64,000 bases of DNA. Source: Halorubrum sp. BOL3-1. Its GTDB lineage: Archaea > Halobacteriota > Halobacteria > Halobacteriales > Haloferacaceae. This document shows positions 1-64,000 of this stretch, in pieces. Below the pieces are notes generated by a model. The model made no database searches. It saw only the letters and a list, made by a program, of their open reading frames with translations, and was not told where the DNA came from. Position numbers and translations under genes: made by a program. The stretch is taken from the NCBI RefSeq assembly GCF_004114375.1, contig NZ_CP034692.1, positions 744,001 to 808,000 of the forward strand, read 5' to 3'. Every line of letters starts with the position of its first letter. The stretch's first letter is position 1.

Positions 1-627
1 CTCCGTCCAGACCAGCCGATGGGCGAGCGGTTCGCGCTCGGTCCGCTCGTCGAACTGCTCTCGCGCCCCCGTATCCTCTACACGACCGCGTTGGCGACGA
101 TGGGCGCGTTCACGTGGCAGGCGACCGCCTCCTTCCTCCCGACGTTTCTGGAGGTCGGGACCGGGCTGTCGAGCGCGCTGTCGGCGCTTTTATTCTCGGT
201 GTACTTCCTCGTCCACGGCGGCACCCAGCCGGTGACCGGGTCGGTGTCCGACCGGATCGGCCGCGACGCCACCACGATGGCGACGATGACTGCGGGCGTC
301 GTCGGCTACGGGACCCTCGTCGCGGCCGCGACGCTCGACTTGAGGCTACCCGTCACCGTCGCCGGCGTCGGGTTCGTCGGTCTCGCGATGTCGTGGGGCG
401 CGCCCGTCCAGTCGCGGTTCATGGACCTGCTCTCCGACGAGGAGCGCGGGGCCGGATTCGGGCTCGTTCGGACCGCGTACATGGTCACGGGCGCGTCCGG
501 CAGCGTCGTCGTCGGGAGCGTCTCCGACGCCGCGGGGTGGCCCGTCGCGTTCGGCCTGCTCGCCTGCGTGATGGCGCTCGGACTGGCGGCGCTGTCGGCG
601 AACCGGCTGTTCGGGCTGGGGTACTGA
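1..627 (+). CDS. MFS transporter, C-terminal part (cut by window edge)
   Basis: The reading frame is already open at base 1, so this is the 3' part of a longer gene; the ATG at 19 is internal. The visible ~208 residues are hydrophobic with about six membrane segments, matching the C-terminal half of a 12-segment major facilitator. After a segment near residue 60 comes GSVSDRIGRD, which fits the cytoplasmic-loop MFS signature G-x-x-x-D-R-x-G-R. A final segment ends in a short Arg-containing tail. Substrate cannot be told from this half. The gene converges with the GrpB-like gene, with 15 bases between the two ends. Confidence 0.85.
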   Translation, partial: LRPDQPMGERFALGPLVELLSRPRILYTTALATMGAFTWQATASFLPTFLEVGTGLSSALSALLFSVYFLVHGGTQPVTGSVSDRIGRDATTMATMTAGVVGYGTLVAAATLDLRLPVTVAGVGFVGLAMSWGAPVQSRFMDLLSDEERGAGFGLVRTAYMVTGASGSVVVGSVSDAAGWPVAFGLLACVMALGLAALSANRLFGLGY

Positions 628-642
628 CGCGGCCGGCGGACG

Positions 643-1176
643 CTACGCGAACTCGGGGAGCCGTTCCTCGTAGCCCGCCTCGCGGGCCCGCTCCGTCAGC
701 GAGCGGACCACCTCGAACTTGGCGTCGGTGTACGCCTCCATGTCGTCGGCGTGTGCGTCGGCCGCCTCTCGCTTGACGCGGGCGTACTCCGCCCGCGCGT
801 CCGGGTCGTCGGTGAGGTAGTCTCGGAACACGAGTATCGGTCGCCACTGCTCCGCGTCGGTAGTGTGTATTCGTACGGCGACGACGTGGTCGTCGTCGCG
901 GCGCACGAGCACTATCGTGTCGTCGTCGCGTTCGCGATCGAACCCGTCGGTCACCAGTCGGTCCGCGGCGGTGCGCATTCCTTCGTACTCGGCGTAGATA
1001 GGCATCACGTCCAGCACAGGCTTTCCCGGAACGCCCGGGATGGCGGTGCTACCGACGTGAAACACGTCGAGCAGACGCGAGTCGGAGGCGTCCTCGACGC
1101 GCGCTCGTTCGGTCTCGTACCGGTCGTCCCAGACCGGATCCGGTTCGAGCGTGATTCCGTCCGCTTTAGGATCCAT
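643..1176 (-). CDS. GrpB family (UPF0157) nucleotidyltransferase-like protein
   Basis: 177 residues. The family signature HVGSTAIPGVPGKPVLDVMP near residues 41-60 is complete: the G-S-T-A-I-P-G segment and the K-P-x-x-D motif place it in the GrpB group of the nucleotidyltransferase fold, alone and without the CoaE domain found in some bacterial fusions. Substrate is unknown for the family. An AT-rich tract (about 1205-1235) upstream on the minus strand can supply the promoter. The ATG at 1176 begins MDPKADGITLEPDP, which suits the usual short N-terminus. Confidence 0.85.
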   Translation of the reverse strand: MDPKADGITLEPDPVWDDRYETERARVEDASDSRLLDVFHVGSTAIPGVPGKPVLDVMPIYAEYEGMRTAADRLVTDGFDRERDDDTIVLVRRDDDHVVAVRIHTTDAEQWRPILVFRDYLTDDPDARAEYARVKREAADAHADDMEAYTDAKFEVVRSLTERAREAGYEERLPEFA

Positions 1177-1390
1177 GTGGCGTTCGAAATACGAGTCGCG
1201 CCCGGAAAAAAGTATATATTATATTGAATTTACTTTCTGCTTACTGTTTCGCGCGTCTCGTCTCTATATGTTTCGGCGGACCGGCTGCTGTGGCGGCTCC
1301 GAACGCGTCTTGACCGCCTGCTTCGGACGGCCGCGTTGCTACGTGAAAAAGCGAGTCGACCGGAGAAACTCGGAGAGCGGTCGCCGCGTC

Positions 1391-1627
1391 TCAGAGCCGG
1401 TCGTCTTCGAGGCTACCGGGGTCTTCCGCGGTGTCGAACATGTTGTTCTCGGCACCGTCGAGCATCTCGTCGCGGCGCTCGTCGTCCACGACGCTCACGT
1501 TGTACGCCTCGATGCCGGACGCGATGAGGTCCTCGGCGGCCTGCTCCTCCGAGACGAACTCCTGTTCCGCCAGCTGCTGGAACTCCCCGTACACGTCGTC
1601 CGAGAGGTTCAGCTCGAAAGTGGGCAT
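1391..1627 (-). CDS. Small acidic protein, CopG/ribbon-helix-helix-like
   Basis: 78 residues starting MPTFELNLSDDVYGEFQQLA. A short beta strand followed by two helices (to about residue 45, including SEEQAAEDLIASGIEAY) looks like the ribbon-helix-helix fold of CopG-type DNA-binding proteins. The acidic C-terminus is poorly structured. A TATA-like ATTTAAAA at about 1650-1657 on the minus strand lies 23-30 bases before the ATG, so the mRNA is probably leaderless. The gene is divergent from the next one across a region with two palindromes. A DNA-binding role is inferred from fold pattern only. Confidence 0.65.
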   Translation of the reverse strand: MPTFELNLSDDVYGEFQQLAEQEFVSEEQAAEDLIASGIEAYNVSVVDDERRDEMLDGAENNMFDTAEDPGSLEDDRL

Positions 1628-1687
1628 ACCTTCCGTTCCGACCGTACACTTTTAAATCGTTCCCTCGTCGCGGGCGGCGGCATCGGC

Positions 1688-1724
1688 GGTGTCGACCGCG
1701 TCGACACCCCGAACGTCTTCGGGG
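1688..1724. promoter_or_regulatory. Two adjacent palindromes between divergent genes
   Basis: GGTGTCGAC-CGC-GTCGACACC (1688-1708) is a perfect 9-bp inverted repeat. It runs directly into CCCCGAA-CGTC-TTCGGGG (1707-1724), a 7-bp one. Both lie between genes starting at 1627 (minus) and 1759 (plus), where a terminator is not expected, so an operator or a 5'-UTR hairpin for the plus-strand gene is more likely. Confidence 0.45.
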
Positions 1725-1758
1725 TTAGGAGTACCCGGCCGGGACGGTAACCCCCTCC

Positions 1759-2406
1759 ATGCCCGGTTTCCCGTCTCCCTTCGGCGACGACGACGACGAC
1801 CTGTTCGACGGCTACGACGAGTTCGTCCCCGCGAGCCTCCCGCGGCCGGGCGAGTCCCTCGACGGTCACGACGTTCTCACGGGCGCGGACCACCTCGCGT
1901 TCCACCGCCTCACCCGCGACTGCTTCGAGGAGCGGAAGGTGTACGACATGACGTTCGACTACAACCTCGCGCGGCTGAACTTAGACACGCGCCACGAGAG
2001 CGCCGGGTTCCGCTACGGCGTCAAGCGCGGCGACGCCCCGGACGCGATCGACCCCGCCGACATCGACGAGGACGCCTTCGACGGGGGCATCAACCGCGTC
2101 CTCCGCGCGGAGTTCACCCCGACGACCGCGTTCTGCCCGCAGACGCACACGCTGACCATCGGGGCGTTCCGGGCGTGGAACGGGCTCGCGGACCGCCACG
2201 AGTACGGCCTCGTCCGCGTCCGCGCGGCCCCGATGCACAACCAGAGCGAGGCGGAGAACGAGCGGCTCGCGGAGTTGGAAGCGAGCTACCTCGAAGCGGG
2301 CGACGTGGCGGCGGAACAGGACGAGCGCGTCGGCGTCGGATCGGCTCCGACGGAAGGGACGACCGAGGGCGGGGCACCGAATCGCTCGACCGACACGCCG
2401 TCCTGA
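1759..2406 (+). CDS. Uncharacterised haloarchaeal protein
   Basis: 215 residues, very acidic, with no membrane segment or signal peptide. I do not recognise a family. The N-terminus has a run of Asp (residues 9-13). A central region contains FCPQTHTLTIGAFRAWNG (about 120-137), then HEYGLVRVRAAPMHNQSEAEN. The conserved-looking Cys, His and Trp there could form a ligand site, but this is speculation. The last ~45 residues are low-complexity Gly/Thr/Glu. Codon use is typical of the chromosome. The ATG at 1759 follows a GGTTAG-type box about 30 bases upstream. Confidence 0.6.
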   Translation: MPGFPSPFGDDDDDLFDGYDEFVPASLPRPGESLDGHDVLTGADHLAFHRLTRDCFEERKVYDMTFDYNLARLNLDTRHESAGFRYGVKRGDAPDAIDPADIDEDAFDGGINRVLRAEFTPTTAFCPQTHTLTIGAFRAWNGLADRHEYGLVRVRAAPMHNQSEAENERLAELEASYLEAGDVAAEQDERVGVGSAPTEGTTEGGAPNRSTDTPS

Positions 2407-2653
2407 GGAGCGGACGGGTAGCGCTCGCGTCGGGCGCCGAGGAGCCGCCGGATCGCGGTCCGGTGTCCAACGAGTGAACGGCGTCACCGAGAGACCGACG
2501 GCGAAGGCGCCGGCGGCCGCACGGGCGTCCCGGAGCGCCGTCGCACGACCCCCGATCATTTCTGTCTGCCGCACGTTGAGTTGTTATGTACGCACCGCGT
2601 CTCCGAGAGGAGACGAGAATCGACGACTGCCGACCGAGCGGAACAGGGCGCCC

Positions 2654-3301
2654 ATGACCGGGGAAACGACGGATTGGTCCGGTCGGCTCCACCGGTCGCG
2701 GGTCGCGTTGGTGCTGTACTTCCGCCGCCTGTTGTCGCCGCCGCTCCCGGGCGACGGCCTGCTGTTGTTCGGCTTCCTCGAAGGCGTGGTCGGGTGGGGG
2801 CTCTCCTGGGCGTTCAGCCGTAACCCGGGCCTCGCTCCCTTCGGGTTGGTCCAGTCGATCGTCGCCGTCTGGATCGTGTTGACCGTCGGGATCGTCTTCT
2901 TCGGCGTGACCTACACCTCACCGACCGTACGCCGGAACCGCGTCTGGCTGGTCTGGGGGGGCCTGAACGTCGCCGCGACCGCGGTCAACGTCGGCGCCCT
3001 CGTCGGGGCCGTTCCGTCCGCCGCGGCGCGGTACGCGTACTGGCACCCGTGGCTAGCGGCGATCGGGGTCGGCTACCTCGTCACGGCGTTGTACAACCGG
3101 GAGAGCCCGCAGATACGGCGACAAGAGCGAGTCGTCTACGCGGTCACGGGCGCGGCGACGCTCGGCCTCCTCGCCGGGAGCCTCGGGCCGCTGCGCGCGT
3201 TCGTCACCCTGAATATCTTCGCGATCGGTGCGGTCGTTCACCTCGTTCCGATCGGCCACGACGTGCTCGCCGACGCCGTGCTCATCGCCCGGCGACAGTG
3301 A
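2654..3301 (+). CDS. Uncharacterised integral membrane protein
   Basis: 215 residues from the ATG at 2654 (MTGETTDWSGRL). The frame stays open upstream to 2474, but that stretch reads as non-conserved low-complexity sequence, so 2654 is preferred. About six hydrophobic segments occur, including LLLFGFLEGVVGWGLSW, IVAVWIVLTVGIVFFGVTY and AATAVNVGALVGAVPSA, with Arg-rich cytoplasmic loops (RRNR, RRQER) at positive-inside positions. No transporter signature is seen. It ends 6 bases before the UspA gene, so the two are probably cotranscribed. Confidence 0.6.
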   Translation: MTGETTDWSGRLHRSRVALVLYFRRLLSPPLPGDGLLLFGFLEGVVGWGLSWAFSRNPGLAPFGLVQSIVAVWIVLTVGIVFFGVTYTSPTVRRNRVWLVWGGLNVAATAVNVGALVGAVPSAAARYAYWHPWLAAIGVGYLVTALYNRESPQIRRQERVVYAVTGAATLGLLAGSLGPLRAFVTLNIFAIGAVVHLVPIGHDVLADAVLIARRQ

Positions 3302-3307
3302 CACAGC

Positions 3308-3730
3308 ATGTACGAGACAATCCTCTTTCCGACGGACGGCAGCGAAGCGACGATCAGCGCCGCGAAACACGCGTTCAGTCACGCGGAGCGGTACGACGCG
3401 GAAATACACGTCCTCTCGATCGTCGAACTCGCCAGCGGACTCGGGACCGCCGGGCGCGACGAGGCGGAGCTCGACGAGCGGCGAGCCGACCGGCTCTCGG
3501 CGGCCGAACGGATCGCCTCGCAGACCGCGCCCGACGGGGTTGAAGCGACGATCACGGTCGAGCTCGGCAGTCCCGCGAGGGTGATAACGGAGTACGTCGA
3601 CCAGAACGCGATCGACCTCGTGGTGATGAGTACGAAGGGCCGGAGCGGGGCGGAACGGATCGTCTTCGGTAGCATCACCGACGAGGTCGTCCGGCACGCG
3701 GACGCCCCCGTGCTCGCGGTTCAGCGATGA
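3308..3730 (+). CDS. Universal stress protein (UspA family)
   Basis: 140 residues, the usual size of a single Usp domain. It starts with the classic MYETILFPTDGSEAT: first beta strand, then the Asp that contacts adenine. Near residues 110-125 it carries STKGRSGAERIVFGS, the G-2x-G-9x-G-S/T phosphate-binding motif of ATP-binding Usp proteins, and it ends VLAVQR. It is probably a soluble dimer with a general stress role. It follows the membrane protein by 6 bases. Confidence 0.92.
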   Translation: MYETILFPTDGSEATISAAKHAFSHAERYDAEIHVLSIVELASGLGTAGRDEAELDERRADRLSAAERIASQTAPDGVEATITVELGSPARVITEYVDQNAIDLVVMSTKGRSGAERIVFGSITDEVVRHADAPVLAVQR

Positions 3731-3758
3731 CTCGTCTACCGCTCGACGGTGCGGTCGG

Positions 3759-4361
3759 TCAGAGGTCGGACCACGCGCCGAGAAACCGCTGGACCGCAGT
3801 GAGGTGTCCCACGACCGCGAACAGCGCGAGCAGGAGACCGACGGCGTTCAGTCCGGCGACGATCGGTGCCGGGTAGACTGCGGCGACGACGCCCACGATG
3901 CCCATGAGCGCGAGCCGGTCCGCTCGGCCGAGGAGTCCCCCGTACTCGCGGCCGATCCCGACCGCCTGGATCTGCGTGCCGAGGTAGGAGGTGAGCAGGA
4001 CGCCCGTGACGGCGGCGAAGCCGAGCGCGTACGCCTCGATCCCGGCCGTGAGACCCGCGATGACCGCCACGTCGGCGTAGCGGTCGAGGACGTGGTCGAG
4101 GAAGTCGCCGCCGTCGGAGGCGACCCCCTGACGGCGCGCGAGGGCCCCGTCGACGAGGTCGAGCCAGCCGTTGAGAGTGACGAGCAGCGCGCCGGCCGCG
4201 TAGAAGGGGGCCGACCCGGCGGCGAAGGCGCCGGCGGCCGCGACCGCGACGAGAAAGGCGATCACGCTCACCTGGTCGGGCGAGAGTCCGAGCCTGTCGG
4301 CCGCCGACACCCACGGGCCGAGCAGGCGGTCCGCCACGGAGCGGTACCGGTCGAGAGTCAT
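3759..4361 (-). CDS. CDP-alcohol phosphatidyltransferase (archaetidylinositol-phosphate synthase-like)
   Basis: 200 residues with about six membrane segments. The family catalytic motif D-x2-D-G-x2-A-R-x8-G-x3-D-x3-D is complete: DLVDGALARR then GGDFLDHVLDRYAD (about residues 67-97). These enzymes swap CMP on a CDP-lipid for a polar alcohol. In archaea the soluble substrate is commonly myo-inositol phosphate or glycerol phosphate, which sequence alone cannot decide. The gene starts 26 bases after the AK6-type kinase. A TATATAAT box at 4391-4398, inside the end of that gene, could start it separately. Confidence 0.85.
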   Translation of the reverse strand: MTLDRYRSVADRLLGPWVSAADRLGLSPDQVSVIAFLVAVAAAGAFAAGSAPFYAAGALLVTLNGWLDLVDGALARRQGVASDGGDFLDHVLDRYADVAVIAGLTAGIEAYALGFAAVTGVLLTSYLGTQIQAVGIGREYGGLLGRADRLALMGIVGVVAAVYPAPIVAGLNAVGLLLALFAVVGHLTAVQRFLGAWSDL

Positions 4362-4387
4362 CTATCGCCTCGACGCTCGCGTTCGGC

Positions 4388-4942
4388 TCATATATAATCG
4401 ATGAAGTCGACGGTGCCGGCGCTCGGCTCGCGCTCTCCCTCGATCGCCGCGCGGATCGCGTCGGCCACTCCGTCGGGGTCGCGGTCGGTGGCGTCGACCT
4501 CGTAGACGTTCTCCGGGCCGTGTTCCGCGACCGCCTCGGAGAGGATCACGTCGAGCGCCTCGCTCTCCGCGTTCTCGGCCGCGGTCTCGGCCGATTCGCC
4601 CCGCGCTTCGAGCCGGGACTCGATCGTCTCGGGACGACACCGCAACACGACGACGCGGTCGATGTCGAACCGGTGGGCGAGGTGGGAGTCGAGGACGCCG
4701 GTCCAGTCGCCGAGGTGCTCCCGGACCGCGTCAAGGTCGGCGACGAGCGTGTCGCGGTCGGCGTCGCGTTCGGTCCAGAGGCCGTCGTCCGACTTGATCC
4801 GGTCGTTGAGGTGGATCACGTCGTACTCGCCTTCGAGCAGCGTCGTCGCGGTCGATTTTCCCGTTCCGGGAGTGCCGGTGACGGCGACGCGGTCCGCCCG
4901 GCCGCGGTTCGCGTCGTCCGGGGTTTCGGAACCGTCCGTCAC
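4388..4942 (-). CDS. AK6/Fap7-type adenylate kinase
   Basis: 184 residues. The Walker A loop VTGTPGTGKST lies near residues 20-30. A short NMP-binding part follows (GEYDVIHLNDRIKSDDG), and the lid-side segment VVLRCRPETIESRLEARG is typical of the AK6/Fap7 group, which has adenylate kinase and ATPase activity and works in small-subunit ribosome maturation in eukaryotes and archaea. It ends VDFIDYI. It overlaps hisC by 4 bases (4939-4942), so translation is coupled. Confidence 0.85.
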   Translation of the reverse strand: MTDGSETPDDANRGRADRVAVTGTPGTGKSTATTLLEGEYDVIHLNDRIKSDDGLWTERDADRDTLVADLDAVREHLGDWTGVLDSHLAHRFDIDRVVVLRCRPETIESRLEARGESAETAAENAESEALDVILSEAVAEHGPENVYEVDATDRDPDGVADAIRAAIEGEREPSAGTVDFIDYI

Positions 4943-6033
4943 GCGCTCACACCGAGTTCGAGATCCGCCAGCGTCTCGTTGAGCCGCGCGACCGCCTCAG
5001 GGGTCTCCTCCCGGGTGCCCGTCGAGATCCGGACGTGTTCCGGGAGTCCGAACGAGGTGCAGTCACGGATTATCACGCCGCGCTCCTGTGCCGCCTCGGC
5101 GACGCGCTCGCCGTCGCCGACCGCGGCGAGGACGAAGTTCCCGGCGGAGGCGACGGTCGGCGCGTCGAGTTCCTCCGCGATGTACTCGCGAGCCCAGCGG
5201 GAGGTCTCGACCGTCTTCTCGACGTGTTCGTCGTCGTCGAGCGCGGCGAGCGCGGCCCGACAGGCCAGCTCGTTCGCCGCGAACGGGGTGTTGACGCGGG
5301 CGTACGCCTCGCCCCACGCTTCGGGGACGACGCTGTAGCCAATCCGGAGTCCCGCGAGACCGTACGCCTTCGAGAAGGTGCGGAGGACCGCCACGTCGTC
5401 GCACTCGTCGACGAGGGGGATCGCGCTGTCGACGCCGGCGAACTCGCCGTACGCCTCGTCGACGACGACGAGCGTCTCCGGCGCGGTCGCGTCCGCGATC
5501 GCCTCGACCTCGTCGAGCGGCATCGTGGACCCGGAGGGGTTGTGCGGCGAGGTGACGTAGACGATCCGCTCGCCGTCGTACGCGGACAGCACCGTCCCCG
5601 CGTCCTGCGCGAACCCGTCGGCCGGGGAGAGACCGTACTCCGTCACCTCGCCGCTGTGGTACCGCGACGACATCGCGTAGTAGGCGAAGCCGGGAGTCGG
5701 CGCCAACACCTCGTCGCCCGGCTCCAGGGCGGCGCGCGAGAGGTAGTCGATCGAGCCGTCGGCGCCCGGCGACACCCACACCTGCTCGCCGTCGACGCCC
5801 CACTGCTCGGCTATCTTCGCGGTGAGGTCCGTGTGCGAGGACTTCGGGTACTGGTTCACGCGGTCGGCGCGCTCGCGGATCGCCTCGACGGCCGCCGGAC
5901 TCGGGCCGTGCGGGTTCTCGTTCGAGGAGAGCTTGATGAGGTCGTCGGGGTCGATCCCGCGCTCGCGGGCGACCTCCTCGACGCCCCGCCCAGGCGCGTA
6001 CTCCGAGTGGTCGGAGAGATCCCGTGGTTGCAT
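4939..6033 (-). CDS. hisC: Histidinol-phosphate aminotransferase
   Basis: 364 residues, the normal length for HisC, a PLP enzyme of fold type I that transaminates imidazole acetol phosphate in histidine synthesis. Visible landmarks are KLSSNENPHGPSPAAVEAI near residue 34, the PLP-phosphate region GADGSIDYLSRA, the Asn in YVTSPHNPSGS, the Asp in VVVDEAYGEF, and the Schiff-base lysine in RTFSKAYGLAGLRIGY (about residues 218-233). The C-terminus has the substrate Arg in HVRISTGTREE. A CTTAAG box at 6058-6063 lies 25-30 bases before the ATG. First gene of a hisC-kinase unit. Confidence 0.93.
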   Translation of the reverse strand: MQPRDLSDHSEYAPGRGVEEVARERGIDPDDLIKLSSNENPHGPSPAAVEAIRERADRVNQYPKSSHTDLTAKIAEQWGVDGEQVWVSPGADGSIDYLSRAALEPGDEVLAPTPGFAYYAMSSRYHSGEVTEYGLSPADGFAQDAGTVLSAYDGERIVYVTSPHNPSGSTMPLDEVEAIADATAPETLVVVDEAYGEFAGVDSAIPLVDECDDVAVLRTFSKAYGLAGLRIGYSVVPEAWGEAYARVNTPFAANELACRAALAALDDDEHVEKTVETSRWAREYIAEELDAPTVASAGNFVLAAVGDGERVAEAAQERGVIIRDCTSFGLPEHVRISTGTREETPEAVARLNETLADLELGVSA

Positions 6034-6107
6034 GCCCGAGAGTCGGGGGTCGTCGGGCTTAAGGGTGGTCTTGGCGACCGCCGGTCACACGGACGAGCTC
6101 CCGCCGG

Positions 6108-7622
6108 TCACGCCGACGAGTCCCCGCCCGTCAACCGCCGTTCCGCCTCGTCGACGACGTCGGGCCGCCCCGCGAGGTCGACGGTGACGGTCTCGCTCCC
6201 GTAGTCGACGCCGGCGACGACGCCCCGGTCGTACGCCCACGAGAGCGCGGTCTGCGCGTCGCCGCCGTTGGGCGCGTCGACGGTCGCGGTCGCGGTCGGA
6301 AGCGCGTCCGCGACCGCCTCCCCGAGGTCGGCCAGCCCCGAGCCGTCGCGGGCGCTGACCGGAATCGGTGAGCGGAGGGACTCGACGACCGACGCGTCTC
6401 GGGCACCGAGGTCGGTGACGGCGGCCTCGTACGCCTCGACCGCGGCCGCGAGGCCGTCTGACCCGACCTCGTCTCCCTTCGACAGCACGGGGATCACCGG
6501 ACCGTCAGTCGCCTCGATCGCCGACAGCGACGCCCGAAGCTTCCGACGGAGGTCGGTCGGGTCGTCGCTCGCGTCGACGACGAGCAGCGCGCAGTCGGCG
6601 CGCCGAATCGCGTCGAGCGTCGCGCGGAACGAGCGCACCGCCTCGTGCGGCAGCCCGTCGAGGAACCCGACCGTGTCCGTGAGCAGGGTGTGTCGGCCGC
6701 CGATCGTCGCCCGGCGCGTCGCCGTCGAGAGGGTCTCGAAGGGGCGGTCACCGACCGTGAGCGTACCGCCGTCGTCGGCTGGATCCCTCTCCTCGTCGGC
6801 CGGGTCCGCGTCGGCCGATCCCCTCCGGTCACCGTTCGGGTCCTCGTCGACCTCGTCCGCGAGCCGCCGGGCCAGCGTCGACTTCCCGGCGTTCGCGTAG
6901 CCCGCGAGCGCGACGAGGTCGAACCCGGCGTCCCGGCGCTCGGCCCGGCGCGCCGCCCGGTCGTCAGTGATATCGTCGAGCGCGCGCTCGGCCGACTCGA
7001 TCCGCTTCTGCACGTCGAGGACGCGAGCGTCGCCCTCCGGTCGGAGGCGCACGTCCTCACTGGCGTCCCGGGCGACGGCCTCGCGAAGCCGAGGTAACTC
7101 GTAGCGCAGTCGCGCCAGCTCGATCTGTCGGTCGGCGGCGCGGGAGTCGGCGGCGTCGGCGAACAGCTCCAACACGAGCCGCGGGCGGTCGATCACCGCG
7201 GTCCCGGTCGGCAGTAGGTCACCGAGCGAGAAGGTCTGCCCCGGCGACAGCGAGCCGTCGTAGATCACCGCCTCGACGTCGGTGTCGGCGGCGAGCCGCA
7301 TCAGCTCCTCGGCCTTCCCGCGGCCGAGGTCGTATGTCGGGTCCTCGCGCCGGCGCTGGGTGACCTCGTCGACCACCGCGTAGCCGGCCGCGGCGGCCAG
7401 CTCGCGGACCTCGGTCGTGTCGGGGTACCCGTTCGCGGTCCGCGCCGCGACGACCGCGGGAGTCGCGTCGGCGGGGCGGGCGGCGTCGGCCGGCGGGGCG
7501 TCGGAATCGGCCGATTCGCTCTTGTTCCGTTCGTCGGCTTCGCTCTGCTCGTCGGCTTCGCTCTGCTCGGTTGTTTCGCCCTGTTCGTCGCGTTCGTTCG
7601 TCGTGGCGTCGTCTCGTGACAT
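6108..7622 (-). CDS. hflX: GTPase HflX
   Basis: 504 residues. An acidic low-complexity N-terminal tail (about 1-60, EQSEADEQSEADE repeats) precedes the HflX domain (EVIYDGSLSPGQTF-like region, then the arginine/leucine-rich helical linker ELARLRYELPRLR), then the G domain. G1 is GYANAGKST, G3 is DTVGFLDGLPH and G5 is PVSARDG. G4 reads VLSKGDEV, Ser replacing the usual Asn of N-K-x-D. An acidic insert of ~35 residues (DPNGDRRGSADADPADEE) sits between G1 and the switch I region. HflX is a ribosome-associated GTPase. The start could be shortened within the tail. Confidence 0.9.
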   Translation of the reverse strand: MSRDDATTNERDEQGETTEQSEADEQSEADERNKSESADSDAPPADAARPADATPAVVAARTANGYPDTTEVRELAAAAGYAVVDEVTQRRREDPTYDLGRGKAEELMRLAADTDVEAVIYDGSLSPGQTFSLGDLLPTGTAVIDRPRLVLELFADAADSRAADRQIELARLRYELPRLREAVARDASEDVRLRPEGDARVLDVQKRIESAERALDDITDDRAARRAERRDAGFDLVALAGYANAGKSTLARRLADEVDEDPNGDRRGSADADPADEERDPADDGGTLTVGDRPFETLSTATRRATIGGRHTLLTDTVGFLDGLPHEAVRSFRATLDAIRRADCALLVVDASDDPTDLRRKLRASLSAIEATDGPVIPVLSKGDEVGSDGLAAAVEAYEAAVTDLGARDASVVESLRSPIPVSARDGSGLADLGEAVADALPTATATVDAPNGGDAQTALSWAYDRGVVAGVDYGSETVTVDLAGRPDVVDEAERRLTGGDSSA

Positions 7623-7852
7623 TCGGTCGGGCGCTCGCGTCGGTCCGGGAGGGGAGCGTCTCGCGCTCCGCGCGCGGCCTCGTCGGCGCGCCCGACCGGC
7701 TCGGGTCGCGCCGCGGCGGTACAGTCAGCGGGCGTCGACGAACGAACTGGTTTCCATGTCTTCGACTTCGGCCGCACTCACATAAGCGTTCACCGGAAGC
7801 GAGGTGTGGTATCGAGAGACGAGAGGCGTCGGGAGCCGGTCGAGACCGCGGT

Positions 7853-8596
7853 TCAGGGCACGCGCACGTCGTGTTCGAGGACCCCGACGCCCTCGATCTC
7901 GACCTCGACGGTGTCGCCGTCGGAGAGGGCGCCGACCCCCTCGGGCGTTCCGGTCGCGATCACGTCGCCGGGTTCGAGCGTGAGATACGTCGTGATCTCC
8001 TCGATCAGCGCCGGCACGTCGAAGATCATGTGTCCGCGGTCGCTCGACTGCTTCGTCTCCCCGTCGACGCGGAGTTCGACGCTCGCGCCGTCGGGCACCT
8101 CGTCGGGCGTCGCGAGGACGGGGCCCAACGGGGCCGCCCCGTCGAACGCCTTGCCGCGCACCCAGTTCTGCTCGCGGTTCTGGTCGTCGCGGTTCGACAC
8201 GTCGTTCATACAGGTGAATCCGGCGACCACGTCCATCGCGTCGGCGGCGGCGACCGCCTTACACTGCTCTCCGATCACGACTGCGAACTCCGCCTCCCAG
8301 TCGATCCGGTCTTTCCCCGCCGGCACCGTCACGGTGTCGCCGTGGCTCGCCACCGCGTTCGGCGGCTTCAAAAAGAGCAGCGGGCGGTCGGGCACGTCGT
8401 TGCCGAGTTCCTCGGCGTGGTCGGCGTAGTTGCGCCCGATACAGACGATCTTCGAGGGTTCCGTCGGCGCGAGCACGTCGATATCGGGGTCGGAGAACGC
8501 GTACTCGTCGCCGCCGAAGGCGACCGTGTCGGTCGCCGGGTCGTACTCGCCCTCGCGGATCGATCCGGCCGGGTCGCGGAACCGTACGCGGTACAT
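7853..8596 (-). CDS. Fumarylacetoacetate hydrolase (FAH) family protein
   Basis: 247 residues from the ATG at 8596 (MYRVRFRDPAGSI); the frame is open further upstream but that part is unlike the family. A short N-terminal domain leads to KIVCIGRNYADHAEELG, the FAH entry motif. The metal site follows: DWEAEFAVVIGEQC (the E-x-E pattern) and an Asp in FTCMNDVSNRD. The C-terminus carries the substrate-loop signature GDVIATGTPEGVG. Members hydrolyse or decarboxylate acyl-pyruvates and related diketo acids (for example 2-hydroxyhepta-2,4-diene-1,7-dioate isomerase); the exact substrate is unknown. Confidence 0.88.
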   Translation of the reverse strand: MYRVRFRDPAGSIREGEYDPATDTVAFGGDEYAFSDPDIDVLAPTEPSKIVCIGRNYADHAEELGNDVPDRPLLFLKPPNAVASHGDTVTVPAGKDRIDWEAEFAVVIGEQCKAVAAADAMDVVAGFTCMNDVSNRDDQNREQNWVRGKAFDGAAPLGPVLATPDEVPDGASVELRVDGETKQSSDRGHMIFDVPALIEEITTYLTLEPGDVIATGTPEGVGALSDGDTVEVEIEGVGVLEHDVRVP

Positions 8597-8672
8597 ACGG
8601 ATGCGATCGGACGGCCGCCCGAAAAGCGTTCCCGGAGAGGCAAGCGACGACCGCGGCTGGGCCTCCGCCGGA

Positions 8673-9836
8673 TCAGTCGGTCGAGTCCGACGCCTCCCGG
8701 ACCGACGCGCCCGTCGGCTCCTCCGCGGCGTCGTCGTCAAGCGTCTCGTCGTCGTCTGTCGCGCCGCCGTCGAACAACCCGTCGTCACTCACGTCGCCGC
8801 CCGCCGAATCGCCGTCAGGCTCTCCGTCGTCAACGAGTTCGTCTGGCGACAGTTCCCCGACGTCGTCGCCGCCGAACACCTCCGAGCGCGCGCAGTCGGC
8901 ACAGTAGTGGTTGCGGCGGATCGAGTGCGTGCGGACCGGCACGCCGGCGACGACCGTCTCGTCGCGCCGCCGCCGCACGAGGCCGCGCTCGAACGCCTCG
9001 CCGCAGACGACACAGGTGTCGTCGACGGTCTCGGGCGGGCGGGCGATCCGGTGGTCCACCGTCTTCTGTCGGCCGAACGCAGTGACCCCGTGGCGGCGGT
9101 CCAGCCGACTCCGGACGGGCGGGGCAACGCCGAGGCCGAGTCCGGCGAACGCGAGCGCGATCAGCCCGACGGCCGGCGAGCCGCTCACCGTTCCGAAGAA
9201 CGCGACGAAGCCGCCGATCAGCAGGAGTAACGCCGTCAGGAGGTACGCGGAGACGGTCTCTACCCGTTCCGCGGACTCATGGCTGGAAGGGGCACGGGCG
9301 GGGGTCTCGTCGCCGCGAACGAGCCGACGGCGCTCGGCCAGCTTGGAGTAGTGCCACCAGCCGTACAGGAGGTTCCCGATACCGCTGGTGAAGACGAACA
9401 GGAGCACGTGGACGCCGACGGAGCCGATCCCCCTGTCGATGAGGACGACGCGGTCGCCGTCGTCCCGCTTGATCTCCCACCCCGCGTCGAGGTGGTCCTG
9501 AACGCGGCGGCGGAAGGCGCGCGAGCTCTCTCCCGGGAGCGGTACCGAGGCGGCCGATCGGGACGAGTCGGTCCCGCTCGACCGCCCGGACCGGGCGCGC
9601 GGTCGGTCCGAGGCGACCGCGGTCGCCCCGCCGCCCGACCGCGACGCGCCGCAGTTCGAGCAGAACCGGTCGTCGTCGTCGAACGCCTCGCCGCACTCGG
9701 GGCAGTACGCGGGGTCGACGGGGTCACCGAGGTCGGCGCCGCAGTCGGGACAGAAGCTCGCCCCGGCCGGCACCGCGTCGCCGCAGGCCGGACACGCGGC
9801 CGGCGGACCGTCGGGGTCGCTGGTCTCGGAGGGCAT
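8673..9836 (-). CDS. Zinc-ribbon membrane protein
   Basis: 387 residues. Three C-x2-C half-sites form two N-terminal zinc ribbons (CPACGDAVPAGASFCPDCG at about 15-33, then CPECGEAFDDDDRFCSNCG). A Ser/Arg-rich linker follows, then a soluble segment RVQDHLDAGWEIKRDDGDRVVLIDRG and about four membrane segments (HVLLFVFTSGIGNLLYGWW and AYLLTALLLLIGGFVAFFG among them). A third Cys cluster (CVVCGEAFERG ... HYCADC) and a very acidic tail end it. This double-zinc-ribbon plus membrane plan is common in haloarchaea without a known function; a membrane scaffold or sensor is possible. Confidence 0.75.
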   Translation of the reverse strand: MPSETSDPDGPPAACPACGDAVPAGASFCPDCGADLGDPVDPAYCPECGEAFDDDDRFCSNCGASRSGGGATAVASDRPRARSGRSSGTDSSRSAASVPLPGESSRAFRRRVQDHLDAGWEIKRDDGDRVVLIDRGIGSVGVHVLLFVFTSGIGNLLYGWWHYSKLAERRRLVRGDETPARAPSSHESAERVETVSAYLLTALLLLIGGFVAFFGTVSGSPAVGLIALAFAGLGLGVAPPVRSRLDRRHGVTAFGRQKTVDHRIARPPETVDDTCVVCGEAFERGLVRRRRDETVVAGVPVRTHSIRRNHYCADCARSEVFGGDDVGELSPDELVDDGEPDGDSAGGDVSDDGLFDGGATDDDETLDDDAAEEPTGASVREASDSTD

Positions 9837-9906
9837 TCGCCCGACGGTTCGCGCTCGTCCCGCTTAATTGCTTTCGCCGGCGAGCGACGACTTCCGCGGC
9901 GTCGAG

Positions 9907-9914
9907 TTTTATTA
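9907..9914 (+). promoter_or_regulatory. TATA box of the beta-lactamase-fold hydrolase gene
   Basis: TTTTATTA lies about 30 bases before the ATG at 9943, the spacing of a haloarchaeal leaderless promoter. It supports the start at 9943 over the longer open frame from 9868. Confidence 0.55.
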
Positions 9915-9942
9915 CGACGCGCCCAGACGTACGGAACGGACC

Positions 9943-10665
9943 ATGGAACTCACCTGGCACGGCCACTCCACGTGGCACGTCGTCGTCGAGGACACGGAGC
10001 TGCTCGTCGACCCGTACTTCGACAACCCGAAGACCGCGGTCGACCCCGAAGAGCTCGACCCCGACTACCTCCTCCTCACCCACGGCCACAGCGACCACGT
10101 CGCGGACGCCGACGCGTACCCGGATGCGACCGTGGTCGCCACGCCGGAGCTGACCGCGTACGCGCAGGAGCACTTCGGCCAGGAGGAGGCGGTCGGCGGA
10201 ATGGGAATGAACCTCGGCGGGACCGCCGAGTGCGGCGACGCGTGGGTGACGATGGTGCGCGCCGACCACACGAACGGGATCGACAACGACCCCGACTACT
10301 CCGGTGGGATGCCCGCCGGGTTCGTCATCGGCGACAAGAAGCCGACTCAGGAGTCCGACCCGGACTGCACCACGTTCTACCACGCCGGCGACACCGGCCT
10401 GATGTCCGAAATGGTCGACGTGATCGCGCCGTACCTCGAACCGGACGCGGCCGCCCTGCCCGCCGGCGACCACTTCACGATGGGGCCCGCGGGCGCCGGT
10501 ATCGCCGCCGACTGGGTAGGCGCCGACGTCGTCTTCCCGATGCACTACGACACGTTCCCGCCGATCGAGATCGACACCCGCGAGTTCGTCGACGAGGTGA
10601 AGGCCGCGGGCGCCGCCGCCGAACCGCTCGTCTTGGACGGCGACGAGACGTACACGCTGGAGTGA
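9943..10665 (+). CDS. Metallo-beta-lactamase-fold metal-dependent hydrolase (UPF0173 type)
   Basis: 240 residues from [14 protein letters not shown]. The metal motif [12 protein letters not shown] (H-x-H-x-D-H) lies near residue 43; further metal ligands are the His in RADHTNG, the Asp in FYHAGDTGL and the His in PMHYDTFP. The short start WHGHST and end [10 protein letters not shown] match the UPF0173 group of predicted metal-dependent hydrolases. Substrate is unknown. It is a single gene with its own TATA box at 9907. Confidence 0.88.
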
Positions 10666-10847
10666 CGCGCCCGGTAGCGACGGTCAGCACAATCCCGAGA
10701 TTTTTTGACCGCTCGCGTCGACGGCACGGCGTCACGAGCGCCGCCGACTCCGGCGGCGCCTCTCGGCCGACCGCGAGACTCTCCTCGCCGCAGCGACGTC
10801 CCGTGTCGGCAGCCTTTAGCGGCGGGGGGACGTACGGTCGGCCGACT

Positions 10848-11246
10848 ATGGCAGACATCGAGACATCCACGGTTTCCGAAGAGGGCTACGCCAGTACCAG
10901 TCAGGTCGGCGAGTTCGACCTCCGGGTCGACGCGACCGACGAGACGGGACCGAACCCGAACGCGACGCTCGTCGCGACGTACGCCTCCTGTTACCTCCCG
11001 GCGTTCCGCGTCGGCGGGAGCCAGCGCGGCGAGGAGGAGCTGGGCAAGATACAGATCGACGCGAGCGCCGAGCTGGACGACGACGACGACCTCGAATCGA
11101 TCGCCTTCGACGTCCACGTCGATGCCGACCTCGACGACGAGACCGCCGTCGACGTCGCCGAGCGCGCCGAGGGCATCTGCCACGTCCACAGCGCGCTCCG
11201 CGAGGGGCTTCACGCCGACGTCAGCGTCTACCCCGACGCGTTCTGA
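10848..11246 (+). CDS. OsmC/Ohr family protein
   Basis: 132 residues beginning MADIETSTVSEEGYASTSQVGEFDL, with ATYASCYLPAFRVGG near residues 44-58. The Cys there matches the first redox Cys of OsmC proteins. A second Cys lies in AEGICHVHSAL near residue 107, in the helix where OsmC carries its resolving Cys. OsmC proteins reduce organic hydroperoxides. A CCTTTAGCGG box about 35 bases upstream and the MADIE start fix the ATG at 10848 within a longer open frame. It converges with the histidine kinase gene. Confidence 0.85.
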   Translation: MADIETSTVSEEGYASTSQVGEFDLRVDATDETGPNPNATLVATYASCYLPAFRVGGSQRGEEELGKIQIDASAELDDDDDLESIAFDVHVDADLDDETAVDVAERAEGICHVHSALREGLHADVSVYPDAF

Positions 11247-11293
11247 ACCGCCGCGGGCCTCCAGCGCTCGTTTTCCGTCCGTGTCTCGGTCGG

Positions 11294-13909
11294 TCAGTCC
11301 CGCGGCTCGACTTCGTCGGCGCTCGACTCCGGCCGGTCGACGTCGACGAACTCGAAGCGGGCGCCGCCGGTCTCGCCCTCCGTGACGTCGACCTCCCAGC
11401 CGTGCGCCTCCGCGATTCGTTCGACGATGGCGAGCCCGAAGCCGGTGCCCGTCTCGGAGGTCGTGTAGCCGCTCTCGAACACCGTCTCGCGCTCGTCCGG
11501 ATCGATTCCCGGTCCGTCGTCCGCGACGTAGAACCCGTCCGGAAGGTCGCCGACGACGACGCGCTCTCCGCCGTGTTCGTCGGCGTTCCGGAACAGGTTG
11601 CCGAGGAGCTGGCGGACTCGCCCGGGGTCAGCGAGGATCTCGCCGTCGACTTCGACCGCGATCTCGATCGGGGCCTCGTCCGCGTCGCCGCTCGCGTCCT
11701 CGCTCGTCCCGAACGAGTCCTCGCAGTCGGTCGGTCTGAACGCCTCGTCGCCGTACGCGGCGGTCAGTTCGCCGAGGCGGACGCGCTCGAACGACCCGAC
11801 CGTCTCGCCCTGCTTGGCGAGCGCGAGCACGTCGTCGATCAGCCGCTCCATCTCGTCGAGCGCGCGCTCGCAGCGGTCGAAGTACGAGTCGGTCCCCGTC
11901 TCGCGGGCGAGTGTGAGGTACCCGGATAGGACGTTGAGCGGGTTCCGCAGGTCGTGGGAGACGATCGAGGCGAACTCGTCGAGGCGCTCGTTCTCCCGCT
12001 CGATGCGGCGCTCGTGCGCCTTTCGCTCGGAGATGTCGCGGCTGCTCGCCAGGAACCGGTCTTCGCCTCGAACGTCGATACGCCTGACGTGGACCTCGAC
12101 GGGGAACGTCGAGCCGTCGGCACGGAGGAACGACGTCTCCAGCCGGATCGTCTCGTCTATCTCCAGCCCGTCCCAGAGCCGCACGGCCTCCTCCGGGTCG
12201 AGTTCGTCGTCGACCTCCCACACGTCCATGCCGACGACCTCGTCGCGGTCGTACCCGAGTTCCGTCGTCATCGCTCGGTTGGCGTCGACGATCTCCCCCG
12301 CCTCGTCGTGGATGTCGATCATGTCCGGGGAGCGCTCGAACAGCGCCTCCAGCCGCGCGGACGTCCGTTCGAGCCGCCGTTGCCTTCGCCGCTCGTCGGT
12401 CACGTCCCGGGAGATGCCGAGGACCCCGTCGAACTCGCCGTCGATGACGAGCCGCGTCAGCGCGTAGTCGACGATGGTGTCCGACTTCGTCGGCAGATCG
12501 ACCTCGGCCGTTCCGGTGACGGAGTCCCGGTCGCCCCCGACGAGCGCGGCGAACGGGTCGGCGTTCGCGTCACCGGCGTCGCTGTCAGCCCGGATCTGTT
12601 CGACGAGGCGGCTCCGATCCCCGACGAGCTCCTCGGGAGACGCGTCGTACACGTCCGCGAGGTGATCGTTGGCGAGCGCGAACCGACCGTCGGCGTCGTA
12701 CACGGAGACGGAATCCGGCAGCTCGTCGACGATCCGACGGTATCGCTCGAGTTCGCGCTCGCGCGACTTCTCCTCGGTGACGTCGATGTGGATGCCGACG
12801 GCGCGGACCGGCTCCCCGTCGTCGGTGCGCTCGACCACGCGGCCGCGGTCGCGGATCCACCGCCACTCGCCGGACTTCGACCGCATCCGGTGGTCACACC
12901 GGTAGACGTCCGTCTCGCCGGCGAAGTGTGCCTCGATGGCGCTCCACACCGGCCCGTGGTCGTCCGGGTGAACCCGGTCCTCCCACGCGCTGAGGTCGGA
13001 CGCTAGCTCCTCGCGATCGTACCCGAGCATCGCCGCCCACCGCTCGTCGAAGCGGAGCTCGTCGGTCTGGACGTTCCAGTCCCAGACGCCGACGTCCGCT
13101 CCCTCGACGGCCAGCTGGAGTCGCTCGGAAAGCTCGCGGAGCTCGCGCTCGCGCTCCCGCCGTTCGGTGACATCTTGGACGTACAGCGACATCCCGTCGT
13201 CGGTGGGGTACGCGTTCACGACGAGGTCGGCGTCGACCCGGTCGACGTGTTCTTCGAACCGCACGGGTTCACCGGTCTCAGTCGCCTCGCGGAGCGTCGC
13301 CTCGCCGTCGGTGCCGGCGGTCCCCGGGAACGCGTCCCAGATTCGCTCTCCCACGATATCGTCCGCGTCGAACCCGGTCATGTCCGCCGCGCGCTCGTTG
13401 AGCTGTGTCACCCGCCAGTCCTCGTCGACCTCGCAGAACGCGTCGGAGACTCGGTCGAGGTGTTCTGCGATCCGACGCTCGCTCCCCGTCCGCGAGACGA
13501 GGTCGTCCACGACGGTCGCGAGCCGCGCGTACCGGTCCGACGCGGCTCCCCGTCGAACGTACTCGTCGACGCCCGCGGAGATCGCCTCGCTGGCGACCGC
13601 CTCGGACCCCTCTCCGGTGAACAGCACGAACGGGACGTCACCGTATCGGTCCCGGACGGTTTCGAGCAGCTCGATCCCGTCGGTCTCGGCCATCTCGTAG
13701 GCCGAAACGACGCAGTCGAGCGCCGACGCGGACAGCGCGTCCAGCGCCGCGTCCGGGCCGTCGACCGGCGTCGCGTCGATCCGGTCGTCGCGGCGTTCCA
13801 GCGTCGAGGCCGTCTCGTCCGCGCAGCCGGGTTCGCCGTCGACGACGAGCACGCGGACGGACGACGCGACGCCGCTCGCCGACCCGCGGGAGTCGCTCGA
13901 TTCGCTCAT
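11294..13909 (-). CDS. Multi-PAS sensor histidine kinase with a degenerate receiver domain
   Basis: 871 residues from MSESSDSRGSASG (ATG at 13909; the 40-residue upstream extension looks non-coding). Order: a receiver-like domain (about 18-140), four PAS domains (starting near 150, 280, 405 and 530), HisKA with the phospho-His in FASIVSHDLRNPLNV, and HATPase with N-box RNADEHG and G-boxes DDGPGID and GTGFGLAIV. It has no membrane segment, so it senses in the cytoplasm. The receiver has lost its phosphoacceptor: CVVSAYEM has Ala70 where the paralogue at 26 kb has Asp (CVVSDYEM), and the acidic pair reads VVDGEP instead of LVDDDP. Signal unknown. Confidence 0.88.
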   Translation of the reverse strand: MSESSDSRGSASGVASSVRVLVVDGEPGCADETASTLERRDDRIDATPVDGPDAALDALSASALDCVVSAYEMAETDGIELLETVRDRYGDVPFVLFTGEGSEAVASEAISAGVDEYVRRGAASDRYARLATVVDDLVSRTGSERRIAEHLDRVSDAFCEVDEDWRVTQLNERAADMTGFDADDIVGERIWDAFPGTAGTDGEATLREATETGEPVRFEEHVDRVDADLVVNAYPTDDGMSLYVQDVTERRERERELRELSERLQLAVEGADVGVWDWNVQTDELRFDERWAAMLGYDREELASDLSAWEDRVHPDDHGPVWSAIEAHFAGETDVYRCDHRMRSKSGEWRWIRDRGRVVERTDDGEPVRAVGIHIDVTEEKSRERELERYRRIVDELPDSVSVYDADGRFALANDHLADVYDASPEELVGDRSRLVEQIRADSDAGDANADPFAALVGGDRDSVTGTAEVDLPTKSDTIVDYALTRLVIDGEFDGVLGISRDVTDERRRQRRLERTSARLEALFERSPDMIDIHDEAGEIVDANRAMTTELGYDRDEVVGMDVWEVDDELDPEEAVRLWDGLEIDETIRLETSFLRADGSTFPVEVHVRRIDVRGEDRFLASSRDISERKAHERRIERENERLDEFASIVSHDLRNPLNVLSGYLTLARETGTDSYFDRCERALDEMERLIDDVLALAKQGETVGSFERVRLGELTAAYGDEAFRPTDCEDSFGTSEDASGDADEAPIEIAVEVDGEILADPGRVRQLLGNLFRNADEHGGERVVVGDLPDGFYVADDGPGIDPDERETVFESGYTTSETGTGFGLAIVERIAEAHGWEVDVTEGETGGARFEFVDVDRPESSADEVEPRD

Positions 13910-14175
13910 TCGAGATGATGTTTTTAATCCGACATGATAACGGTTTCGCTCAGCGCATCGCGGACCGCGTCGGAGTCGGCCCCCGACCCGATCGGTCATA
14001 GGGACCGCGTAATATACCGATTTTGTCACCGGAACTCACAGCAAAATACACTCTCTAGTTAATTGAATATATATCAGTATTCCGAGACTGTCCCGGACGG
14101 AGCCGGCGGAGCACTCGTCGTCCCCGGCGCCGGCCGCCGCGACGTCCCCGGTGACGCCGCTCTCCCGCGACGGCG

Positions 14176-14841
14176 TTACCGCACCTTCGTCGAGACGGCG
14201 ATGCCAGAACCGACGGGGAGAATCGCGGTTTCGACGGCGTCGTCCGAGCGGACCGTCCCCAGGTACTCACCGATGCCGCGCGTCTCCGCGTCGAGCGCGG
14301 CGTCGGGAAGCGGCTCGCCCGCCTCGAAGTGCGCGACGAGGTCTTCGAAGTCGATCGGGCCGCGCGTGACGTTGTCGGCGACGATCACGCCGCCGGGCCG
14401 GACCTTCGGGAGGACGGTCCGATAGGCGTCGGCGTACCGCCCCTTCTGGTGGTCGATCAGGATCACGTCGAAGGGGCCGTCGTAGCGGTCGACCGTCTCC
14501 ATCGCGTCTCCGACCTCGAAGGCGACGCTGTCGGCGTAGCCGTGGTCGCTCGCGAACGCCACGCCGCGCTTGGCCTCGTCGGCGTCGAACTCGGTACAGA
14601 CGACGGCGTCGGCGCCGCCGCGGAGGAACCACGTGGCGGAGTAGCCGAACCCGGACCCGAACTCGAAGACCCGCTCCGCGCCCGTCAGCCGCGCGAGCAG
14701 GCGGAGGACCGCTCCCGCCTCCGGACCGATGATCGGGAATCCCCACTCGTCCGCGAGGTCGGCCATCTCCGCCTGGACCGGCGCGTGTTCCGGCGCCGTC
14801 GCCGCGAGGAACCGACGCGCGGGGTCGGTGAGAACGTCCAT
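14176..14841 (-). CDS. SAM-dependent O-methyltransferase
   Basis: 221 residues with a class I Rossmann methyltransferase fold. Motif I is VFEFGSGFGYSATWF (about residues 58-72), followed by the acidic end of strand 2 (CTEFDADEAKRG), VAFEVGDAMET, and VILIDHQKGRY then GGVIVADNVTRGP. This order is that of the catechol/caffeoyl-CoA O-methyltransferase family. Substrate is unknown. A TTAAGTAT box (14863-14871, minus strand) lies about 25 bases before the ATG. The gene's promoter side faces the insertion sequence. Confidence 0.88.
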   Translation of the reverse strand: MDVLTDPARRFLAATAPEHAPVQAEMADLADEWGFPIIGPEAGAVLRLLARLTGAERVFEFGSGFGYSATWFLRGGADAVVCTEFDADEAKRGVAFASDHGYADSVAFEVGDAMETVDRYDGPFDVILIDHQKGRYADAYRTVLPKVRPGGVIVADNVTRGPIDFEDLVAHFEAGEPLPDAALDAETRGIGEYLGTVRSDDAVETAILPVGSGIAVSTKVR

Positions 14842-14935
14842 GTCGGCGGGTCGGACGCCCGATACTTAAATCGGCCCGGCGGATCCGGTACCGCCGCGTC
14901 GACGGCCGGCCCGCTCGGTGCCCGCCCGCCGAACT

Positions 14936-14943
14936 GCCCCGGT
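14936..14943. repeat. Target-site duplication, left copy
   Basis: GCCCCGGT directly abuts the left end of the insertion sequence and matches the 8 bases directly after its right end. Eight base pairs is the duplication length of IS6-family elements. Confidence 0.9.
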
Positions 14944-15641
14944 GGCGGTGTTCAGATAAGGTTTGAAAGGTGAGGCGGTGCGTTTTCAAAGTGATTCATG
15001 CCCGAAAACGACCGCCTCAGCGGCTGTTTAGACGAGATCAACTTAGAGTTTGTGGAGCGAGAAGCAACACCGAGACTGTTGATGAAGCTCAGTATTCAGC
15101 TCCATTTGTCAGGACTATCGCTTTCGAATACTGTTTCGTTTCTTGAGGTTTTTGGTGTTGATCGAGTTCGATCGACCGTTCATAACTGGGTTCACAAAGC
15201 CGATCTACAGCCAGAAACTGGCCGCAGCCCGAATCACGTCGCAGTTGACGAGACTGTGATTCAGCTCAACGATGAACAGTATTGGCTGTACGCTGCTGTC
15301 GATACTGACTCGAACGATTTACTACATACACGGCTTGAAACGACGAGAAATAACGCGCTCGCAGATCAGTTTTTCGCGGAACTCCGCGAAAAACACGATG
15401 TAGATGACGCGATCTTTCTCGTTGATGGCGCGGCTCCACTTCAGCGAGCCTGTCGCAAACACGATCTCAACTTTAGATACGAACGACATGGAAAGCGGAA
15501 CAGTATCGAACGTGTTTTTCGTGAGGTAAAACGCAGAACTACCAGTTTCTCAAACTGTTTTAGCAACGCCGGAGCAGAAACAGCGAACGAGTGGCTCAGA
15601 TCGTTCGCTTTCGCATGGAATCAGCTTATCTGAACACTACC
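14944..15641 (+). mobile_element. Complete IS6-family insertion sequence, 698 bp
   Basis: The ends are 17-bp inverted repeats that match at 15 of 17 positions: GGCGGTGTTCAGATAAG at 14944-14960 and, read from the other strand, GGTAGTGTTCAGATAAG at 15625-15641. Both are flanked by the perfect duplication GCCCCGGT. Inside is one intact transposase gene. Base composition is clearly AT-richer than the flanks. Intact ends, gene and duplication point to a recent insertion. It lies upstream of the methylmalonyl-CoA mutase gene, and its right end is 49 bases before that start codon. Confidence 0.92.
14998..15633 (+). CDS. IS6-family transposase
   Basis: 211 residues. An N-terminal helix-turn-helix region (about 25-65, LSGLSLSNTVSFLEVFGVDRVRST) binds the ends. 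The DDE catalytic domain has D84 (AVDETVIQL), D143 (FLVDGAAPL) and E171 (RNSIERVF), with a Lys/Arg cluster (VKRRT) seven residues on. This is the compact haloarchaeal version of the IS6/IS240 transposase. The frame is uninterrupted, and codon use differs from neighbours with many A/T-ending codons. It ends within the right-end region, 8 bases before the end of the element. Confidence 0.93.
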   Translation: MPENDRLSGCLDEINLEFVEREATPRLLMKLSIQLHLSGLSLSNTVSFLEVFGVDRVRSTVHNWVHKADLQPETGRSPNHVAVDETVIQLNDEQYWLYAAVDTDSNDLLHTRLETTRNNALADQFFAELREKHDVDDAIFLVDGAAPLQRACRKHDLNFRYERHGKRNSIERVFREVKRRTTSFSNCFSNAGAETANEWLRSFAFAWNQLI

Positions 15642-15649
15642 GCCCCGGT
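15642..15649. repeat. Target-site duplication, right copy
   Basis: GCCCCGGT, identical to the 8 bases left of the element. Removing the element and one copy restores a plausible uninterrupted sequence running into the mutase promoter. Confidence 0.9.
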
Positions 15650-15659
15650 CCTGAAAACT

Positions 15660-15666
15660 GTTAAGT
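15660..15666 (+). promoter_or_regulatory. TATA box of the methylmalonyl-CoA mutase gene
   Basis: GTTAAGT preceded by GAAAACT (BRE-like) ends 24 bases before the ATG at 15691. The insertion sequence ends only 18 bases upstream of it, so the core promoter is kept but everything upstream is replaced by IS sequence. Confidence 0.55.
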
Positions 15667-15690
15667 CCCGCTCGGTCGACCGGTTTAGTA

Positions 15691-17364
15691 ATGTACGACC
15701 CTGAGGAACTCGCCGCGATCCGGGAGGCCAAGGAGTCGTGGGAGGCGGGTACCTACGGCGAGACGGTCGACCGGTTCGGAGAGCGCGAGGAGACGTTCAC
15801 CACCGACACCGGCGGCCAGGAGGTCGACCCCCTGTACACCCCGGACGACGCCGAGACCGACTACCGCGAGGACCTCGGCTACCCCGGCGAGGAGCCGTAC
15901 ACCCGTGGCGTCTACTCGACGATGCACCGCGGGCGCCTGTGGACGATGCGCCAGTACGCCGGGATGGGCACCGCCGCGGAGACGAACGAGCGCTTCCAGT
16001 ACCTCATCGACGAGGGGTCGTCCGGGCTGTCGATGGCGTTCGACCTGCCGACGCAGATGGGGTACGACTCCGACGCCGCGATGGCCGAGGGCGAGGTCGG
16101 CCGGTCCGGGGTCGCCATCGACACCCTCGACGACTTCGAGACGGTGTTCGACGGCATCCCGCTCGACGAGGTGTCCACGTCGATGACGATCAACGCCCCC
16201 GCGGCGGTGCTGCTCGCGATGTACGTCGCGATGGGCGACGAGCAGGGCGTCCCGCGCGAGGAGCTCCGCGGGACGATCCAGAACGACATCATGAAGGAGT
16301 ACATCGCGCGGAACCTCTACATCTACCCGCCGAAGCAGTCGATGCGGCTGATCACCGACATCTTCGAGTTCTGCGCGAGCGAGACCCCGAACTTCAACAC
16401 CATCTCCATCTCGGGGTACCACATCCGCGAGGCGGGGTCGACCGCGGCCCAGGAGATCGCGTTCACCCTCGGGGACGGTATCGAGTACGTCGAGGCCGCC
16501 CTCGACGCCGGTCTCGACGTCGACGAGTTCGCCCCGCAGCTCTCATTCTTTTTCAACGCCCACAACAACATCTTCGAAGAGGCCGCAAAGTTCCGCGCCG
16601 CCCGCCGGATGTGGGCGCAGATCATGGAAGAGCGGTTCGGCGCCGAGAACCCCAAGTCGAAGCAGCTCAAGTTCCACACCCAGACCGGCGGCTCGACGCT
16701 CACCGCCCAGCAGATCGAGAACAACGTCGTCCGCGTCTCGTACCAGGCGCTCGCGGCCGTCCTCGGCGGCACCCAGAGCCTCCACACGAACGGGAAAGAC
16801 GAGGCGCTCGCGCTCCCGACGGAGAAGTCGGTCCGCACCGCGCTCCGCACCCAGCAGATCCTCGCCCACGAGTCGGGCGCCGCCGACACGATCGACCCGC
16901 TCGCGGGGTCGTACTACGTCGAGAGCCTCACCGACGGGATCGAGGAGGAGGCGTTCGAGATCATCGAGGAGGTCGACCGCCGCGACGGCATGCTGGAGGC
17001 CGTCGAGAGCGGGTGGGTTCAACGGCAGATCCAAGACGTCGCCTTCGAGCGCCAGCGCGAGATCGAGGAAGGCGAGCGGATCATCGTCGGCGTCAACGAG
17101 TTCGAGGTCGACGAGGACCCGGAGATGGACTTAGAAGAGGTCGACCCGGACCAGGAGCAGAACCAGCGCGAGCGCCTAAACGAAGTGAAGGCCGAGCGCG
17201 ACGACGGCGCGGTCGACGACGCGCTCGCCTGCCTCCGCGAGGCCGCGCAGGGGACCGAGAACGCGATGCCGCACGTCGTCGACGCGGTGAAGGCGTACGC
17301 GACGGTCCAAGAGATATCCGACGTGCTCCGCGACGAGTTCGGAGAGTACAAGCCGGGGCGGTGA
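15691..17364 (+). CDS. mcmA1: Methylmalonyl-CoA mutase, catalytic (large) chain
   Basis: 557 residues: the TIM-barrel substrate domain without the B12-binding domain, as in archaea that encode the cobalamin chain separately. Active-site landmarks are [23 protein letters not shown] (about 70-92), the CoA-tunnel segment [30 protein letters not shown] with the catalytic His, and [14 protein letters not shown]. It interconverts (R)-methylmalonyl-CoA and succinyl-CoA in propionate and odd-chain or branched-chain breakdown. The B12 chain is not in this window. The epimerase of the same pathway is 1 kb downstream. Confidence 0.93.
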
Positions 17365-17382
17365 AGCGGCGTCGCTCGGGGG

Positions 17383-18186
17383 TCAGTTCGCGCCGCGGAC
17401 GACGTGTTCGTACTTCAGCGCCGCGACGAAGATCCCGCCCCCGACGGCGTTTCCGACGGTCGCGAGCGCGAGGAACGAGAGGTAGTCCGTCACCGAGATC
17501 GCGGGCGAGGTGAAGAGGCCGAAGAGGACCTCCACGTTGCCCGCGATCGAGTGCGGCAGGTGGAGCATTCCGATGGTACCGGTGACGACCACCACGAGGA
17601 GCAGCCGGCCGGTCGTCTCCTGTGCGGCGGTGACGAGCCACGCCAACAGTCCCATCAGCCAGCCGGCGAAGATCCCGCCCACGAACAGCCAGCGAAGATC
17701 GTGACCGACGAGTTTGAGCGCGATCGTCTCAAACGCGGCGGGGTCGACGACGCCGAGCCCGGGAGTCAAAAGGACCGCGAGCAGGGTGAAACAGATCCCG
17801 CCGACGAGGTTCCCGACGTACACCAGCCCCCAGAGTCGGCCCAGTTCCCGGAGCGACGCCTGCCGGTCCAGCACAGGGATCACCGCGAGCGTCGTGTGTT
17901 CGGTGAACAGCTCGGACCGCCCGAGGATGACGAAAATGAAGCCGACGGAGTAGACGCTCGCCAACAGGATTTCGGTCGGGAGGTCGCCGTAGCTCCCGGC
18001 CGAGAGCGTTAACGCGACCGCCATCAACAGCGGACCGAATCCGATATCGAGACCCGCTGAGAAGCCGGAGAGAAGCAGGCCGGACCGCTCGCGGTGCATC
18101 TCGTGGAGTGCGTTATCGAGGATCGATCCGAGGACGGTCCGCGACGACTTCTGATCTGACTGCGCGTCGGAATTCTGGTTGCTCAC
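17383..18186 (-). CDS. Formate/nitrite transporter (FNT) family channel
   Basis: 267 residues from a GTG at 18186 (VSNQNSDAQSDQ). The frame is open upstream but that part lacks family character. Six membrane segments follow a short polar N-terminus. Family landmarks are LLLSGFSAGLDIGFGPLLMAVAL near residue 38, the helix ending FVILGRSELFTEHT (the broken TM2 region), VYVGNLVGG (TM3), and LSFLALATVGNAVGGGIFV near the end. FNT channels move formate, nitrite, hydrosulfide or similar anions; this YfdC-like subgroup is less well defined. It is divergent from the epimerase gene. Confidence 0.83.
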   Translation of the reverse strand: MSNQNSDAQSDQKSSRTVLGSILDNALHEMHRERSGLLLSGFSAGLDIGFGPLLMAVALTLSAGSYGDLPTEILLASVYSVGFIFVILGRSELFTEHTTLAVIPVLDRQASLRELGRLWGLVYVGNLVGGICFTLLAVLLTPGLGVVDPAAFETIALKLVGHDLRWLFVGGIFAGWLMGLLAWLVTAAQETTGRLLLVVVVTGTIGMLHLPHSIAGNVEVLFGLFTSPAISVTDYLSFLALATVGNAVGGGIFVAALKYEHVVRGAN

Positions 18187-18301
18187 GGTGGGAGTACATT
18201 CACGCTTAATCGTGCTCCGACCCAAATCTTTCCATCGACGAGTCCCGGTTCCGGCTGCCGCCGTGGCGGGGAACGCCGAGTCCGGCCGACCGCTCGCCGG
18301 C

Positions 18302-18308
18302 ATTTATG
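18302..18308 (+). promoter_or_regulatory. TATA box of the epimerase gene
   Basis: ATTTATG lies 27 bases before the ATG at 18332, the leaderless spacing. It supports the short start for the epimerase. Confidence 0.5.
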
Positions 18309-18331
18309 CCGCGGCGGCGACAGTATCGCGT

Positions 18332-18718
18332 ATGCGCTTCGACCACGTCGGCGTCGCGACGCGCGACGCGACCGACTTAGCCGACCTGTTCGGCGGCCTG
18401 TGCGACGCCCCCGTCGCCCACGAGGAGACGTTCGACGACATGCGGATCGTCTTCCTCGAACTCGACGGCGGCGGCTACTTCGAGCTGCTCGAACCCGACG
18501 GGGGCGGGACGATAGCGGACTACCTCGACCGCGAGGGACCCGGCGTTCACCACGTCGCGCTCGCGGTCGACGACCTCCCGGCGGCGCTCGACGACGCCCG
18601 CGACCTCGACATCGACCTCGTCGACGAGGAGCCGCGGCCGGGCGCGTGGGGCCACGAGGTGGCGTTCTGCCACCCGCGGTCGACGGGCGGCGTCCTCGTG
18701 GAGTTCGTCGAGCGCTGA
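18332..18718 (+). CDS. mce: Methylmalonyl-CoA epimerase
   Basis: 128 residues starting MRFDHVGVATRDATDLADLF, with two beta-alpha-beta-beta-beta halves of the vicinal oxygen chelate fold. Metal ligands are visible: His in FDHVGVA (about residue 5), His in GVHHVALAVDD (about 74) and the C-terminal Glu in GVLVEFVE, with the inner Glu in YFELLEP. This length and ligand pattern fit (2S/2R)-methylmalonyl-CoA epimerase, and the mutase next door supports it. Another small VOC enzyme cannot be excluded by sequence alone. Confidence 0.85.
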   Translation: MRFDHVGVATRDATDLADLFGGLCDAPVAHEETFDDMRIVFLELDGGGYFELLEPDGGGTIADYLDREGPGVHHVALAVDDLPAALDDARDLDIDLVDEEPRPGAWGHEVAFCHPRSTGGVLVEFVER

Positions 18719-18741
18719 GACGGCCGCGGCGACCTTCTCGG

Positions 18742-20951
18742 TCAGTCGTCGCCGTCTGCCTCGGCCTCGACGGCGGGGTCGTGCGTCTCGTACCAGTCGA
18801 GTATCTTCTCCAACCGGTGGATCGCGCGGTCGGGGTCACCGATGTTGTGGTGTTCGTCCGGATAGACGACAAGCTCGGCGTCGACCCCCCGTTTCCGGGC
18901 GGCGACGTACAGCTGCTCCGACTGCGAGGAGGGGCACCGCCAGTCCTCGCCGCCGGCCATCACCAACAGAGGGGTCTCGATGTTTCCGGCGTCAAGCACC
19001 GCCGTCGACGCGTCGTACGCCTCGGGGTCCTCCCACGGGAGTCCGAACTCCGCCTCCAACCAGATATGTGTGTCGTCCGTCCCGAACGCCGAGCGCAGGT
19101 CGTAGATCCCGTGTTCCGGCGCCGCCGCGGCGAACAGGTCCGGCTCCTGCGTGACGAGGAACCCCTGCGCGATCCCCCGTACGAGAAGCCGTGGCCGAAC
19201 ACGCGGTCGGAGTCGACCCACCCGCGGTCCGCGAGGGACGCGACGCCCGCCGCGATGTCGTCGACCTCGGCGGTCCCCCACGCGCCGGTCAGCTCGGCGG
19301 TGAACTCTCGGCCACGCGAGGTCCCGCCCCGGTAGTTCGGGCGGAAGACGAGGTACTCTCGGCTCGTCAGCGCGGCGTGCCCGAGGCTGAACACCGGCTC
19401 GTCGTACGACATCGGGCCGCCGTGGATCGCCACCACCAGCGGGTGGTCGCCCTCTTCGGGGTCGACTTCGGGGTCGTGATAGAGCACGCCGTCGAGCGTC
19501 CAGCCGTCCGACTCCCACTCGACGCGACGGGCCGTCGGCATCGAGAACTCGTCCGTGAGCGACTCGTTGACGCGGGTGAGGCGCCGGAGGGACGCCGGCT
19601 CGGTCGCCGCGTCGTCACCTGCGCGGCCCCCGGCGGTCGCCGCGTCGTCACCTGCGCGGCCCCCGGCGGTCGCCGCGTCGAGGTCGTCGACATCGACCGC
19701 GTACAGGTCGCTGCCGTCGGTCGGGTGGGAGAACACCGTCACCGCCGTCGAGCCGTCGCCGTCGACGCCGAACGCGGCCATGGCCCGGTCGCGGCCCTGC
19801 GCCTCGAAGACGCGCGCTACGGTTCCGTAGGGGCCCTCGTCGTCGATGTCGACGCGGACCAGCCGGGTGCTGCTCTCGTCCGCAATCCGAGCGTATATCG
19901 AGCCGCCGACCCACGCCGGCTCGCCGCCGCGAGCGACCGTCCGGTCGAGGTCTGCGGTGAGCGAGACGGGGTCCTCGGGGTCGGTTCCGCCGCCGGCGTC
20001 GACGAGGTACACCTCGGCCGGGGCGGGCGGGTCGTCCGGGTCGCTCGCGACGGTCGCGATCCCCTCCCCGTCGGGGCGCCACGCCGGCGCGCCGTGCGTG
20101 AGGTCGCCGTCCGTGAGCCGCTCCGCGTCGCCGCCGTCGGGGGAGACGACGTAGATGTCGCGGACGGTGGTGTCGTCGGGGCGGTCGAGCCGGCAGGCGG
20201 TGAACGCGATCCGACCGGTTTCGCCCCACGTCGGGTCCATCCCCGAGAGGTCCTCGAAGGCACCGCCGCCGTACGCGTCGTCGAGCCGCCGGGGGTCGGT
20301 CTCGGGGTCGTCGAGGTCGACGACGAAGAGGTACCGCGTCACGTCGTCCGTCCACCCCGCGCCATTCACCTTGTGCTGGAGCCGCGTCGTCTCGATCGGT
20401 CCGCCCTCCTCGCGCACCTGGTCGAGGTATTCAGACTCCTCGTCGGTCGGGTCGCGCGACTCGATCACCAGCCGGTCGCCGTCGGGCGACCAGTCGAAGC
20501 CGGCGACGCCCTCGTCGCGCTCCGTCACCTGCCGGGCGTCGCCCCCCAAGGCGAGGTCGAACAGCCACACCTGTGGTTTGGGTTCCTCGTCGCCGTTCCC
20601 GAGGGGTTCGTCGTCGGTTTCGTCCTCAGTGTCGCCGTCGTCGCCCTCGGCTTCCCCCTCGTCTCGGTCCCGCCAGCCGACCCGTCGCTCGGCGTCGGGC
20701 TCGCGGGCGGCCACGAACGCGAGGCGGTCGCCGTCCGGCCCCCACGTCGGCGCGGAGGCGCCCGACGCGCTCGTCAGGCGGTGGGGTTCGCGAGAGCCGT
20801 CCGTCGGAGCGACGAACAGCGAGGAGACCGACTCGTCTGCGGCCTGATCGTACTCCGTCGCGGCGAAGGCGACGCGGTCGCCGGCGGGGGAGACGGCGAC
20901 CTCGCCGATCTGGGTCAGCTCGTAGTACGCGTCCAGGGGCAGTTCCGACAT
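18742..20951 (-). pseudogene. S9-family peptidase (acylaminoacyl/dipeptidyl peptidase type), one frameshift
   Basis: Starts MSELPLDAYYELTQIGEVAVSP at 20951. A seven-bladed beta-propeller (WD-like TolB repeats such as SPAGDRVAFAAT and SPDGDRLVIES) leads into the alpha/beta-hydrolase domain. The frame breaks in the catalytic nucleophile motif: GHGFSYGG is followed by garbage, while the adjacent frame continues IAQGFLVTQEPDLFAAAAP and carries the catalytic Asp (AGGEDWRCP) and His (YPDEHHNIGD). One base is missing from the G-run written as CCCCC at 19174-19178. Restoring it gives ~736 residues, normal for the family. It may be a sequencing error. Confidence 0.85.
19601..19680. repeat. 33-bp tandem repeat, 2.4 copies, inside the S9 peptidase gene
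   Basis: Units at 19601-19633 and 19634-19666 are identical, followed by 14 bases of a third. Being 33 bp long, it keeps frame and encodes a repeated DDAATAGGRAG linker between propeller blades. It is an in-frame expansion by slippage or unequal exchange. Confidence 0.9.
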
Positions 20952-20974
20952 GGACCGACCCAGCGGCCGGCGGA

Positions 20975-20983
20975 GCATATACG
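20975..20983 (-). promoter_or_regulatory. TATA box of the S9 peptidase gene
   Basis: CGTATATGC on the minus strand is about 28 bases before the ATG at 20951, and it faces the divergent cyclase gene. Confidence 0.45.
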
Positions 20984-21107
20984 TTCGGGCCGCGGAACCC
21001 GATCGCGGGAGGGCGCCCCCGGGACGGCAGTCGATGTGCCGGCCGACGAGGCTCTCGGCCGACCGAACGCCGACCGACTTAACCCCGCCGCGGCCCGATC
21101 GTCGGCC

Positions 21108-21785
21108 GTGCTCCGCGACCTCTCGCGACCGATCGAGACGGGCATGCCGACCTACCCCGGCGACCCCGACGTGACGCTCGCGCCCGACGCGACCCACGGG
21201 GCCGACGGCTACGCGACGAGCCGGTTCCGGACCGGGACCCACGCGGGAACGCACGTCGACGCGCCGAGGCACACGCTCCCCGAGGGGGAGGCGATCGACG
21301 AGCGCGACGTCGGAGAGTTCGCGTTCGACGCCCGCCTCGTCGACCTCCGACCGCTGGAGCAGCGGGAAGCGATCGCGCCCGAGGCGCTGCCCGACCCGGG
21401 CGCCATCGACGACGACGTCGACCTCCTCCTCCTCCGGACCGGCTGGGCGTCCCACTGGGGGTCCGACCGGTACCGCGACCACCCGTACCTGACCGCGGCG
21501 ACCGCCGAGCGCTGCCGAGCGGCGGACGTCGGGGTCGGTCTCGACGCCTTCGGGCCGGATCCGACGCCGACCGCAAGAGGGGATACGGAATCGCCCGCGA
21601 GCGACGGTGACGAGCCCGACGGCACGCCCGCACACGACGTTCTGTTGGGCGACTCGCTCCCGATCGTCGAGAATCTCTGCGGCCTCGACGACCTCCCGAC
21701 GCGATTCCGGCTGTACGCCTTCCCGCTCCGGCTCCGCGGGGGAGACGGCTCACCGGTGCGCGCGGCGGCGGAATGGGACGACTGA
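21108..21785 (+). CDS. Cyclase / kynurenine-formamidase-like metal hydrolase
   Basis: 225 residues from a GTG at 21108 (VLRDLSRPIETGMPTYPGDP), preceded at about 21076-21082 by a CTTAACC box. The metal-binding signature H-x-G-T-H-x-D-x-P-x-H is complete: THAGTHVDAPRH near residues 44-55. LLLRTGWASHWG and HPYLTAATAE are further family segments. Members cleave N-formyl-kynurenine or related amides and cyclic substrates; the true substrate is unknown. A low-complexity acidic insert (about 153-168) is present. It ends 127 bases before the L44e operon. Confidence 0.85.
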   Translation: MLRDLSRPIETGMPTYPGDPDVTLAPDATHGADGYATSRFRTGTHAGTHVDAPRHTLPEGEAIDERDVGEFAFDARLVDLRPLEQREAIAPEALPDPGAIDDDVDLLLLRTGWASHWGSDRYRDHPYLTAATAERCRAADVGVGLDAFGPDPTPTARGDTESPASDGDEPDGTPAHDVLLGDSLPIVENLCGLDDLPTRFRLYAFPLRLRGGDGSPVRAAAEWDD

Positions 21786-21869
21786 GCCGATGGGGCGGAA
21801 GATGAAACGGAGCGCACGGCCCGGAACGCGACGTTGCCGCGCGTGTCGCCCGCGTCACAGACCAAACCC

Positions 21870-21877
21870 GTTTTAAG
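21870..21877 (+). promoter_or_regulatory. Promoter of the L44e-S27e-aIF2 alpha operon
   Basis: GTTTTAAG at 21870-21877 lies 36-43 bases before the first ATG at 21913, leaving room for a short leader. An inverted repeat GTGACG-AACCG-CGTCAC lies downstream at 21883-21899, close to the expected transcript start. Confidence 0.5.
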
Positions 21878-21912
21878 CGTCGGTGACGAACCGCGTCACA
21901 AGGTAGATATCT

Positions 21913-22194
21913 ATGGAAATGCCACGCCGCTTCAACACGTACTGCCCGCACTGTGACGCCCACCACGAGCACGAGGTGGAGAAGGTTCGGTCGGGTCGCG
22001 CGACCGGTATGAAACGCGACGCTCGGCAGCGACGCCGCGCGCTCGCGACGATCGGCAACGCCGGCGGGTACTCGAAGGTGCCCGGTGGCGACAAGCCGAC
22101 GAAGAAGACCCACCTGAAGTACCGCTGCGGCGACTGCGGAAAGGCCCACATGCGCGAGGGATGGCGCGCCGGCCGGCTCACGTTCCAGGACTAA
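21913..22194 (+). CDS. rpl44e: 50S ribosomal protein L44e
   Basis: 93 residues, the family length. [25 protein letters not shown] gives the first zinc pair CPHC, and [10 protein letters not shown] near residue 70 gives the second, making the four-Cys zinc ribbon. Between them are the basic rRNA-contact segments ([27 protein letters not shown]). L44e sits at the tRNA E site of archaeal and eukaryotic large subunits. First gene of a conserved translation operon; S27e begins 2 bases after the stop codon. Confidence 0.96.
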
Positions 22195-22196
22195 GC

Positions 22197-22370
22197 ATGG
22201 CAGGAGACTTCCACCTTCTGGCGTGCGACGAATGCGGGAACGAACAGGTCGTCTTCGGCAAGGCCTCCTCCACGGTGTCGTGTGCGGTCTGCGGCGCGAC
22301 GCTCGCGACCCCCACCGGCGGGGAGGCGGAGCTTCACGGCGAAATCGTCGAAACCGTTGAGGCGCGGTAA
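22197..22370 (+). CDS. rps27e: 30S ribosomal protein S27e
   Basis: 57 residues, a small zinc-ribbon protein of the archaeal small subunit. MAGDFHLLACDECGNEQVVFGKASSTVSCAVCGATLATPTGG contains both C-x2-C pairs (CDEC and CAVC). The usual order after L44e and before aIF2 alpha supports the call. The ATG at 22197 is two bases after the L44e stop. Confidence 0.95.
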   Translation: MAGDFHLLACDECGNEQVVFGKASSTVSCAVCGATLATPTGGEAELHGEIVETVEAR

Positions 22371-22388
22371 CAGCCTCACCGCTCCGTC

Positions 22389-23183
22389 ATGAAGTACAGC
22401 GGCTGGCCCGAACCCGGCGAGTTGGTTGTCGGTGACGTCGACGAGATCGCGGACTTCGGCGTGTTCGTCGACCTCGACGAGTACGAGGACAAGCGCGGCC
22501 TCTGTCACATCAGCGAGGTCGCCTCCGGCTGGATCAAGAACGTCCGCGACCACGTCCGCGAGGGACAGACGGTCGTCGCCAAGGTGCTGGAGGTCGACGA
22601 GTCGTCGAGCCAGATCGACCTGTCGATCAAAGACGTCAACGAACACCAGCGCAAGGAGACGATCCAAGACTGGAAGAACTCACAGAAGGCCGACAACTGG
22701 ATGGAGATCGCGCTCGGTGAGGACGTCGATGACGACCGCTACACCGCGGTCGCCAACGCCCTCCTCGTCGAGTACGAGAGCCTCTACGACGCCTTCGAGG
22801 CGGCCGCGATCAGCGGCGACGAGGCCCTCGTTGACGTCGACGACGACACTGTCGACGCGGTCGTCACGGCGGCCCGTGACAACGTCTCTGTCCCGTACGT
22901 CGACGTGACGGGGTACGTCGACCTCGAATCGGCGGCCCCCGACGGTGTCGACGACGTGCGCGACGCGCTCGCGACCGCCGAGGGGAACGGCCAGATCCCG
23001 GACGGCGTCGAGCTCGAGGTCGGCTACGTGGGATCGCCCGAGTACCGGATCAAGGTCCGCGCGCCCGACTACAAGACGGCCGAGGACCAGCTCGAATCCG
23101 CGGCGGCCCGCGCCCGCGAGTCCATCGAGGCCGCCGGCGGCGTCGGGGAGTTCCACCGCGAGCGACGCGAGGAAGACGAGTAA
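22389..23183 (+). CDS. eif2a: Translation initiation factor aIF2, alpha chain
   Basis: 264 residues. An N-terminal S1/OB domain begins [29 protein letters not shown] and continues [31 protein letters not shown] helical domain (about 90-175) and the C-terminal alpha-beta domain that binds the gamma chain ([23 protein letters not shown]) complete the normal plan. The position where eukaryotic eIF2 alpha is phosphorylated falls in the SGWIKNVRD loop. aIF2 carries initiator tRNA to the small subunit. Confidence 0.96.
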
Positions 23184-23216
23184 CCGCGGGCGGTTCGACG
23201 TCGCGCCTTTTCACCC

Positions 23217-23399
23217 GTGAAATCAGATATCCGCGTCTGCGCGAACTGGGAGACCGCTCACGACCGCCCGGTGTACGCGCTCGACGACCGCTGCCCGGAG
23301 TGCGGCGGCCCGACCGAGAACAGCGCGCCGGCCCCGTTCGGCCCGGAGGATCCGTACGGCGAGTACCGGCGGCGGGCGCGGCGGCGCGACTCGGCGTAG
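23217..23399 (+). CDS. nop10: H/ACA RNP protein Nop10
   Basis: 60 residues from a GTG at 23217 (VKSDIRVCANWETAHDRPVYALDDRCPECGGPTENSAPAPFGPEDPYGEYRRR, read in segments). An N-terminal zinc ribbon with C8 and the CPEC pair precedes the PAPF-PEDPYGEYRR tail that contacts Cbf5. Nop10 is a core part of box H/ACA pseudouridylation complexes. Its place after aIF2 alpha and before a PAC2 gene is the standard archaeal order. Confidence 0.95.
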   Translation: MKSDIRVCANWETAHDRPVYALDDRCPECGGPTENSAPAPFGPEDPYGEYRRRARRRDSA

Positions 23400-23478
23400 G
23401 GTCCCGACTCGCCGGCGGCGCGGGCGGCGTCCGCACAAATAGCCACGCTCTTGTGAGCGCCGCCCGGACGGGCACGGT

Positions 23479-24230
23479 ATGGAGGATATCGAGATCGACG
23501 AGGTCGCGACGCCGGCGCTGGACGACCCGGTGTTGATCGAGGGGCTACCGGGCGTCGGCCACGTGGGGAAACTCGCCGCCGAACACCTGTTAGAGGAGTT
23601 CGACGGGGAACTGGTTCGCCGGGTGTACGCCACGGAGTTCCCGCCGCAGGTGAGCATCGACGACGAGGGGATCACGGAGCTGACCTGCGCCGAGTTCCAC
23701 GCCGTCGAGACCGACGGCGCCGACCTCCTCGTGTTGACCGGGGATCACCAAGCCGGGTCGAACGCGGGCCACTACCGGCTCACCTCGACGTTCCTCGACG
23801 TCGCCGAGGAGTTCGGCGCCGAACGGGCGTTCGCGCTCGGGGGGTCCCCACCGGCGAACTCGTCGAGGAGTACACGGTGCTGGGGGCGGTCTCCGACGCC
23901 GCCCTCGTCGACGACCTGGAGGACGCCGGCGTGGAGTTCCGCGCGGACGAGCCGGCCGGGGGGATCGTCGGCGTCTCCGGACTCGTCTTAGGTCTCGGCG
24001 GTCGCCGCGGTCTCGACGTCGCCTGCTTGATGGGCGAGACGAGCGGCTACCTGGTCGATCCGAAGAGCGCGCGGGCCGTACTGGAGACGCTGGAGGCCGT
24101 CCTCGACATGTCCGTCGACTACGAGAGCCTGGAGGACCGCGCCGAGGAGATGGAGGAGGTCGTCGGCAAGATCCGCGAGATGCAGGAGGGACCCGCGGTG
24201 CCGGACGACGACCTGCGGTACATCGGCTGA
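23479..24230 (+). pseudogene. PAC2-family proteasome-assembly-chaperone-like protein, one frameshift
   Basis: The N-terminal part (MEDIEIDEVATPALDDPVLIEGLPGVGHVGKLAAEHL onward, read in segments) is an archaeal PAC2 protein with the GLPGVGHVG motif. The frame breaks after FALGG at the six-G run 23839-23844. The correct continuation, PTGELVEEYTVLGAVSDAALVDDL, lies in the adjacent frame and runs to the true end DDDLRYIG at 24230. Restoring one missing G gives ~250 residues, the family length. PAC2 follows Nop10 in most archaea. A function in proteasome assembly is inferred from the eukaryotic relatives. The break may be a sequence error. Confidence 0.85.
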
Positions 24231-24362
24231 TCGGCCGGGTTCACCGATTTCGGTCCGTTCTCGCCGCAGGTTCACCCTCGCCCAGTGACTGAAACCCCCG
24301 TCCGGCGTCCGGAACCCCCGCTTCCGGCAGAGCTAAACCGCATCCCCGATCATCGTTCGTCA

Positions 24363-25529
24363 ATGACCGACGTACGCGTCGCCGGAGTCGGACTCACGCG
24401 CTTCGGGGAACATCCCGACCGGAGCGGCCGCGACCTGTTCGGTGCGGCCGCGCTGCGGGCGTTCGAGGACGCCGACGTCGACAGGTCCGACGTCGAGGAG
24501 CTGAACTACGGGAACTTCATGGGCGCGCTCGCGGAGCATCAGGGCCATCAGGCGCCGCTGATGGCCGAGGCCGCCGGCGTCCGCTGTCCGGCCACCCGTT
24601 ACGAGTCGGCGTGCGCCTCCGCGGGGGTCGCGGTCCGCGAGGCGGTCCGGACGGTGGCCGCGGGCGACGCCGACGTGGTCCTCGCGGGCGGGATGGAGCG
24701 CATGACCCACCTCCCGACCGACGAGGCGACTGAGGGTCTCGCGATCGCGGCCGACGACCTCTTCGAGGTCCGGGCGGGCGTGACCTTCCCCGGCGCCTAC
24801 GCGCTGATGGCGAACGCGTACTTCGAGGAGTACGGCGGGAGCCGCGAGGACCTCGCGCACGTCGCCGCGAAGAACCACGCCAACGCCGTGCCGAACGAGT
24901 ACGCCCAGTACCGCAGGGAGGTGTCCGTCGAGGAGGCGATGGACGCGCCGCCGGTCGCGGAGCCGCTCCACCTCTACGACGCCTGTCCGATCACCGACGG
25001 CGCGAGCGCGCTCGTGCTGGTCTCCGAGGAGTACGCCGAGGAACGCGACCTCGACGCGTCGGTCGCGGTGACGGGCACCGGACAGGGGACGGACCGGATG
25101 GCGCTGGGCGACCGCGAACGCCTCGCGCGGACGCCCGCCGCGGACGACGCGGCGGCGGCCGCCTACGAGGACGCCGGGGTCGAGGCGGCCGACATCGACG
25201 TCGCGGAGGTCCACGACTGCTTCACGGTCGCGGAGGTGCTGGCGCTGGAGTCGCTGGGCCTCTTCGAGCCGGGCGAGGGGATCTCCGCCGCCCGAGAGGG
25301 GATCACGACCGCCGACGGCGACCTCCCGGTGAACCTCTCGGGCGGCCTGAAGGCGAAGGGTCACCCGGTCGGCGCGACCGGCGGCTCGCAGATCGCGGAG
25401 CTGACGCGGCTCCTCCGGGGCGACCACCCGAACAGCGGACACGTCGCGGACGCCGACGTCGGCGTCGCGCACAACGCGGGCGGTACGGTCGCGAGCGCGG
25501 TCGTCCACGTGCTGGAGGTGGCGGAATGA
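24363..25529 (+). CDS. Thiolase-family acyltransferase (SCP-x type)
   Basis: 388 residues starting MTDVRVAGVGLTRFGEH. The nucleophile Cys is in YESACASAGVAVRE (about residue 85). HDCFTVAEV near 284 replaces the NEAF motif of classical thiolases, as in the SCP-x group, and GGLKAKGHPVGATG near 330 carries the catalytic His. The usual second Cys of the C-x-G motif is absent (VGVAHNAGGT). In archaea such thiolases act with a DUF35 protein, for instance in acetoacetyl-CoA formation for the mevalonate pathway. The DUF35 gene overlaps its end by 4 bases. Confidence 0.88.
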   Translation: MTDVRVAGVGLTRFGEHPDRSGRDLFGAAALRAFEDADVDRSDVEELNYGNFMGALAEHQGHQAPLMAEAAGVRCPATRYESACASAGVAVREAVRTVAAGDADVVLAGGMERMTHLPTDEATEGLAIAADDLFEVRAGVTFPGAYALMANAYFEEYGGSREDLAHVAAKNHANAVPNEYAQYRREVSVEEAMDAPPVAEPLHLYDACPITDGASALVLVSEEYAEERDLDASVAVTGTGQGTDRMALGDRERLARTPAADDAAAAAYEDAGVEAADIDVAEVHDCFTVAEVLALESLGLFEPGEGISAAREGITTADGDLPVNLSGGLKAKGHPVGATGGSQIAELTRLLRGDHPNSGHVADADVGVAHNAGGTVASAVVHVLEVAE

Positions 25530-25969
25530 GCGACGACGCGGCCGGCTCAGACGGTGCGGACGGCGGCGACGCGGACGCCGGACGGACGGCGGAACACGCC
25601 GAGTGGCTCGACGCGCTGGCCGACGGCGACGGGTTCGCGCTCGTCTGCCCGGACGGCCACGGGTCGCTGCCGCCGCGACGCGTGTGTCCGGAGTGCGGGG
25701 CCACCGACCTCTCGCGGGAGCCGTTCGACGAACGCGGGACCGTCGAGACGTACACCGTCGTCCACGTCCCATCGCCGCGCTTCGCGGACGACGCGCCGTA
25801 CGCGACCGCCGTGGTCGACTTCGGACCGGTGCGGGTCACGGGGGTCTATCGGGACGGAGGCGACTCCGTTCCCGACCTCGAGATCGGTGAGCGGGTCACG
25901 GTCGACGTCGGAGAGCGCGTTACCGACGGTGAGCGACTGGTCGTCTTCCGACCCGCTGACGGGGAGTAG
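25526..25969 (+). CDS. DUF35 zinc-ribbon/OB-fold protein, thiolase partner
   Basis: 147 residues. After an acidic N-terminal ~35 residues comes a rubredoxin-like ribbon (VCPECGATDLSREPF; the first Cys pair is reduced to VCPDG in this protein), then an OB fold (VETYTVVHVPSPRFADDAPYATAVVDF and VGERVTVDVGERV). In archaeal thiolase/HMG-CoA synthase complexes the DUF35 protein bridges the enzymes and binds CoA. The 4-base overlap with the thiolase gene shows the same partnership. Confidence 0.85.
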   Translation: MSDDAAGSDGADGGDADAGRTAEHAEWLDALADGDGFALVCPDGHGSLPPRRVCPECGATDLSREPFDERGTVETYTVVHVPSPRFADDAPYATAVVDFGPVRVTGVYRDGGDSVPDLEIGERVTVDVGERVTDGERLVVFRPADGE

Positions 25970-26049
25970 TCGGGACGAACGGTCGATCGAGAGGGGCGGT
26001 CCGACGCGCGACCCAACTGTTATAATACCGTCATGGGTACGTGAGACGT

Positions 26050-28782
26050 ATGTCCGACCGCATTTCGGTTCTCCTCGTCGACGACGACCCGGATCTCCTC
26101 GCGGTCACGGCCTCGTACCTCGAACGCGAGGACGATCGGATCGCGGTCGAGACCGCTGAGGACGCGGCGACGGGGCTTGAGGCGCTCGACGAGTGCGACG
26201 TCGAGTGCGTGGTCTCCGACTACGAGATGCCCGGCGGGGACGGACTCGAATTCTTACAGGTGGTCCGCGAGCGCGACCCTGATCTCCCTTTCATCCTCCA
26301 CACGGGAAGAGGGTCTGAGGAGATCGCGAGCGAGGCCATCTCCGCCGGCGTGACCGACTACATCCAGAAGCGCGGCGGGACCGAGCGGTACGAGCGGCTG
26401 GCGAACCGGGTCGTCGAGGCCGTCGAGAAGTGCCGTGCGGAGCGGGACGCCGACCGGATGCGGCGGCAGCTGGAGGCGATTGCCGACCACTCGCGGGACG
26501 CGATTCTCACCGTCGACGACGACGGCACGATTCGGTTCGCGAACCCGGCCGTCGAGCGGCTGTTCGGATACGCGCCCGGCGAACTCGTGGGCGAACCGTT
26601 GGCGACGCTGACCCCCCGACGGAACGGCGACGAGCTTCTCGACACGCTGGAACGCCACCTCGATGTCGCCGCCGACGAGGGCGACGGCGCCTCGGTCGAG
26701 CTCTCCGGACGGCACCGCGACGGGAGCAAGCTCGCCCTCTCCGTCTCCTTCGGCGAGTTCGAACGGGACGGCGAACGTCGGTTCGTCGGGATCTCCCGGG
26801 ATGTCACGGAGCGCGAGCGACACCGAGCGTTCGTCGAACACTCAAGCGACGTCGTCGCAGCGCTCGACGCGGACGGGACGTTCCAGTACGTGAGCCCCTC
26901 CGCCGAACGGATCTTGGGGCACGACCCCGAGGAACTCGTCGGCGAGAACGCGTTCTCGTACGTCCACCCCGACGACCGCGAGGCCGTCGTCGAGACCTTC
27001 GAGGAGTCGGCGGACGGCGACTCGTCGACCGGGTCGGAGTCGTCGACGAGGTCGGTCGAGTACCGGGTTCGGTGTGCCGACGGCGGCCATCGGTGGGTCG
27101 AGTCCGTCGGGAACAGCTGGCTCGACGACAACGCCATCGGGGGGTACGTGGTCAACACCCGCGACATCTCCGACCGCAAGGAGCGCGAGCAGACGCTGGC
27201 GCGGCTCCGCGAGTGGACGCGGGAACTCAACTACGCCCGGACGGTCGACGAGACGGCACAGCTGGCGGTCGACGCGGTCGACGACCTGGTCGACGCCGGC
27301 CTGAGCGGGATCCACCTGCGCAGCGACGACGGCGACCGGCTCGAACCGGTCGCGCTCGGCGATTCGGTGCCCATGCTGTTCGACGAGCAGCCGACCTACG
27401 AGCGGGGCGCGCCGCCCGGGACGCGGGCCGCCCTCGTGTGGGAGGCGTTCCGCGGCGACGGGTCGATCGTCATCGACGAGGTCTCGACGTACGAGCCGTT
27501 GGCGGAGGAGACGCCGGCCGAAAGCCTCGTGTTGCGACCGGTCGGCGACCACGGACTGTTCGTCGTCTCCGCCCCGACGGCTCACGAGTTCACCGACACC
27601 GACGTCCTCGTCGCCGGGATCCTCTCAGAGCATCTGGAGGCCGCGCTCGACCGCGCGGAGCGGGAGCGGCGGCTGGAGCAGCTCCACGGCGCGACCCGGA
27701 CCCTCGTCCGGGCGGAGTCGCGAGAGGAGATCGCCCAGCGGGCGGTCGAGGCGGCCGAGGACGTGCTCGGCTTTTCGGTCGTCACCGTCCGGATCCACGA
27801 CCCGGACGCCGGCGGGCTCGTTCCGGCGGCCGTCTCCGAGTTCACTGAGGAGCTGTTGCCCGAACGCGAGACGTTCACGCCCGACGGCGGGAGCCTCAAC
27901 TGGAGGGCGTTCGAGGCGGGAGAGGTCCGCACCTACGACGATATCAGGGAGACGGACGCGCTCGACGCCGACACCCCCCTCCGGAGTCTCATGATCCTCC
28001 CGGTCGGGGAGTTCGGGACCCTCTCGGTCGGCAAGACGGAGCCGGAGGTGTTCGACGGGACCGACGAGTTCCTCGCGCGGATCCTCGCGACCGCGGTCGA
28101 GACCGCGTTCCAGGCCGCGGAGCGGACCCGGCGCCTCCACGAGCGGAGCAGGGAGCTGGAGCGACAGAACGACCGGCTGGAGGAGTTCGCCAGCGTCGTC
28201 TCTCACGACCTCCGGAATCCCCTCAACGTCGCGCAGGGGCGGGTCGAGCTCGCCGCGGAGGAGTGCGGCTCGGAGCACCTCGACGCCGCCGTCACGGCCC
28301 ACGAGCGAATGGAGGCGCTGATCGACGACCTGCTCGTGCTGGCGCGCGAGGGCGAGACGGTGAGCGAGACCGACCCGGTCCGAGTCGCAGACGCCGTCCG
28401 CGGATGCTGGTCGACCGTCGACACGGCGGACGCCGTCCTCTCCGTCGAGACCGACCTGACCCTGCGAGCCGACGAGAGCCGGCTCCGACAGCTGTTAGAG
28501 AACCTGATCCGCAACGCGGTCGAACACGGCGGGGACGACGTGACGATCACCGCCGGCGCGCTCGACGGCGGCTTCTACGTGGCGGACGACGGACCGGGAA
28601 TCCCCGCGAACGAGCGGGACGCGGTGTTCGACGCCGGCTACTCGACCTCGGAGTCGGGAACGGGGTTCGGACTCCGGATCGTCGAACAGGTGGCCGACGC
28701 CCACGGGTGGGAGGTGCGCGCCGTCGAGAGCGAAGCGGGCGGAGCGCGGTTCGAGGTCACCGGCGTCGAGTCCGCGGCCTGA
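26050..28782 (+). CDS. Receiver-PAS-GAF hybrid sensor histidine kinase
   Basis: 910 residues from the ATG at 26050 (MSDRISVLLVDDDPDLL); a GTG nine bases upstream is less likely. Order: intact receiver domain (acidic D11-D12-D13, phosphoacceptor D57 in VVSDYEMPGGDG), two PAS domains (about 140-260 and 265-380), two GAF domains (about 395-530 and 555-690), HisKA (FASVVSHDLRNPLNVAQG) and HATPase (NAVEHG, DDGPGIP, GTGFGLRIV). No membrane segments. It resembles the kinase at 11-14 kb in receiver, HisKA and HATPase but keeps the phosphoacceptor Asp. A TATAATA box lies about 30 bases upstream (near 26020). Confidence 0.9.
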   Translation: MSDRISVLLVDDDPDLLAVTASYLEREDDRIAVETAEDAATGLEALDECDVECVVSDYEMPGGDGLEFLQVVRERDPDLPFILHTGRGSEEIASEAISAGVTDYIQKRGGTERYERLANRVVEAVEKCRAERDADRMRRQLEAIADHSRDAILTVDDDGTIRFANPAVERLFGYAPGELVGEPLATLTPRRNGDELLDTLERHLDVAADEGDGASVELSGRHRDGSKLALSVSFGEFERDGERRFVGISRDVTERERHRAFVEHSSDVVAALDADGTFQYVSPSAERILGHDPEELVGENAFSYVHPDDREAVVETFEESADGDSSTGSESSTRSVEYRVRCADGGHRWVESVGNSWLDDNAIGGYVVNTRDISDRKEREQTLARLREWTRELNYARTVDETAQLAVDAVDDLVDAGLSGIHLRSDDGDRLEPVALGDSVPMLFDEQPTYERGAPPGTRAALVWEAFRGDGSIVIDEVSTYEPLAEETPAESLVLRPVGDHGLFVVSAPTAHEFTDTDVLVAGILSEHLEAALDRAERERRLEQLHGATRTLVRAESREEIAQRAVEAAEDVLGFSVVTVRIHDPDAGGLVPAAVSEFTEELLPERETFTPDGGSLNWRAFEAGEVRTYDDIRETDALDADTPLRSLMILPVGEFGTLSVGKTEPEVFDGTDEFLARILATAVETAFQAAERTRRLHERSRELERQNDRLEEFASVVSHDLRNPLNVAQGRVELAAEECGSEHLDAAVTAHERMEALIDDLLVLAREGETVSETDPVRVADAVRGCWSTVDTADAVLSVETDLTLRADESRLRQLLENLIRNAVEHGGDDVTITAGALDGGFYVADDGPGIPANERDAVFDAGYSTSESGTGFGLRIVEQVADAHGWEVRAVESEAGGARFEVTGVESAA

Positions 28783-28824
28783 TCGTCTCGGACCCGACGG
28801 TGACGGGCCCGACCGAGGAGTCGA

Positions 28825-29592
28825 TCAGTCCCGGGTGACCAGTTCGACCTCGTGGCCGTCCTGGTCTTTCGTGAACGCGTAGTTGTGGTCGCAGGACGCG
28901 GGGTCGCGGTACTCCGGCGCCTCGCGGGTCACGAGCGCGTCCCAGGCGTCGTCGAGGTCGTCGACGCGCACCGCGACGTGGCCCCAGGCGTCGCCCATCG
29001 TGTACTCGCGGCCGTCGTAGTTGTACGTGAGTTCGAGCTCCATCGCCTCCTTCGGAGCGTCCTCGGGGGCCACGAAGTAGTTCGAGAAGGTGTCCGCCTC
29101 CCAGCGGCCGGGCACCTCGGCGTACTCGAACTTGCGGGTCCAGTAGCCGAGCGCCTCGTCGGCGTCCTCAACGCGGATCATCGCGTGGTCGATGCTCCAC
29201 TTCGCGCCGTAGTCGCGCTTGACGATCTCGATCTCGTGGCCGTCCGGGTCCGTCACGAACGCGTAGCGGTTCCCGCAGGACTCGGGGTCCCGGTAGTCCT
29301 CGACGCCCTCCTCCATCAGCCGGTCGTACGACTCCTGGAGCGCGTCCTCGGGGACGCGGACCGCGATGTGGCCCCACGCGTCGCCGACGTCGTAGGTCCG
29401 GCCGTCGTGGTTGTACGTGAGCTCGAGGAGGGCGCCGTCCTCGTGGACGTCCTCGGGACCGAGGAAGACGTTGGTGAACGTGTCGGCCTCCCAGCGGCCC
29501 TTCTCTTCGTAGTTCAGGTACGTCTGGTACCAGTCGAGGCTCTCGTCTAAGTCCTCGACGCGGATCATTACGTGATCGGGCGTTCCGTCCAT
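28825..29592 (-). CDS. Tandem VOC-domain protein, glyoxalase I-like
   Basis: 255 residues from MDGTPDHVMIRVEDLDESLDWY (ATG at 29592). It consists of two ~125-residue halves clearly derived from each other: GRWEADTFTNVFLGPED in the first matches GRWEADTFSNYFVAPED in the second, and GDAWGHIAVRV matches GDAWGHVAVRV. Each half has the His and Glu ligands of glyoxalase I (HVMIRV, LLELTYNHDG, WGHIAVRV, HEIEIV). Glyoxalase I needs two VOC units per site, so a fused pair can form a whole enzyme. The thiol cofactor in haloarchaea (often gamma-glutamylcysteine) is not shown by sequence. Confidence 0.87.
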   Translation of the reverse strand: MDGTPDHVMIRVEDLDESLDWYQTYLNYEEKGRWEADTFTNVFLGPEDVHEDGALLELTYNHDGRTYDVGDAWGHIAVRVPEDALQESYDRLMEEGVEDYRDPESCGNRYAFVTDPDGHEIEIVKRDYGAKWSIDHAMIRVEDADEALGYWTRKFEYAEVPGRWEADTFSNYFVAPEDAPKEAMELELTYNYDGREYTMGDAWGHVAVRVDDLDDAWDALVTREAPEYRDPASCDHNYAFTKDQDGHEVELVTRD

Positions 29593-29733
29593 GCGAGAAC
29601 GATCGCCCGCTCGGGTCAAAAGCGTACTGAAGCCCGAACCCGACGAGTCGCTACCGACCCACGAGCCGGGGTCACCGAACCGCTGTCAACCGCGGGTCGA
29701 TAGGCACTTGTCGCCGGGCGGCGACCCCGAGAC

Positions 29734-30174
29734 ATGGACGCTACGGCCACGACGTATCTCCCGTACGCGCTGCTCGCCATGGGCGCATACGCGCTCGTCT
29801 CCCCGCTGATGCGCGTCGCAACGACCGGGCCAAACGCGATCCCGAGCGACGTCGCCGTCGTCGTGTCGAACGCTCTGCTCATCGCCATGGCTGTCACCGT
29901 GATCGCGTACACCGGACAGGGGTTCACGACGCACCTCGCCTCCCCGAAGTTGGCGCACGTCCTCGCGGCGGGCTTCTTCCTCGGGGTCGGGATCCTCGCG
30001 CTGTACCGGTCGCTCTCCTTGGGTCCCGTGAGCGTCGTGACGCCCATCTTCGCGATGTTCCTCGTCTTCTCGTCGGTGATCGGCTTCCTCTTTTTAGGCG
30101 AGTCGTTCACCCTTCGGAAGGGACTCGGAATCGCCTTCGCCGCCGCGGCGGTGTACCTCGTGTCGGGGACGTAA
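29734..30174 (+). CDS. Half-size EamA/DMT-family membrane protein
   Basis: 146 residues with about five hydrophobic segments: one EamA repeat rather than the two of typical 10-segment drug/metabolite transporters. AAGFFLGVGILALYRSLSLGPVSVVTPIFAMFLVFSSVIGFLFLGE, read in segments near 85-125, has the R-x-L-x-x-G-P-x-S-x-V-x-P-I and G-E-x-F-x-x-x-K features of the family. It must dimerise if it transports. Its end lies just before the decayed TnpB element. Confidence 0.82.
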   Translation: MDATATTYLPYALLAMGAYALVSPLMRVATTGPNAIPSDVAVVVSNALLIAMAVTVIAYTGQGFTTHLASPKLAHVLAAGFFLGVGILALYRSLSLGPVSVVTPIFAMFLVFSSVIGFLFLGESFTLRKGLGIAFAAAAVYLVSGT

Positions 30175-30228
30175 ACTACCCCACCCTACTCGCTCACGGC
30201 TTCACCGTTCGCTTCGTTGAGGGTGTCG

Positions 30229-30274
30229 TCAGAAGCGGAGCTTCTGACTGCTAACCAGAACCTTCGGTTCTGGT
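30229..30274 (-). ncRNA. Candidate omega-RNA 3' hairpins of the TnpB element
   Basis: On the tnpB strand the stop codon is embedded between two perfect stem-loops of 9 and 8 bp with 3-base loops (30254-30274 and 30229-30247). In active IS605-family elements this region forms the scaffold of the guide RNA. Whether it is still transcribed here is unknown, because the protein is broken. Confidence 0.4.
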
Positions 30275-31526
30275 GATGGGGCTTTCGCGTGGACTCCCGT
30301 TCTGGCCGCCATCGGCGGCGGGCGAATACTCGCCGTTCACGTTCAACGTCCCGCGATTCAGGTGCACGTTTACGGGTGCGCCTCCGCCCGACGACTTTCG
30401 CGCCGAGCGGAGATACTTCAGCCCAATATTCTTCGCCGCGTTGTAGTCCGCGTGGGGTGAGTACCCACACTTCCGGCACTCGAACACGTCCTGCCCGTCC
30501 GAAGTCGGCCGGTTGTTCTCATGGGTAAATCCGCACTCGGAGCACCGTTGAGTGGTATAGGTGGGACCCACTTGTTCGACCGAGATACCGACTACTTCGC
30601 ATTTGTACTCGACATACTCGAACAGGCGTCGGAACGCCCACGCGTGGAACTTCTTCGCGTTGGGCATCCGCTCACGAATCCCAGTCGGGTTCTCGAACGC
30701 GATCACGTCACAGCCGGACTCGACGGCCTCGGAGACGAGTTCCTTCGAGACCGTATGGAAAAAGTGGTCGTAGCGATCCGTCTCAGTACGTCCGACCGAC
30801 TGGATAGTTTCGTGGGCGGCCCGCGTTCCACGTTGGTAGAGCGACCCGCGTCGTCTCTCGAACTCGCGGTGCCAATGGTTCAACTCCGCCCCGTTCCAGA
30901 ACTCGCCTGTCGAAGTGACGGCGACGTTTTCGATGCCGAGGTCAACGCCGAGGACTGTGCTGTGCCCGTCGTTGCCGTCGTCGGTAGTCTCGGACTCCAC
31001 GTCCGCCTTTGTTCGGACGTGAAGGTAGAATTCGCCGTCGCGGTAGTGTAGTTCCCCGCCGGTCACTTCGTAGTCGTCGTTGAATAGGTACTTCGAGTGG
31101 GGCGTCTCGCGGCTCTCGTCGGGAAGAACGTATTCGGCCGTGATGCGGTCCTTCGACGGTCGAGAGTGTCGCGTGATCGTCGTTGAACGTCGCACATCGC
31201 TTGTCGTAGACGAGCGTCGGCGCTGTAAAGTGCGGCTTTCCCGCATAGTTACCTTGCTTCCAGCGAGCGATAACGCTCTGGACGGCGTCGGCTGCCCTGT
31301 TGCGAGCGTTCTGGACGAGGTTCGCTTAGAGTCGCGTTTCGGCCCGCACTTCGTCGTAGGTTTCGCGTTGAAGTTCGGCTTTACTCGTGGTCTTGTACTC
31401 GCCTTGCCACGCGTGGTCAACGACGTAGTTGGCGCCCCACAGGAACTCGGAGATGGTTTCGTGGAGGAGGTCGGCGTCGCTGTCGGTCACGTTGAGTTTG
31501 ACGGGAACGGTACGACGTACCTCCAT
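30251..31526 (-). pseudogene. TnpB (IS605 OrfB) RNA-guided nuclease, inactivated
   Basis: The start MEVRRTVPVKLNVTDSDADLLHETI is at 31526. An in-frame TAA at 31326-31328 follows VRAETRL, where related proteins read on ([14 protein letters not shown] follows in the same frame). Further on, one extra base near 31145-31151 shifts the frame before AEYVLPDES. After that the RuvC-like nuclease is intact: [11 protein letters not shown] (first Asp), FENPTG region Glu, the zinc finger CSECGFTHENNRP ... CRKCGY, and HADYNAAKNI (last Asp). So one stop and one frameshift kill an otherwise complete ~420-residue TnpB. Confidence 0.88.
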
Positions 31527-31626
31527 CCGTGTTTCAGACGTAGCTTTGTGTTTCTATTATAGTAACGGTCGATAGGGAGTTAACCAGCCATCGAGCGTGG
31601 TTAGTGACGTTTCGTGTCGGCTTCCT

Positions 31627-31669
31627 CTCCGACCTACTCGCTCGCTACGCTCGCTCCCTGAGGTCGGAG
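31627..31669. other. Long inverted repeat after the permease gene
   Basis: CTCCGACCT (31627-31635) and AGGTCGGAG (31661-31669) form a 9-bp stem around a GC-rich self-complementary stretch (CTCGCTCGCTACGCTCGCTC). It lies 41 bases past the end of the minus-strand permease gene, so it could shape the transcript 3' end, or it may be the far border of the TnpB element. Confidence 0.4.
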
Positions 31670-31709
31670 GTTCCACCTTGTATTACGCTGACGCCGAGAT
31701 GACCGCCGT

Positions 31710-33917
31710 TCACGCGTCGGTCTCCGGGCCGCCGTCGTCGCCCGCGCTCGCCACCGCCACATCGCCGTCCGTCCGCTCCGCGGCGCGCTCCGCGAGCGCC
31801 CGTCGCGCTCCGCTATCGACCTCGTCCCGGTCGCTCAGCCCGAGGCAGACGAGTCCTCGGCCGACGGTCGCGTCGAGCAGGGCGGTCTCCACGTCGCCGT
31901 CGACGACCACGCGGGCGTCGTACTCGTCCGGATCGAGTCCCGCGCGCTCCCCGACCGCGGCGATCGCCGCCTCGCCGCGCTCGACGGGGTCGGCGTCCGC
32001 GTCGTCGGCCGCCGGCCGGACGTTGAGGAGCGTCGGTCGCCCGCCGTCCGCGGACGCGAACTCGACCGCCCGCCTCGCCGCGACCGGGGCGTTCGGCCCG
32101 TCGCCGACGAGCGCGACCGTGCCGCCCGACGGCGACGCGCCGAGACCGGCGAGCGTCACGTCGCACGGCGCGGCGGCGAGCACCGGGTCGACGTTCGAGC
32201 CGAACCCGAACGGCCCGCCGGTGAACGACCCCTTCCAGCCCAACACCGCGTGGTCGGCGTCCGCGTCGCGCACCGCGTCGAGGATCGCGTCGCCGACATC
32301 GGGGGCGACGACGGCCCGGGTCTCCAGACGCACGTCCATCTCCGTCGCGATCTCCTCGGTCGCCGCCAGCAGCTCCCGCTGGTGGTCCAGCCGGGCGGCC
32401 GCGACGTTCTGCCGGTCGGGATCGCCGGCGACCCGCAGCACGTTCGTCGCCACGAGCGTCGGGACGGCGTCGTCGTCGGCGTTCTCGCGGGCGCTCGCCG
32501 CCGCCAGTCGGATGAGTCCCCGCTGGGTGTCGGGGTTCGAGACGGGGACGACGACGGTGTACGCCGACGACGGCCCGCGGTTGAGGGCCTCGTCGAGGAA
32601 CCCGGACTCCATCGCGTCGCCGCGGGCGTAGGCCGCGTACCAGACGACGCCGAGCGCGACGACGCCGATGCCGACGAGCTGGACGACCCGATCCATCTGC
32701 CAGATCACGACGCCGGTCATGACGACGCCGAGGATCGGTACGGCGGGATACAGAGGACCGGGGACCGCGAAGTCGGGGTCGTACTCCGGCGGGTCGGCCC
32801 GGCGGAAGACGACGAGCGAGACGTGGACGAGCGCGTACGACACGAGGAAGCTGAAGCTCGCCACCTCGGCGAGCAGCGCGACGATCGCCTCGACTTCCAG
32901 TCCGAGCGCGACGAGGAGGCCCGTCACGCCGCCCGTCGCGAGGATGGCGCGGTGCGGGGTGTCGAACCGGTCGTGGGTGACGTTCAGCCAGTCGCTCATC
33001 AGCCCGTCGCGGCCCATCGCGAAGATCACGCGCGACGCCGCGAGGATGGAGGAGTTGGAGCTGGAGATGGCCGCGATCACCGCCGCGAACACGATCGCGA
33101 CGACGCCGGCTGACCCCATGTACACGACCGCAACCTCCGAGACCGGGACGAGCGATCCGCCGAGCTGCTGGTACGGGATCACGCCGGTCGAGACGAGCAT
33201 CACGACGACGTACAGGAGCGTGACCGACACGACGGACAGCACCATCGTCAGCGGGATCAGCTTCCCGGGCTTTTTCACCTCGCCGGCGACGGTCGCGATG
33301 ATCTCGAAGCCGAGGAAGGTGACGAAAACGGTGCCGGTGGTGGCGAGGACGCCGCCGGCGCCCGTCGGTGCGAAGTCGGCGAGGTTCGCGGTGTCGATGA
33401 AGAACAGCCCGAGACCGGTGTACACGAGGACGATCGCAAGCTCCGTCCCGATCATCACGTTCTGCGCGCCGCTCGACTCCTCGGTGCCGTAGTAGTTCAC
33501 GCCGGTGATGAGCATCAGCCCGAGGAGTCCGAAGGCGACGATGAGCGTCCGGCCGTTCAGGCCTGGGATCGGCTCGACGATGTACTGGCCGAACCCGATC
33601 ATGTAGAAGGCGCTCGCGAACATCAGCCCGGTCCACATCCCCCAGCCGACGACGCTTCCGAAGAGGCTCCCGAGCCCGCGGTTCACGTAGTGGTAGCTCC
33701 CGCCGGCGATCGGCATCCCGGTCGCGAGCTCCGCGAGCGAGAGCGCGGCCAAGAGCGCGACGAACCCCGCGATAGCGAAGGAGATCGAGCTCGCCGGCCC
33801 GGCGCCCTCGGCCGCGATTCCGGGGAGGATGAAGATGCCGGCACCGATCATCGTGCCGCCCCCGAGCGTCATCGCCTCGACGAATCCGAGGTTGCGTTCG
33901 AGCTCGCTCTCGCTCAC
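31710..33917 (-). CDS. APC-family amino-acid permease fused to two UspA domains
   Basis: 735 residues. The first ~430 form an APC permease with about 12 membrane segments. Its TM1 signature GGGTMIGAGIFILPG (about 18-32) is the unwound substrate-binding helix of amino-acid/polyamine/cation transporters, and FLGFEIIATVAGEVKKPGK marks TM6. After a short linker two cytoplasmic Usp-like domains follow (about 455-595, TVVVPVSNPDTQRGLIRLA; and about 600-725, GTVALVGDGPNAPVAARRA). Such fusions are frequent in haloarchaea and are thought to gate transport by nucleotide binding. It is divergent from another UspA gene. Confidence 0.9.
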   Translation of the reverse strand: MSESELERNLGFVEAMTLGGGTMIGAGIFILPGIAAEGAGPASSISFAIAGFVALLAALSLAELATGMPIAGGSYHYVNRGLGSLFGSVVGWGMWTGLMFASAFYMIGFGQYIVEPIPGLNGRTLIVAFGLLGLMLITGVNYYGTEESSGAQNVMIGTELAIVLVYTGLGLFFIDTANLADFAPTGAGGVLATTGTVFVTFLGFEIIATVAGEVKKPGKLIPLTMVLSVVSVTLLYVVVMLVSTGVIPYQQLGGSLVPVSEVAVVYMGSAGVVAIVFAAVIAAISSSNSSILAASRVIFAMGRDGLMSDWLNVTHDRFDTPHRAILATGGVTGLLVALGLEVEAIVALLAEVASFSFLVSYALVHVSLVVFRRADPPEYDPDFAVPGPLYPAVPILGVVMTGVVIWQMDRVVQLVGIGVVALGVVWYAAYARGDAMESGFLDEALNRGPSSAYTVVVPVSNPDTQRGLIRLAAASARENADDDAVPTLVATNVLRVAGDPDRQNVAAARLDHQRELLAATEEIATEMDVRLETRAVVAPDVGDAILDAVRDADADHAVLGWKGSFTGGPFGFGSNVDPVLAAAPCDVTLAGLGASPSGGTVALVGDGPNAPVAARRAVEFASADGGRPTLLNVRPAADDADADPVERGEAAIAAVGERAGLDPDEYDARVVVDGDVETALLDATVGRGLVCLGLSDRDEVDSGARRALAERAAERTDGDVAVASAGDDGGPETDA

Positions 33918-34086
33918 GCCGCCACCCGGACCGAGTCGGTTCTCGCGGGCGGCTCGTGTCGATTAGGTCTCACCTTTCAACTCCCGGCACGGCCGAACTT
34001 AACGTCTCGGCCGGTCGCGAGCAGCTGCCGGGAGAACGGCGCCCGCGGGGCGGGGTTTCATGCGCGCCCGGGACGAACGGCCGACC

Positions 34087-34809
34087 ATGATCGAACCCGA
34101 CGGCCGTGAGACGCTCGTGTGGCCGACGGACCTCACGGACCCGACGCCCCCGCCGGACGGCCTCGTCGACCTCCTGGCGACCCACCGACTGGTCGTCTTA
34201 GGGTACTATCCGGTCCCGGACCAGTCGACGCCCGAACAGCTCCGCGCCGACCGGGAGGACGAGGCGGCCGGGGCGGTCGCGTCCGTCGCCGACGCGGTTC
34301 GCGAGCGCGGCGTCGACGTCGAGGAGACCGTCGTGTTCACGCGGGACCACGAGGAGACGATCGACCGGGTCGCGGCCGAACACGGCGCCGACGCGGTGCT
34401 CACGCCCGGGACGGTCCACGAGTCGATCACGCGCGTGTTCGTTCCGGTCCGCGGCGACGGGAACCTCGACCGGATCGTCTCGTTCGTCGCCGGACTCGTG
34501 ACGGGGAGCGACGCCGGGGTGACGCTGTACAACGTTACCGGCTCCGAGGACGCCGCCTCGACCGGCGAGTTCCTCCTCCGGGGAGCGGCCGACCGCCTCG
34601 CGGAGGAGGGAATCGATCGCGACCGGGTCGACTGGACCGTGGAGCGCGGCGGCGACCCGGTCGGAAGCATCCTCGGAGCCGCGACGGACCACGACCTCCT
34701 CGTGATCGGAGAGTCGGAGCCGTCGCTGCGCGAGCGGATCCTCGGCAACGCCGCCGGGGAACTCGTCGACGCCGCGACCCAGCCGGTGGCGGTGGTCCGC
34801 GACGCCTGA
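34087..34809 (+). CDS. Two-domain universal stress protein
   Basis: 240 residues from MIEPDGRETLVWPTDLTDPTPP. It is built of two Usp-like halves: the first (about 1-115) is divergent and lacks a clear nucleotide motif, the second (RVFVPVRGDGNLDRIVSFVAGL onward) is Usp-like and ends LVIGESEPSLRERILGNAAGELVDAATQPVAVV. The phosphate loop G-2x-G-9x-G is not conserved (GESEPSLRERILGNAAGE), so ATP binding is doubtful. It is divergent from the permease-UspA fusion across 169 bases; a shared role in membrane-transport control is likely. Confidence 0.8.
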   Translation: MIEPDGRETLVWPTDLTDPTPPPDGLVDLLATHRLVVLGYYPVPDQSTPEQLRADREDEAAGAVASVADAVRERGVDVEETVVFTRDHEETIDRVAAEHGADAVLTPGTVHESITRVFVPVRGDGNLDRIVSFVAGLVTGSDAGVTLYNVTGSEDAASTGEFLLRGAADRLAEEGIDRDRVDWTVERGGDPVGSILGAATDHDLLVIGESEPSLRERILGNAAGELVDAATQPVAVVRDA

Positions 34810-34962
34810 GCCGTCGGCCGTCGGTGACGCCCGTGCCGGCAGCGGCCGCCCGCGACGAGTCGCTTGGATCCCGTTCGTCTCCGCCGATCACCGGTCGATC
34901 CGGAAACGCCCGCCGCGTGACGAAATCCCTTTAGCCGCCAGCGGAAAAGGGGCTCACCCGTC

Positions 34963-36543
34963 GTGTCCCGCCTGTCGAACCTTCCGAACCCCTTCCGCGC
35001 GCTCATCCTCTATATCGGGTTCACCCTCGCGCGGGCCGGACTGATCGACCGCCACCGCGTGGTCCGGACCACCGACCTCGCGTGGCCGCGGATCGTCACG
35101 GGAATCGCGCGGATGTCGAAGAACGCGGTCGACGTCGCGATGGTCGGCGTCGCGGTGGGCACGAGCGCCGTCGCCGGCGTCGGGTTCGCGGGTCCCTACT
35201 GGGGACTCGCGTTCGCGTTCGGCGGCGGCGTCGCCGGCGGCACCATCGCCCTCGTCTCCCAGCGGTTCAGCGCCGAGGCGTTCGTCGAACTCGGGGACGC
35301 GGTCCGGTCGAGCGTCCTCCTCGCGGTCGCGATCACCGTCCCGGTCAGCGCGGCGTTCTGGACGCACGCGCCGGCGTTCATCGACGTCCTGAGCAGCAAC
35401 GAGCGAGCGATCGCCTACGGCGCCGACTACCTCCGCGTGGTCGGTCTCGGCGTCCCGTTCGCCGCGCTCAACCTCGTCGGCAGCCGCGTGCTGGTCGGCT
35501 GCGACGACGCCTACACCGCGATGCAGGTGCGGGCGGGCGGCGCGGTCGCGAACATCGTCCTCAGCGCGCTGTTCATATTCGGCTTCGGCTGGGGCGTCGA
35601 GGGGGCCGCGACCGGCACCGTCCTCTCGAACGTCCTCGCGGTCGCGGGCTTCACGCTCGGTCTCGTCCGCGGGAGCGCCCCGCTGATCGGGGAGTTCCCG
35701 GTCGAGATCGACCCGACGGGCACGTACGTGAACCCAGACATGCTCCGTGACCTCGTCGAGATCGGCGTGCCCGTCGGCGCGCGCAACCTCGTGTGGACGG
35801 CCGCGGAGTTCCCAATGCTCGCCATCCTCGACGTGTTCGGTGAGAACACCGTTGCGGCGTTCGTCATCGCCCGCCGCATCTGGGGGATCATGAACGCCCC
35901 CGGCTGGGGGTTCGGCCTCGCCTCCTCCAGCCTGGTCGGCCAGGAACTCGGCGTCGAACGCCCCGACGAGGCGGAGGCGTACGCCCGCGACATCATCCGC
36001 TTCTCGGCCGCGACGTACGCCGTCTCCGCGGTGCTGATCGCCGTCTTCGCGACCCAAATCGTCTCGCTGTTCGCCCAGTCGCCGAACAGCCCGGAGATAC
36101 CGATCGCCGTGAACCTCGTGTACGCGGCCTGCGCGGCCGTGATCTTTCAGGGCGTCTCCGGCGGAGCGGCCGGCCCGCTCGACGCCGCCGGCGACACGAA
36201 AATACCGTTCGCGAGCCAGTTCCTCGGGATGTTCTGCGTGTCGATCCCGCTCGCGTACGTGGGCGCTCACGACGCGACGCCGGGGATAACGGTTCCCGAA
36301 ATCCTGACCGTCCCGGCGGTAGAGGTCCCGCTCGTCGGGGTCACGATACAGGCGACGGAGATCCCGTTCGTCGGGTTCACGGTCCCGGAGGTCGCGCTCC
36401 CCGCAATCGGGCTGTGGGGGCTGTACCTCGCCTTCATGGCCGAGACGACGATCCCGGCGACGATCAACTACCTGCGCTTCCGCTCGGGCAAGTGGAAGAA
36501 GATTAGCGAGGCGTACCGCCCCGAGCAGACCGCGGACGACTGA
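34963..36543 (+). CDS. MATE-family efflux transporter
   Basis: 526 residues from a GTG at 34963 (VSRLSNLPNPFRALILYIGF). Two six-segment halves are seen. WPRIVTGIARMSKNAVDVAMVG begins the first MATE repeat and VEIGVPVGARNLVWTAAEFPMLAILDVFG the second. Near residues 440-485 a Pro/Val-rich insert replaces the usual short loop between the last segments (EILTVPAVEVPLVGVTIQ, then IPFVGFTVPEVALPAIG); it looks like repeated short strands exposed outside. MATE proteins export cationic or hydrophobic compounds by Na+ or H+ antiport. A CTTTAG box is about 33 bases upstream. Confidence 0.88.
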   Translation: MSRLSNLPNPFRALILYIGFTLARAGLIDRHRVVRTTDLAWPRIVTGIARMSKNAVDVAMVGVAVGTSAVAGVGFAGPYWGLAFAFGGGVAGGTIALVSQRFSAEAFVELGDAVRSSVLLAVAITVPVSAAFWTHAPAFIDVLSSNERAIAYGADYLRVVGLGVPFAALNLVGSRVLVGCDDAYTAMQVRAGGAVANIVLSALFIFGFGWGVEGAATGTVLSNVLAVAGFTLGLVRGSAPLIGEFPVEIDPTGTYVNPDMLRDLVEIGVPVGARNLVWTAAEFPMLAILDVFGENTVAAFVIARRIWGIMNAPGWGFGLASSSLVGQELGVERPDEAEAYARDIIRFSAATYAVSAVLIAVFATQIVSLFAQSPNSPEIPIAVNLVYAACAAVIFQGVSGGAAGPLDAAGDTKIPFASQFLGMFCVSIPLAYVGAHDATPGITVPEILTVPAVEVPLVGVTIQATEIPFVGFTVPEVALPAIGLWGLYLAFMAETTIPATINYLRFRSGKWKKISEAYRPEQTADD

Positions 36544-37100
36544 GTCGCGACGGTTCGGATTTGCCGGGCTTCGTTGAACTCCTATCTTCCAGATGTATTC
36601 TCGTCCGGAGCAGCCAGTCAGTGAAGAGTGTTTAGAGGAGAGTTATTTTGGAGAGAGAGTGAGAGATATAAACGGAGTTGCTGCTGGCGCGTTGATCACT
36701 CTCGAAGCCCCAGCCGCGAGGCGGGGAGACGCTCGGTGCGGTCCTCAGCCGCTCGCTTCGCTCGCTCCTTGCGGTCCTGCCGTCGGTTCTCTCCGCCTCG
36801 CGGCTGCCCGTTCAAATTCCACCCGAGCGCAACCGCAGCCTCACACCTCCCCAGCCTCGTCGCTGGCGGCCTTCGCTCCGCTCCGGCCCCCAGCGACTCC
36901 CTCGCACGCGCTCCTCGCACCCCGCGGGCGCTCGGAGGCGCGCGCCGCCACACTGATCAGGCAGATCGACCACTACATCATCTGTACTGGCCGGTTCGAC
37001 CGGTTATCCTTCTCAAATTGACTGTACAAGATACGCGTCCTGTGTTGATCAAAACCGCTGAAACACATTGCGGGCTGACAATTTCCATAGTATCGTTCGG
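36544..37100. other. 557-bp gene-free region holding repeat copy C
   Basis: Its left part is purine- and AT-rich (GAGAGAGAGTGAGAGATATAAACGG region, described in parts: 36650-36675). The middle is a copy of the dispersed structured repeat on the minus strand (36700-36952). The right part (36953-37100) is AT-richer and shows no gene. Open frames across it are low-complexity Arg/Ser/Pro translations with no coding signature. Confidence 0.7.
36700..36952 (-). repeat. Dispersed structured repeat, copy C
   Basis: Read on the minus strand it has the same order as copies A and B. Hairpin I lies at 36904-36945 (outer 7-bp stem CGCGCGC/GCACGCG-type with a G-U pair, inner GCGCCC/GGGTGC). Hairpin II has an 8-bp stem (GTCGCTGG/CCAGCGAC, 36859-36897). 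The linker GAGGCTGGGGAGGTGTGAGG follows. Terminal hairpin III contains a perfect 14-bp pair CAGCCGCGAGGCGG/CCGCCTCGCGGCTG (36711-36724 with 36793-36806), enlarged by ~65 extra bases relative to the other copies. It ends GCTGGGGCTTCGA. Confidence 0.75.
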
Positions 37101-38924
37101 CTACTTCTCGTCGACGTGTCTAACCTCGCTCGCGACCCCCCGAGTCGACACGACCATCTCCGGGCCGGACATCTCCGCGCGACCGACCGCGAACGCCTTC
37201 GGCCCCTCGATCGCGACCTCGTCGCCGACGCGGATGTCGTCGTCCGCGTCGACGACGCCGGGCGCGAGCACGGAGCCGTGCGGCACGAACCCGTCGATCT
37301 CGACCCGTTTCGTCGGCGCGTCGCTCGCGACCCAGCGTCGCGCGCCGGCGAGGGTGAAAGAGAGGGTGCCGTACTGGGGGACCATCGTCGCCAGCTGCTC
37401 GCCCGGCTCGCCCTCGCGGCCGGCGTCCGAATCGTCGCCCCACACCTGGAGCTTGGGATACCGACCGGTGGTCTTGATCCCGTCGCCGTCGCCCGCGCTC
37501 CCGTCCGCCGCGCCGCCGCCGAAGAGGTCGTCGCCAGCGCCGTCACCGAGCAGGTAGTCCGCGAGGGCCTTCACCGTGTTGTGCTCGCGCTCGCGCTTGC
37601 TGTACGCCGGCTCGCCCTGTAAGGCGGCGTTCAGCTCGCTGAGCGACTCGTCGGTGGTCGGGTGGTCGACGCAGGTGTACTCGAACTCGGCGTCGACCTC
37701 GGGGTTGCGTTCGACGCGCTCGCAGATCTCGCGGTAGCCGTCCTCCGGGACGTGCGCGACGACCCGGGAGTAGTCGTTGCGCTCCAGATACCGGCGGAGG
37801 ACCTCGGCGACGAACTCGATCTCGTCTTCGCTCCAGTCGCCGGTGACGACCGCGTCGTAGTGTTGGGCGGGGTAGGTCGTCTCCAGTTCCTGCGGGACCA
37901 CCCCGATAGGCGAGGTCATCGAGACGGTGTGGCCGCGCCACTTGATCGCGTCGTGGAACTGTCGGTGGCTCTGGGAGTCGCTGTACGGTTTCGTCGCCGA
38001 GCAGGGCACCAACACGAGCGGCTGGTCGGAAAAGCCGTTCCGGTACCGGCTCGTGACGCGGTCCGCGAACCGGCGGATCTCGACGCGGTCGAGCGTCTCG
38101 GCGCTCGCCGCCGTCACCTCCGCGTCGCGCATGAGCGGCGTCCGCTCCTCCAGATAGGCCCACTGGTCGTCGAACTCGCGAAACGCGGCCGTGAGCCACC
38201 CCTCGTGGCGCGCCTGGCCCTCGACGTAGTCCCGGAGGCGACCGCTCCGGATCCGCTCGCGGACCCGGCGGAGTTCGGCGCGGAGCGCGTTGACGTTGTG
38301 GTCGGCGCAGTCGGCGCGCGTGAACTCGCTCCGGGGATTCGCGCAGGCCGGGCAGGCGCACGGCAGCTCGTCGAGGTCTTCGAGGAAGTGTTCCGCGTCG
38401 GCGGTGAGGTACATCCCCTGTGTCCCTTTCGTCCGGGCGAGCGTCTCGTCGACGAGGTCGACTCCGGCGTACGCGAGGAGCGCGGCGTTTCGCGGCGTCG
38501 CGACGCCGGAGAGTCCGAACGCTGCGTCCGGCGGCAGCGCCGCCTTCGCCCGAACGATCGCGTCCCGGAACGCCTCGCCGTGCCCGACGAACCCCTTCGC
38601 GTCCGACAGGAGGTACGCGTCGGCGCCGAGGTCGCGCGCGCCCTCGCTGTCGACGACCGCCGCGGAGGGGAACGCCGCGTCGGGGTGGTCGACCGCGAAC
38701 GACTCGCGCACCTCGTCGCGCGTGCCGGCCGGGAACGACCGGTGCGGGAACACCGTCAGCGCGGTCTCGTCGCCGTCGGGCACCTCGCGGTCGCCGGCCC
38801 ACAGGCTCCCGGCGTCGTCGAGGAACGGGTCCGCGATCGCCGGCGTCGTGACGGGGTCGGCGAGGCGGACCTCCCCGAGGCGGGCGGCGCCGTCGCGCTC
38901 GTGGACCTCGAAGTAGTCGGTCAT
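37101..38924 (-). CDS. arcS: Archaeosine synthase, alpha chain (ArcS)
   Basis: 607 residues from MTDYFEVHERDGAARLGEV (ATG at 38924). It is a TGT-like paralogue that converts the preQ0 base already in tRNA position 15 to archaeosine. An N-terminal TGT-like barrel lacks the catalytic Asp pair of the true transglycosylase; a zinc cluster CACPACANPRSEF ... CADH is near residues 195-215. The ArcS-specific motif LVPCSATKPYSDSQSHRQFH is near 325-344. The PUA domain closes the protein (VEIDGFVPHGSVLAPGVVDAD, DEVAIEGPKAFAVGRAEMSG). A Gly/Asp-rich insert (about 475-505) is likely an exposed loop. Confidence 0.92.
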   Translation of the reverse strand: MTDYFEVHERDGAARLGEVRLADPVTTPAIADPFLDDAGSLWAGDREVPDGDETALTVFPHRSFPAGTRDEVRESFAVDHPDAAFPSAAVVDSEGARDLGADAYLLSDAKGFVGHGEAFRDAIVRAKAALPPDAAFGLSGVATPRNAALLAYAGVDLVDETLARTKGTQGMYLTADAEHFLEDLDELPCACPACANPRSEFTRADCADHNVNALRAELRRVRERIRSGRLRDYVEGQARHEGWLTAAFREFDDQWAYLEERTPLMRDAEVTAASAETLDRVEIRRFADRVTSRYRNGFSDQPLVLVPCSATKPYSDSQSHRQFHDAIKWRGHTVSMTSPIGVVPQELETTYPAQHYDAVVTGDWSEDEIEFVAEVLRRYLERNDYSRVVAHVPEDGYREICERVERNPEVDAEFEYTCVDHPTTDESLSELNAALQGEPAYSKREREHNTVKALADYLLGDGAGDDLFGGGAADGSAGDGDGIKTTGRYPKLQVWGDDSDAGREGEPGEQLATMVPQYGTLSFTLAGARRWVASDAPTKRVEIDGFVPHGSVLAPGVVDADDDIRVGDEVAIEGPKAFAVGRAEMSGPEMVVSTRGVASEVRHVDEK

Positions 38925-39043
38925 ACCACCTCTCGCGCGGCGACGGTCAATTCTCTTGTGTTCCGCGCTTGTCCGGACCGGCCCGCGGAGCTCGCCGCAC
39001 AAGCCGCCGCAACTGTTAGGCGGAACGCGACCGACGGATAGAT

Positions 39044-39523
39044 ATGGACCCGACCGGCCCGTGGGACCGCGAGCGCGTCGACGAGTTTCTCGCAGACGCC
39101 CGCGTCCCGGTCCGACTCGGTTGTCGCACGCCGACCGACCGCCCGTGGATCGTCTCGCTGTGGTTCTCGTGGGACCCCGACGCGGGCGACGACACCGATC
39201 GCCCGAGCGGCGCGATCCGCTGTGCGACGGGCGCGACCGCCGACCTCGTGGAGTTCGTCGGACACGACGACCAGGTCTCCTTCGACGTGTCGACGAACGA
39301 TCCGCCGTACAAGGGCGTCCGCGGACGCGGTCGCGCGACGGTGGCCCCCGACGAGGACAAGCGACTCCTGCGGTCGCTCCTGACCGAGTACCTCGGCGGG
39401 GTCGACAACCCGACCGGCGAGCGGCTGCTCCGCCCGGAACGCGAGGAGGTCGAGATCCGGGTCGAACCGGAGCGGCTCCACACCTGGGACTACACCGACC
39501 GGATGGAACCGGCCGACGAGTGA
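39044..39523 (+). CDS. Pyridoxamine-5'-phosphate-oxidase-fold (PPOX) flavin-binding protein
   Basis: 159 residues with the split-barrel fold. VPVRLGCRTPTDRPWIVSLWFSW (about 21-43) gives the first strands, AIRCATGATADLVEFVGHDDQVSFDVSTNDPPYKGVRGRG the dimer and FMN/F420-binding core, read in segments, and HTWDYTDRM the end. It may bind FMN, F420 or heme; the family does not allow a substrate call. It is a single gene divergent from arcS, the two starts 119 bases apart. Confidence 0.82.
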   Translation: MDPTGPWDRERVDEFLADARVPVRLGCRTPTDRPWIVSLWFSWDPDAGDDTDRPSGAIRCATGATADLVEFVGHDDQVSFDVSTNDPPYKGVRGRGRATVAPDEDKRLLRSLLTEYLGGVDNPTGERLLRPEREEVEIRVEPERLHTWDYTDRMEPADE

Positions 39524-39528
39524 TCGCG

Positions 39529-39544
39529 GTGTCCCGTGCGACAC
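39529..39544. promoter_or_regulatory. GTGTC...GACAC palindrome upstream of the AbgA-like gene
   Basis: GTGTCCCGTGCGACAC is 64 bases before the ATG at 39608. Nearly the same 16-mer (GTGTCCCACGCGACAC) occurs at 42930-42945 before the geranylgeranyl reductase gene. It may be a shared operator. Confidence 0.4.
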
Positions 39545-39607
39545 GAGACCAACCCCCTCGCTCTCCGACAGGCGATCGTTTAAGCGGTCGCCGGGCGATC
39601 CACGGGT

Positions 39608-40888
39608 ATGAGCGCTCTTGACGACGACGAGTACCGCGCGTTCCGCCGCGAACTCCACCGCCACCCCGAGCCGGCGTGGCGCGAGTTCTACACCACCGCC
39701 CGCATCGTCGAGGCCCTCCGCGAGCGGGACCTGACGGCGCTCCACGTCGGTCCCGACGCGCTGGCGACCGAGGAGCGGCTGAACGTCCCCAACGACGACG
39801 AGCTGGCCGAGTGGGAGACGCAGGCCCGCGACGCGGGCGCGGACCCCGAAATCGTCGACCAGCTCTCGGGTGGCTACACCGGCTGCGTCGCGGTCGCCGA
39901 GCGCGGCGACGGTCCCGTGGTCGGCCTGCGCGTCGACATCGACGGCCTCCCGATCACGGAGTCGGAGGCGGGCGACCACGTCCCGGCCGGGGAAGGGTTC
40001 CGCTCCGAACACGGGGGGTTCATGCACGCCTGCGGTCACGACGCCCACGCGACGATGGGACTCGGTGCGCTCGACGCCGTCCTCGACTCAGACTTCTCCG
40101 GCACGCTGAAGGTGTTCTTCCAGCCGGGCGAGGAGCAGGTCGCCGGCGGCAAGCCGATGGCCGAGTCCGGCCACCTCGACGACATCGACTACCTCTACGC
40201 GGTCCACGTCGGTCTGGATCACCCCTCCGGCGAGATCGTCTGCGGCGTCGAGGGGTTCCTCGCGGTGCGACACCTGCTCGCTGAGTTCGAGGGCGAACCG
40301 GCCCACGCCGGCGCGCGGCCCGAGCAGGGCCGGAACGCGGTCCAGGCGATGGCGGCGGCGGTCCAGAACCTCTACGCCATCCCGCGGCACGCCGACGGGC
40401 CGACGCGGGTGAACGCGGGCCTCGTCGGGGGCGGCACCGCGACGAACATCATCCCCGAGGAGACGTACATCGAGGGCGAGCTTCGGGGACAGACGACGGA
40501 ACTCGCGGACTACATGTCCGACCACGCCGACCGGATCCTGGACTCGGCCGCGGAGATGCACGACTGCGAGGTCGAGGTGTCGACGCTCGGTGAGGCGCCC
40601 AGCGCGACGAGCGACGACGCGCTCGCCGGTCTCGTCCGGGAGTCCGCCGGCGACGTCGCCGGCGTCACGAGCATCGTCGACAGCGACGACCTCGGCGGCT
40701 CCGAGGACGCGACGTACCTGATGAACCGCGTTCAGGAGCGGGGCGGACTCGCCTGTTACCTCGGCGTCGGCACCGACCACCCCGGCGGTCACCACACCAG
40801 CGACTTCGACGTGGTCGAGGGCGACATCGCGGTCGGCATCGACGTGATCGCTGGTGCGATCCGGCGCGTGGCCGAGACGCGGCCGTAG
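39608..40888 (+). CDS. AbgA-like M20 family amidohydrolase
   Basis: 426 residues. RELHRHPEPAWREFYTTARIVEAL starts it. The segment EERLNVPNDDELAEWETQARDAGADPEIVDQLSGG, read in parts, corresponds to the insertion seen in p-aminobenzoyl-glutamate hydrolase subunit A. Metal ligands are visible: the Cys and His of MHACGHDAHATMG, the Glu-Glu of FFQPGEEQVAGG, the His of AVHVGLDHPSG, and the C-terminal His in DHPGGHHTSDFD. The lid domain (about 215-330) has FEGEPAHAGARPEQG. It hydrolyses an N-acyl or N-aroyl amino acid; the exact substrate is unknown. A paralogue is at 55 kb. A TTTAAGC box lies ~30 bases upstream. Confidence 0.87.
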   Translation: MSALDDDEYRAFRRELHRHPEPAWREFYTTARIVEALRERDLTALHVGPDALATEERLNVPNDDELAEWETQARDAGADPEIVDQLSGGYTGCVAVAERGDGPVVGLRVDIDGLPITESEAGDHVPAGEGFRSEHGGFMHACGHDAHATMGLGALDAVLDSDFSGTLKVFFQPGEEQVAGGKPMAESGHLDDIDYLYAVHVGLDHPSGEIVCGVEGFLAVRHLLAEFEGEPAHAGARPEQGRNAVQAMAAAVQNLYAIPRHADGPTRVNAGLVGGGTATNIIPEETYIEGELRGQTTELADYMSDHADRILDSAAEMHDCEVEVSTLGEAPSATSDDALAGLVRESAGDVAGVTSIVDSDDLGGSEDATYLMNRVQERGGLACYLGVGTDHPGGHHTSDFDVVEGDIAVGIDVIAGAIRRVAETRP

Positions 40889-40952
40889 TGGGACCGAGCG
40901 CCAATATAGCATTTAAACGGTCCAGATCAGCGGCAATGATCACTTACGGATA

Positions 40953-41140
40953 AACGAGGCGGTGGCGCGTGCCGGCGAGCGGCCGACAGGCCGCGAGTCG
41001 CACGCGCGAGGGAGCGGTGAGCGCTCGAAGAGCGCGAGCCGCGAGGCTGGGGAGGTGTGGGGTGCTGTGCGGAGCGGTGGGGGGCGGGACTCGAAGGGGC
41101 GACAGCGAGCGTCTGTCCGCCTCGCGGCTGGGGCTTCGAT
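40953..41140 (+). repeat. Dispersed structured repeat, copy B
   Basis: 188 bases. Hairpin I: outer GCGCGTGC/GCACGCGC (40965-40972 with 41000-41007), then facing GA/GA, then GCGGCC/GGCCGC (40979-40984 with 40989-40994) around GACA. Hairpin II: GCGG/CCGC and GCGCTC/GAGCGC (41014-41042) with a GAA loop. The linker GAGGCTGGGGAGGTGTGGGG follows. Terminal hairpin III: TCGAAG/CTTCGA (41091-41096 with 41134-41139), with an inner GACAG/CTGTC stem and the G-rich GGGC and GGGG strands. Copy A differs in stems I and II by changes that keep pairing. Confidence 0.8.
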
Positions 41141-41151
41141 GGCGTCCGTGT

Positions 41152-41365
41152 GGTCGCGTTAAGTTAGTGTCGAGTTCGGTCGCAGTCTGGCGATCTGAAG
41201 CGAGTCTAAGACGAGATCTCGTTCAGAACTGATCCGCTGAACGGCCAGTTTTCCACGGGCTCTACAAAGTAATTTTTATCTGATAATTTAGGAGGAATAA
41301 ACGATATATCACTAACCGGGACGATCAACTCACCGTCTGCGAATTCCGCTTAACTTAACGCGACC
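41152..41365. repeat. 15-bp inverted repeat bounding an AT-rich segment
   Basis: GGTCGCGTTAAGTTA (41152-41166) is exactly complementary to TAACTTAACGCGACC (41351-41365). The right arm is also the last codons of the gene remnant (VALS stop), so the left arm looks like a duplicated, inverted copy of that gene end. The 184 bases between are AT-rich and show no gene. It may be a small non-autonomous element or an inversion scar. Confidence 0.55.
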
Positions 41366-41508
41366 GGCTCGTCCGCGCAGGAAGCCAGAAACACCTCGCG
41401 GTCCGCGTCGCCCTCGCGTGCGCTAACCGCCCACGACCCCTCCTCGCGAGCGGTCTCGACGGTCGTGAGACGGTAGTACTCGTCGGGTGAATCGCTGCGC
41501 TCAGCGGC
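41350..41508 (-). pseudogene. C-terminal remnant of an unidentified haloarchaeal gene
   Basis: Directly after the geranylgeranyl reductase stop, in the same frame, ~50 codons with strong G/C third-position bias encode DSPDEYYRLTTVETAREEG, then SWAVSAREGDADREVFLAS and CADEPVALS, ending at TAA 41350-41352. There is no start codon between the two stops, so the piece is a 5'-truncated gene end or an old read-through extension. The family is not recognised. Confidence 0.5.
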
Positions 41509-42879
41509 TCAGTACTTCGGGTCCGCGCCGGTCGTCTCGTACACGCGGTCCATGATCGCGTCGCGCTCGCGGGTCCAGTTCGCCATCGCGGCGGGGCTGG
41601 TCGGGTACTCGTCGTAGTGACCGATCAGCTCGTCCGCCAGCGACTTCGTCTGGTAGAAGTTCCGGATCGTCCCCCAGTAGCCGAAGCTCTTGGCCGCGGC
41701 CTTCAGCTTCAGCCCGAAGGACATCGAGGTCGACCCCTCGTAGAGCGCCTCCGCGAGCTTCTCGCCCGGCAGCGACGCGAGCAGGCCCATCAGGTCGTCG
41801 ACGTCGACCGCGGTCGAGAGGACGTTGTACACGTCGAGACCGGCGTACCGGCCGCCGAAGTGGTCCATCACGCGGGCGTTGTACCGCCAGAGGTTCTCCT
41901 CGCTCACGTCGCCGTCGGAGACCGCCTTCACCGCCTGCTCGCCCGCGTACTTGCCCGCGTACGCCGCGCCCGCGATACCGCCGCCGGTCGTCGGGTTCAC
42001 GTGGCCCGCGGCGTCGCCGACCGCCATGTACCCCGGCGCGACCGCCGAGTCGTAGGGGCGTCGGGTCGGCAGCGCGGCGCCGAGCTTGTCTTTGACCTCG
42101 GCGCCCTCGAACTCGGGGCGGTCCCGGAGGTCCTGTTTCAGCGACTCGACCAGCTGCATCGGCTCCTCGTTCATCTGGAAGCCGAGTCCGGCGTTGATCT
42201 CGGTGGCGGTCCGCGGGAAGTACCAGAGGTAGCCCGCGGCGCGGTCGGTCGCCTTGAAAACGAGGGCGTCGTCCCACTCGACCGGCTCGGGCACCTCGAC
42301 GACCTCGCGGTACGCCGAGCAGAACTGCGAGTACCGGACGTTCGTGTCGAACGTCGTCCCCTCGAAGTCGGCCTTGTCCTGGAGCAGCGAGAGCGACCCG
42401 GCACCGTCGATGACGATGTCCGCAGCGTAGGTGCGCGGATCACCGTTCCGAACCGCGCGCAGACCCGTGACGCGGCCGGTCTCGTCTTGGACCACGTCGT
42501 TAATCACGGTGTCGTAGTGGAACTCGACGCCGGCGTCCTCGGCGCCGGCGATGACCTGGCGGCCGTACTCCCATCGGTCGATGACGGCGAGCTCGCCCGG
42601 GACGGGAATCTCCAAGACCTCGTCCTCCTGCGGGATCTCGAAGCGGCCGTGGTCGACGCCGGTGTTCGTGAACGCCGGCTCCAGCCGAGATTTGGGGATC
42701 GCCTCGGGGAAGGCGTCGGCGCCCTTCAGGGCGTCGCCGCAGGCGATGTGGCCGGCTTCCTCCTCGTCTTTTCGCTCGACGATGACGACGTCGAGCCCCT
42801 CGTTCGCGATCGTCGCGGCGGCGTAACAGCCGGCGGTGCCGGCGCCCGCCACGACGACGTCGTACTCGTCGATATCCAT
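41509..42879 (-). CDS. Geranylgeranyl reductase family FAD-dependent oxidoreductase
   Basis: 456 residues from MDIDEYDVVVAGAGTAGCYAAATIANEG (ATG at 42879; the longer frame to 42945 crosses a palindrome and is unlikely). GAGTAG with VVIVERK is the FAD ADP-binding fold; YLWYFPRTATEINAGLGF carries the P/Y-x-W-x-F-P family motif; YMAVGDAAGHVNPTTGGGI is the second FAD motif. Members reduce geranylgeranyl chains of archaeal membrane lipids, menaquinone or other isoprenoids using reduced ferredoxin or flavin. This one is an ordinary length; which lipid it acts on cannot be told. Confidence 0.88.
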   Translation of the reverse strand: MDIDEYDVVVAGAGTAGCYAAATIANEGLDVVIVERKDEEEAGHIACGDALKGADAFPEAIPKSRLEPAFTNTGVDHGRFEIPQEDEVLEIPVPGELAVIDRWEYGRQVIAGAEDAGVEFHYDTVINDVVQDETGRVTGLRAVRNGDPRTYAADIVIDGAGSLSLLQDKADFEGTTFDTNVRYSQFCSAYREVVEVPEPVEWDDALVFKATDRAAGYLWYFPRTATEINAGLGFQMNEEPMQLVESLKQDLRDRPEFEGAEVKDKLGAALPTRRPYDSAVAPGYMAVGDAAGHVNPTTGGGIAGAAYAGKYAGEQAVKAVSDGDVSEENLWRYNARVMDHFGGRYAGLDVYNVLSTAVDVDDLMGLLASLPGEKLAEALYEGSTSMSFGLKLKAAAKSFGYWGTIRNFYQTKSLADELIGHYDEYPTSPAAMANWTRERDAIMDRVYETTGADPKY

Positions 42880-42929
42880 TATCGAAGCGTGTCGTGCCCC
42901 GGGCAAAACTCTTTGCTCCCAGTTCGGTC

Positions 42930-42945
42930 GTGTCCCACGCGACAC
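42930..42945. promoter_or_regulatory. GTGTC...GACAC palindrome upstream of geranylgeranyl reductase
   Basis: GTGTCCCACGCGACAC lies 51 bases before the start at 42879. It differs from the 39529-39544 site at only two central bases, and both keep the outer GTGTC/GACAC arms. An ATATA-type box follows at 42956-42961 on the same side. Confidence 0.4.
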
Positions 42946-42985
42946 GATTCGGGAGATATACCGACTCCCTCCGGGGACGTGCCGC

Positions 42986-44086
42986 CTATTCCTCGGTTTC
43001 GTAGTTTTCGCCCGCGGCCTCCGGGAGCCGAGTCCGGCCGACCAGGGCGAGGACGACGATTACCACCACGAACGGCGCGATCCTGATGAGCTGGCGGGGG
43101 ATCCCGATCCCCTGGAGCTGGAGGACGGTCTGGACCGCGTCGAGCCCCGCGAACAGCATCGTCGAGAGGAACGCGCCGACCGGGTTGTAGTTGCCGAACA
43201 GGTACGCCACGATGGCGATGAACCCCTTCCCGTTGACCATCGTCGGGCCGTTGCCGGTGAACTGTCCCAGATCGAGCGACAGCGCGGCGCCGCCCATCCC
43301 GGCGAGCACACCGGAGATGATCACCGCCGCGTACCGGACGCGGGTGACGCTCACGCCGGCGGTGTCGAGCGCCCGCGGGTTCTCGCCGCTGGCGCGGATC
43401 CACCGCCCGAACGCCGTCCGCTCGAAGACGTACCACGACAGGAACACCGCAGCGAACAGCATGTACACCGACGGGGACGCCGAGAAGAGCGCGCCGAAGA
43501 ACGGGAGCTCCGCGAACACCGGGACGTAGATCGACGGCGACGTCGCGACGGTCGGCGTGTTCGGGCTGCCGTAGATCACCTGCGAGGCGAACGGCGCGAG
43601 CCCCAAGGCGATGAGCCAGACCGCCAGCCCCGCGATGATCTGGTCCGCGCGGAACTTGATCGTCACGACGGCGAACAGCCCGGCGAGCAGCGTGCTCGCG
43701 AGCACGCCGCCGGCGAAGCCGACCCAGACGCCCCCGGTGAGGTCTGCGACGTAGATGGCGCCGAACGCGGAGATGATGAGCAGCCCCTCCAGCCCGATGT
43801 TGATCACGCCGGACTTCTCCGCGAAGATCCCGCCGAGGGCGGCGAACGCGATCGGGACGGAGAGCCGCAACGCGGCCGCGAGCGTGTTCTCGCTCGTGAG
43901 CACGTCCGCGAGCGTCCCGGCCAGCGACTCCGGGAACAGGAACCCGGCGAGGAGCAGCGCGACCACCGACGCGACGGTCGTCGCGGCGAAGATCGCGCGC
44001 GTCGTGTGGCGCTCGAAGAGGCTCCCCTCCTCCGCGACGGTCGTCTCCCCGTCGGCGCCGGCGCCGTCCGCAGTGGCGTCACTCAT
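42986..44086 (-). CDS. ABC transporter permease, BMP/nucleoside type (second permease)
   Basis: 366 residues from MSDATADGAGADGE (ATG at 44086). About eight to ten membrane segments follow an acidic N-terminus. AFAALGGIFAEKSGVINIGLEGLLIISAFGAI, read in parts near 90-120, is the characteristic motif of BPD_transp_2 permeases of the BMP-dependent nucleoside importers, and EGNPRALDTAGVSVTRVRY-like residues (here GENPRALDTAGVSV) mark the ATPase-coupling loop. It overlaps the first permease by 8 bases, so it is the last gene of the operon. Confidence 0.9.
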   Translation of the reverse strand: MSDATADGAGADGETTVAEEGSLFERHTTRAIFAATTVASVVALLLAGFLFPESLAGTLADVLTSENTLAAALRLSVPIAFAALGGIFAEKSGVINIGLEGLLIISAFGAIYVADLTGGVWVGFAGGVLASTLLAGLFAVVTIKFRADQIIAGLAVWLIALGLAPFASQVIYGSPNTPTVATSPSIYVPVFAELPFFGALFSASPSVYMLFAAVFLSWYVFERTAFGRWIRASGENPRALDTAGVSVTRVRYAAVIISGVLAGMGGAALSLDLGQFTGNGPTMVNGKGFIAIVAYLFGNYNPVGAFLSTMLFAGLDAVQTVLQLQGIGIPRQLIRIAPFVVVIVVLALVGRTRLPEAAGENYETEE

Positions 44087-45350
44087 CGGTCTCACCCCCG
44101 TCGTCGCCGGCGGCACCGTCGCCGGTCACGACCCCGCCGTCGGTCGCGGCCGCCTCCGGGCCCCGTCCCGATCCGACGCCCGGCAACCCCTTGGCCAGCA
44201 GCCGAAAGAACTCCGGCATCGCCACGAACAGGATGACGAGTCCGCGGAGGACGCCCACCAGCTGCGGCGGCACGTCGGTCGCGAACTGGACGACCGTGGT
44301 CCCGCTCTTCAACACGCCGAACAGCAGCGCGGCGATCCCGACCCCGAGCGGGTTGTTGCCGGCGAGGATCGAGACGGTGATTCCGTCGAACCCGTACGAA
44401 GGGATCCCCGTCTGGAACGTCCCGAGCACCATCATCACGTACATCGCGCCGGCGACGCCGCCGAGCGCGCCAGAAAGCCCTAAGCTCGCGACGACGGTGC
44501 GCTCGGCGTCGACGCCCCCATACTCCGCGGCATCGGGCTGGACACCGCTCGTGCGTACGTCGTACCCGAACGCCGTGTGTTCGAGGACGTAGTACAGCGC
44601 CGCGACCGCGAGGAGCCCGAACGCGAGCGCGACGAGCGAGAAGTCCTGCCGGCCCCCGAACAGCACGGCGGGGAACCGGGCGAACTCCGGGAGGGGGACG
44701 GTCTGGTTCGCGGCGCTGTTCGGGTCCTTGAAGATCCCGCTGACGAGGTACAACGCGACCCCGGTCGCGATGAAGTTGAGCATGATCGTCGTGATCACCT
44801 CGTTGGCGTCGGCGTACGCCTTCAGCACGCCCGGTACCGCGCCGTACAGCCCACCGAACGTCGCGCCGACGAGGACGCCGAAAGGGATCAACACGACGGT
44901 GCCGAGGGCCCCGGACACGAACGACGACGCCCACGAGACGCCGAGTGCGGTCGCCAGCGCGCCGACGACCATCTGGCCCTGCGTCCCGATGTTGAAGATC
45001 CCGGCGCGGAACGCGAGCGCGACCGAGAGCCCGGTGAAAAGCAGCAGCGTCGTCTCGCGGAGCGTGACGGAGAATTGCCCGTCCGGCGACCAGCCGCCGC
45101 TCAGCGGGTCACCGAGAGCCCCGAGGAACAGGCGGTCGAAGACGACGACGGGGTCGTAACAGAAGCCGATACCGAGGTAGTAGACCGCCTCGCCCGCGGT
45201 ACACGTCGTCATCCGGCCGGCCACGAGGACCAGGACCGCCCCGAGGAGGACGGAGAGGACGAGCGCCGCGGTACTGATCAGGATCCGCTCGGTCGCGGAC
45301 GCCTCGACGAGCCGTTCGAGCGCGTCCCGCGCGCGGTCGGCGGCGCTCAC
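44079..45350 (-). CDS. ABC transporter permease, BMP/nucleoside type (first permease)
   Basis: 423 residues. The first ~70 residues hold one segment and an external loop with two Cys (TTCTAGEAVYYLGIGFCYDP). The permease core follows with LALAFRAGIFNIGTQGQMVVGALAT-type motif (here SVALAFRAGIFNIGTQGQMVVG, about 115-135) and the coupling loop YDVRTSGVQPDAAEYGGVD. The C-terminus is low-complexity and acidic. It overlaps the ATPase gene by 4 bases and the second permease by 8, giving a tightly coupled operon. Confidence 0.9.
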   Translation of the reverse strand: MSAADRARDALERLVEASATERILISTAALVLSVLLGAVLVLVAGRMTTCTAGEAVYYLGIGFCYDPVVVFDRLFLGALGDPLSGGWSPDGQFSVTLRETTLLLFTGLSVALAFRAGIFNIGTQGQMVVGALATALGVSWASSFVSGALGTVVLIPFGVLVGATFGGLYGAVPGVLKAYADANEVITTIMLNFIATGVALYLVSGIFKDPNSAANQTVPLPEFARFPAVLFGGRQDFSLVALAFGLLAVAALYYVLEHTAFGYDVRTSGVQPDAAEYGGVDAERTVVASLGLSGALGGVAGAMYVMMVLGTFQTGIPSYGFDGITVSILAGNNPLGVGIAALLFGVLKSGTTVVQFATDVPPQLVGVLRGLVILFVAMPEFFRLLAKGLPGVGSGRGPEAAATDGGVVTGDGAAGDDGGETDE

Positions 45351-47002
45351 GTCCGCTCACCGTCCGTGGCGTCCGTCTGCGCGTCCGAATCCGTCTGCGC
45401 GTCCGAATCCGTCTGCTCGTTTGGGTCCGTCCGACCGTTCGGGTCGACTTCGTCCGCGTCCCCTACGTCTGGACCGCCGCCGTCGTCGCCGGGGCGCTCT
45501 CCGGCCATCAGTAGGCCGAGCTCCTCCTCGGTCGTCTCCTCGGGGTCGACCACGTCGATGAACCCCCCCTCGTAGACGACCGCGAGACGGTCGGAGAGGC
45601 CCTGTACCTCCTCCAGCTTCGAGGAGACGAGGAGGACTGCCACGCCCTGGCGACGGAGCTCCAAGAGCCGCTCGTGGATGAACTCGATCGAGCCGATGTC
45701 GACGCCCCGAGTCGGGTGCGAGGCCACCACGAGTTCGGGGTCGCGCTCGAACTCCCGCCCGACGATGAACTTCTGCTGATTCCCCCCGGAGAGGGACTCC
45801 GCGTCGGCGTCGGCGTCCGGCGGTCGCACGTCGTACTCCTCGATGATCGACTCAGCGTGGCCGCGCGTCGCCGGCCAGTCTATCCGGCCGTTCGGTCCCA
45901 GTTCGGGGCCGTGTTGGCTGCCTAGCAGGGCGTTCTCGACGAGGTCGAACTCCATCACCAGTCCCCGTTCCTGCCGGTCCTCGGGGATGTACGCCATCCC
46001 GGCGTCGATCCGGTCTCGGCGCGACGCCGTCGTGACGTCTTCGCCCCGGAAGCGTATCTCGCCCTCGTCGGGCACTCCCAGCCCGGTCAGCGCCTCGACG
46101 AGCTCCGTCTGGCCGTTGCCGTCCACGCCGGCGATCCCGAACACCTCGCCGGCCCGGACCTCGAAGGAGACGCCGTCGACCGCCCGGACCCCGCGGTCGT
46201 CCTCGACGACGACGTCCGAGACCGCAGCGACGACGTCGCCCGTCTCGGCGGGCTCGCGGTCGACCTCCAAGAGGACCTCGCGGCCGACCATCAGCTCTGC
46301 GAGCCCCTCGCGGGTGGTCGCGTCGGCGTCGACGGTCCCGACCTTCCGGCCGTCCCGGAGGACGCTGATCTCGTCGGCCGCGCGCATCGCCTCGCCCAGC
46401 TTGTGGGTGATGAAGATGATCGTCTTCCCCTGGTCGGTGAGCTCCGCCAGCACCGTGAACAGGTCGTCGACTTCCTGCGGCGTCAACACGGCGGTCGGCT
46501 CGTCTAAGATCAGGGTGTCGGCGCCGCGGTACAGCGCCTTCAGGATCTCGACGCGCTGTTGCTCGCCGACGGAGACGTCCTCGATCCGCGCGTCCGGGTC
46601 GACGTCGAACCCGTAGCGGTCGGCGAGGTCGACGACGGCCTCGCGGGCCGCGTCCCGGTCGACCGCGAGCCCGCCCCACTTCCGCGGCTCGCTACCGAGC
46701 GTGACGTTCTCGGTGACGGTCATCGGGTCCACGAGCATGAAGTGCTGGTGGATCATCCCGATCCCGGCGTCGATCGCGTCGCGCGGCGAGTCGAACGCGC
46801 GCGGCTCGCCGTCGAGCCGAACCTCCCCCGACGTGGGCTCGTAGAGGCCGTAGAGCACGTTCATCAACGTCGTCTTGCCGGCCCCGTTCTCGCCCAAGAG
46901 GGCATGGACGGTGCCACGTTCGACTTCGAGGTCGACGTCGTCGTTCGCCACGACCCCCGGGAACCGCTTGGTGATCCCGTCGAGGTGGACAGCTGAGGCC
47001 AT
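45347..47002 (-). CDS. ABC transporter ATPase with two ABC domains, BMP/nucleoside type
   Basis: 551 residues: two tandem ABC domains as in sugar/nucleoside importers. The first has Walker A ALLGENGAGKTT (about 35-46), signature VGEQQRVEI and Walker B TLILDEPTAVLT. The second has a degenerate Walker A (FGIAGVDGNGQTEL), signature LSGGNQQKFIVG and LVVASHPTRGVD in place of the Walker B Glu, as usual for this family. The tail repeats TDSDAQTDSDAQTD. A GAGGAG ribosome site and a CATATTC box lie upstream. Its binding protein is not adjacent but at 56.4-57.6 kb. Confidence 0.92.
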   Translation of the reverse strand: MASAVHLDGITKRFPGVVANDDVDLEVERGTVHALLGENGAGKTTLMNVLYGLYEPTSGEVRLDGEPRAFDSPRDAIDAGIGMIHQHFMLVDPMTVTENVTLGSEPRKWGGLAVDRDAAREAVVDLADRYGFDVDPDARIEDVSVGEQQRVEILKALYRGADTLILDEPTAVLTPQEVDDLFTVLAELTDQGKTIIFITHKLGEAMRAADEISVLRDGRKVGTVDADATTREGLAELMVGREVLLEVDREPAETGDVVAAVSDVVVEDDRGVRAVDGVSFEVRAGEVFGIAGVDGNGQTELVEALTGLGVPDEGEIRFRGEDVTTASRRDRIDAGMAYIPEDRQERGLVMEFDLVENALLGSQHGPELGPNGRIDWPATRGHAESIIEEYDVRPPDADADAESLSGGNQQKFIVGREFERDPELVVASHPTRGVDIGSIEFIHERLLELRRQGVAVLLVSSKLEEVQGLSDRLAVVYEGGFIDVVDPEETTEEELGLLMAGERPGDDGGGPDVGDADEVDPNGRTDPNEQTDSDAQTDSDAQTDATDGERT

Positions 47003-47185
47003 TGTCTAATCTCCTCTGGTTCAAGCGCGACTGAATATGTTTGGATACGGGTCGGACGGTTCGCGGCGCGACGGCGGTCGGTTGCCTCGGTGACGGACAG
47101 GCTTTATTTTCGTCCGCGTCACAGGTGTCTGCCGTGACCTCACAAACGAACCGCCCGCCGTCGCGACGCGTCCAAGAGGCCGCTC

Positions 47186-47422
47186 GTGGTTGACGTCGAA
47201 CGGAGTAAGGGTCGTGCGAGGGTAGCCCTCGGCGCGTCGGTGCTGTCGGCGGCGGGCGCACTCGCCTGGTTCTGGTACCGGGGTGACTCAATCACGGGAT
47301 TCGGATTGGCCGCTCTCCTGACGGCCGCCGGTTACTGGGAGTACAGGCGACGGATCGCCGACGTGCGTCGGGCAGCGCGAACGGAGGCGGACGCGGAACG
47401 TCGTCGACGGGACCGCGAGTAA
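47186..47422 (+). CDS. Small membrane protein, possibly frameshifted at its start
   Basis: 78 residues from a GTG at 47186, with two hydrophobic segments (VALGASVLSAAGALAWFWYRG and ITGFGLAALLTAAGYWEY) and a basic tail RRRIADVRRAARTEADAERRRRDRE. No family is recognised. A clear TTTATTTT box at 47102-47109 points to a start near the GTG at 47134, whose frame (TSQTNRPPSRRVQEAARG) stops at 47191-47193 in an overlapping frame. Joining both would need a one-base correction near 47185. So either the short protein is real or the 5' end has a frame error. Confidence 0.5.
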   Translation: MVDVERSKGRARVALGASVLSAAGALAWFWYRGDSITGFGLAALLTAAGYWEYRRRIADVRRAARTEADAERRRRDRE

Positions 47423-47575
47423 CTGGTACTCTCGGCTGCGGAGTCGGCTGATCGCCGACGACGACGCCCGAGGAGGTGGTAGTGTGAATCGCTACGTCGA
47501 GTGTTGGTTTCGGCGTCGGATCGGCGCAGATCGAAACGTACCGTTATTTCATTCATGAGGTTTATTTCACCACAA

Positions 47576-47583
47576 ATTTATAA
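47576..47583 (+). promoter_or_regulatory. Promoter of the peptide-transport operon
   Basis: ATTTATAA lies 24-31 bases before the ATG at 47607 in a locally AT-rich stretch (47541-47583), a textbook leaderless haloarchaeal promoter. Confidence 0.65.
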
Positions 47584-47606
47584 GCCTCGTTTCGCAATAG
47601 CGTTCC

Positions 47607-49301
47607 ATGTCAGCAGATGGCACGACCGGACGGAGAGAGTTCCTGAGCAAAGCCGGCTCGACGGCCGGCGTCGTCGGACTCACGAGTCTCGCCGGGTGCG
47701 GCGAGAACGACTCGGAAGGTAACGGCTCGGACGGTTCGGACGGTTCGGACGGGTCGGACGGCTCGGAGAACCTCGGCGACCCGCTCCCGACGTACACGTA
47801 CCTGAACAACGCACAGAGCTACAACCCGCCCCGTCACGACGCGATCAACCTCATCGCGAACCAGTTCGGCGAGCTGGGGTTCGACATGGATGTCGAGGTC
47901 TTGGAGTGGGGAACCCTGTTCAACCGCGTGGACGTCGAGTACGACTACGACTTCTCGACGTGGCACACGTTCTTCACCATCGACCCCGTCCTGGAGCTGA
48001 GTACGACGATGTACTCGGAGAACACGAGCGAGGGCGACGGGAACTTTGCCGGCTACGAGAACCCGGACGCCGACGAACTGATGGACCAGTACCTCGTCGA
48101 ACCCGATTCGGACGCTCGGATCGACCTCGTCCACGAGCTCCAACAGACGCTGATGGACGACCTGCCGCAGATGCCGGTCGTCGACATGCCCGACATCGCG
48201 GCGTTCAACAACAACCAAGTCGACAACTGGGAGCAGGAGCTCGAACTGGGGTATAACTCCTACTGGACGATGATCAACCTGGAGATGCAGGGCGACGAGA
48301 CCACCCTGAAAGGGTACTGGCCCGAGACGCTCTCCACGATGAACGTCCTCGGCCACAACGACGAGAACAAACACACCTACCAGTTCGCGGTGATGTACGA
48401 CACGCTCCTCCGTCTCAACGGCGACGGCGAGTTCGACACGGAGGTGAGCCTGGCCACGGACTACGAGCGGGTCGACGAGACCACCTTCGAGTACACGATC
48501 CGGACGGACCACTCGTTCCACGACGGCGAGGACCTCACGGCTGAGGACGTAGCGTTCACGTACAACTACATCAACGACAACGAGGTGCCGCTGTTCTCGG
48601 TCCAGGCCGGCTTCCTCGAGGGAGCCGAGGTCGTCGACGACAGCACGGTCCGGGTCAACCTCTCCGAACCGCTCGGGCCGTTCAACCGGCTGGTGGCGAC
48701 GCAGCTCCCGATCCTCCCCGAACACCAGTGGGCGGACCGCGACGAACCGAGCCAGGTGAACGTCCAGGAGCCGGTCGGCTCCGGTCCACTCCAGTTCGAC
48801 TACTGGGAGAAGGGTAGCGAGTTCGGCCTCACGAGCTTCGACGAACACTTCGCATCGGTCGACTTCGAGGACCGTTACTGGCGGATCATCCCGGAGGCGT
48901 CGACGGTCTGGTCCAACCTGCTCGACGGGACGCTCAACTACGAGCCGTTCGGGCGGATCGACCGCCAGCTCGACGAGAACCGCGACGCGGACAACATCTC
49001 CGTCGAGACACAGCCCGCGACCTCGTTCTGGCACTGTACGCCCAACGAGCGGACGGACGGGCTCGATGACCCGGCGGTCCGGAAGGCCGCGTACAACGCG
49101 ATCCCGCGCACGTCGATCGTCGACCAGATCCTGTTCGGCGTCCCCGAGCCCGGGTTCAACGTCGTTTCGCCGGCGTTCGGCCCTCTCCACGCCGAGGACG
49201 TCACGACGTACGAGGACAGTGTCGAGACGGGCCGTCAGCGGCTCCAGGACGCCGGGTACACGTACGACGACGAGGGGCTGGTCCACTTCCCGGCGGAGTG
49301 A
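47607..49301 (+). CDS. Family-5 (peptide-type) substrate-binding lipoprotein with circularly permuted order
   Basis: 564 residues. Tat lipoprotein signal GRREFLSKAG then LTSLAGC (lipid-bearing Cys31) and a Ser/Asp/Gly linker. The order of family segments is swapped. Residues ~60-230 look like the usual C-terminal part of DppA/OppA proteins (MDVEVLEWGTLFNRV, NFAGYENPDADELM, QQTLMDDLPQMPVVDMP). Residues ~231-564 look like the usual N-terminal part and middle (MYDTLLRLNGDGEF, TFEYTIRTDHSFHDGEDLTAEDVAFTY, LPEHQW, PVGSGPLQF, DPAVRKAAYNAIPR), ending at RQRLQDAGY, where normal members continue into the C-lobe. It heads a dppBCDF operon; ligand unknown. Confidence 0.88.
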   Translation: MSADGTTGRREFLSKAGSTAGVVGLTSLAGCGENDSEGNGSDGSDGSDGSDGSENLGDPLPTYTYLNNAQSYNPPRHDAINLIANQFGELGFDMDVEVLEWGTLFNRVDVEYDYDFSTWHTFFTIDPVLELSTTMYSENTSEGDGNFAGYENPDADELMDQYLVEPDSDARIDLVHELQQTLMDDLPQMPVVDMPDIAAFNNNQVDNWEQELELGYNSYWTMINLEMQGDETTLKGYWPETLSTMNVLGHNDENKHTYQFAVMYDTLLRLNGDGEFDTEVSLATDYERVDETTFEYTIRTDHSFHDGEDLTAEDVAFTYNYINDNEVPLFSVQAGFLEGAEVVDDSTVRVNLSEPLGPFNRLVATQLPILPEHQWADRDEPSQVNVQEPVGSGPLQFDYWEKGSEFGLTSFDEHFASVDFEDRYWRIIPEASTVWSNLLDGTLNYEPFGRIDRQLDENRDADNISVETQPATSFWHCTPNERTDGLDDPAVRKAAYNAIPRTSIVDQILFGVPEPGFNVVSPAFGPLHAEDVTTYEDSVETGRQRLQDAGYTYDDEGLVHFPAE

Positions 49302-49352
49302 CCAGACTCACAAGCATGAACCACGTTCAATCGACCTTCCGTGTGACTGCCC

Positions 49353-50330
49353 ATGAGTAAGGCAAGCTTCGTCGTTCGACGGCTCCTCCAGCTCGGGGTG
49401 ACCATCTGGGCGGTCGGAACGGCGCTGTTCTTCCTGTTCCGTCTGATGCCCGGCGATCCGACCTCGTTCGTGGTCTCCTCACAGATGACGCCGGAGGCCA
49501 GAGACCGTATCATCGCGAGCTACGGTCTCGACCAGCCGATGCACGTCCAGTACGTACGGTACATCCAGAACGCGCTCACGCTGGACTTCGGGCAGTCGTT
49601 CCACTCAAACCAGCCGGTCCAGGACGTGATCTGGACGTATCTCCCGAACACCCTGGTACTCATGTTGAGCGCGTTCGTCGTCGCATATATTCTGGGTATC
49701 TCCCTCGGGGTCCTGACCGGCTGGTACCGTGGCTCCCGGTTCGAGAAGTCGACCGTCGTCACCGCGCTGACGGCTCGCAGCGTCCCGACGTTCTACGTCG
49801 GACTGATCGTGTTGTGGGTCTTCGGTGCGACGTTCGACGTCATCCCGATGAGTGGGATGACGACGGCAGGCCAGGACACCGGTTCCTTCCTGAGCATGGT
49901 CACGTCGGTCGACTTCTTCCAGCACCTCGTCGCGCCGGCCGCCGTGCTGGCGTTCTACTATATGGGCTACCCCCTACTGATCATGCGGTCGAGTATGATG
50001 GAGGTGCTCTCGGAGGACTTCATCGACGTCTGCCGCGCGAAGGGGCTCTCCGAACGGGCGATAATGTTCAAACACGCAGCCCGTAACGCGATGTTGCCGA
50101 TCCTCACCGCGGCGGCGATCGCGCTCGGCTACGCGGTCGGCGGGAGCGTGCTCATCGAGACGGTGTTCGCTTGGCCGGGCATCGGTCGAGAGATGGTCCG
50201 GGCGGTGCTGCGGCGCGACTTCCCGGTCGCGCAGGGGACCTTCATGGTGCTCGCCGGTACGATCATCACCCTGAATTTCCTGGCCGACCTCCTGTACGGC
50301 TACCTCGACCCGCGGGTTACCTACGACTGA
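49353..50330 (+). CDS. dppB: Peptide ABC transporter permease DppB type
   Basis: 325 residues with six membrane segments and the long outer loop typical of DppB/OppB (RLMPGDPTSFVVSSQMTPEARDRI, then YGLDQPMHVQYVRYIQNALTLDFGQSF, read in parts). The ATPase-coupling EAA loop is EDFIDVCRAKGLSERAIMFKHAARNAMLP near residues 220-248. It starts 51 bases after the binding-protein gene and ends 2 bases before dppC. Confidence 0.92.
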   Translation: MSKASFVVRRLLQLGVTIWAVGTALFFLFRLMPGDPTSFVVSSQMTPEARDRIIASYGLDQPMHVQYVRYIQNALTLDFGQSFHSNQPVQDVIWTYLPNTLVLMLSAFVVAYILGISLGVLTGWYRGSRFEKSTVVTALTARSVPTFYVGLIVLWVFGATFDVIPMSGMTTAGQDTGSFLSMVTSVDFFQHLVAPAAVLAFYYMGYPLLIMRSSMMEVLSEDFIDVCRAKGLSERAIMFKHAARNAMLPILTAAAIALGYAVGGSVLIETVFAWPGIGREMVRAVLRRDFPVAQGTFMVLAGTIITLNFLADLLYGYLDPRVTYD

Positions 50331-50332
50331 CA

Positions 50333-51313
50333 ATGGCAACACAAGACGAATCCACGATATTCGGCGACATCGAGGACGGAGAGTCCGAGGCCGACGAGAG
50401 CGTCGACCGCTGGCGGCGGACCGCACGGCTGTGGCGCGAGACGCTCGCAGAGCAGTGGCAGATGCTCACCAACGACCTCATGGTCCGGCTCGCGATGTTG
50501 ACGATCGGCTTCTTTGCGGCCGTGGCCGTGTTGGCGCCGGTGATCGCGCCGTATCCGCCCTTAGAGCGTCTCTACCAGGGTGACGCGGGCGTCATCATCG
50601 AGAAGTGGGCCGAGCCGTCGTTCACGTCCGCGGAGTCCGACTACCTGCTCGGGACGACCGCCGAGGGGTTCGACATCTTCAGCCAGCTCGTGTACGGCTC
50701 GCGGGCGGCGCTTTTAGTCGGCCTCCTCGCCGCGGTGTTCACCGCGGGTATCGGCACGCTCGTCGGTCTCACCGCCGGGTACTACGGTGGACGGGTCGAC
50801 GATGTGTTGATGCGGATCGTCGACTTCTTGTACGGGATGCCGCTGCTCCCCACGGTGATCGTGCTGGTCGCGCTGCTCGGGCCGAGCCTCTGGAACATCA
50901 TCCTGGCCATCATCGTTCTCCAGTGGCGGGCGACAGCCCGCGTGATCCGGTCGCAGGCGCTTTCGCTGCGCGAGCGGCCGTTCGTGAAGGCTGCGCAGGT
51001 CGCGGGTGCGAGCGACTGGCACATCATATCCAGACACCTCGCCCCCAACGTGTTGCCGATGTCGTTCCTCTACGGCGCGTTCGCCATCGCGTGGGCGATC
51101 CTCGCGGAGGCGGGCGTCTCGTTCATCGGGCTCGGCGACCCGGACACGGTCTCGTGGGGGACGATGCTCCAGTCGTCGCGCGCCTACGCCGCGCTCGACT
51201 TCGGCGCGTGGTGGTGGTTTGTGCCGCCGGGCATCTGTATCGGCCTCGTGGTCATCAGCGGGTTCCTGATCGGCCGCGGATACGAGGAAATCACGAACCC
51301 GGAGCTGAGATAG
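50333..51313 (+). CDS. dppC: Peptide ABC transporter permease DppC type
   Basis: 326 residues from the ATG at 50333 (MATQDESTIFGDIED). A soluble N-terminus (~45 residues) precedes six membrane segments. The segment LLGTTAEGFDIFSQLVYGSRAALLVGL is the D/N-rich family motif, and the coupling loop is RPFVKAAQVAGASDWHIISRHLAPNVLP. VSFIGLGDPDTVSWGTML near the end is diagnostic of DppC. It abuts dppD with no gap. Confidence 0.92.
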   Translation: MATQDESTIFGDIEDGESEADESVDRWRRTARLWRETLAEQWQMLTNDLMVRLAMLTIGFFAAVAVLAPVIAPYPPLERLYQGDAGVIIEKWAEPSFTSAESDYLLGTTAEGFDIFSQLVYGSRAALLVGLLAAVFTAGIGTLVGLTAGYYGGRVDDVLMRIVDFLYGMPLLPTVIVLVALLGPSLWNIILAIIVLQWRATARVIRSQALSLRERPFVKAAQVAGASDWHIISRHLAPNVLPMSFLYGAFAIAWAILAEAGVSFIGLGDPDTVSWGTMLQSSRAYAALDFGAWWWFVPPGICIGLVVISGFLIGRGYEEITNPELR

Positions 51314-52369
51314 ATGACGGTACTCGACGTCAACGACTTGGAAGTGTACTACGAGACGGACGGCGCGCCGGCACAGGCAGTCGACGGCGTCTCCTTCTCG
51401 ATCGAGGAGGGCGAAAACATCGGGATCGTCGGCGAGTCCGGCTGTGGGAAGACCACACTGGCGAAGGCGATAATCGGTATCCTCCCCGACGAGGGGTACG
51501 TCAACGCCGGCTCGATCGAGTTCGACGGTGTCGACCTCACCGAGGTGTCCGAAGCCGAGCGACGCCGGTACAAGTGGGACGAAATTTCGATGATCGCCCA
51601 GTCGGCGATGAACTCCCTCGACCCGGTGTACACGATCCGCGAACAGATCGTCGAGGCGATCGAGACCCATCGGCCGGGCACCGGCCGCACCGAGTCGGAG
51701 GAGATCGTCTCGGAGATGTTCGATCTGGTGGGGCTCGACCCCAAGCGCGCGGACGACTACCCGCACCAGTTCTCCGGCGGGATGCGTCAGCGGGCGATGA
51801 TCGCGATGGCGCTCGCGCTCGAACCGTCGCTCGTGCTCGCCGACGAGCCGACGACGGCGCTCGACGTGATCATGCAAGACCAGATCCTGAAACGGATCGG
51901 AGAGATCCAGTCGGAGATCAACTCCTCGATGATGGTTATCACCCACGACGTGAGCGTCGTCGCCGAGACGTGCGACCGGGTGATCGTGATGTACGCGGGA
52001 CAGATCGCCGAGGAGGGGCCCGTCGAGGAGATCTTCGGGCAGCCGTACCACCCGTACACGATCGGCCTCAAGCGTGCCTTCCCGAACATCCGTCGGTCGG
52101 ACCAAGACCTCCTGTCGATCGCCGGGTACCCGCCGGAGCTGACCGACCCGCCGGACGGCTGCCGGTTCGCCGAACGATGTCCGATGGCGACGGACCGCTG
52201 TCGGAACGAGGTGCCGACCGCACACCACGTGGGCGACGAGCTCCGGACGTACTGCCACTACGCGGACGAGATCGACGCGGGGTTCCGTAGCCGGGCGGAC
52301 GACCCGGAAACTTGGGCCGACACGGAGGCCGCGCGGAGTGCCCGGTCGGCCGCGGAGGGTGATGACTGA
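51314..52369 (+). CDS. dppD: Peptide ABC transporter ATPase DppD type
   Basis: 351 residues. Walker A GESGCGKTTLAKAI, Q-loop SMIAQSAMNSLDP, signature FSGGMRQRAMIAMAL, Walker B LVLADEPTTALD and H-loop VITHDVSVV are all present. The C-terminal oligopeptide-transporter extension has a Cys cluster (CRFAERCPMATDRC ... YCHYADE) that in DppD/OppD relatives binds an iron-sulfur cluster. It pairs with DppF. Confidence 0.93.
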   Translation: MTVLDVNDLEVYYETDGAPAQAVDGVSFSIEEGENIGIVGESGCGKTTLAKAIIGILPDEGYVNAGSIEFDGVDLTEVSEAERRRYKWDEISMIAQSAMNSLDPVYTIREQIVEAIETHRPGTGRTESEEIVSEMFDLVGLDPKRADDYPHQFSGGMRQRAMIAMALALEPSLVLADEPTTALDVIMQDQILKRIGEIQSEINSSMMVITHDVSVVAETCDRVIVMYAGQIAEEGPVEEIFGQPYHPYTIGLKRAFPNIRRSDQDLLSIAGYPPELTDPPDGCRFAERCPMATDRCRNEVPTAHHVGDELRTYCHYADEIDAGFRSRADDPETWADTEAARSARSAAEGDD

Positions 52370-53455
52370 ATGAGCGGAACAGTCGGTGGCGACGAGCCGC
52401 TGTTGTACGTCGACGAATTAAAAAAGCATTTCAAGGTCGACGAGGGCCTCGTGTCCAGCCTGTTGCGAGCCGCGACGGGCGGGGAGGCCGACTACGTCCA
52501 CGCGGTCGACGGCGTGAGCCTCGAACTCGAACGCGGCGAGACGCTCGGGCTCGCCGGGGAGTCCGGCTGCGGGAAGACGACGACCGGCATGTCGCTCGTA
52601 CGGCTCCACGAACCGACCGACGGCTCCATCTCGTTCCGGGGGATGGACCTCTCCGAAGCGACCGATGAGGAGCTGCGGACGTTCAGACAGAACGCCCAAA
52701 TGATCTTTCAGGACCCGTTCGAGTCGCTGAACCCGCGGATGACCGTGTACGACACGGTGGCGGAACCGCTCCGCATACACAATGTCCGGAACGAGACGGC
52801 CCGCGTCCGCCGAGCGCTCGAGTTTGCCGAGCTCCTCCCGCCGGAGCAGTACTACGACCAGTACCCTCACGAACTGTCCGGCGGACAGCGTCAGCGGGTC
52901 GCCATCGCCCGGGCGCTGGCGTTGGATCCCGACTTCATCGTCGCCGACGAGCCGGTCAGCATGCTCGACGTCTCGCTCCGGGCGGGCGTGCTGTCGCTGA
53001 TGGAGCGGATGACCGAGGAGTTCGACCTCTCGGTCGTGTACATCAGCCACGACCTCTCGCTGCTCCGACACATGTGCGATCGACTCGCGATCATGTACAT
53101 GGGCGAGGTCGTCGAGAAGGGGAAGACGGACGACATCATCGAGAATCCCCAACATCCGTACACGCAGTCGCTGATCAACGCGGTGCCGGTCCCCGACCCA
53201 GATGTCGGACGCGACCGCGTCGAACTCCCCGGCGAGGTCGGCGACGCCATCGACGTCCCCTCGGGGTGTCGGTTCCACGGTCGGTGTCCTGACTACATCG
53301 GCGAGGTCTGCGAGACGGAGGAGCCGACCCTCGAACGGAAGGCCAACCTCCCCGGCGACCGTGAAGTCGCCTGTCACCTCTACGAGCCCGTCGACGGGAA
53401 CGCGGAGTCGACGTCGACGGACGACGGGTCCGAGGCCGCGGCGACCGACGACTGA
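52370..53455 (+). CDS. dppF: Peptide ABC transporter ATPase DppF type
   Basis: 361 residues starting MSGTVGGDEPLLYVDELKKHFKVDEGLVSSLL. Walker A GESGCGKTTTGMSL, Q-loop MIFQDPFESLNPRMTV, signature LSGGQRQRVAIARAL, Walker B FIVADEPVSMLD and H-loop YISHDLSLL are all intact. The C-terminus carries CRFHGRCPDYIGEVC ... ACHLYEPV, again a likely iron-sulfur site. Last gene of the transport operon; 29 bases separate its end from the converging TldD-like gene. Confidence 0.93.
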   Translation: MSGTVGGDEPLLYVDELKKHFKVDEGLVSSLLRAATGGEADYVHAVDGVSLELERGETLGLAGESGCGKTTTGMSLVRLHEPTDGSISFRGMDLSEATDEELRTFRQNAQMIFQDPFESLNPRMTVYDTVAEPLRIHNVRNETARVRRALEFAELLPPEQYYDQYPHELSGGQRQRVAIARALALDPDFIVADEPVSMLDVSLRAGVLSLMERMTEEFDLSVVYISHDLSLLRHMCDRLAIMYMGEVVEKGKTDDIIENPQHPYTQSLINAVPVPDPDVGRDRVELPGEVGDAIDVPSGCRFHGRCPDYIGEVCETEEPTLERKANLPGDREVACHLYEPVDGNAESTSTDDGSEAAATDD

Positions 53456-53484
53456 CCGGCCGCGTTCCGGTCAGCCCCCCGTCC

Positions 53485-54939
53485 TCACTCTCGTCCCCGC
53501 AGCGGCGCCTCCAACCGTATCGCCGGCGCGGTGACGGCGTACGGGATCCGCGACTTGTGTTTCGACGCGACGCCGGTGACTTCGCGAGGTGCCCGTCCGA
53601 TCCCGTCGATCGTCGCCATCGTCTCCGGCGTCCACGAAAGGGTCGGCTCGACGGCCGCGCCGAGCGTCCCGTCCTCGACGCGGAACCCCTCGGCGACGGG
53701 AAGCGCCACTCTGGCCGGCTCCGCCGAGTCGGGAATACGGTCCGCGACATCGTGTGCGTACGGAGTGCTCGGAGGCATCGTTCCGTCGCGTTGGGTCCGC
53801 TCGAACTGGTCGCGGTAGTACGCCGGCCCGAAACGGCGGACGTACAGGTCCGCGTCGGCCAGCAGTTCGTCCACGGTCGCCTCGCCCGGCCGAACCCGCA
53901 GGTGTCGGTGGTGAATCCGCGGCGCCTGTTCGAACCCGATCGCCGGGACGACGTGTCCCGCCGGAGACCGCTCCGCCTCGGCGGCCATCGCGGTGTCGTA
54001 CAGGAACGACTCGACGCGGCCCCGGTCGACGAGTCGGACCGGCGTCGTCGGTCGTCCCTCCGCGTCGTAAGGAAGCGACCCCCACGATCCCGGTTCGACG
54101 GCATCGTCGACCGTCAGTGGGGCGTCGGTCAGCCGGTCTCCGGGTTCCAACGGTGAGAACCTGAACGCAGCGATGTCGGCCGCGAGGTACCCGGCGAGTT
54201 CGTGGACCAGCTGTCCGGCCGCCTCGGGCCCGAGCACCACGACGGCGTCTCCGGTCGGGGAGCCCCCGTCGGGCGCGTCCGCCAGTTCGAGCGCGTCCCG
54301 GTCTAGTGCGTCGACGGCCTCGGGGAGCCCGTCGAGAAGCTGAGCCCCACGGGTCGTCCCGACGTGTCGTCGCACCTTCGACTCACCCGGCGGAACGAGC
54401 GTCACGTCCGCGTCGGCCCGGTCGACCACCGTCCGGACGACGCTTCCGGCGGTCGTCGCCAGCGACACCTCGGACCGCTCGTCGGAGTAGTGGAGACGGA
54501 GGCGTTCCGGCGTCGTCTCGGTGTCCGCCGCGGCGGCACGGACGATCGCTCGTTTCTCGTCGAGATCCCGTTCGGTGACGGACTCGGCGGCCCACCCCTC
54601 GTGGACAGCTCGGTGCGTCGACTCGGTGTCGACGTGGGCCGGAGTAGACTGTGCGAGCCCTTCGCTTCCGGCCACCGTCCGGTCGACGATGTCCGCCAAT
54701 CCCTCCTCGGAGAGGTCGGTCGTGAACCGGTACGCGGCCGCGCCGTCGGCGAACGTCCGACACCAGACGCCGGTCGTCGTGAACTCCGAAGCGTTCCGGA
54801 CGCCCTCTTCGGTGACGACGACCTCGCTCGCGTCTCGATACACTCCCCCGACCTCGCCGAACGCGATCCGGTCGTCACCGTCGAGGAGCGAGACGAGTTC
54901 GTCCACCGCGTCGGCCACCGCCTCCCTGTCGGTCATCAC
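53485..54939 (-). CDS. TldD/PmbA-family protein with altered metal motif
   Basis: 484 residues. The overall plan is TldD-like: MTDREAVADAVDELVSLL start, long N-terminal sheet domain, the zinc-site helix, then the C-terminal domain (PVRLVDRGRVESFLYDTAMAAEAERSP, HHRHLRVRPGEATVDELLADAD). TldD has H-E-x-x-x-H in the zinc helix; here the site reads H246-E-L-A-G-Y251, so the second His is Tyr. TldD/TldE pairs are proteases that mature or clear peptides. No TldE partner is in the window, and it sits between a peptide importer and a peptidase. Whether it is active is uncertain. Confidence 0.8.
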   Translation of the reverse strand: MMTDREAVADAVDELVSLLDGDDRIAFGEVGGVYRDASEVVVTEEGVRNASEFTTTGVWCRTFADGAAAYRFTTDLSEEGLADIVDRTVAGSEGLAQSTPAHVDTESTHRAVHEGWAAESVTERDLDEKRAIVRAAAADTETTPERLRLHYSDERSEVSLATTAGSVVRTVVDRADADVTLVPPGESKVRRHVGTTRGAQLLDGLPEAVDALDRDALELADAPDGGSPTGDAVVVLGPEAAGQLVHELAGYLAADIAAFRFSPLEPGDRLTDAPLTVDDAVEPGSWGSLPYDAEGRPTTPVRLVDRGRVESFLYDTAMAAEAERSPAGHVVPAIGFEQAPRIHHRHLRVRPGEATVDELLADADLYVRRFGPAYYRDQFERTQRDGTMPPSTPYAHDVADRIPDSAEPARVALPVAEGFRVEDGTLGAAVEPTLSWTPETMATIDGIGRAPREVTGVASKHKSRIPYAVTAPAIRLEAPLRGRE

Positions 54940-55042
54940 TGTTCTTGAATTCCTCTTGCGACTTGAATCCCGATGGGGACGCTGGCCGCGAGGCGTCCGG
55001 TTCGTCCGGCCGGCGTCGCCCCGGTCGTGAGTAACCTTTTGT

Positions 55043-55066
55043 CTCTGTCCCCGGTGACAGAGTCAC
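55043..55066 (+). promoter_or_regulatory. Overlapping palindromes just before the second AbgA-like gene
   Basis: CTCTGTC-CCCGGT-GACAGAG (55043-55062) is a 7-bp stem, and GTGAC-AGA-GTCAC (55054-55066) overlaps it and ends at the ATG at 55067. On a leaderless or short-leader transcript this would overlie the start region. It may be an operator for both divergent genes. Confidence 0.4.
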
Positions 55067-56335
55067 ATGGACCCGTTGACGACGTTCGACGGCCGATCGC
55101 TCGGAGACGTTCGCCGTGACCTCCACAAGTACGCCGAGGCAGGCTGGAAGGAGTTCCGTACGTCGGCGTTGCTCGCGGCTGAGCTGGACGACCTCGGCTA
55201 CGAGGTTTCTCTCGGCAAGGCGACCGTCGACCCGGACGAACGGATGGGCGTCCCGCCGGCTGACGAACTCGCCGCGGCCAAGGCCCGGGCCCGGGAGGAA
55301 GGAGCGCCGGAGGCGTACCTCGACGAGATGGGAGACGTGACCGGCGTCGTCGCGACGCGGGAGTTCGGCGACGGTCCGGTCGTCGGACTCCGGACCGACA
55401 TCGACGCGCTGGAGCGGCAGGAAGCGACAGACGACGGACACCGTCCGGCCGCGGAGGGCTTCGCGAGCGTTCACCCGGGAGAGATGCACGCCTGCGGTCA
55501 CGACGCTCACGCCACAATCGGACTCGGCGTGGCGCGCGCGTTCGCGGACGGTGGGTTCGACGGGACGCTGAAACTGTTCTTCCAGCCGGCCGAGGAGGGC
55601 GGACGCGGCGGGAAGCCGATGGCCGCGTCCGGTCACCTCGACGACGCCGATCACCTGTTCGCGGTACACGTCGGACTCGACGAACCCACGGGGACGATCG
55701 TCTCCAGTTACGACGCCCCGCTGTCGAACGCCAAGCTCGACGTCACGTTCATCGGCGAGCCGTCACACGCCGGCGGCGAACCGCACGCCGGTCAGAACGC
55801 ACTTCAGGCGGCGACCGCAGCGATCGAGAACCTCTACGGCATCGCGAGACACGGGGACGGTGCGACCCGGATCAACGTCGGCCAGGTGAGCGCGGACAAC
55901 GCGCAGAACGTCATCTGTGAGGAGGCGACGATGCGGGTCGAGGTCCGCGGCGAGACCCACGACCTCAACGAGTACATGCTCGGTCGGGTTCGCGACGTCG
56001 TCGACGGCGCGGCGACGATGCACGACGTGGAGTACGAGACGGGCCTCTACGGAAAGACCACGACGTTCCGTAACGACGAGCCGATGGTCGAGACCGTGGA
56101 GGCGGCCGCGGCCGCGACCGACGGAGTCGACGAAATCGCCTCAAAGGAGTTCGGCGGAAGCGAGGATGCCTCCTATCTCGTCCGTCGCGTCCAGGAGCGC
56201 GGTGGGACCGCGGTGTACCTCGGGGTCGGCGCGAGCAACCCGTCGGGACACCACACCGCCCACTTCGACGTCGACGAGGCGGCGATCGACCTCGGGGTGG
56301 ACGTGATCGTCGAGGCGATCGCGCGGTCGGCGTGA
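55067..56335 (+). CDS. AbgA-like M20 family amidohydrolase
   Basis: 422 residues. KYAEAGWKEFRTSALLAAELDDLGYEVSLGKATVDPDERMGVPP, read in parts, follows the start of p-aminobenzoyl-glutamate hydrolase subunit A closely, including its insertion (DELAAAKARAREEGAPEAYLDEMG). Metal ligands are in MHACGHDAHATIG, FFQPAEEGGRGG, AVHVGLDEPTG and SNPSGHHTAHFD. It is about half identical by eye to the 39.6-kb paralogue. It is next to a peptide importer and a TldD-like protein, so it may release amino acids from imported conjugates. No AbgB partner is seen. Confidence 0.87.
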   Translation: MDPLTTFDGRSLGDVRRDLHKYAEAGWKEFRTSALLAAELDDLGYEVSLGKATVDPDERMGVPPADELAAAKARAREEGAPEAYLDEMGDVTGVVATREFGDGPVVGLRTDIDALERQEATDDGHRPAAEGFASVHPGEMHACGHDAHATIGLGVARAFADGGFDGTLKLFFQPAEEGGRGGKPMAASGHLDDADHLFAVHVGLDEPTGTIVSSYDAPLSNAKLDVTFIGEPSHAGGEPHAGQNALQAATAAIENLYGIARHGDGATRINVGQVSADNAQNVICEEATMRVEVRGETHDLNEYMLGRVRDVVDGAATMHDVEYETGLYGKTTTFRNDEPMVETVEAAAAATDGVDEIASKEFGGSEDASYLVRRVQERGGTAVYLGVGASNPSGHHTAHFDVDEAAIDLGVDVIVEAIARSA

Positions 56336-56422
56336 CCCGGCTCGGTGGCGTCACGTCCGGCCCGCGACCGCCCGCTCGAACCGACTCCCGGCACGCCGAG
56401 GACGACCGACCGCGCCGGACGC

Positions 56423-57571
56423 CTACACCTCCGAGGGGACGTCGGTGTCGCCGGCGATGATGTCGTCGCGGGCGGTCGCGACCTCGTCGCGGATCTCCTG
56501 AGGGATCTCCGAGCCGAGCTGGTCGCCGTAGGCGAGCGCAACGCCGTCGCTTTCGAGCCCGAGCGCGACGTTCGACCCGCCGGGGAAATCGTCGTTGGTC
56601 GTGGCCTCGATCGCATTGAACACGGCGGTGTCGACCCGCTTGACCATGCTCGCGAGGATGACGTCGGCGTAGTCGGTCCGCGTGACGGACTGGTCGCGGT
56701 CGACGCCGATCGCGAACCGCTCCTGCTCCTGTGCGGCCTGAAAGACGCCGGTACCGGTGTTGCCCGCGGCGTGGTAGACGATGTCAGCACCGCTGTTGTA
56801 CATCGCGTTCGCCGCCTCCCGGCCCGCCGCCGGGTCGTTGAAGCTCCCGGTGTAGTTGACGCTGACATCGACGTCGTCGTTACCCGCGGAGACGCCCACC
56901 TCGAAGCCGGCCTGGAACTTTTTGATCAGGTCGGACTCGACGCCGCCGACGAACCCGAGGTTCGTCGAGTCGCCCGCGGTCGAGCCCGCGCCGGCCGAGA
57001 AGTCGCGGGTCGTGAGCAGGCTCGCCATCAGCCCGGCGAGGTACGAGCCCTGGTGTTCCCGGAAGACGTAGCTCGCGACGTTGTCGGCGTCGACGGCCGA
57101 ATCGACGATCATGAAGTCCTGGTCGGGGTACGACTCGGCCGTGTCCGACAGCGAGTCGGCCTGAAGGAAGCCGATACACGAGACCAGGTCGTAGTTCGGG
57201 TCGCTCGACTCCGCGAACTGCTGTTGGAAGGTGCTGAACTGCGACACCTCGTCGGGCTGGGCCTCCTGAAACGCGATCCCAAGTTCCTCCTCCGCCTGTT
57301 GGACGCCCTGCTGCGCCTGATCGTTGAACGAGCCGTCGCCGAGACCGCCCGTCGCGTACACCATCCCGATGTTCGCCGCGGGCTCGTCGCCGCCGTCGTC
57401 CCCGTCCGATCCGTCGGAGCCGTCGTCCCCGTCAGACCCGTCCGAACCGTCCGAACCGTCGCTGCCGTCGGAGCCGTCGCCACCGGGACCCCCGCTACAC
57501 CCGGCGAGGCCGACGAGGCCCGCTGCGCTTGCCGCCTTGATGAACCGCCGCCGCTCGAAGTCAGATGTCAT
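56423..57571 (-). CDS. BMP-family substrate-binding lipoprotein (nucleoside-like ABC importer)
   Basis: 382 residues from MTSDFERRRFIKAASAAG (ATG at 57571). The Tat motif RRRFIK and lipobox LAGC give a lipid-anchored protein, followed by a ~35-residue Gly/Ser/Asp repeat linker. The BMP fold follows: NIGMVYATGGLGDGSFNDQA (about 70-90), YDLVSCIGF, QDFMIVDSAVDADNVASYVFREHQGSYLAG, and IGVDRDQ. PnrA/BmpA relatives bind purine nucleosides. Its ATPase and permeases are at 43-47 kb on the same strand, about 9.4 kb away. Confidence 0.92.
   Translation of the reverse strand: MTSDFERRRFIKAASAAGLVGLAGCSGGPGGDGSDGSDGSDGSDGSDGDDGSDGSDGDDGGDEPAANIGMVYATGGLGDGSFNDQAQQGVQQAEEELGIAFQEAQPDEVSQFSTFQQQFAESSDPNYDLVSCIGFLQADSLSDTAESYPDQDFMIVDSAVDADNVASYVFREHQGSYLAGLMASLLTTRDFSAGAGSTAGDSTNLGFVGGVESDLIKKFQAGFEVGVSAGNDDVDVSVNYTGSFNDPAAGREAANAMYNSGADIVYHAAGNTGTGVFQAAQEQERFAIGVDRDQSVTRTDYADVILASMVKRVDTAVFNAIEATTNDDFPGGSNVALGLESDGVALAYGDQLGSEIPQEIRDEVATARDDIIAGDTDVPSEV
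57395..57490. repeat. Gly-Ser-Asp linker repeat in the BMP gene
   Basis: Repeated 9-base units coding GSD/GDD triplets (on the minus strand GACGGTTCG-like units). The peptide-transport binding protein at 47.7 kb has a shorter run of the same kind. Such runs vary in length between strains by slippage. Confidence 0.7.
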
Positions 57572-57598
57572 CTCGTGCGTATCCCCGTCGGAACGGGG

Positions 57599-57606
57599 CA
57601 TAAATT
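57599..57606 (-). promoter_or_regulatory. TATA box of the BMP gene
   Basis: AATTTATG on the minus strand lies 28-35 bases before the ATG at 57571. The BMP gene therefore has its own promoter rather than depending on a distant operon. Confidence 0.55.
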
Positions 57607-57757
57607 CACCGTTCCCCGCCCACCGAGGTGACACGTTCGTGAAAAGAACCGGCGGAATTACGCCAGAAGTAGCGGGATATCCGAGCTCTCCGATCCACGA
57701 ATCCGGATTTCACACGGTCGTTAACGGTTCGACGCCTTCCGGAGTCCGGGGGGCGTC

Positions 57758-59266
57758 TTACGCCGCCGCGACCGCGTCCTCGACCACGTCCTCAACGTCG
57801 GCAACCAGTTCGTCGACCGCGTCGCTCTCGGCGTACACCCGGACGTACGGCTCCGTGCCGGAGGGGCGCACCAGCGTCCACGAGGCGTCGTCGAACTCCA
57901 GCCGGACGCCGTGGTCGGTGTCGACCGCGGCGTCGGGGAACGCGTCCGGCAGCGCCGTCTCCAGCCGGTCCATCACCGACTCCTTCGCGTCGTCGGGACA
58001 GGAGACGCTCACCTTACGGTACGGGCGCTCGGTCACCGGCTCGCGGAGCGCGTCGAGTCCCACGTCGGCGACGAGGCGAGAGATCACCGCCGCGGAGGTC
58101 ACGCCGTCGATCCACCCGCCGAAGGCGACGTGGACGTGCTTCCACGGTTCGGCCGCGAAGACGACGCGGGTGTCGTCGCCGCCCGCGCCGTCGGCGGTCG
58201 CGGCCGCCTCCCGGACCGCGGCGATCCCCTCGTGGAGCGCGCCGAGTCGCACGCGCTCGACGCGGCCGCCGGCGTCGTGGACGCGCTCGTCGATCCGCCC
58301 GGAGGCGTTCGGCGTCGTCACGACGACCGGGTCCGCCGCGTCGCTCTCGCGGGTGTACCGCTCCGCGAGGACTGCGAGGACCGTGTCCTCGTGGACCACC
58401 TCGCCGTCGGCGTCGACGATCACGACCCGGTCCGCGTCGCCGTCGTGGCCGATCCCGAAGGCGAACCCCACGGTCTCGCCGGCCTCCGCGTCGGCTTCGC
58501 CGTCCTCCCCGTCGCTCCCGCCCTCGCCGTCGGTCGGTCGGCCCGGCTCCGCGACGCCCTCGTTGGCGTCGGCGACGAACGCGCGCAGGTCGGAGAGCGT
58601 CTCCGGCGTCGGCTTGCTCCCGCGGCCCGGGAAGTGGCCGTCGACGTTGCCGTTGAGCGTAACCACGTCGGCGCCCAGCTCGCGGAGGACGGTCGGGGTC
58701 GCCGGCGCGCTCATGCCGTTGCCGCAGTCGACCGCGACGCGCAGGCCGTCGAGGGGGGCGCCGAACCGCTCGGCGTACTCGCGGACGGCGGCGAGGTACC
58801 CGCCGAGCGGGTCGATCCGAGTCGACTCGGTCCACTCGTCCCACGGCGCGACCGGCTCCTCGTCGGCGACGCGGGACTCGACGGCGCGCTCCGACTCGCG
58901 GTCGAACTCGGTGCCGTCGCGGAACAGCTTGATCCCGTTGTCGGTCGGCGGGTTGTGCGAGGCGGTGAGCATCACGCCGTAGCGTCCCCGCGCGGCGTGC
59001 GCGAGCGCCGGCGTCGGCAGTCGCCCGGCGCGCTCGACGTCGACGCCGCCCGCGGCCAGCCCCGCTTCGGTGGCGGCCGCGATCGCCGGCCCGGTCACCC
59101 GCCCGTCGCGGGCGAGCACGACCGTCGGATCGGTCCCCTCCTCGCCGTCGGCTCCCTCTCGCGATCGTATCTCGGCGCCCACGGCCCGCCCGACTGCGAG
59201 CGCGAGCGCCGGCGTGACGCGGTCCTCGACACCGCCGCGTATCCCGGCGGTTCCGAACAGGTCCAT
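57758..59266 (-). CDS. Phosphohexomutase (phosphoglucomutase/phosphomannomutase/GlmM type)
   Basis: 502 residues from MDLFGTAGIRGGVEDRV (ATG at 59266; an ATG three codons earlier is also possible). The four-domain alpha-D-phosphohexomutase plan is seen: FGTAGIRG; the phospho-Ser loop MLTASHNPPTDNGIKLF; the metal loop FGIGHDGDADRVVIVD; and the phosphate-binding C-terminal loop LVRPSGTEPYVRVYAE. It interconverts hexose or hexosamine 1- and 6-phosphates; the sugar loop does not settle which. An acidic insert (about 248-270, DGEGGSDGEDGEADAEAG) precedes the metal loop. Confidence 0.9.
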   Translation of the reverse strand: MDLFGTAGIRGGVEDRVTPALALAVGRAVGAEIRSREGADGEEGTDPTVVLARDGRVTGPAIAAATEAGLAAGGVDVERAGRLPTPALAHAARGRYGVMLTASHNPPTDNGIKLFRDGTEFDRESERAVESRVADEEPVAPWDEWTESTRIDPLGGYLAAVREYAERFGAPLDGLRVAVDCGNGMSAPATPTVLRELGADVVTLNGNVDGHFPGRGSKPTPETLSDLRAFVADANEGVAEPGRPTDGEGGSDGEDGEADAEAGETVGFAFGIGHDGDADRVVIVDADGEVVHEDTVLAVLAERYTRESDAADPVVVTTPNASGRIDERVHDAGGRVERVRLGALHEGIAAVREAAATADGAGGDDTRVVFAAEPWKHVHVAFGGWIDGVTSAAVISRLVADVGLDALREPVTERPYRKVSVSCPDDAKESVMDRLETALPDAFPDAAVDTDHGVRLEFDDASWTLVRPSGTEPYVRVYAESDAVDELVADVEDVVEDAVAAA

Positions 59267-59318
59267 GTCGGCCACCTCGGCGCCCGGGAGTTAGTAGGCG
59301 TCGGTTACGGGCGGGGCG

Positions 59319-59325
59319 TTTAAGC
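59319..59325 (+). promoter_or_regulatory. TATA box of the acylphosphatase gene
   Basis: TTTAAGC lies 25-31 bases before the ATG at 59350; leaderless spacing. Confidence 0.5.
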
Positions 59326-59349
59326 GGAGGGCGGTCCCAGAGTCGGGCG

Positions 59350-59628
59350 ATGACCGACCGCGTTCGCGCACACGTGTTCGTCTCGGGTCGCGTTCAGGGC
59401 GTCTACTACCGAGCGACGACCCGGGACACGGCCCGCGAGAGGGGCGTCGACGGCTGGGTGCGGAACCTCGACGACGGTCGCGTCGAGGCCGTCTTCGAGG
59501 GGCCGGAAGGGGCCGTCCGCGACGCGGTGGAGTGGTGCGAGACCGGAAGTCGGGCCGCAGAGGTCGACGACGTCGACGCCGAATACGGCGAGCCGGAGGG
59601 CGAAGACGGGTTCGAGGTCAGGCGCTGA
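59350..59628 (+). CDS. acyP: Acylphosphatase
   Basis: 92 residues, the family length. RAHVFVSGRVQGVYYRATTRDTARERGVDGWVRNLDDG, read in parts, contains the catalytic Arg in GRVQGVYYR (about residue 20) and the Asn in GWVRNLDDGRVEAVFEG (about 38). It hydrolyses acyl-phosphates such as carbamoyl or 1,3-bisphosphoglycerate. It is divergent from the phosphohexomutase. Confidence 0.94.
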   Translation: MTDRVRAHVFVSGRVQGVYYRATTRDTARERGVDGWVRNLDDGRVEAVFEGPEGAVRDAVEWCETGSRAAEVDDVDAEYGEPEGEDGFEVRR

Positions 59629-59662
59629 GTGCGGGAGAGCGACGGCGGTCCCAGCGACCGAT

Positions 59663-60148
59663 TCAGTCGTCGTCCGCGGCGGACGGACTCGCGGCGTCCC
59701 CGGCGCTCGGAACCTCTCGCACGCCGAGTTCCTCTAACGTGCGCAACACCACGACCGCCTCGACGACGTCGCGCTCCTCGTTGTATGGGTCGTCGACCGC
59801 GTCGAGCGTCGCCTCGGCCTCGCGCGCCAGCCGCGCCTCCAACTCGGTCTGGTCCGTCTCCGCCTTCGTCGCCGACAGCAGCGCCTCGTGGTCCTCGCGG
59901 AGATCCAGGGAGACGTGCGCCGCGTTACACCGCGAGAGCGGATGGGCGTCCATGTCGATCGCGAGGTCGCTCACGAGGCCCCAGTCGTCGGCACAGAAGC
60001 GGAGCGTCACCGTCCCGACCACGTCTCGCCACGCGATCGGCCCGCCGTTCTCTATCAGGTCGAGCGCCCGCGGCGGCACCGCGATCCGGGTGTGGGTGTC
60101 GTCGCGCCCGCACAGACAGCAGGGAGTGTTCTTCAGTCCGGCGTACAC
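59663..60148 (-). CDS. Uncharacterised protein with an N-terminal Cys knuckle
   Basis: 161 residues from a GTG at 60148 (VYAGLKNTPCCLCGRDDTHTRIAVPPRALDLI). A C-C-x-x-C group at residues 10-13 and later Cys (LRFCADDWGL, SRCNAAHVS) could bind zinc. The rest is acidic, predicted helical, and has no membrane segment. I do not recognise the family. Codon use is chromosomal. Repeat copy A lies just upstream of its start, so its promoter must be in the ~90 bases between. Confidence 0.6.
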   Translation of the reverse strand: MYAGLKNTPCCLCGRDDTHTRIAVPPRALDLIENGGPIAWRDVVGTVTLRFCADDWGLVSDLAIDMDAHPLSRCNAAHVSLDLREDHEALLSATKAETDQTELEARLAREAEATLDAVDDPYNEERDVVEAVVVLRTLEELGVREVPSAGDAASPSAADDD

Positions 60149-60234
60149 ACGTTCGCTACGCGCCGGAGAAGGGAGTGCGTTTCGCCGTCGAGGCTCTCAC
60201 GAACGCCGGCGGCGGCGTCGATCACCCACAACCA

Positions 60235-60452
60235 AACGAGGCGGTGGCGCGTGCCTCCGAGCGCCCAACAGGGCGCGAGGAGCACGCGCGAGGGAGTCGC
60301 GAGCGGGCGGGCGACCGAAGGGAGCCCCGAGCGAGCGACGAGGCTGGGGAGGCGTGAGGTGCCGTGCGGTCGGGTGGGACTCGAAGGAGCAGTCGCCGGC
60401 GCTGCGCGCCGGCTGCCAGAGACGCGTCGCGTCCTCGCGGCTGGGGCTTCGG
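60235..60452 (+). repeat. Dispersed structured repeat, copy A
   Basis: 218 bases. Hairpin I: GCGCGTGC/GCACGCGC (60247-60254 with 60282-60289), facing GA/GA, then GCGCCC/GGGCGC (60261-60266 with 60271-60276) around AACA. Hairpin II: GTCGC/GCGAC (60296-60300 with 60335-60339). The linker is GAGGCTGGGGAGGCGTGAGG. Terminal hairpin III: TCGAAG/CTTCGG (60381-60386 with 60447-60452), with an inner GCCGGCGC/GCGCCGGC stem and AGTCGC facing GCGGCT through a G-U pair. It shares order, linkers and ends with copies B and C. Confidence 0.8.
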
Positions 60453-60490
60453 CGGTCTCGATTGTGCCGCGATCAGTTGCGTAGTATAGA

Positions 60491-60505
60491 GCGGCTGGGG
60501 CTTCG
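60491..60505 (+). repeat. Extra copy of the repeat's terminal motif
   Basis: GCGGCTGGGGCTTCG is repeated exactly from 60437-60451. Only the 3' arm of hairpin III is present here, which suggests a partial duplication or a remnant of a second repeat unit. Confidence 0.65.
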
Positions 60506-60543
60506 ACAGTCCCAGTCGTATCACCGATTCCGCAGACCGATTC

Positions 60544-61002
60544 CTACTCGCTACACTCCGCGAGCCACTCGTGGGCCCAGTCGTCGATCTCCTCGAAGAC
60601 GGGCGCGAGCGACTCGCCCTTGTCGGTCAGACTGTAATACGTCGCCACCGGCGAGTCCTCCTCCAATCGCCGGTGGACGAAGCCGGTCTCTTGGAGGTCG
60701 TCGAGCACGCGCGAGAGCGTCCGGGCGTTCGCGTCGGTCTCGCGTTTCAGCTCGTTGAACCGCGACTCGCCGCTCAACAGCTCGTGGAGGACGACGAGCC
60801 GCCACTTCGAGCCGATCTGCTCGATCGAGTCGACGACCGGACAGGGGGTCTCGGGCGCGGTCACCGCGTCCGCTCCCGCCGCTGCGTCCGCTCCCGTCGG
60901 CGCCGACTCGCTCGCGTCGGCCTCCGATCCGCTCGCGGCCGAGTCGGCCTCTCCCGCCGCCGTCTCCGCTGATTCCGTCTCGGCGAGTTCCTGCGATGAC
61001 AT
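60544..61002 (-). CDS. HxlR-family winged-helix regulator
   Basis: 152 residues. A ~50-residue acidic low-complexity N-terminus precedes the HxlR domain: TPCPVVDSIEQIGSKWRLVVLHELLSGESRFNELKRE, read in parts, then the recognition helix NARTLSRVLDDLQETGFVHRR and the wing SPVATYYSLTDKGESL. Cys54 sits just before the domain, the position where redox- or quinone-sensing relatives (YodB, CatR, HypR of Bacillus) have their sensor Cys; a second Cys is at residue 150. It is divergent from doxX with only 69 bases between the starts, so it very likely controls both. Confidence 0.9.
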   Translation of the reverse strand: MSSQELAETESAETAAGEADSAASGSEADASESAPTGADAAAGADAVTAPETPCPVVDSIEQIGSKWRLVVLHELLSGESRFNELKRETDANARTLSRVLDDLQETGFVHRRLEEDSPVATYYSLTDKGESLAPVFEEIDDWAHEWLAECSE

Positions 61003-61071
61003 CGGTGTTACCTACTAAATGTATTGTCCGGGAAGCGATAAATAGGTTACGTCTATATAGTAGGTTACACA
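61003..61071. promoter_or_regulatory. Operator/promoter region of the hxlR-doxX pair
   Basis: Three copies of a TAGTAGGTTAC-like motif: 61007-61017 (as GTTACCTACTA, inverted), 61041-61050 (AATAGGTTAC) and 61058-61068 (TAGTAGGTTAC). Outer copies face each other. AT-rich boxes GATAAATAG (61037-61045) and CTATATAG (61053-61060) lie between. The arrangement fits an HxlR dimer site covering both promoters. HxlR-type regulators of Bacillus bind TAGTA/TACTA dyads, which this resembles. Confidence 0.6.
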
Positions 61072-61515
61072 ATGTTAGCTGGACTCACGACGCTACCGCT
61101 TCAGTTCGACACTCCCCTCGCGGGCGAGCTCTTCTTATTCGGCCGACTCATCTTCGGCGCGACCCTCGCGTTCATGGGTCTCAACCACTTCATGGACCTC
61201 GAAACGATGGCCGGCTACGCCGAGTTCAAGGGTCTCCCCGCGCCGCTGTTCTCGGTGATCGCCTCCGGAGTCGTCCTCGGCGGTCTCGGCGTCGCGGCGG
61301 GCGCGTTCCCCGTTCTCGCGGCCGGCGCACTCGCCCTCTTCCTGCTCGCCTCCGCCGTGACGATGCACGACTTCTGGTCGGTCGACGACCCCGAGGAGAG
61401 GCAGAACGAGATGACGAGCTTTCTGAAGAACGTCTACGGCGCCGGCGCGGCGCTCGCGCTGCTCGCGGCCGGCGGCACCGCGTGGCCCTACGCGGTCGGT
61501 ATGAGCCTGTTCTGA
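61072..61515 (+). CDS. DoxX-family membrane protein
   Basis: 147 residues, four membrane segments. ELFLFGRLIFGATLAFMGLNHFMDLETMAGYAEFKGLP, read in parts, is the DoxX signature (an H-F-x-x-x near the end of TM1 and the Y-x-x-x-K-G-x-P loop). HDFWSVDDPEERQNEMTSFLKNV follows TM3. DoxX proteins are linked to quinone or thiol redox chemistry; in Bacillus CatD and MhqP are DoxX members next to ring-cleaving dioxygenases. Here the gene is flanked by HxlR and a VOC dioxygenase-like gene. Confidence 0.88.
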   Translation: MLAGLTTLPLQFDTPLAGELFLFGRLIFGATLAFMGLNHFMDLETMAGYAEFKGLPAPLFSVIASGVVLGGLGVAAGAFPVLAAGALALFLLASAVTMHDFWSVDDPEERQNEMTSFLKNVYGAGAALALLAAGGTAWPYAVGMSLF

Positions 61516-61583
61516 AGGTGGAGTCGCGGTGAACACGTCCGACCGCCGGAACGGCTAACCGTCTCGGCAGTGACGCCGAGGAC

Positions 61584-62066
61584 ATGAGCGACGCGCCGAC
61601 GACGACCGGACTCCACCACGTCACGAACATCTGTACGGACATCGAGGAGACCGCGGCGTTCTACGAGGACGTCCTCGGCTGGCACACGGTCAAGCGGACC
61701 CAGAACTACGACGACCCCGGCACGCCGCACTACTACTTCTCGTCGACGCCCGAGGGCGAACAGGGGACCGTCGTCACCTACTTCGAGTACCCCGAATCGC
61801 AGGGGGCGCCCGGCCCGGGAGCGAGCCACCACTTCGCGTTCGGCGTCGCAGACGAGGCGACGCTCCGCGAGTGGCGGGACCACCTCCGCGAGAGCGACGT
61901 GCGCGTCTCCGAGGTGAAAGACCGGACCTACTTCAAGAGCGTCTACTTCACCGACCCCGACGGTCTCGTCTTCGAACTCGCGACCGGAGGGCCGGGCTTC
62001 GCCGGCGACGAGGACGACCCCGGCAGCGAGGAGATCGACCCGTTCGAGCGCGGCTACGAGGACTGA
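61584..62066 (+). CDS. VOC-family protein resembling one half of a ring-cleaving dioxygenase
   Basis: 160 residues from MSDAPTTTGLHHVTNICTDIEETAAFYEDVLGWHTVKRT, read in parts. The His in LHHVTNI, the His in ASHHFAFGV and the Glu in LVFELATGGPGF are the three metal ligands of the VOC fold. The text (PHYYFSSTPEGEQGTVVTYFEYP, DRTYFKSVYFTDPDGLVFELAT) follows the N-terminal half of MhqO/LinE-type ring-cleaving dioxygenases of ~310 residues, so this is a single-unit version that would need to dimerise. It starts 68 bases after doxX, probably the same unit. Confidence 0.83.
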   Translation: MSDAPTTTGLHHVTNICTDIEETAAFYEDVLGWHTVKRTQNYDDPGTPHYYFSSTPEGEQGTVVTYFEYPESQGAPGPGASHHFAFGVADEATLREWRDHLRESDVRVSEVKDRTYFKSVYFTDPDGLVFELATGGPGFAGDEDDPGSEEIDPFERGYED

Positions 62067-62181
62067 TCGAGTGTGGCCAGTCCCCGCCGCCCTTCGGCGG
62101 TCACGGGGTCGAGTGCTCCGATCGTGTGTCGCGGTCGGGAAACCACCGAACCGGTTTGTCGATACCGCGCGAAGCCGGTCC

Positions 62182-62700
62182 ATGGAATCCGGGGACCCGC
62201 CCGAACTGCTCTCCTGTGACGACTGCGACACCCTCGCCGTCGGGACCGGACCGGTCACCTGCTGCGGAGCGACGATGACGCCGACCGCGTCCGTCGACGC
62301 CGTCGCGGAGCCCGAACTCGATGACCTGCTCCGCGACGTCTTCGAGATGTCCGACACCGAACTCGAAGTCTGTCTCTGCGTGATGGAGGGCGGAACGATG
62401 ACGGTGAACGAGCTGGCCGACCGGATCGACCGCGACAGGAGCGTCGTCGCTCGGCACCTCAACCACCTCGCGGCGCTGGGGGTCGTGGAAAAGCGGCGGC
62501 GGCTCATCGAGGACGGCGGACACGTCTACGTGTACCGTCCGGTCGAGCCGGAGGTCGTCCGGCGGCGACTCACGGCGGCCTTCGGAACGTGGGTGCGCGG
62601 GGCGACCGAGCGACTCGCCGCCCTCCGCCGGGAGAAGGTCGCCTCCGTGGCCGACGTGGACGGCGACCCGGCGTGGACGCTGTTCAGAGACGACGGTTAG
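62182..62700 (+). CDS. Winged-helix transcription regulator with N-terminal Cys motif
   Basis: 172 residues from MESGDPPELLSCDDCDTLAVGTGPVTCCGATMTPT, read in parts (ATG at 62182). Four Cys near residues 12-28 (CDDC and CC) suggest a small zinc site. The winged helix (about 50-115) has the helix-turn-helix MTVNELADRIDRDRSVVARHLNHLAALGVVEKRRR and the wing HVYVYRPVEPEVV. It is TrmB/ArsR-like in shape. Target is unknown. It converges with the next gene with a 4-base overlap (62697-62700). Confidence 0.8.
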   Translation: MESGDPPELLSCDDCDTLAVGTGPVTCCGATMTPTASVDAVAEPELDDLLRDVFEMSDTELEVCLCVMEGGTMTVNELADRIDRDRSVVARHLNHLAALGVVEKRRRLIEDGGHVYVYRPVEPEVVRRRLTAAFGTWVRGATERLAALRREKVASVADVDGDPAWTLFRDDG

Positions 62701-63167
62701 ATCTGGTCCGCTACGACCGCGTAGACGCCGCCGAGCACGGCACCGTAGGTCGCGTGCCACAGCAGCGACGGCGGCGCGAAGTTCGGGAACGGCGGCGAGG
62801 CCGGGGATCCGACGGCACTCAGCCAGACCGGCATTACGAGTGCGGCCAAGCCGATCCAGGTCGCGACCCCCCACCCCACGCCCGCACCGATCCGGACGGC
62901 CGTCGAGTCGAGGTCGAACGTCCCGACAATCCCGGCGAAGACGACACCGAGGACCGCGCCGTGGGAGAGGTGGACGACGAGTCCGGTGCCGGGACTCGGC
63001 GGCGGCGCGAGCGCGTACAGCGACGGGATGGCGACGGCCAGCGTCGCCGCGTTCATCGCCAGTACGAGACCGCCCATGGCGGCGGCGCCGACGATGCCGC
63101 CGACGAGCCCGGCCCGCCAGTTTCCGACTTCATTCCCGGTTGTCTGCGATTGAGTCGTGGTCGACAT
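62697..63167 (-). CDS. Uncharacterised four-segment membrane protein
   Basis: 156 residues from MSTTTQSQTTGNEVGNWRAGL (ATG at 63167; the longer frame is unlikely). Four hydrophobic segments: AGLVGGIVGAAAMGGLVLAM, LVVHLSHGAVLGVVFAGIVG, GAGVGWGVATWIGLAALVMPVWL and LWHATYGAVLGGVYAVVA. The H-x-x-x-G-A-V-L-G pattern occurs twice (LSHGAVLGVVFA and WHATYGAVLGGVYA), indicating an internal duplication of two-segment units. Function is unknown; such small proteins are common in haloarchaea. Confidence 0.7.
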   Translation of the reverse strand: MSTTTQSQTTGNEVGNWRAGLVGGIVGAAAMGGLVLAMNAATLAVAIPSLYALAPPPSPGTGLVVHLSHGAVLGVVFAGIVGTFDLDSTAVRIGAGVGWGVATWIGLAALVMPVWLSAVGSPASPPFPNFAPPSLLWHATYGAVLGGVYAVVADQI

Positions 63168-63356
63168 GCGTCCGTTGGTCGTTTTCGTGCCCGAATAACG
63201 CCGGTGAGGTCGTTCGTCGTCGAGACGAGAACGGGGAAGATATTTCTGTTTCCGAAGGCTTCGGCTCCGAAATATAGCGCGGTCGACGAACGGATAGAAC
63301 GCACGTCTCGCGAGCAACGCATCCGGAGCGATACGGCGAACAGGGTCGAACGGGGG

Positions 63357-63815
63357 TTAGCGCGCCTCAACGAGCGCCGCGAACCGGTTGAGGGCGCGCC
63401 GACAGACCGGGACGTATCCAACCGCGACGAGCGGGACTTCGACGACGACTCGGCACCGGTCGGTCGCGTCGGCGTACCGGTCGACCCGGTGGCCGGTCGC
63501 GGGGACACCGACGACCCGCCAGTCCCAGCGGAGCCGCGTCGCGCTCGTGACCCGAAACGGGACCCGAACGCCGGCGACTCGGACCCGTCCGGTCGTTCCG
63601 GTCTCGACGTACCGGTCCGTGCTCTCGACGCCGCGGACGGACGGGCTCCAGTCGGGCCACCGACGCGTGTCCCGAAGCGCCCTCGCGGTCGGCTCGACCG
63701 CGCCGGCGACGTCGCGGCCGACCGCGAGCTTCGTCCCCTCTCTGACGACGGTGGGTCGGTCGTCCGGACCGGGATTTCCGGGCACGTTTCGCGTTCCGGG
63801 CGCACGGCGCTTCAT
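63357..63815 (-). CDS. SRPBCC (START-like) lipid/hydrophobe-binding protein
   Basis: 152 residues from MKRRAPGTRNVPG (ATG at 63815); a start about 24 codons later is possible. The SRPBCC pattern is visible: LAVGRDVAGAVEPTARALRDTRRWPDWSPSVRGVESTD (first strand, two helices, W-P-x-W motif), read in parts, then VRVAGVRVPFRVTSATRLRWDWRVVGVPATGHRVD strands and the long C-terminal helix. Such polyketide-cyclase-like proteins bind hydrophobic ligands; the ligand is unknown. Confidence 0.75.
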   Translation of the reverse strand: MKRRAPGTRNVPGNPGPDDRPTVVREGTKLAVGRDVAGAVEPTARALRDTRRWPDWSPSVRGVESTDRYVETGTTGRVRVAGVRVPFRVTSATRLRWDWRVVGVPATGHRVDRYADATDRCRVVVEVPLVAVGYVPVCRRALNRFAALVEAR

Positions 63816-64000
63816 CGTCGCGGTCCGCCGGCCGCTTCCGCACGTTCGTTCAGTTCTGAACAACCGGGTCGGCGGTGGTTCGTGGTTCGTTCACCGATCG
63901 AGTCGCGACCGCACCGATCAGTATTAAGTCATTATATGGTATCAAGACTCATTATCTCTTTCCACGAAGGGTTAATACGGGGGTTCGGACTATCGTGAGT
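63816..64000. other. Promoter-like intergenic region at the window end
   Basis: An inverted repeat GTTCAG-TT-CTGAAC lies at 63848-63861. From about 63920 the sequence turns AT-rich (TATTAAGTCATTATATGG region), fitting a promoter for a plus-strand gene beyond the window. A GTG at 63995 is too close to the edge to judge. Confidence 0.4.

Follow-up and report, generated by a model that had tools for sequence, protein, structure and literature searches.

The locus at positions 36,700 to 36,952 of a 64,000-nucleotide stretch of the Halorubrum sp. BOL3-1 genome (the window) raises the question of what kind of element it carries. It holds copy C of a palindromic repeat, of which copies A and B lie further along the window. 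A preliminary description proposed that copy C has an enlarged terminal hairpin, whose apex is a variable module on a constant base, as in riboswitch-like or recombination-hotspot elements.

The core of the element is a non-coding, intergenic DNA of about 250 bp made of three hairpins and a near-invariant linker (Table 1). On the plus strand, it reads as a CGAAG-CCC-CAGCC arm, a tip, the returning arm GGCTG-CCC-CTTCG-AGTCCCRCC, a C-rich spacer, the linker, hairpin II, CTCCCTCG and hairpin III, and it mostly finishes in CCACCGCA after hairpin III. Two copies (L041 and L030) finish in an extra GGGAGGCGCG...GCCGCCGGC palindrome and not in the usual CCACCGCA. Copy C is flanked by the gene of a MATE-type transporter (34963-36543) and by the minus-strand gene of a TGT/PUA-domain protein (37101-38924).

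Table 1. Positions in the window of the three copies of the element and of the parts of copy C.
Feature	Positions	Strand	Evidence
Copy C, whole core element (three hairpins and linker)	36703..36950	+	nhmmer with a 35-copy profile, 178 bits; BLAST of the region
Hairpin I of copy C	36711..36806	+	Arms 36711-36729 / 36788-36806; inverted repeat I1; covariation over 32 copies; length 103
Apex of hairpin I of copy C, variable, common 'alpha' type (TGCGGTCCTC...TTGCGGTCCT)	36730..36787	+	Direct repeat D1; covarying inner pairs
Linker of copy C, near-invariant, CCTCACACCTCCCCAGCCTCGTCG	36839..36862	+	126 genome matches, reversed control 0
Hairpin II of copy C (GTCGCTGG...CCAGCGAC)	36859..36897	+	Compensatory changes in 5/6 pairs (helix 7)
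Hairpin III of copy C (GCACGCGC...GCGCGCGC), with its own variable tip	36904..36947	+	Compensatory changes in 9/16 pairs (helix 8)
Copy A, same element, hairpin I cut to 38 nt	40960..41140	-	nhmmer; sequence; length list
Copy B, one upstream unit (54 bp) and core, hairpin I tip replaced by X3	60242..60508	-	nhmmer; sequence; X3 elsewhere in the genome; unit length

The element is present in many copies in the genome. A BLAST search with the region of copy C returned at least 41 matches (40 of 183 candidates scored), all on contig C3, which carries the window and represents 3.37 Mb of the 3.67-Mb genome. The linker pattern CCTCACRCCTCCCCAGCCTCGTCG has 126 matches with up to three mismatches, and its reversed form has none; the 100 matches listed are all on C3. 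The stretches around these 100 were fetched, the 26 further matches not being included, and searched with the profile, from which five partial copies had been dropped. This search gave 137 hits including split copies, 52 of them full length, and 114 places with a recognisable linker. The spacing of these 114 anchors along the chromosome shows no regularity (CV of 1.48). The widest gap between them, in this set drawn from 100 of the 126 linker matches, is 380 kb (G000:C3, about 2.93-3.31 Mb), and it is perhaps acquired DNA, with copies outside this set that may lie in it.

The perfect 14-bp arm announced for copy C is present: CAGCCGCGAGGCGG (36711-36724) pairs with CCGCCTCGCGGCTG (36793-36806) across 68 nt, and the pairing reaches 19 nt at 95% identity. 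The structure called hairpin III in the preliminary description thus stands, but it is hairpin I in the numbering used here. Its apex is internally repetitive (CGCTCGGTGCGGTCCT / CGCTCCTTGCGGTCCT, 88%), and in an alignment of 32 copies the inner apex pairs covary (columns 46-50 with 88-92, and 61-66 with 71-76).

The hairpin is not enlarged. Its length could be measured in 84 of the 114 anchored copies, the other 30 being left out, and was taken separately in copy C because the closing motif has diverged there. The 84 values fall at 21-82 nt (17 copies), 95-112 nt (55 copies) and 150-214 nt (12 copies). Copy C measures 103 nt from GAAG to CCCG, which is the most frequent single length (17 copies), so that it is a typical full-length member of the family. 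It is not the odd one out for its tip either, since this type (TGCGSTCCTC...TGCGGTSCTTRCGTCG) is the common form and is found again in Haloparvum (G014) loci and in one Halobaculum plasmid locus. The ordinary copy is therefore C, and A and B are reduced or substituted forms. The apical stems reported for them exist (GACAG/CTGTC and GCCGGCGC/GCGCCGGC), but the apex of copy A is not unrelated to the others: the 5' arm (CGCGAGGCGGACAGACGCTCGCTG) of the long form is still present in it, and copy A thus reads as a deletion derivative. The tip of copy B is a module, X3, which consists of GCCGGCGC-GCA-GCGCCGGC. The apex variability was to be taken as local damage if most genomes showed the same apex; this is partly the case, in that a common apex exists and A and B depart from it.

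In its general form, the idea of a variable tip on a constant base is supported, since small palindromes recur across copies and across hairpins and the tip is inverted in four of 114 copies. The long class of hairpin I contains about 57 additional bp, which often form two small hairpins (X1, e.g., GAGACGCC-GAA-GGCGTCTC...). X3 (GCAGCCGGCGCGCAGCGCCGGC) is the hairpin I tip in copy B and in others; the copy at 1261877 has it between its hairpins II and III. Of the 13 places of X3 in the genome, ten are within fetched elements or immediately next to them, and three are outside the fetched stretches; for the X1 core, five of eight places are in elements, and the other three are one-mismatch matches outside the fetched stretches. 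When the strand of the tip motif is read in the 114 copies, 45 have it in the same orientation, four only in the opposite one and 65 in neither, against a background of 0 in 224 windows. The four inverted hairpin I tips are at linker positions 1873748, 2219650, 2639997 and 2794478 (G000:C3). Integron attC sites also have a conserved hairpin base and a variable terminal structure, and are used as folded single-stranded DNA. The element resembles them in its constant base and variable tip, and differs from them in that no cassette array was seen here.

The element is not restricted to this strain, and some haloarchaea carry more than 100 linker matches per genome. In a survey of the family, the linker was found in 34 of 119 genomes, including all 12 of the genus (own genome included), with 15-179 matches each. 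In a survey of the class with a shorter, 18-nt pattern, it was found in 80 of 232 genomes and 23 of 72 genera, although lone matches to this pattern may be chance or partial elements; the 30 genomes of the genus all have it, with 14-194 matches each. Among the 80 matches listed, Halorubrum accounts for the majority of the named linker loci. The phage collection gave no match and the plasmid collection two weak ones.

The surroundings of the linker were inspected by eye at 22 loci and at 18 others. Four of the latter are on viral contigs and unrelated; they were dropped, no such hairpins being seen around them. In these loci, the base of hairpin I is less widespread than the linker outside the genus. 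It is seen in Halosimplex (GAAAGCCC...CCCTTTCA), in two of seven Halorussus loci (GAAGCCC...CCCTTCA), in Halosegnis and in Haloparvum; by eye it is absent from the G030 loci and the other five Halorussus loci. Some loci of other genera combine a similar hairpin base and linker with a different tip. Another tip type (GACATATC or GGGATATC...GATAG or similar) occurs in Halosimplex, two Halorussus and two Haloparvum loci; this second type is common to several families (L155 and L156 in G014, L256 and L283 in Halorussus, L239 and L262 in Halosimplex). In another family of the order, a linker variant (CCACACGCCTCCCCAGCC) is repeated four times in tandem with a 29-bp spacing (G190:C1:117144-117248).

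A full-text literature search, with subscription journals mostly outside its reach, returned no description of the element. Rfam gave no match at the gathering threshold over the whole window, and none up to an E-value of 1 for the region of copy C (36550-37050). The repeat is apparently undescribed so far.

The comparison with related genomes shows places with the element and places without it. Seven relatives show both genes that flank copy C (L165, L166, L167, L169, L173, L175 and L178), and none has an element between them; at four other loci, an element lies beside the right-hand gene of this place. The empty place favours the arrival of copy C after those lineages parted, and the extra DNA found there in several relatives makes loss or replacement possible. 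The nearest relative is 93% identical in the flanking gene. Two alignments gave no insertion junction with clean ends at copy C, the relatives being too diverged between the genes, and neither a target duplication nor a transposase was found for the element.

The relative G154 has 137 linker matches. Among 30 sampled loci of this genome, 15 have the element at the same place and in the same orientation as an own copy (L221 loosely), which suggests that many copies are old and stationary. The flanks of another, L219, are 73 bp apart in the own genome, without element, and 14 loci could not be assigned, either for want of a fetched own counterpart or because a single flank matched. The orthologue test was made on the 73 own and 28 G154 elements with all landmarks and gave seven strict pairs, which is few. 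In these pairs, the identities of hairpins I, II and III are 0.69, 0.58 and 0.78, compared to 0.64, 0.64 and 0.72 in random G154-own pairs; that of the linker is 0.84 versus 0.83, and the flanks are at 0.73 and 0.81. On these seven pairs, the place persists and the hairpin sequence is hardly closer than that of random copies.

G154 also shows a 33-kb inversion. Its segment C1:294321-327672 is parallel to the own C3:2893398-2918810, and the outer flanks (283797-293840 and 328041-340366) are antiparallel to the own genome and on opposite sides. Copies of the element in opposite orientation lie at the two ends in G154 (293834-294215, minus, and 327732-328029, plus); the own genome has a copy at one junction (2893183-2893315) and none at the other (about 2918810). 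The plain reading is that the inversion occurred by recombination between inverted copies, with the loss of one copy. The suggestion of a recombination hotspot thus gains support, from one case in one region. More generally, recombination between copies would cause both the turnover and the inversion.

The best reading of these results, to which we give a probability a little above one half (about 0.53), is that the element is a non-autonomous, high-copy DNA repeat, palindromic and of the REP/PATE type, which would be mobile, acts as folded DNA, keeps its linker and hairpin bases and exchanges its tips, and which does not require a Y1 transposase. The linker and the bases would presumably be kept because a putative protein recognises them during copying or maintenance. 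The hairpin tips would be free positions in which smaller palindromes can insert, and copies may swap tip sequence through ectopic recombination or through the inversion of a hairpin.

The nearest parallel is the PATE/SMR-A pair of Haloquadratum walsbyi, whose PATEs have no terminal inverted repeats and carry SMR-A inserts of about 110 bp in their near-terminal palindromes (PMC3119063). PATEs are, like the present element, haloarchaeal, non-coding, palindromic and present in many copies, with small palindromic repeats within larger palindromes (PMC3119063). Unlike them, the present element has three hairpins around a conserved linker, and its long class is larger by about 57 bp, compared to the 110 bp or so of an SMR-A. 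A 489-bp PATE with antisense transcription is described in Hrr. lacusprofundi and its virus (PMC10544981). The element could thus be a PATE moved by IS605-type transposases, with SMR-A-like repeats inserted in its palindromes. The tip modules X1-X3 behave like SMR-A in being palindromic and sited in hairpin tips; the genome contains 15 TnpB-type genes, and the string AAGCCCC is common to the base of the element and to three of the six tnpB tails that were compared. However, the three hairpins are internal and not near-terminal palindromes as in PATEs, and four genomes of the genus (G013, G057, G071 and G089) have no match to the Y1 transposase domain (PF01797, E<=0.001) while having 123, 125, 112 and 79 linker matches. 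An association with tnpB was also considered and rejected: the profile, run on 12 of the 15 tnpB loci, found one neighbouring element, which is the chance level (about 1.4 by estimate). We consider this origin unlikely. One of the 15 TnpB-type (PF07282) matches of the genome is a gene domain in the window (30425-30634, minus strand).

REPs measure 20-40 bp and carry a GTAG or CGTC tag (PMC3733652). Like the REP/BIME repeats that go with RAYT, the present element is intergenic, palindromic, in high copy number and found in both orientations; unlike a REP, it measures about 250 bp, and no GTAG/CGTC tag was noticed by eye in a 40-copy alignment. PF01797 is matched in eight of the 12 genomes of the genus and not in the other four, where linker copies are abundant (79-125), so that IS200/RAYT is excluded as a requirement. 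By eye, the ends of the element show no common inverted repeat of the kind that IS and MITEs have.

The structure of the element is supported by covariation. In 32 copies, 94.4% of the cells are paired and 31 of 55 pairs have changed on both sides. The double-changed cells number 195, compared to 60.2 (sd 6.1) in shuffles, and none of 500 shuffles reaches 195, although the paralogues are related and this comparison is not a probability. When the partners are slid by one to three columns, the pairing falls to 29-48%. Such strong covariation would also be expected of a structured RNA, possibly a 3'-UTR element that would protect mRNA 3' ends or bring about termination and would have been copied to a large number of transcription units. 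The RNA folding energies are in agreement with this alternative, as they are low on both strands (mean z of -3.7 and -4.2 over 52 copies); for the same reason, folding by itself does not identify the strand or the type of molecule. Taken singly, copy C folds more weakly (RNA z of -2.7 and -1.4), and as DNA it exceeds shuffles only modestly (z of -2.1 and -1.0).

The composition of the stems argues against RNA. G-U cells are at 1-2%: in the structures computed without G-U, 13 G-U and 20 A-C of 1352 cells (26 pairs) or 19 G-U and 38 A-C of 1849 cells (36 pairs), and in a structure that permits G-U, 30 of 1756 cells. The 114 cores contain 172 perfect hairpins whose arms measure 6 bp or more; 123 of these are closed by loops of 3 nt, not tetraloops, compared to 14 of about 68 in mononucleotide shuffles. 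Triloops and few G-U pairs suit DNA better than RNA in terms of hairpin stability. Together, these two features point to DNA hairpins rather than to a riboswitch, and DNA would be the active form. The label "riboswitch-like" is moreover at odds with the lack of an Rfam match for copy C and with the many paralogues, mostly 3' of a gene. The excess of A-C over G-U in the stems (38 versus 19, without G-U pairs) is a mild hint of a minus-strand RNA. This candidate was set aside: the RNAalifold structure of the minus strand gives 336 A-C versus 39 G-U, and it is selected for such counts, so that they were not used as proof.

The position of the element relative to genes bears on the same question. 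With genes called by a purpose-made codon-bias caller and not taken from a standard annotation, none of 110 profile hits overlaps a predicted gene. In 75 of 107 cases the 5' neighbour is oriented towards the element, as it is in 21 of 26 (G154) and 13 of 16 (G057) copies with a recognised upstream unit. This preference for the 3' side of genes would suit an RNA, but the downstream gene has a random orientation (56 versus 51) and the hairpins of orthologous copies resemble each other little more than do those of copies paired at random. An RNA element therefore appears improbable.

Upstream of many cores lie one to eight short units (CCGAAGCCCCAGCCGCTCGG..., 51-69 bp in most cases); copy C has no recognisable one. 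The unit lengths are multiples of three for 56 of 58 distinct own units and 22 of 23 in relatives, or for six of eight distinct own lengths when counted by length class. The GAA frame contains 11 stops in 1165 codons; the remaining two plus frames contain 33 and 46, and the minus frames 31, 10 and 40. In 38 of 69 cases the first unit shares the frame of the stop codon that precedes it, compared to 17 and 14 for the two alternative frames. When the count is restricted to genes with 100 or more codons and to gaps not exceeding 150 nt, 31 of 47 arrays are in frame (9 and 7 in the others; p of about 5e-6), and gaps above 150 nt show no phase bias (5/6/6). In relatives the phases are 19/5/11, a bias carried by G154 (13/3/5), while G057 has none (5/2/6). 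The units share ancestry, and the length and phase counts are therefore not independent. When translated, units give sequences such as EAPVARYDAVTAENTTA that have the look of former coding sequence (e.g., at the L020 and L017 loci).

These counts raise the possibility that the element is a two-part 3' gene trailer, with stop-phased in-frame units that are, or once were, translated by read-through into an acidic tail, followed by DNA-hairpin modules that stop the ribosome or the polymerase. This we regard as quite doubtful. A coding array under selection was rejected, since third codon positions vary no more than first and second ones and one of the minus frames is as open as the GAA frame. A tblastn search of plasmids with the peptide of an array unit found nothing. 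Rickettsia palindromic elements insert inside genes and keep a reading frame; the present repeats are likewise palindromic with a kept frame, but the arrays follow stop codons. A plus-strand promoter was also considered, because TTTATAAAT in the upstream units resembles a TATA box that would start an RNA at hairpin I. It was dropped, as this string belongs to the units of about 57-69 bp, where in many it is an in-frame Y-K codon run, and is missing from the 51-bp units. If the trailer reading were true, it would describe a class-wide, so far unnamed gene-end system, and the frame signal, if functional, would indicate an unknown layer at the ends of archaeal genes.

It is hardly probable that the palindromes are kept by mutation alone, through template switching and gene conversion without recognition or mobility: many double changes turn a G-C into a C-G pair, which template switching or hairpin inversion would produce, as they would the four inverted tips, but such a process fails to explain the near-invariant linker, which is unpaired in the consensus and found in 23 of 72 genera, the copy number and the absence from predicted genes.

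As a palindromic repeat that probably acts as folded DNA, the element is made notable by the presence of its linker in all 30 surveyed genomes of the genus, while copy C matches no Rfam family and no description could be found. Its paralogues offer material for studying how palindromes persist, how they gain or swap their tips, how they drive inversions and what recognises them.
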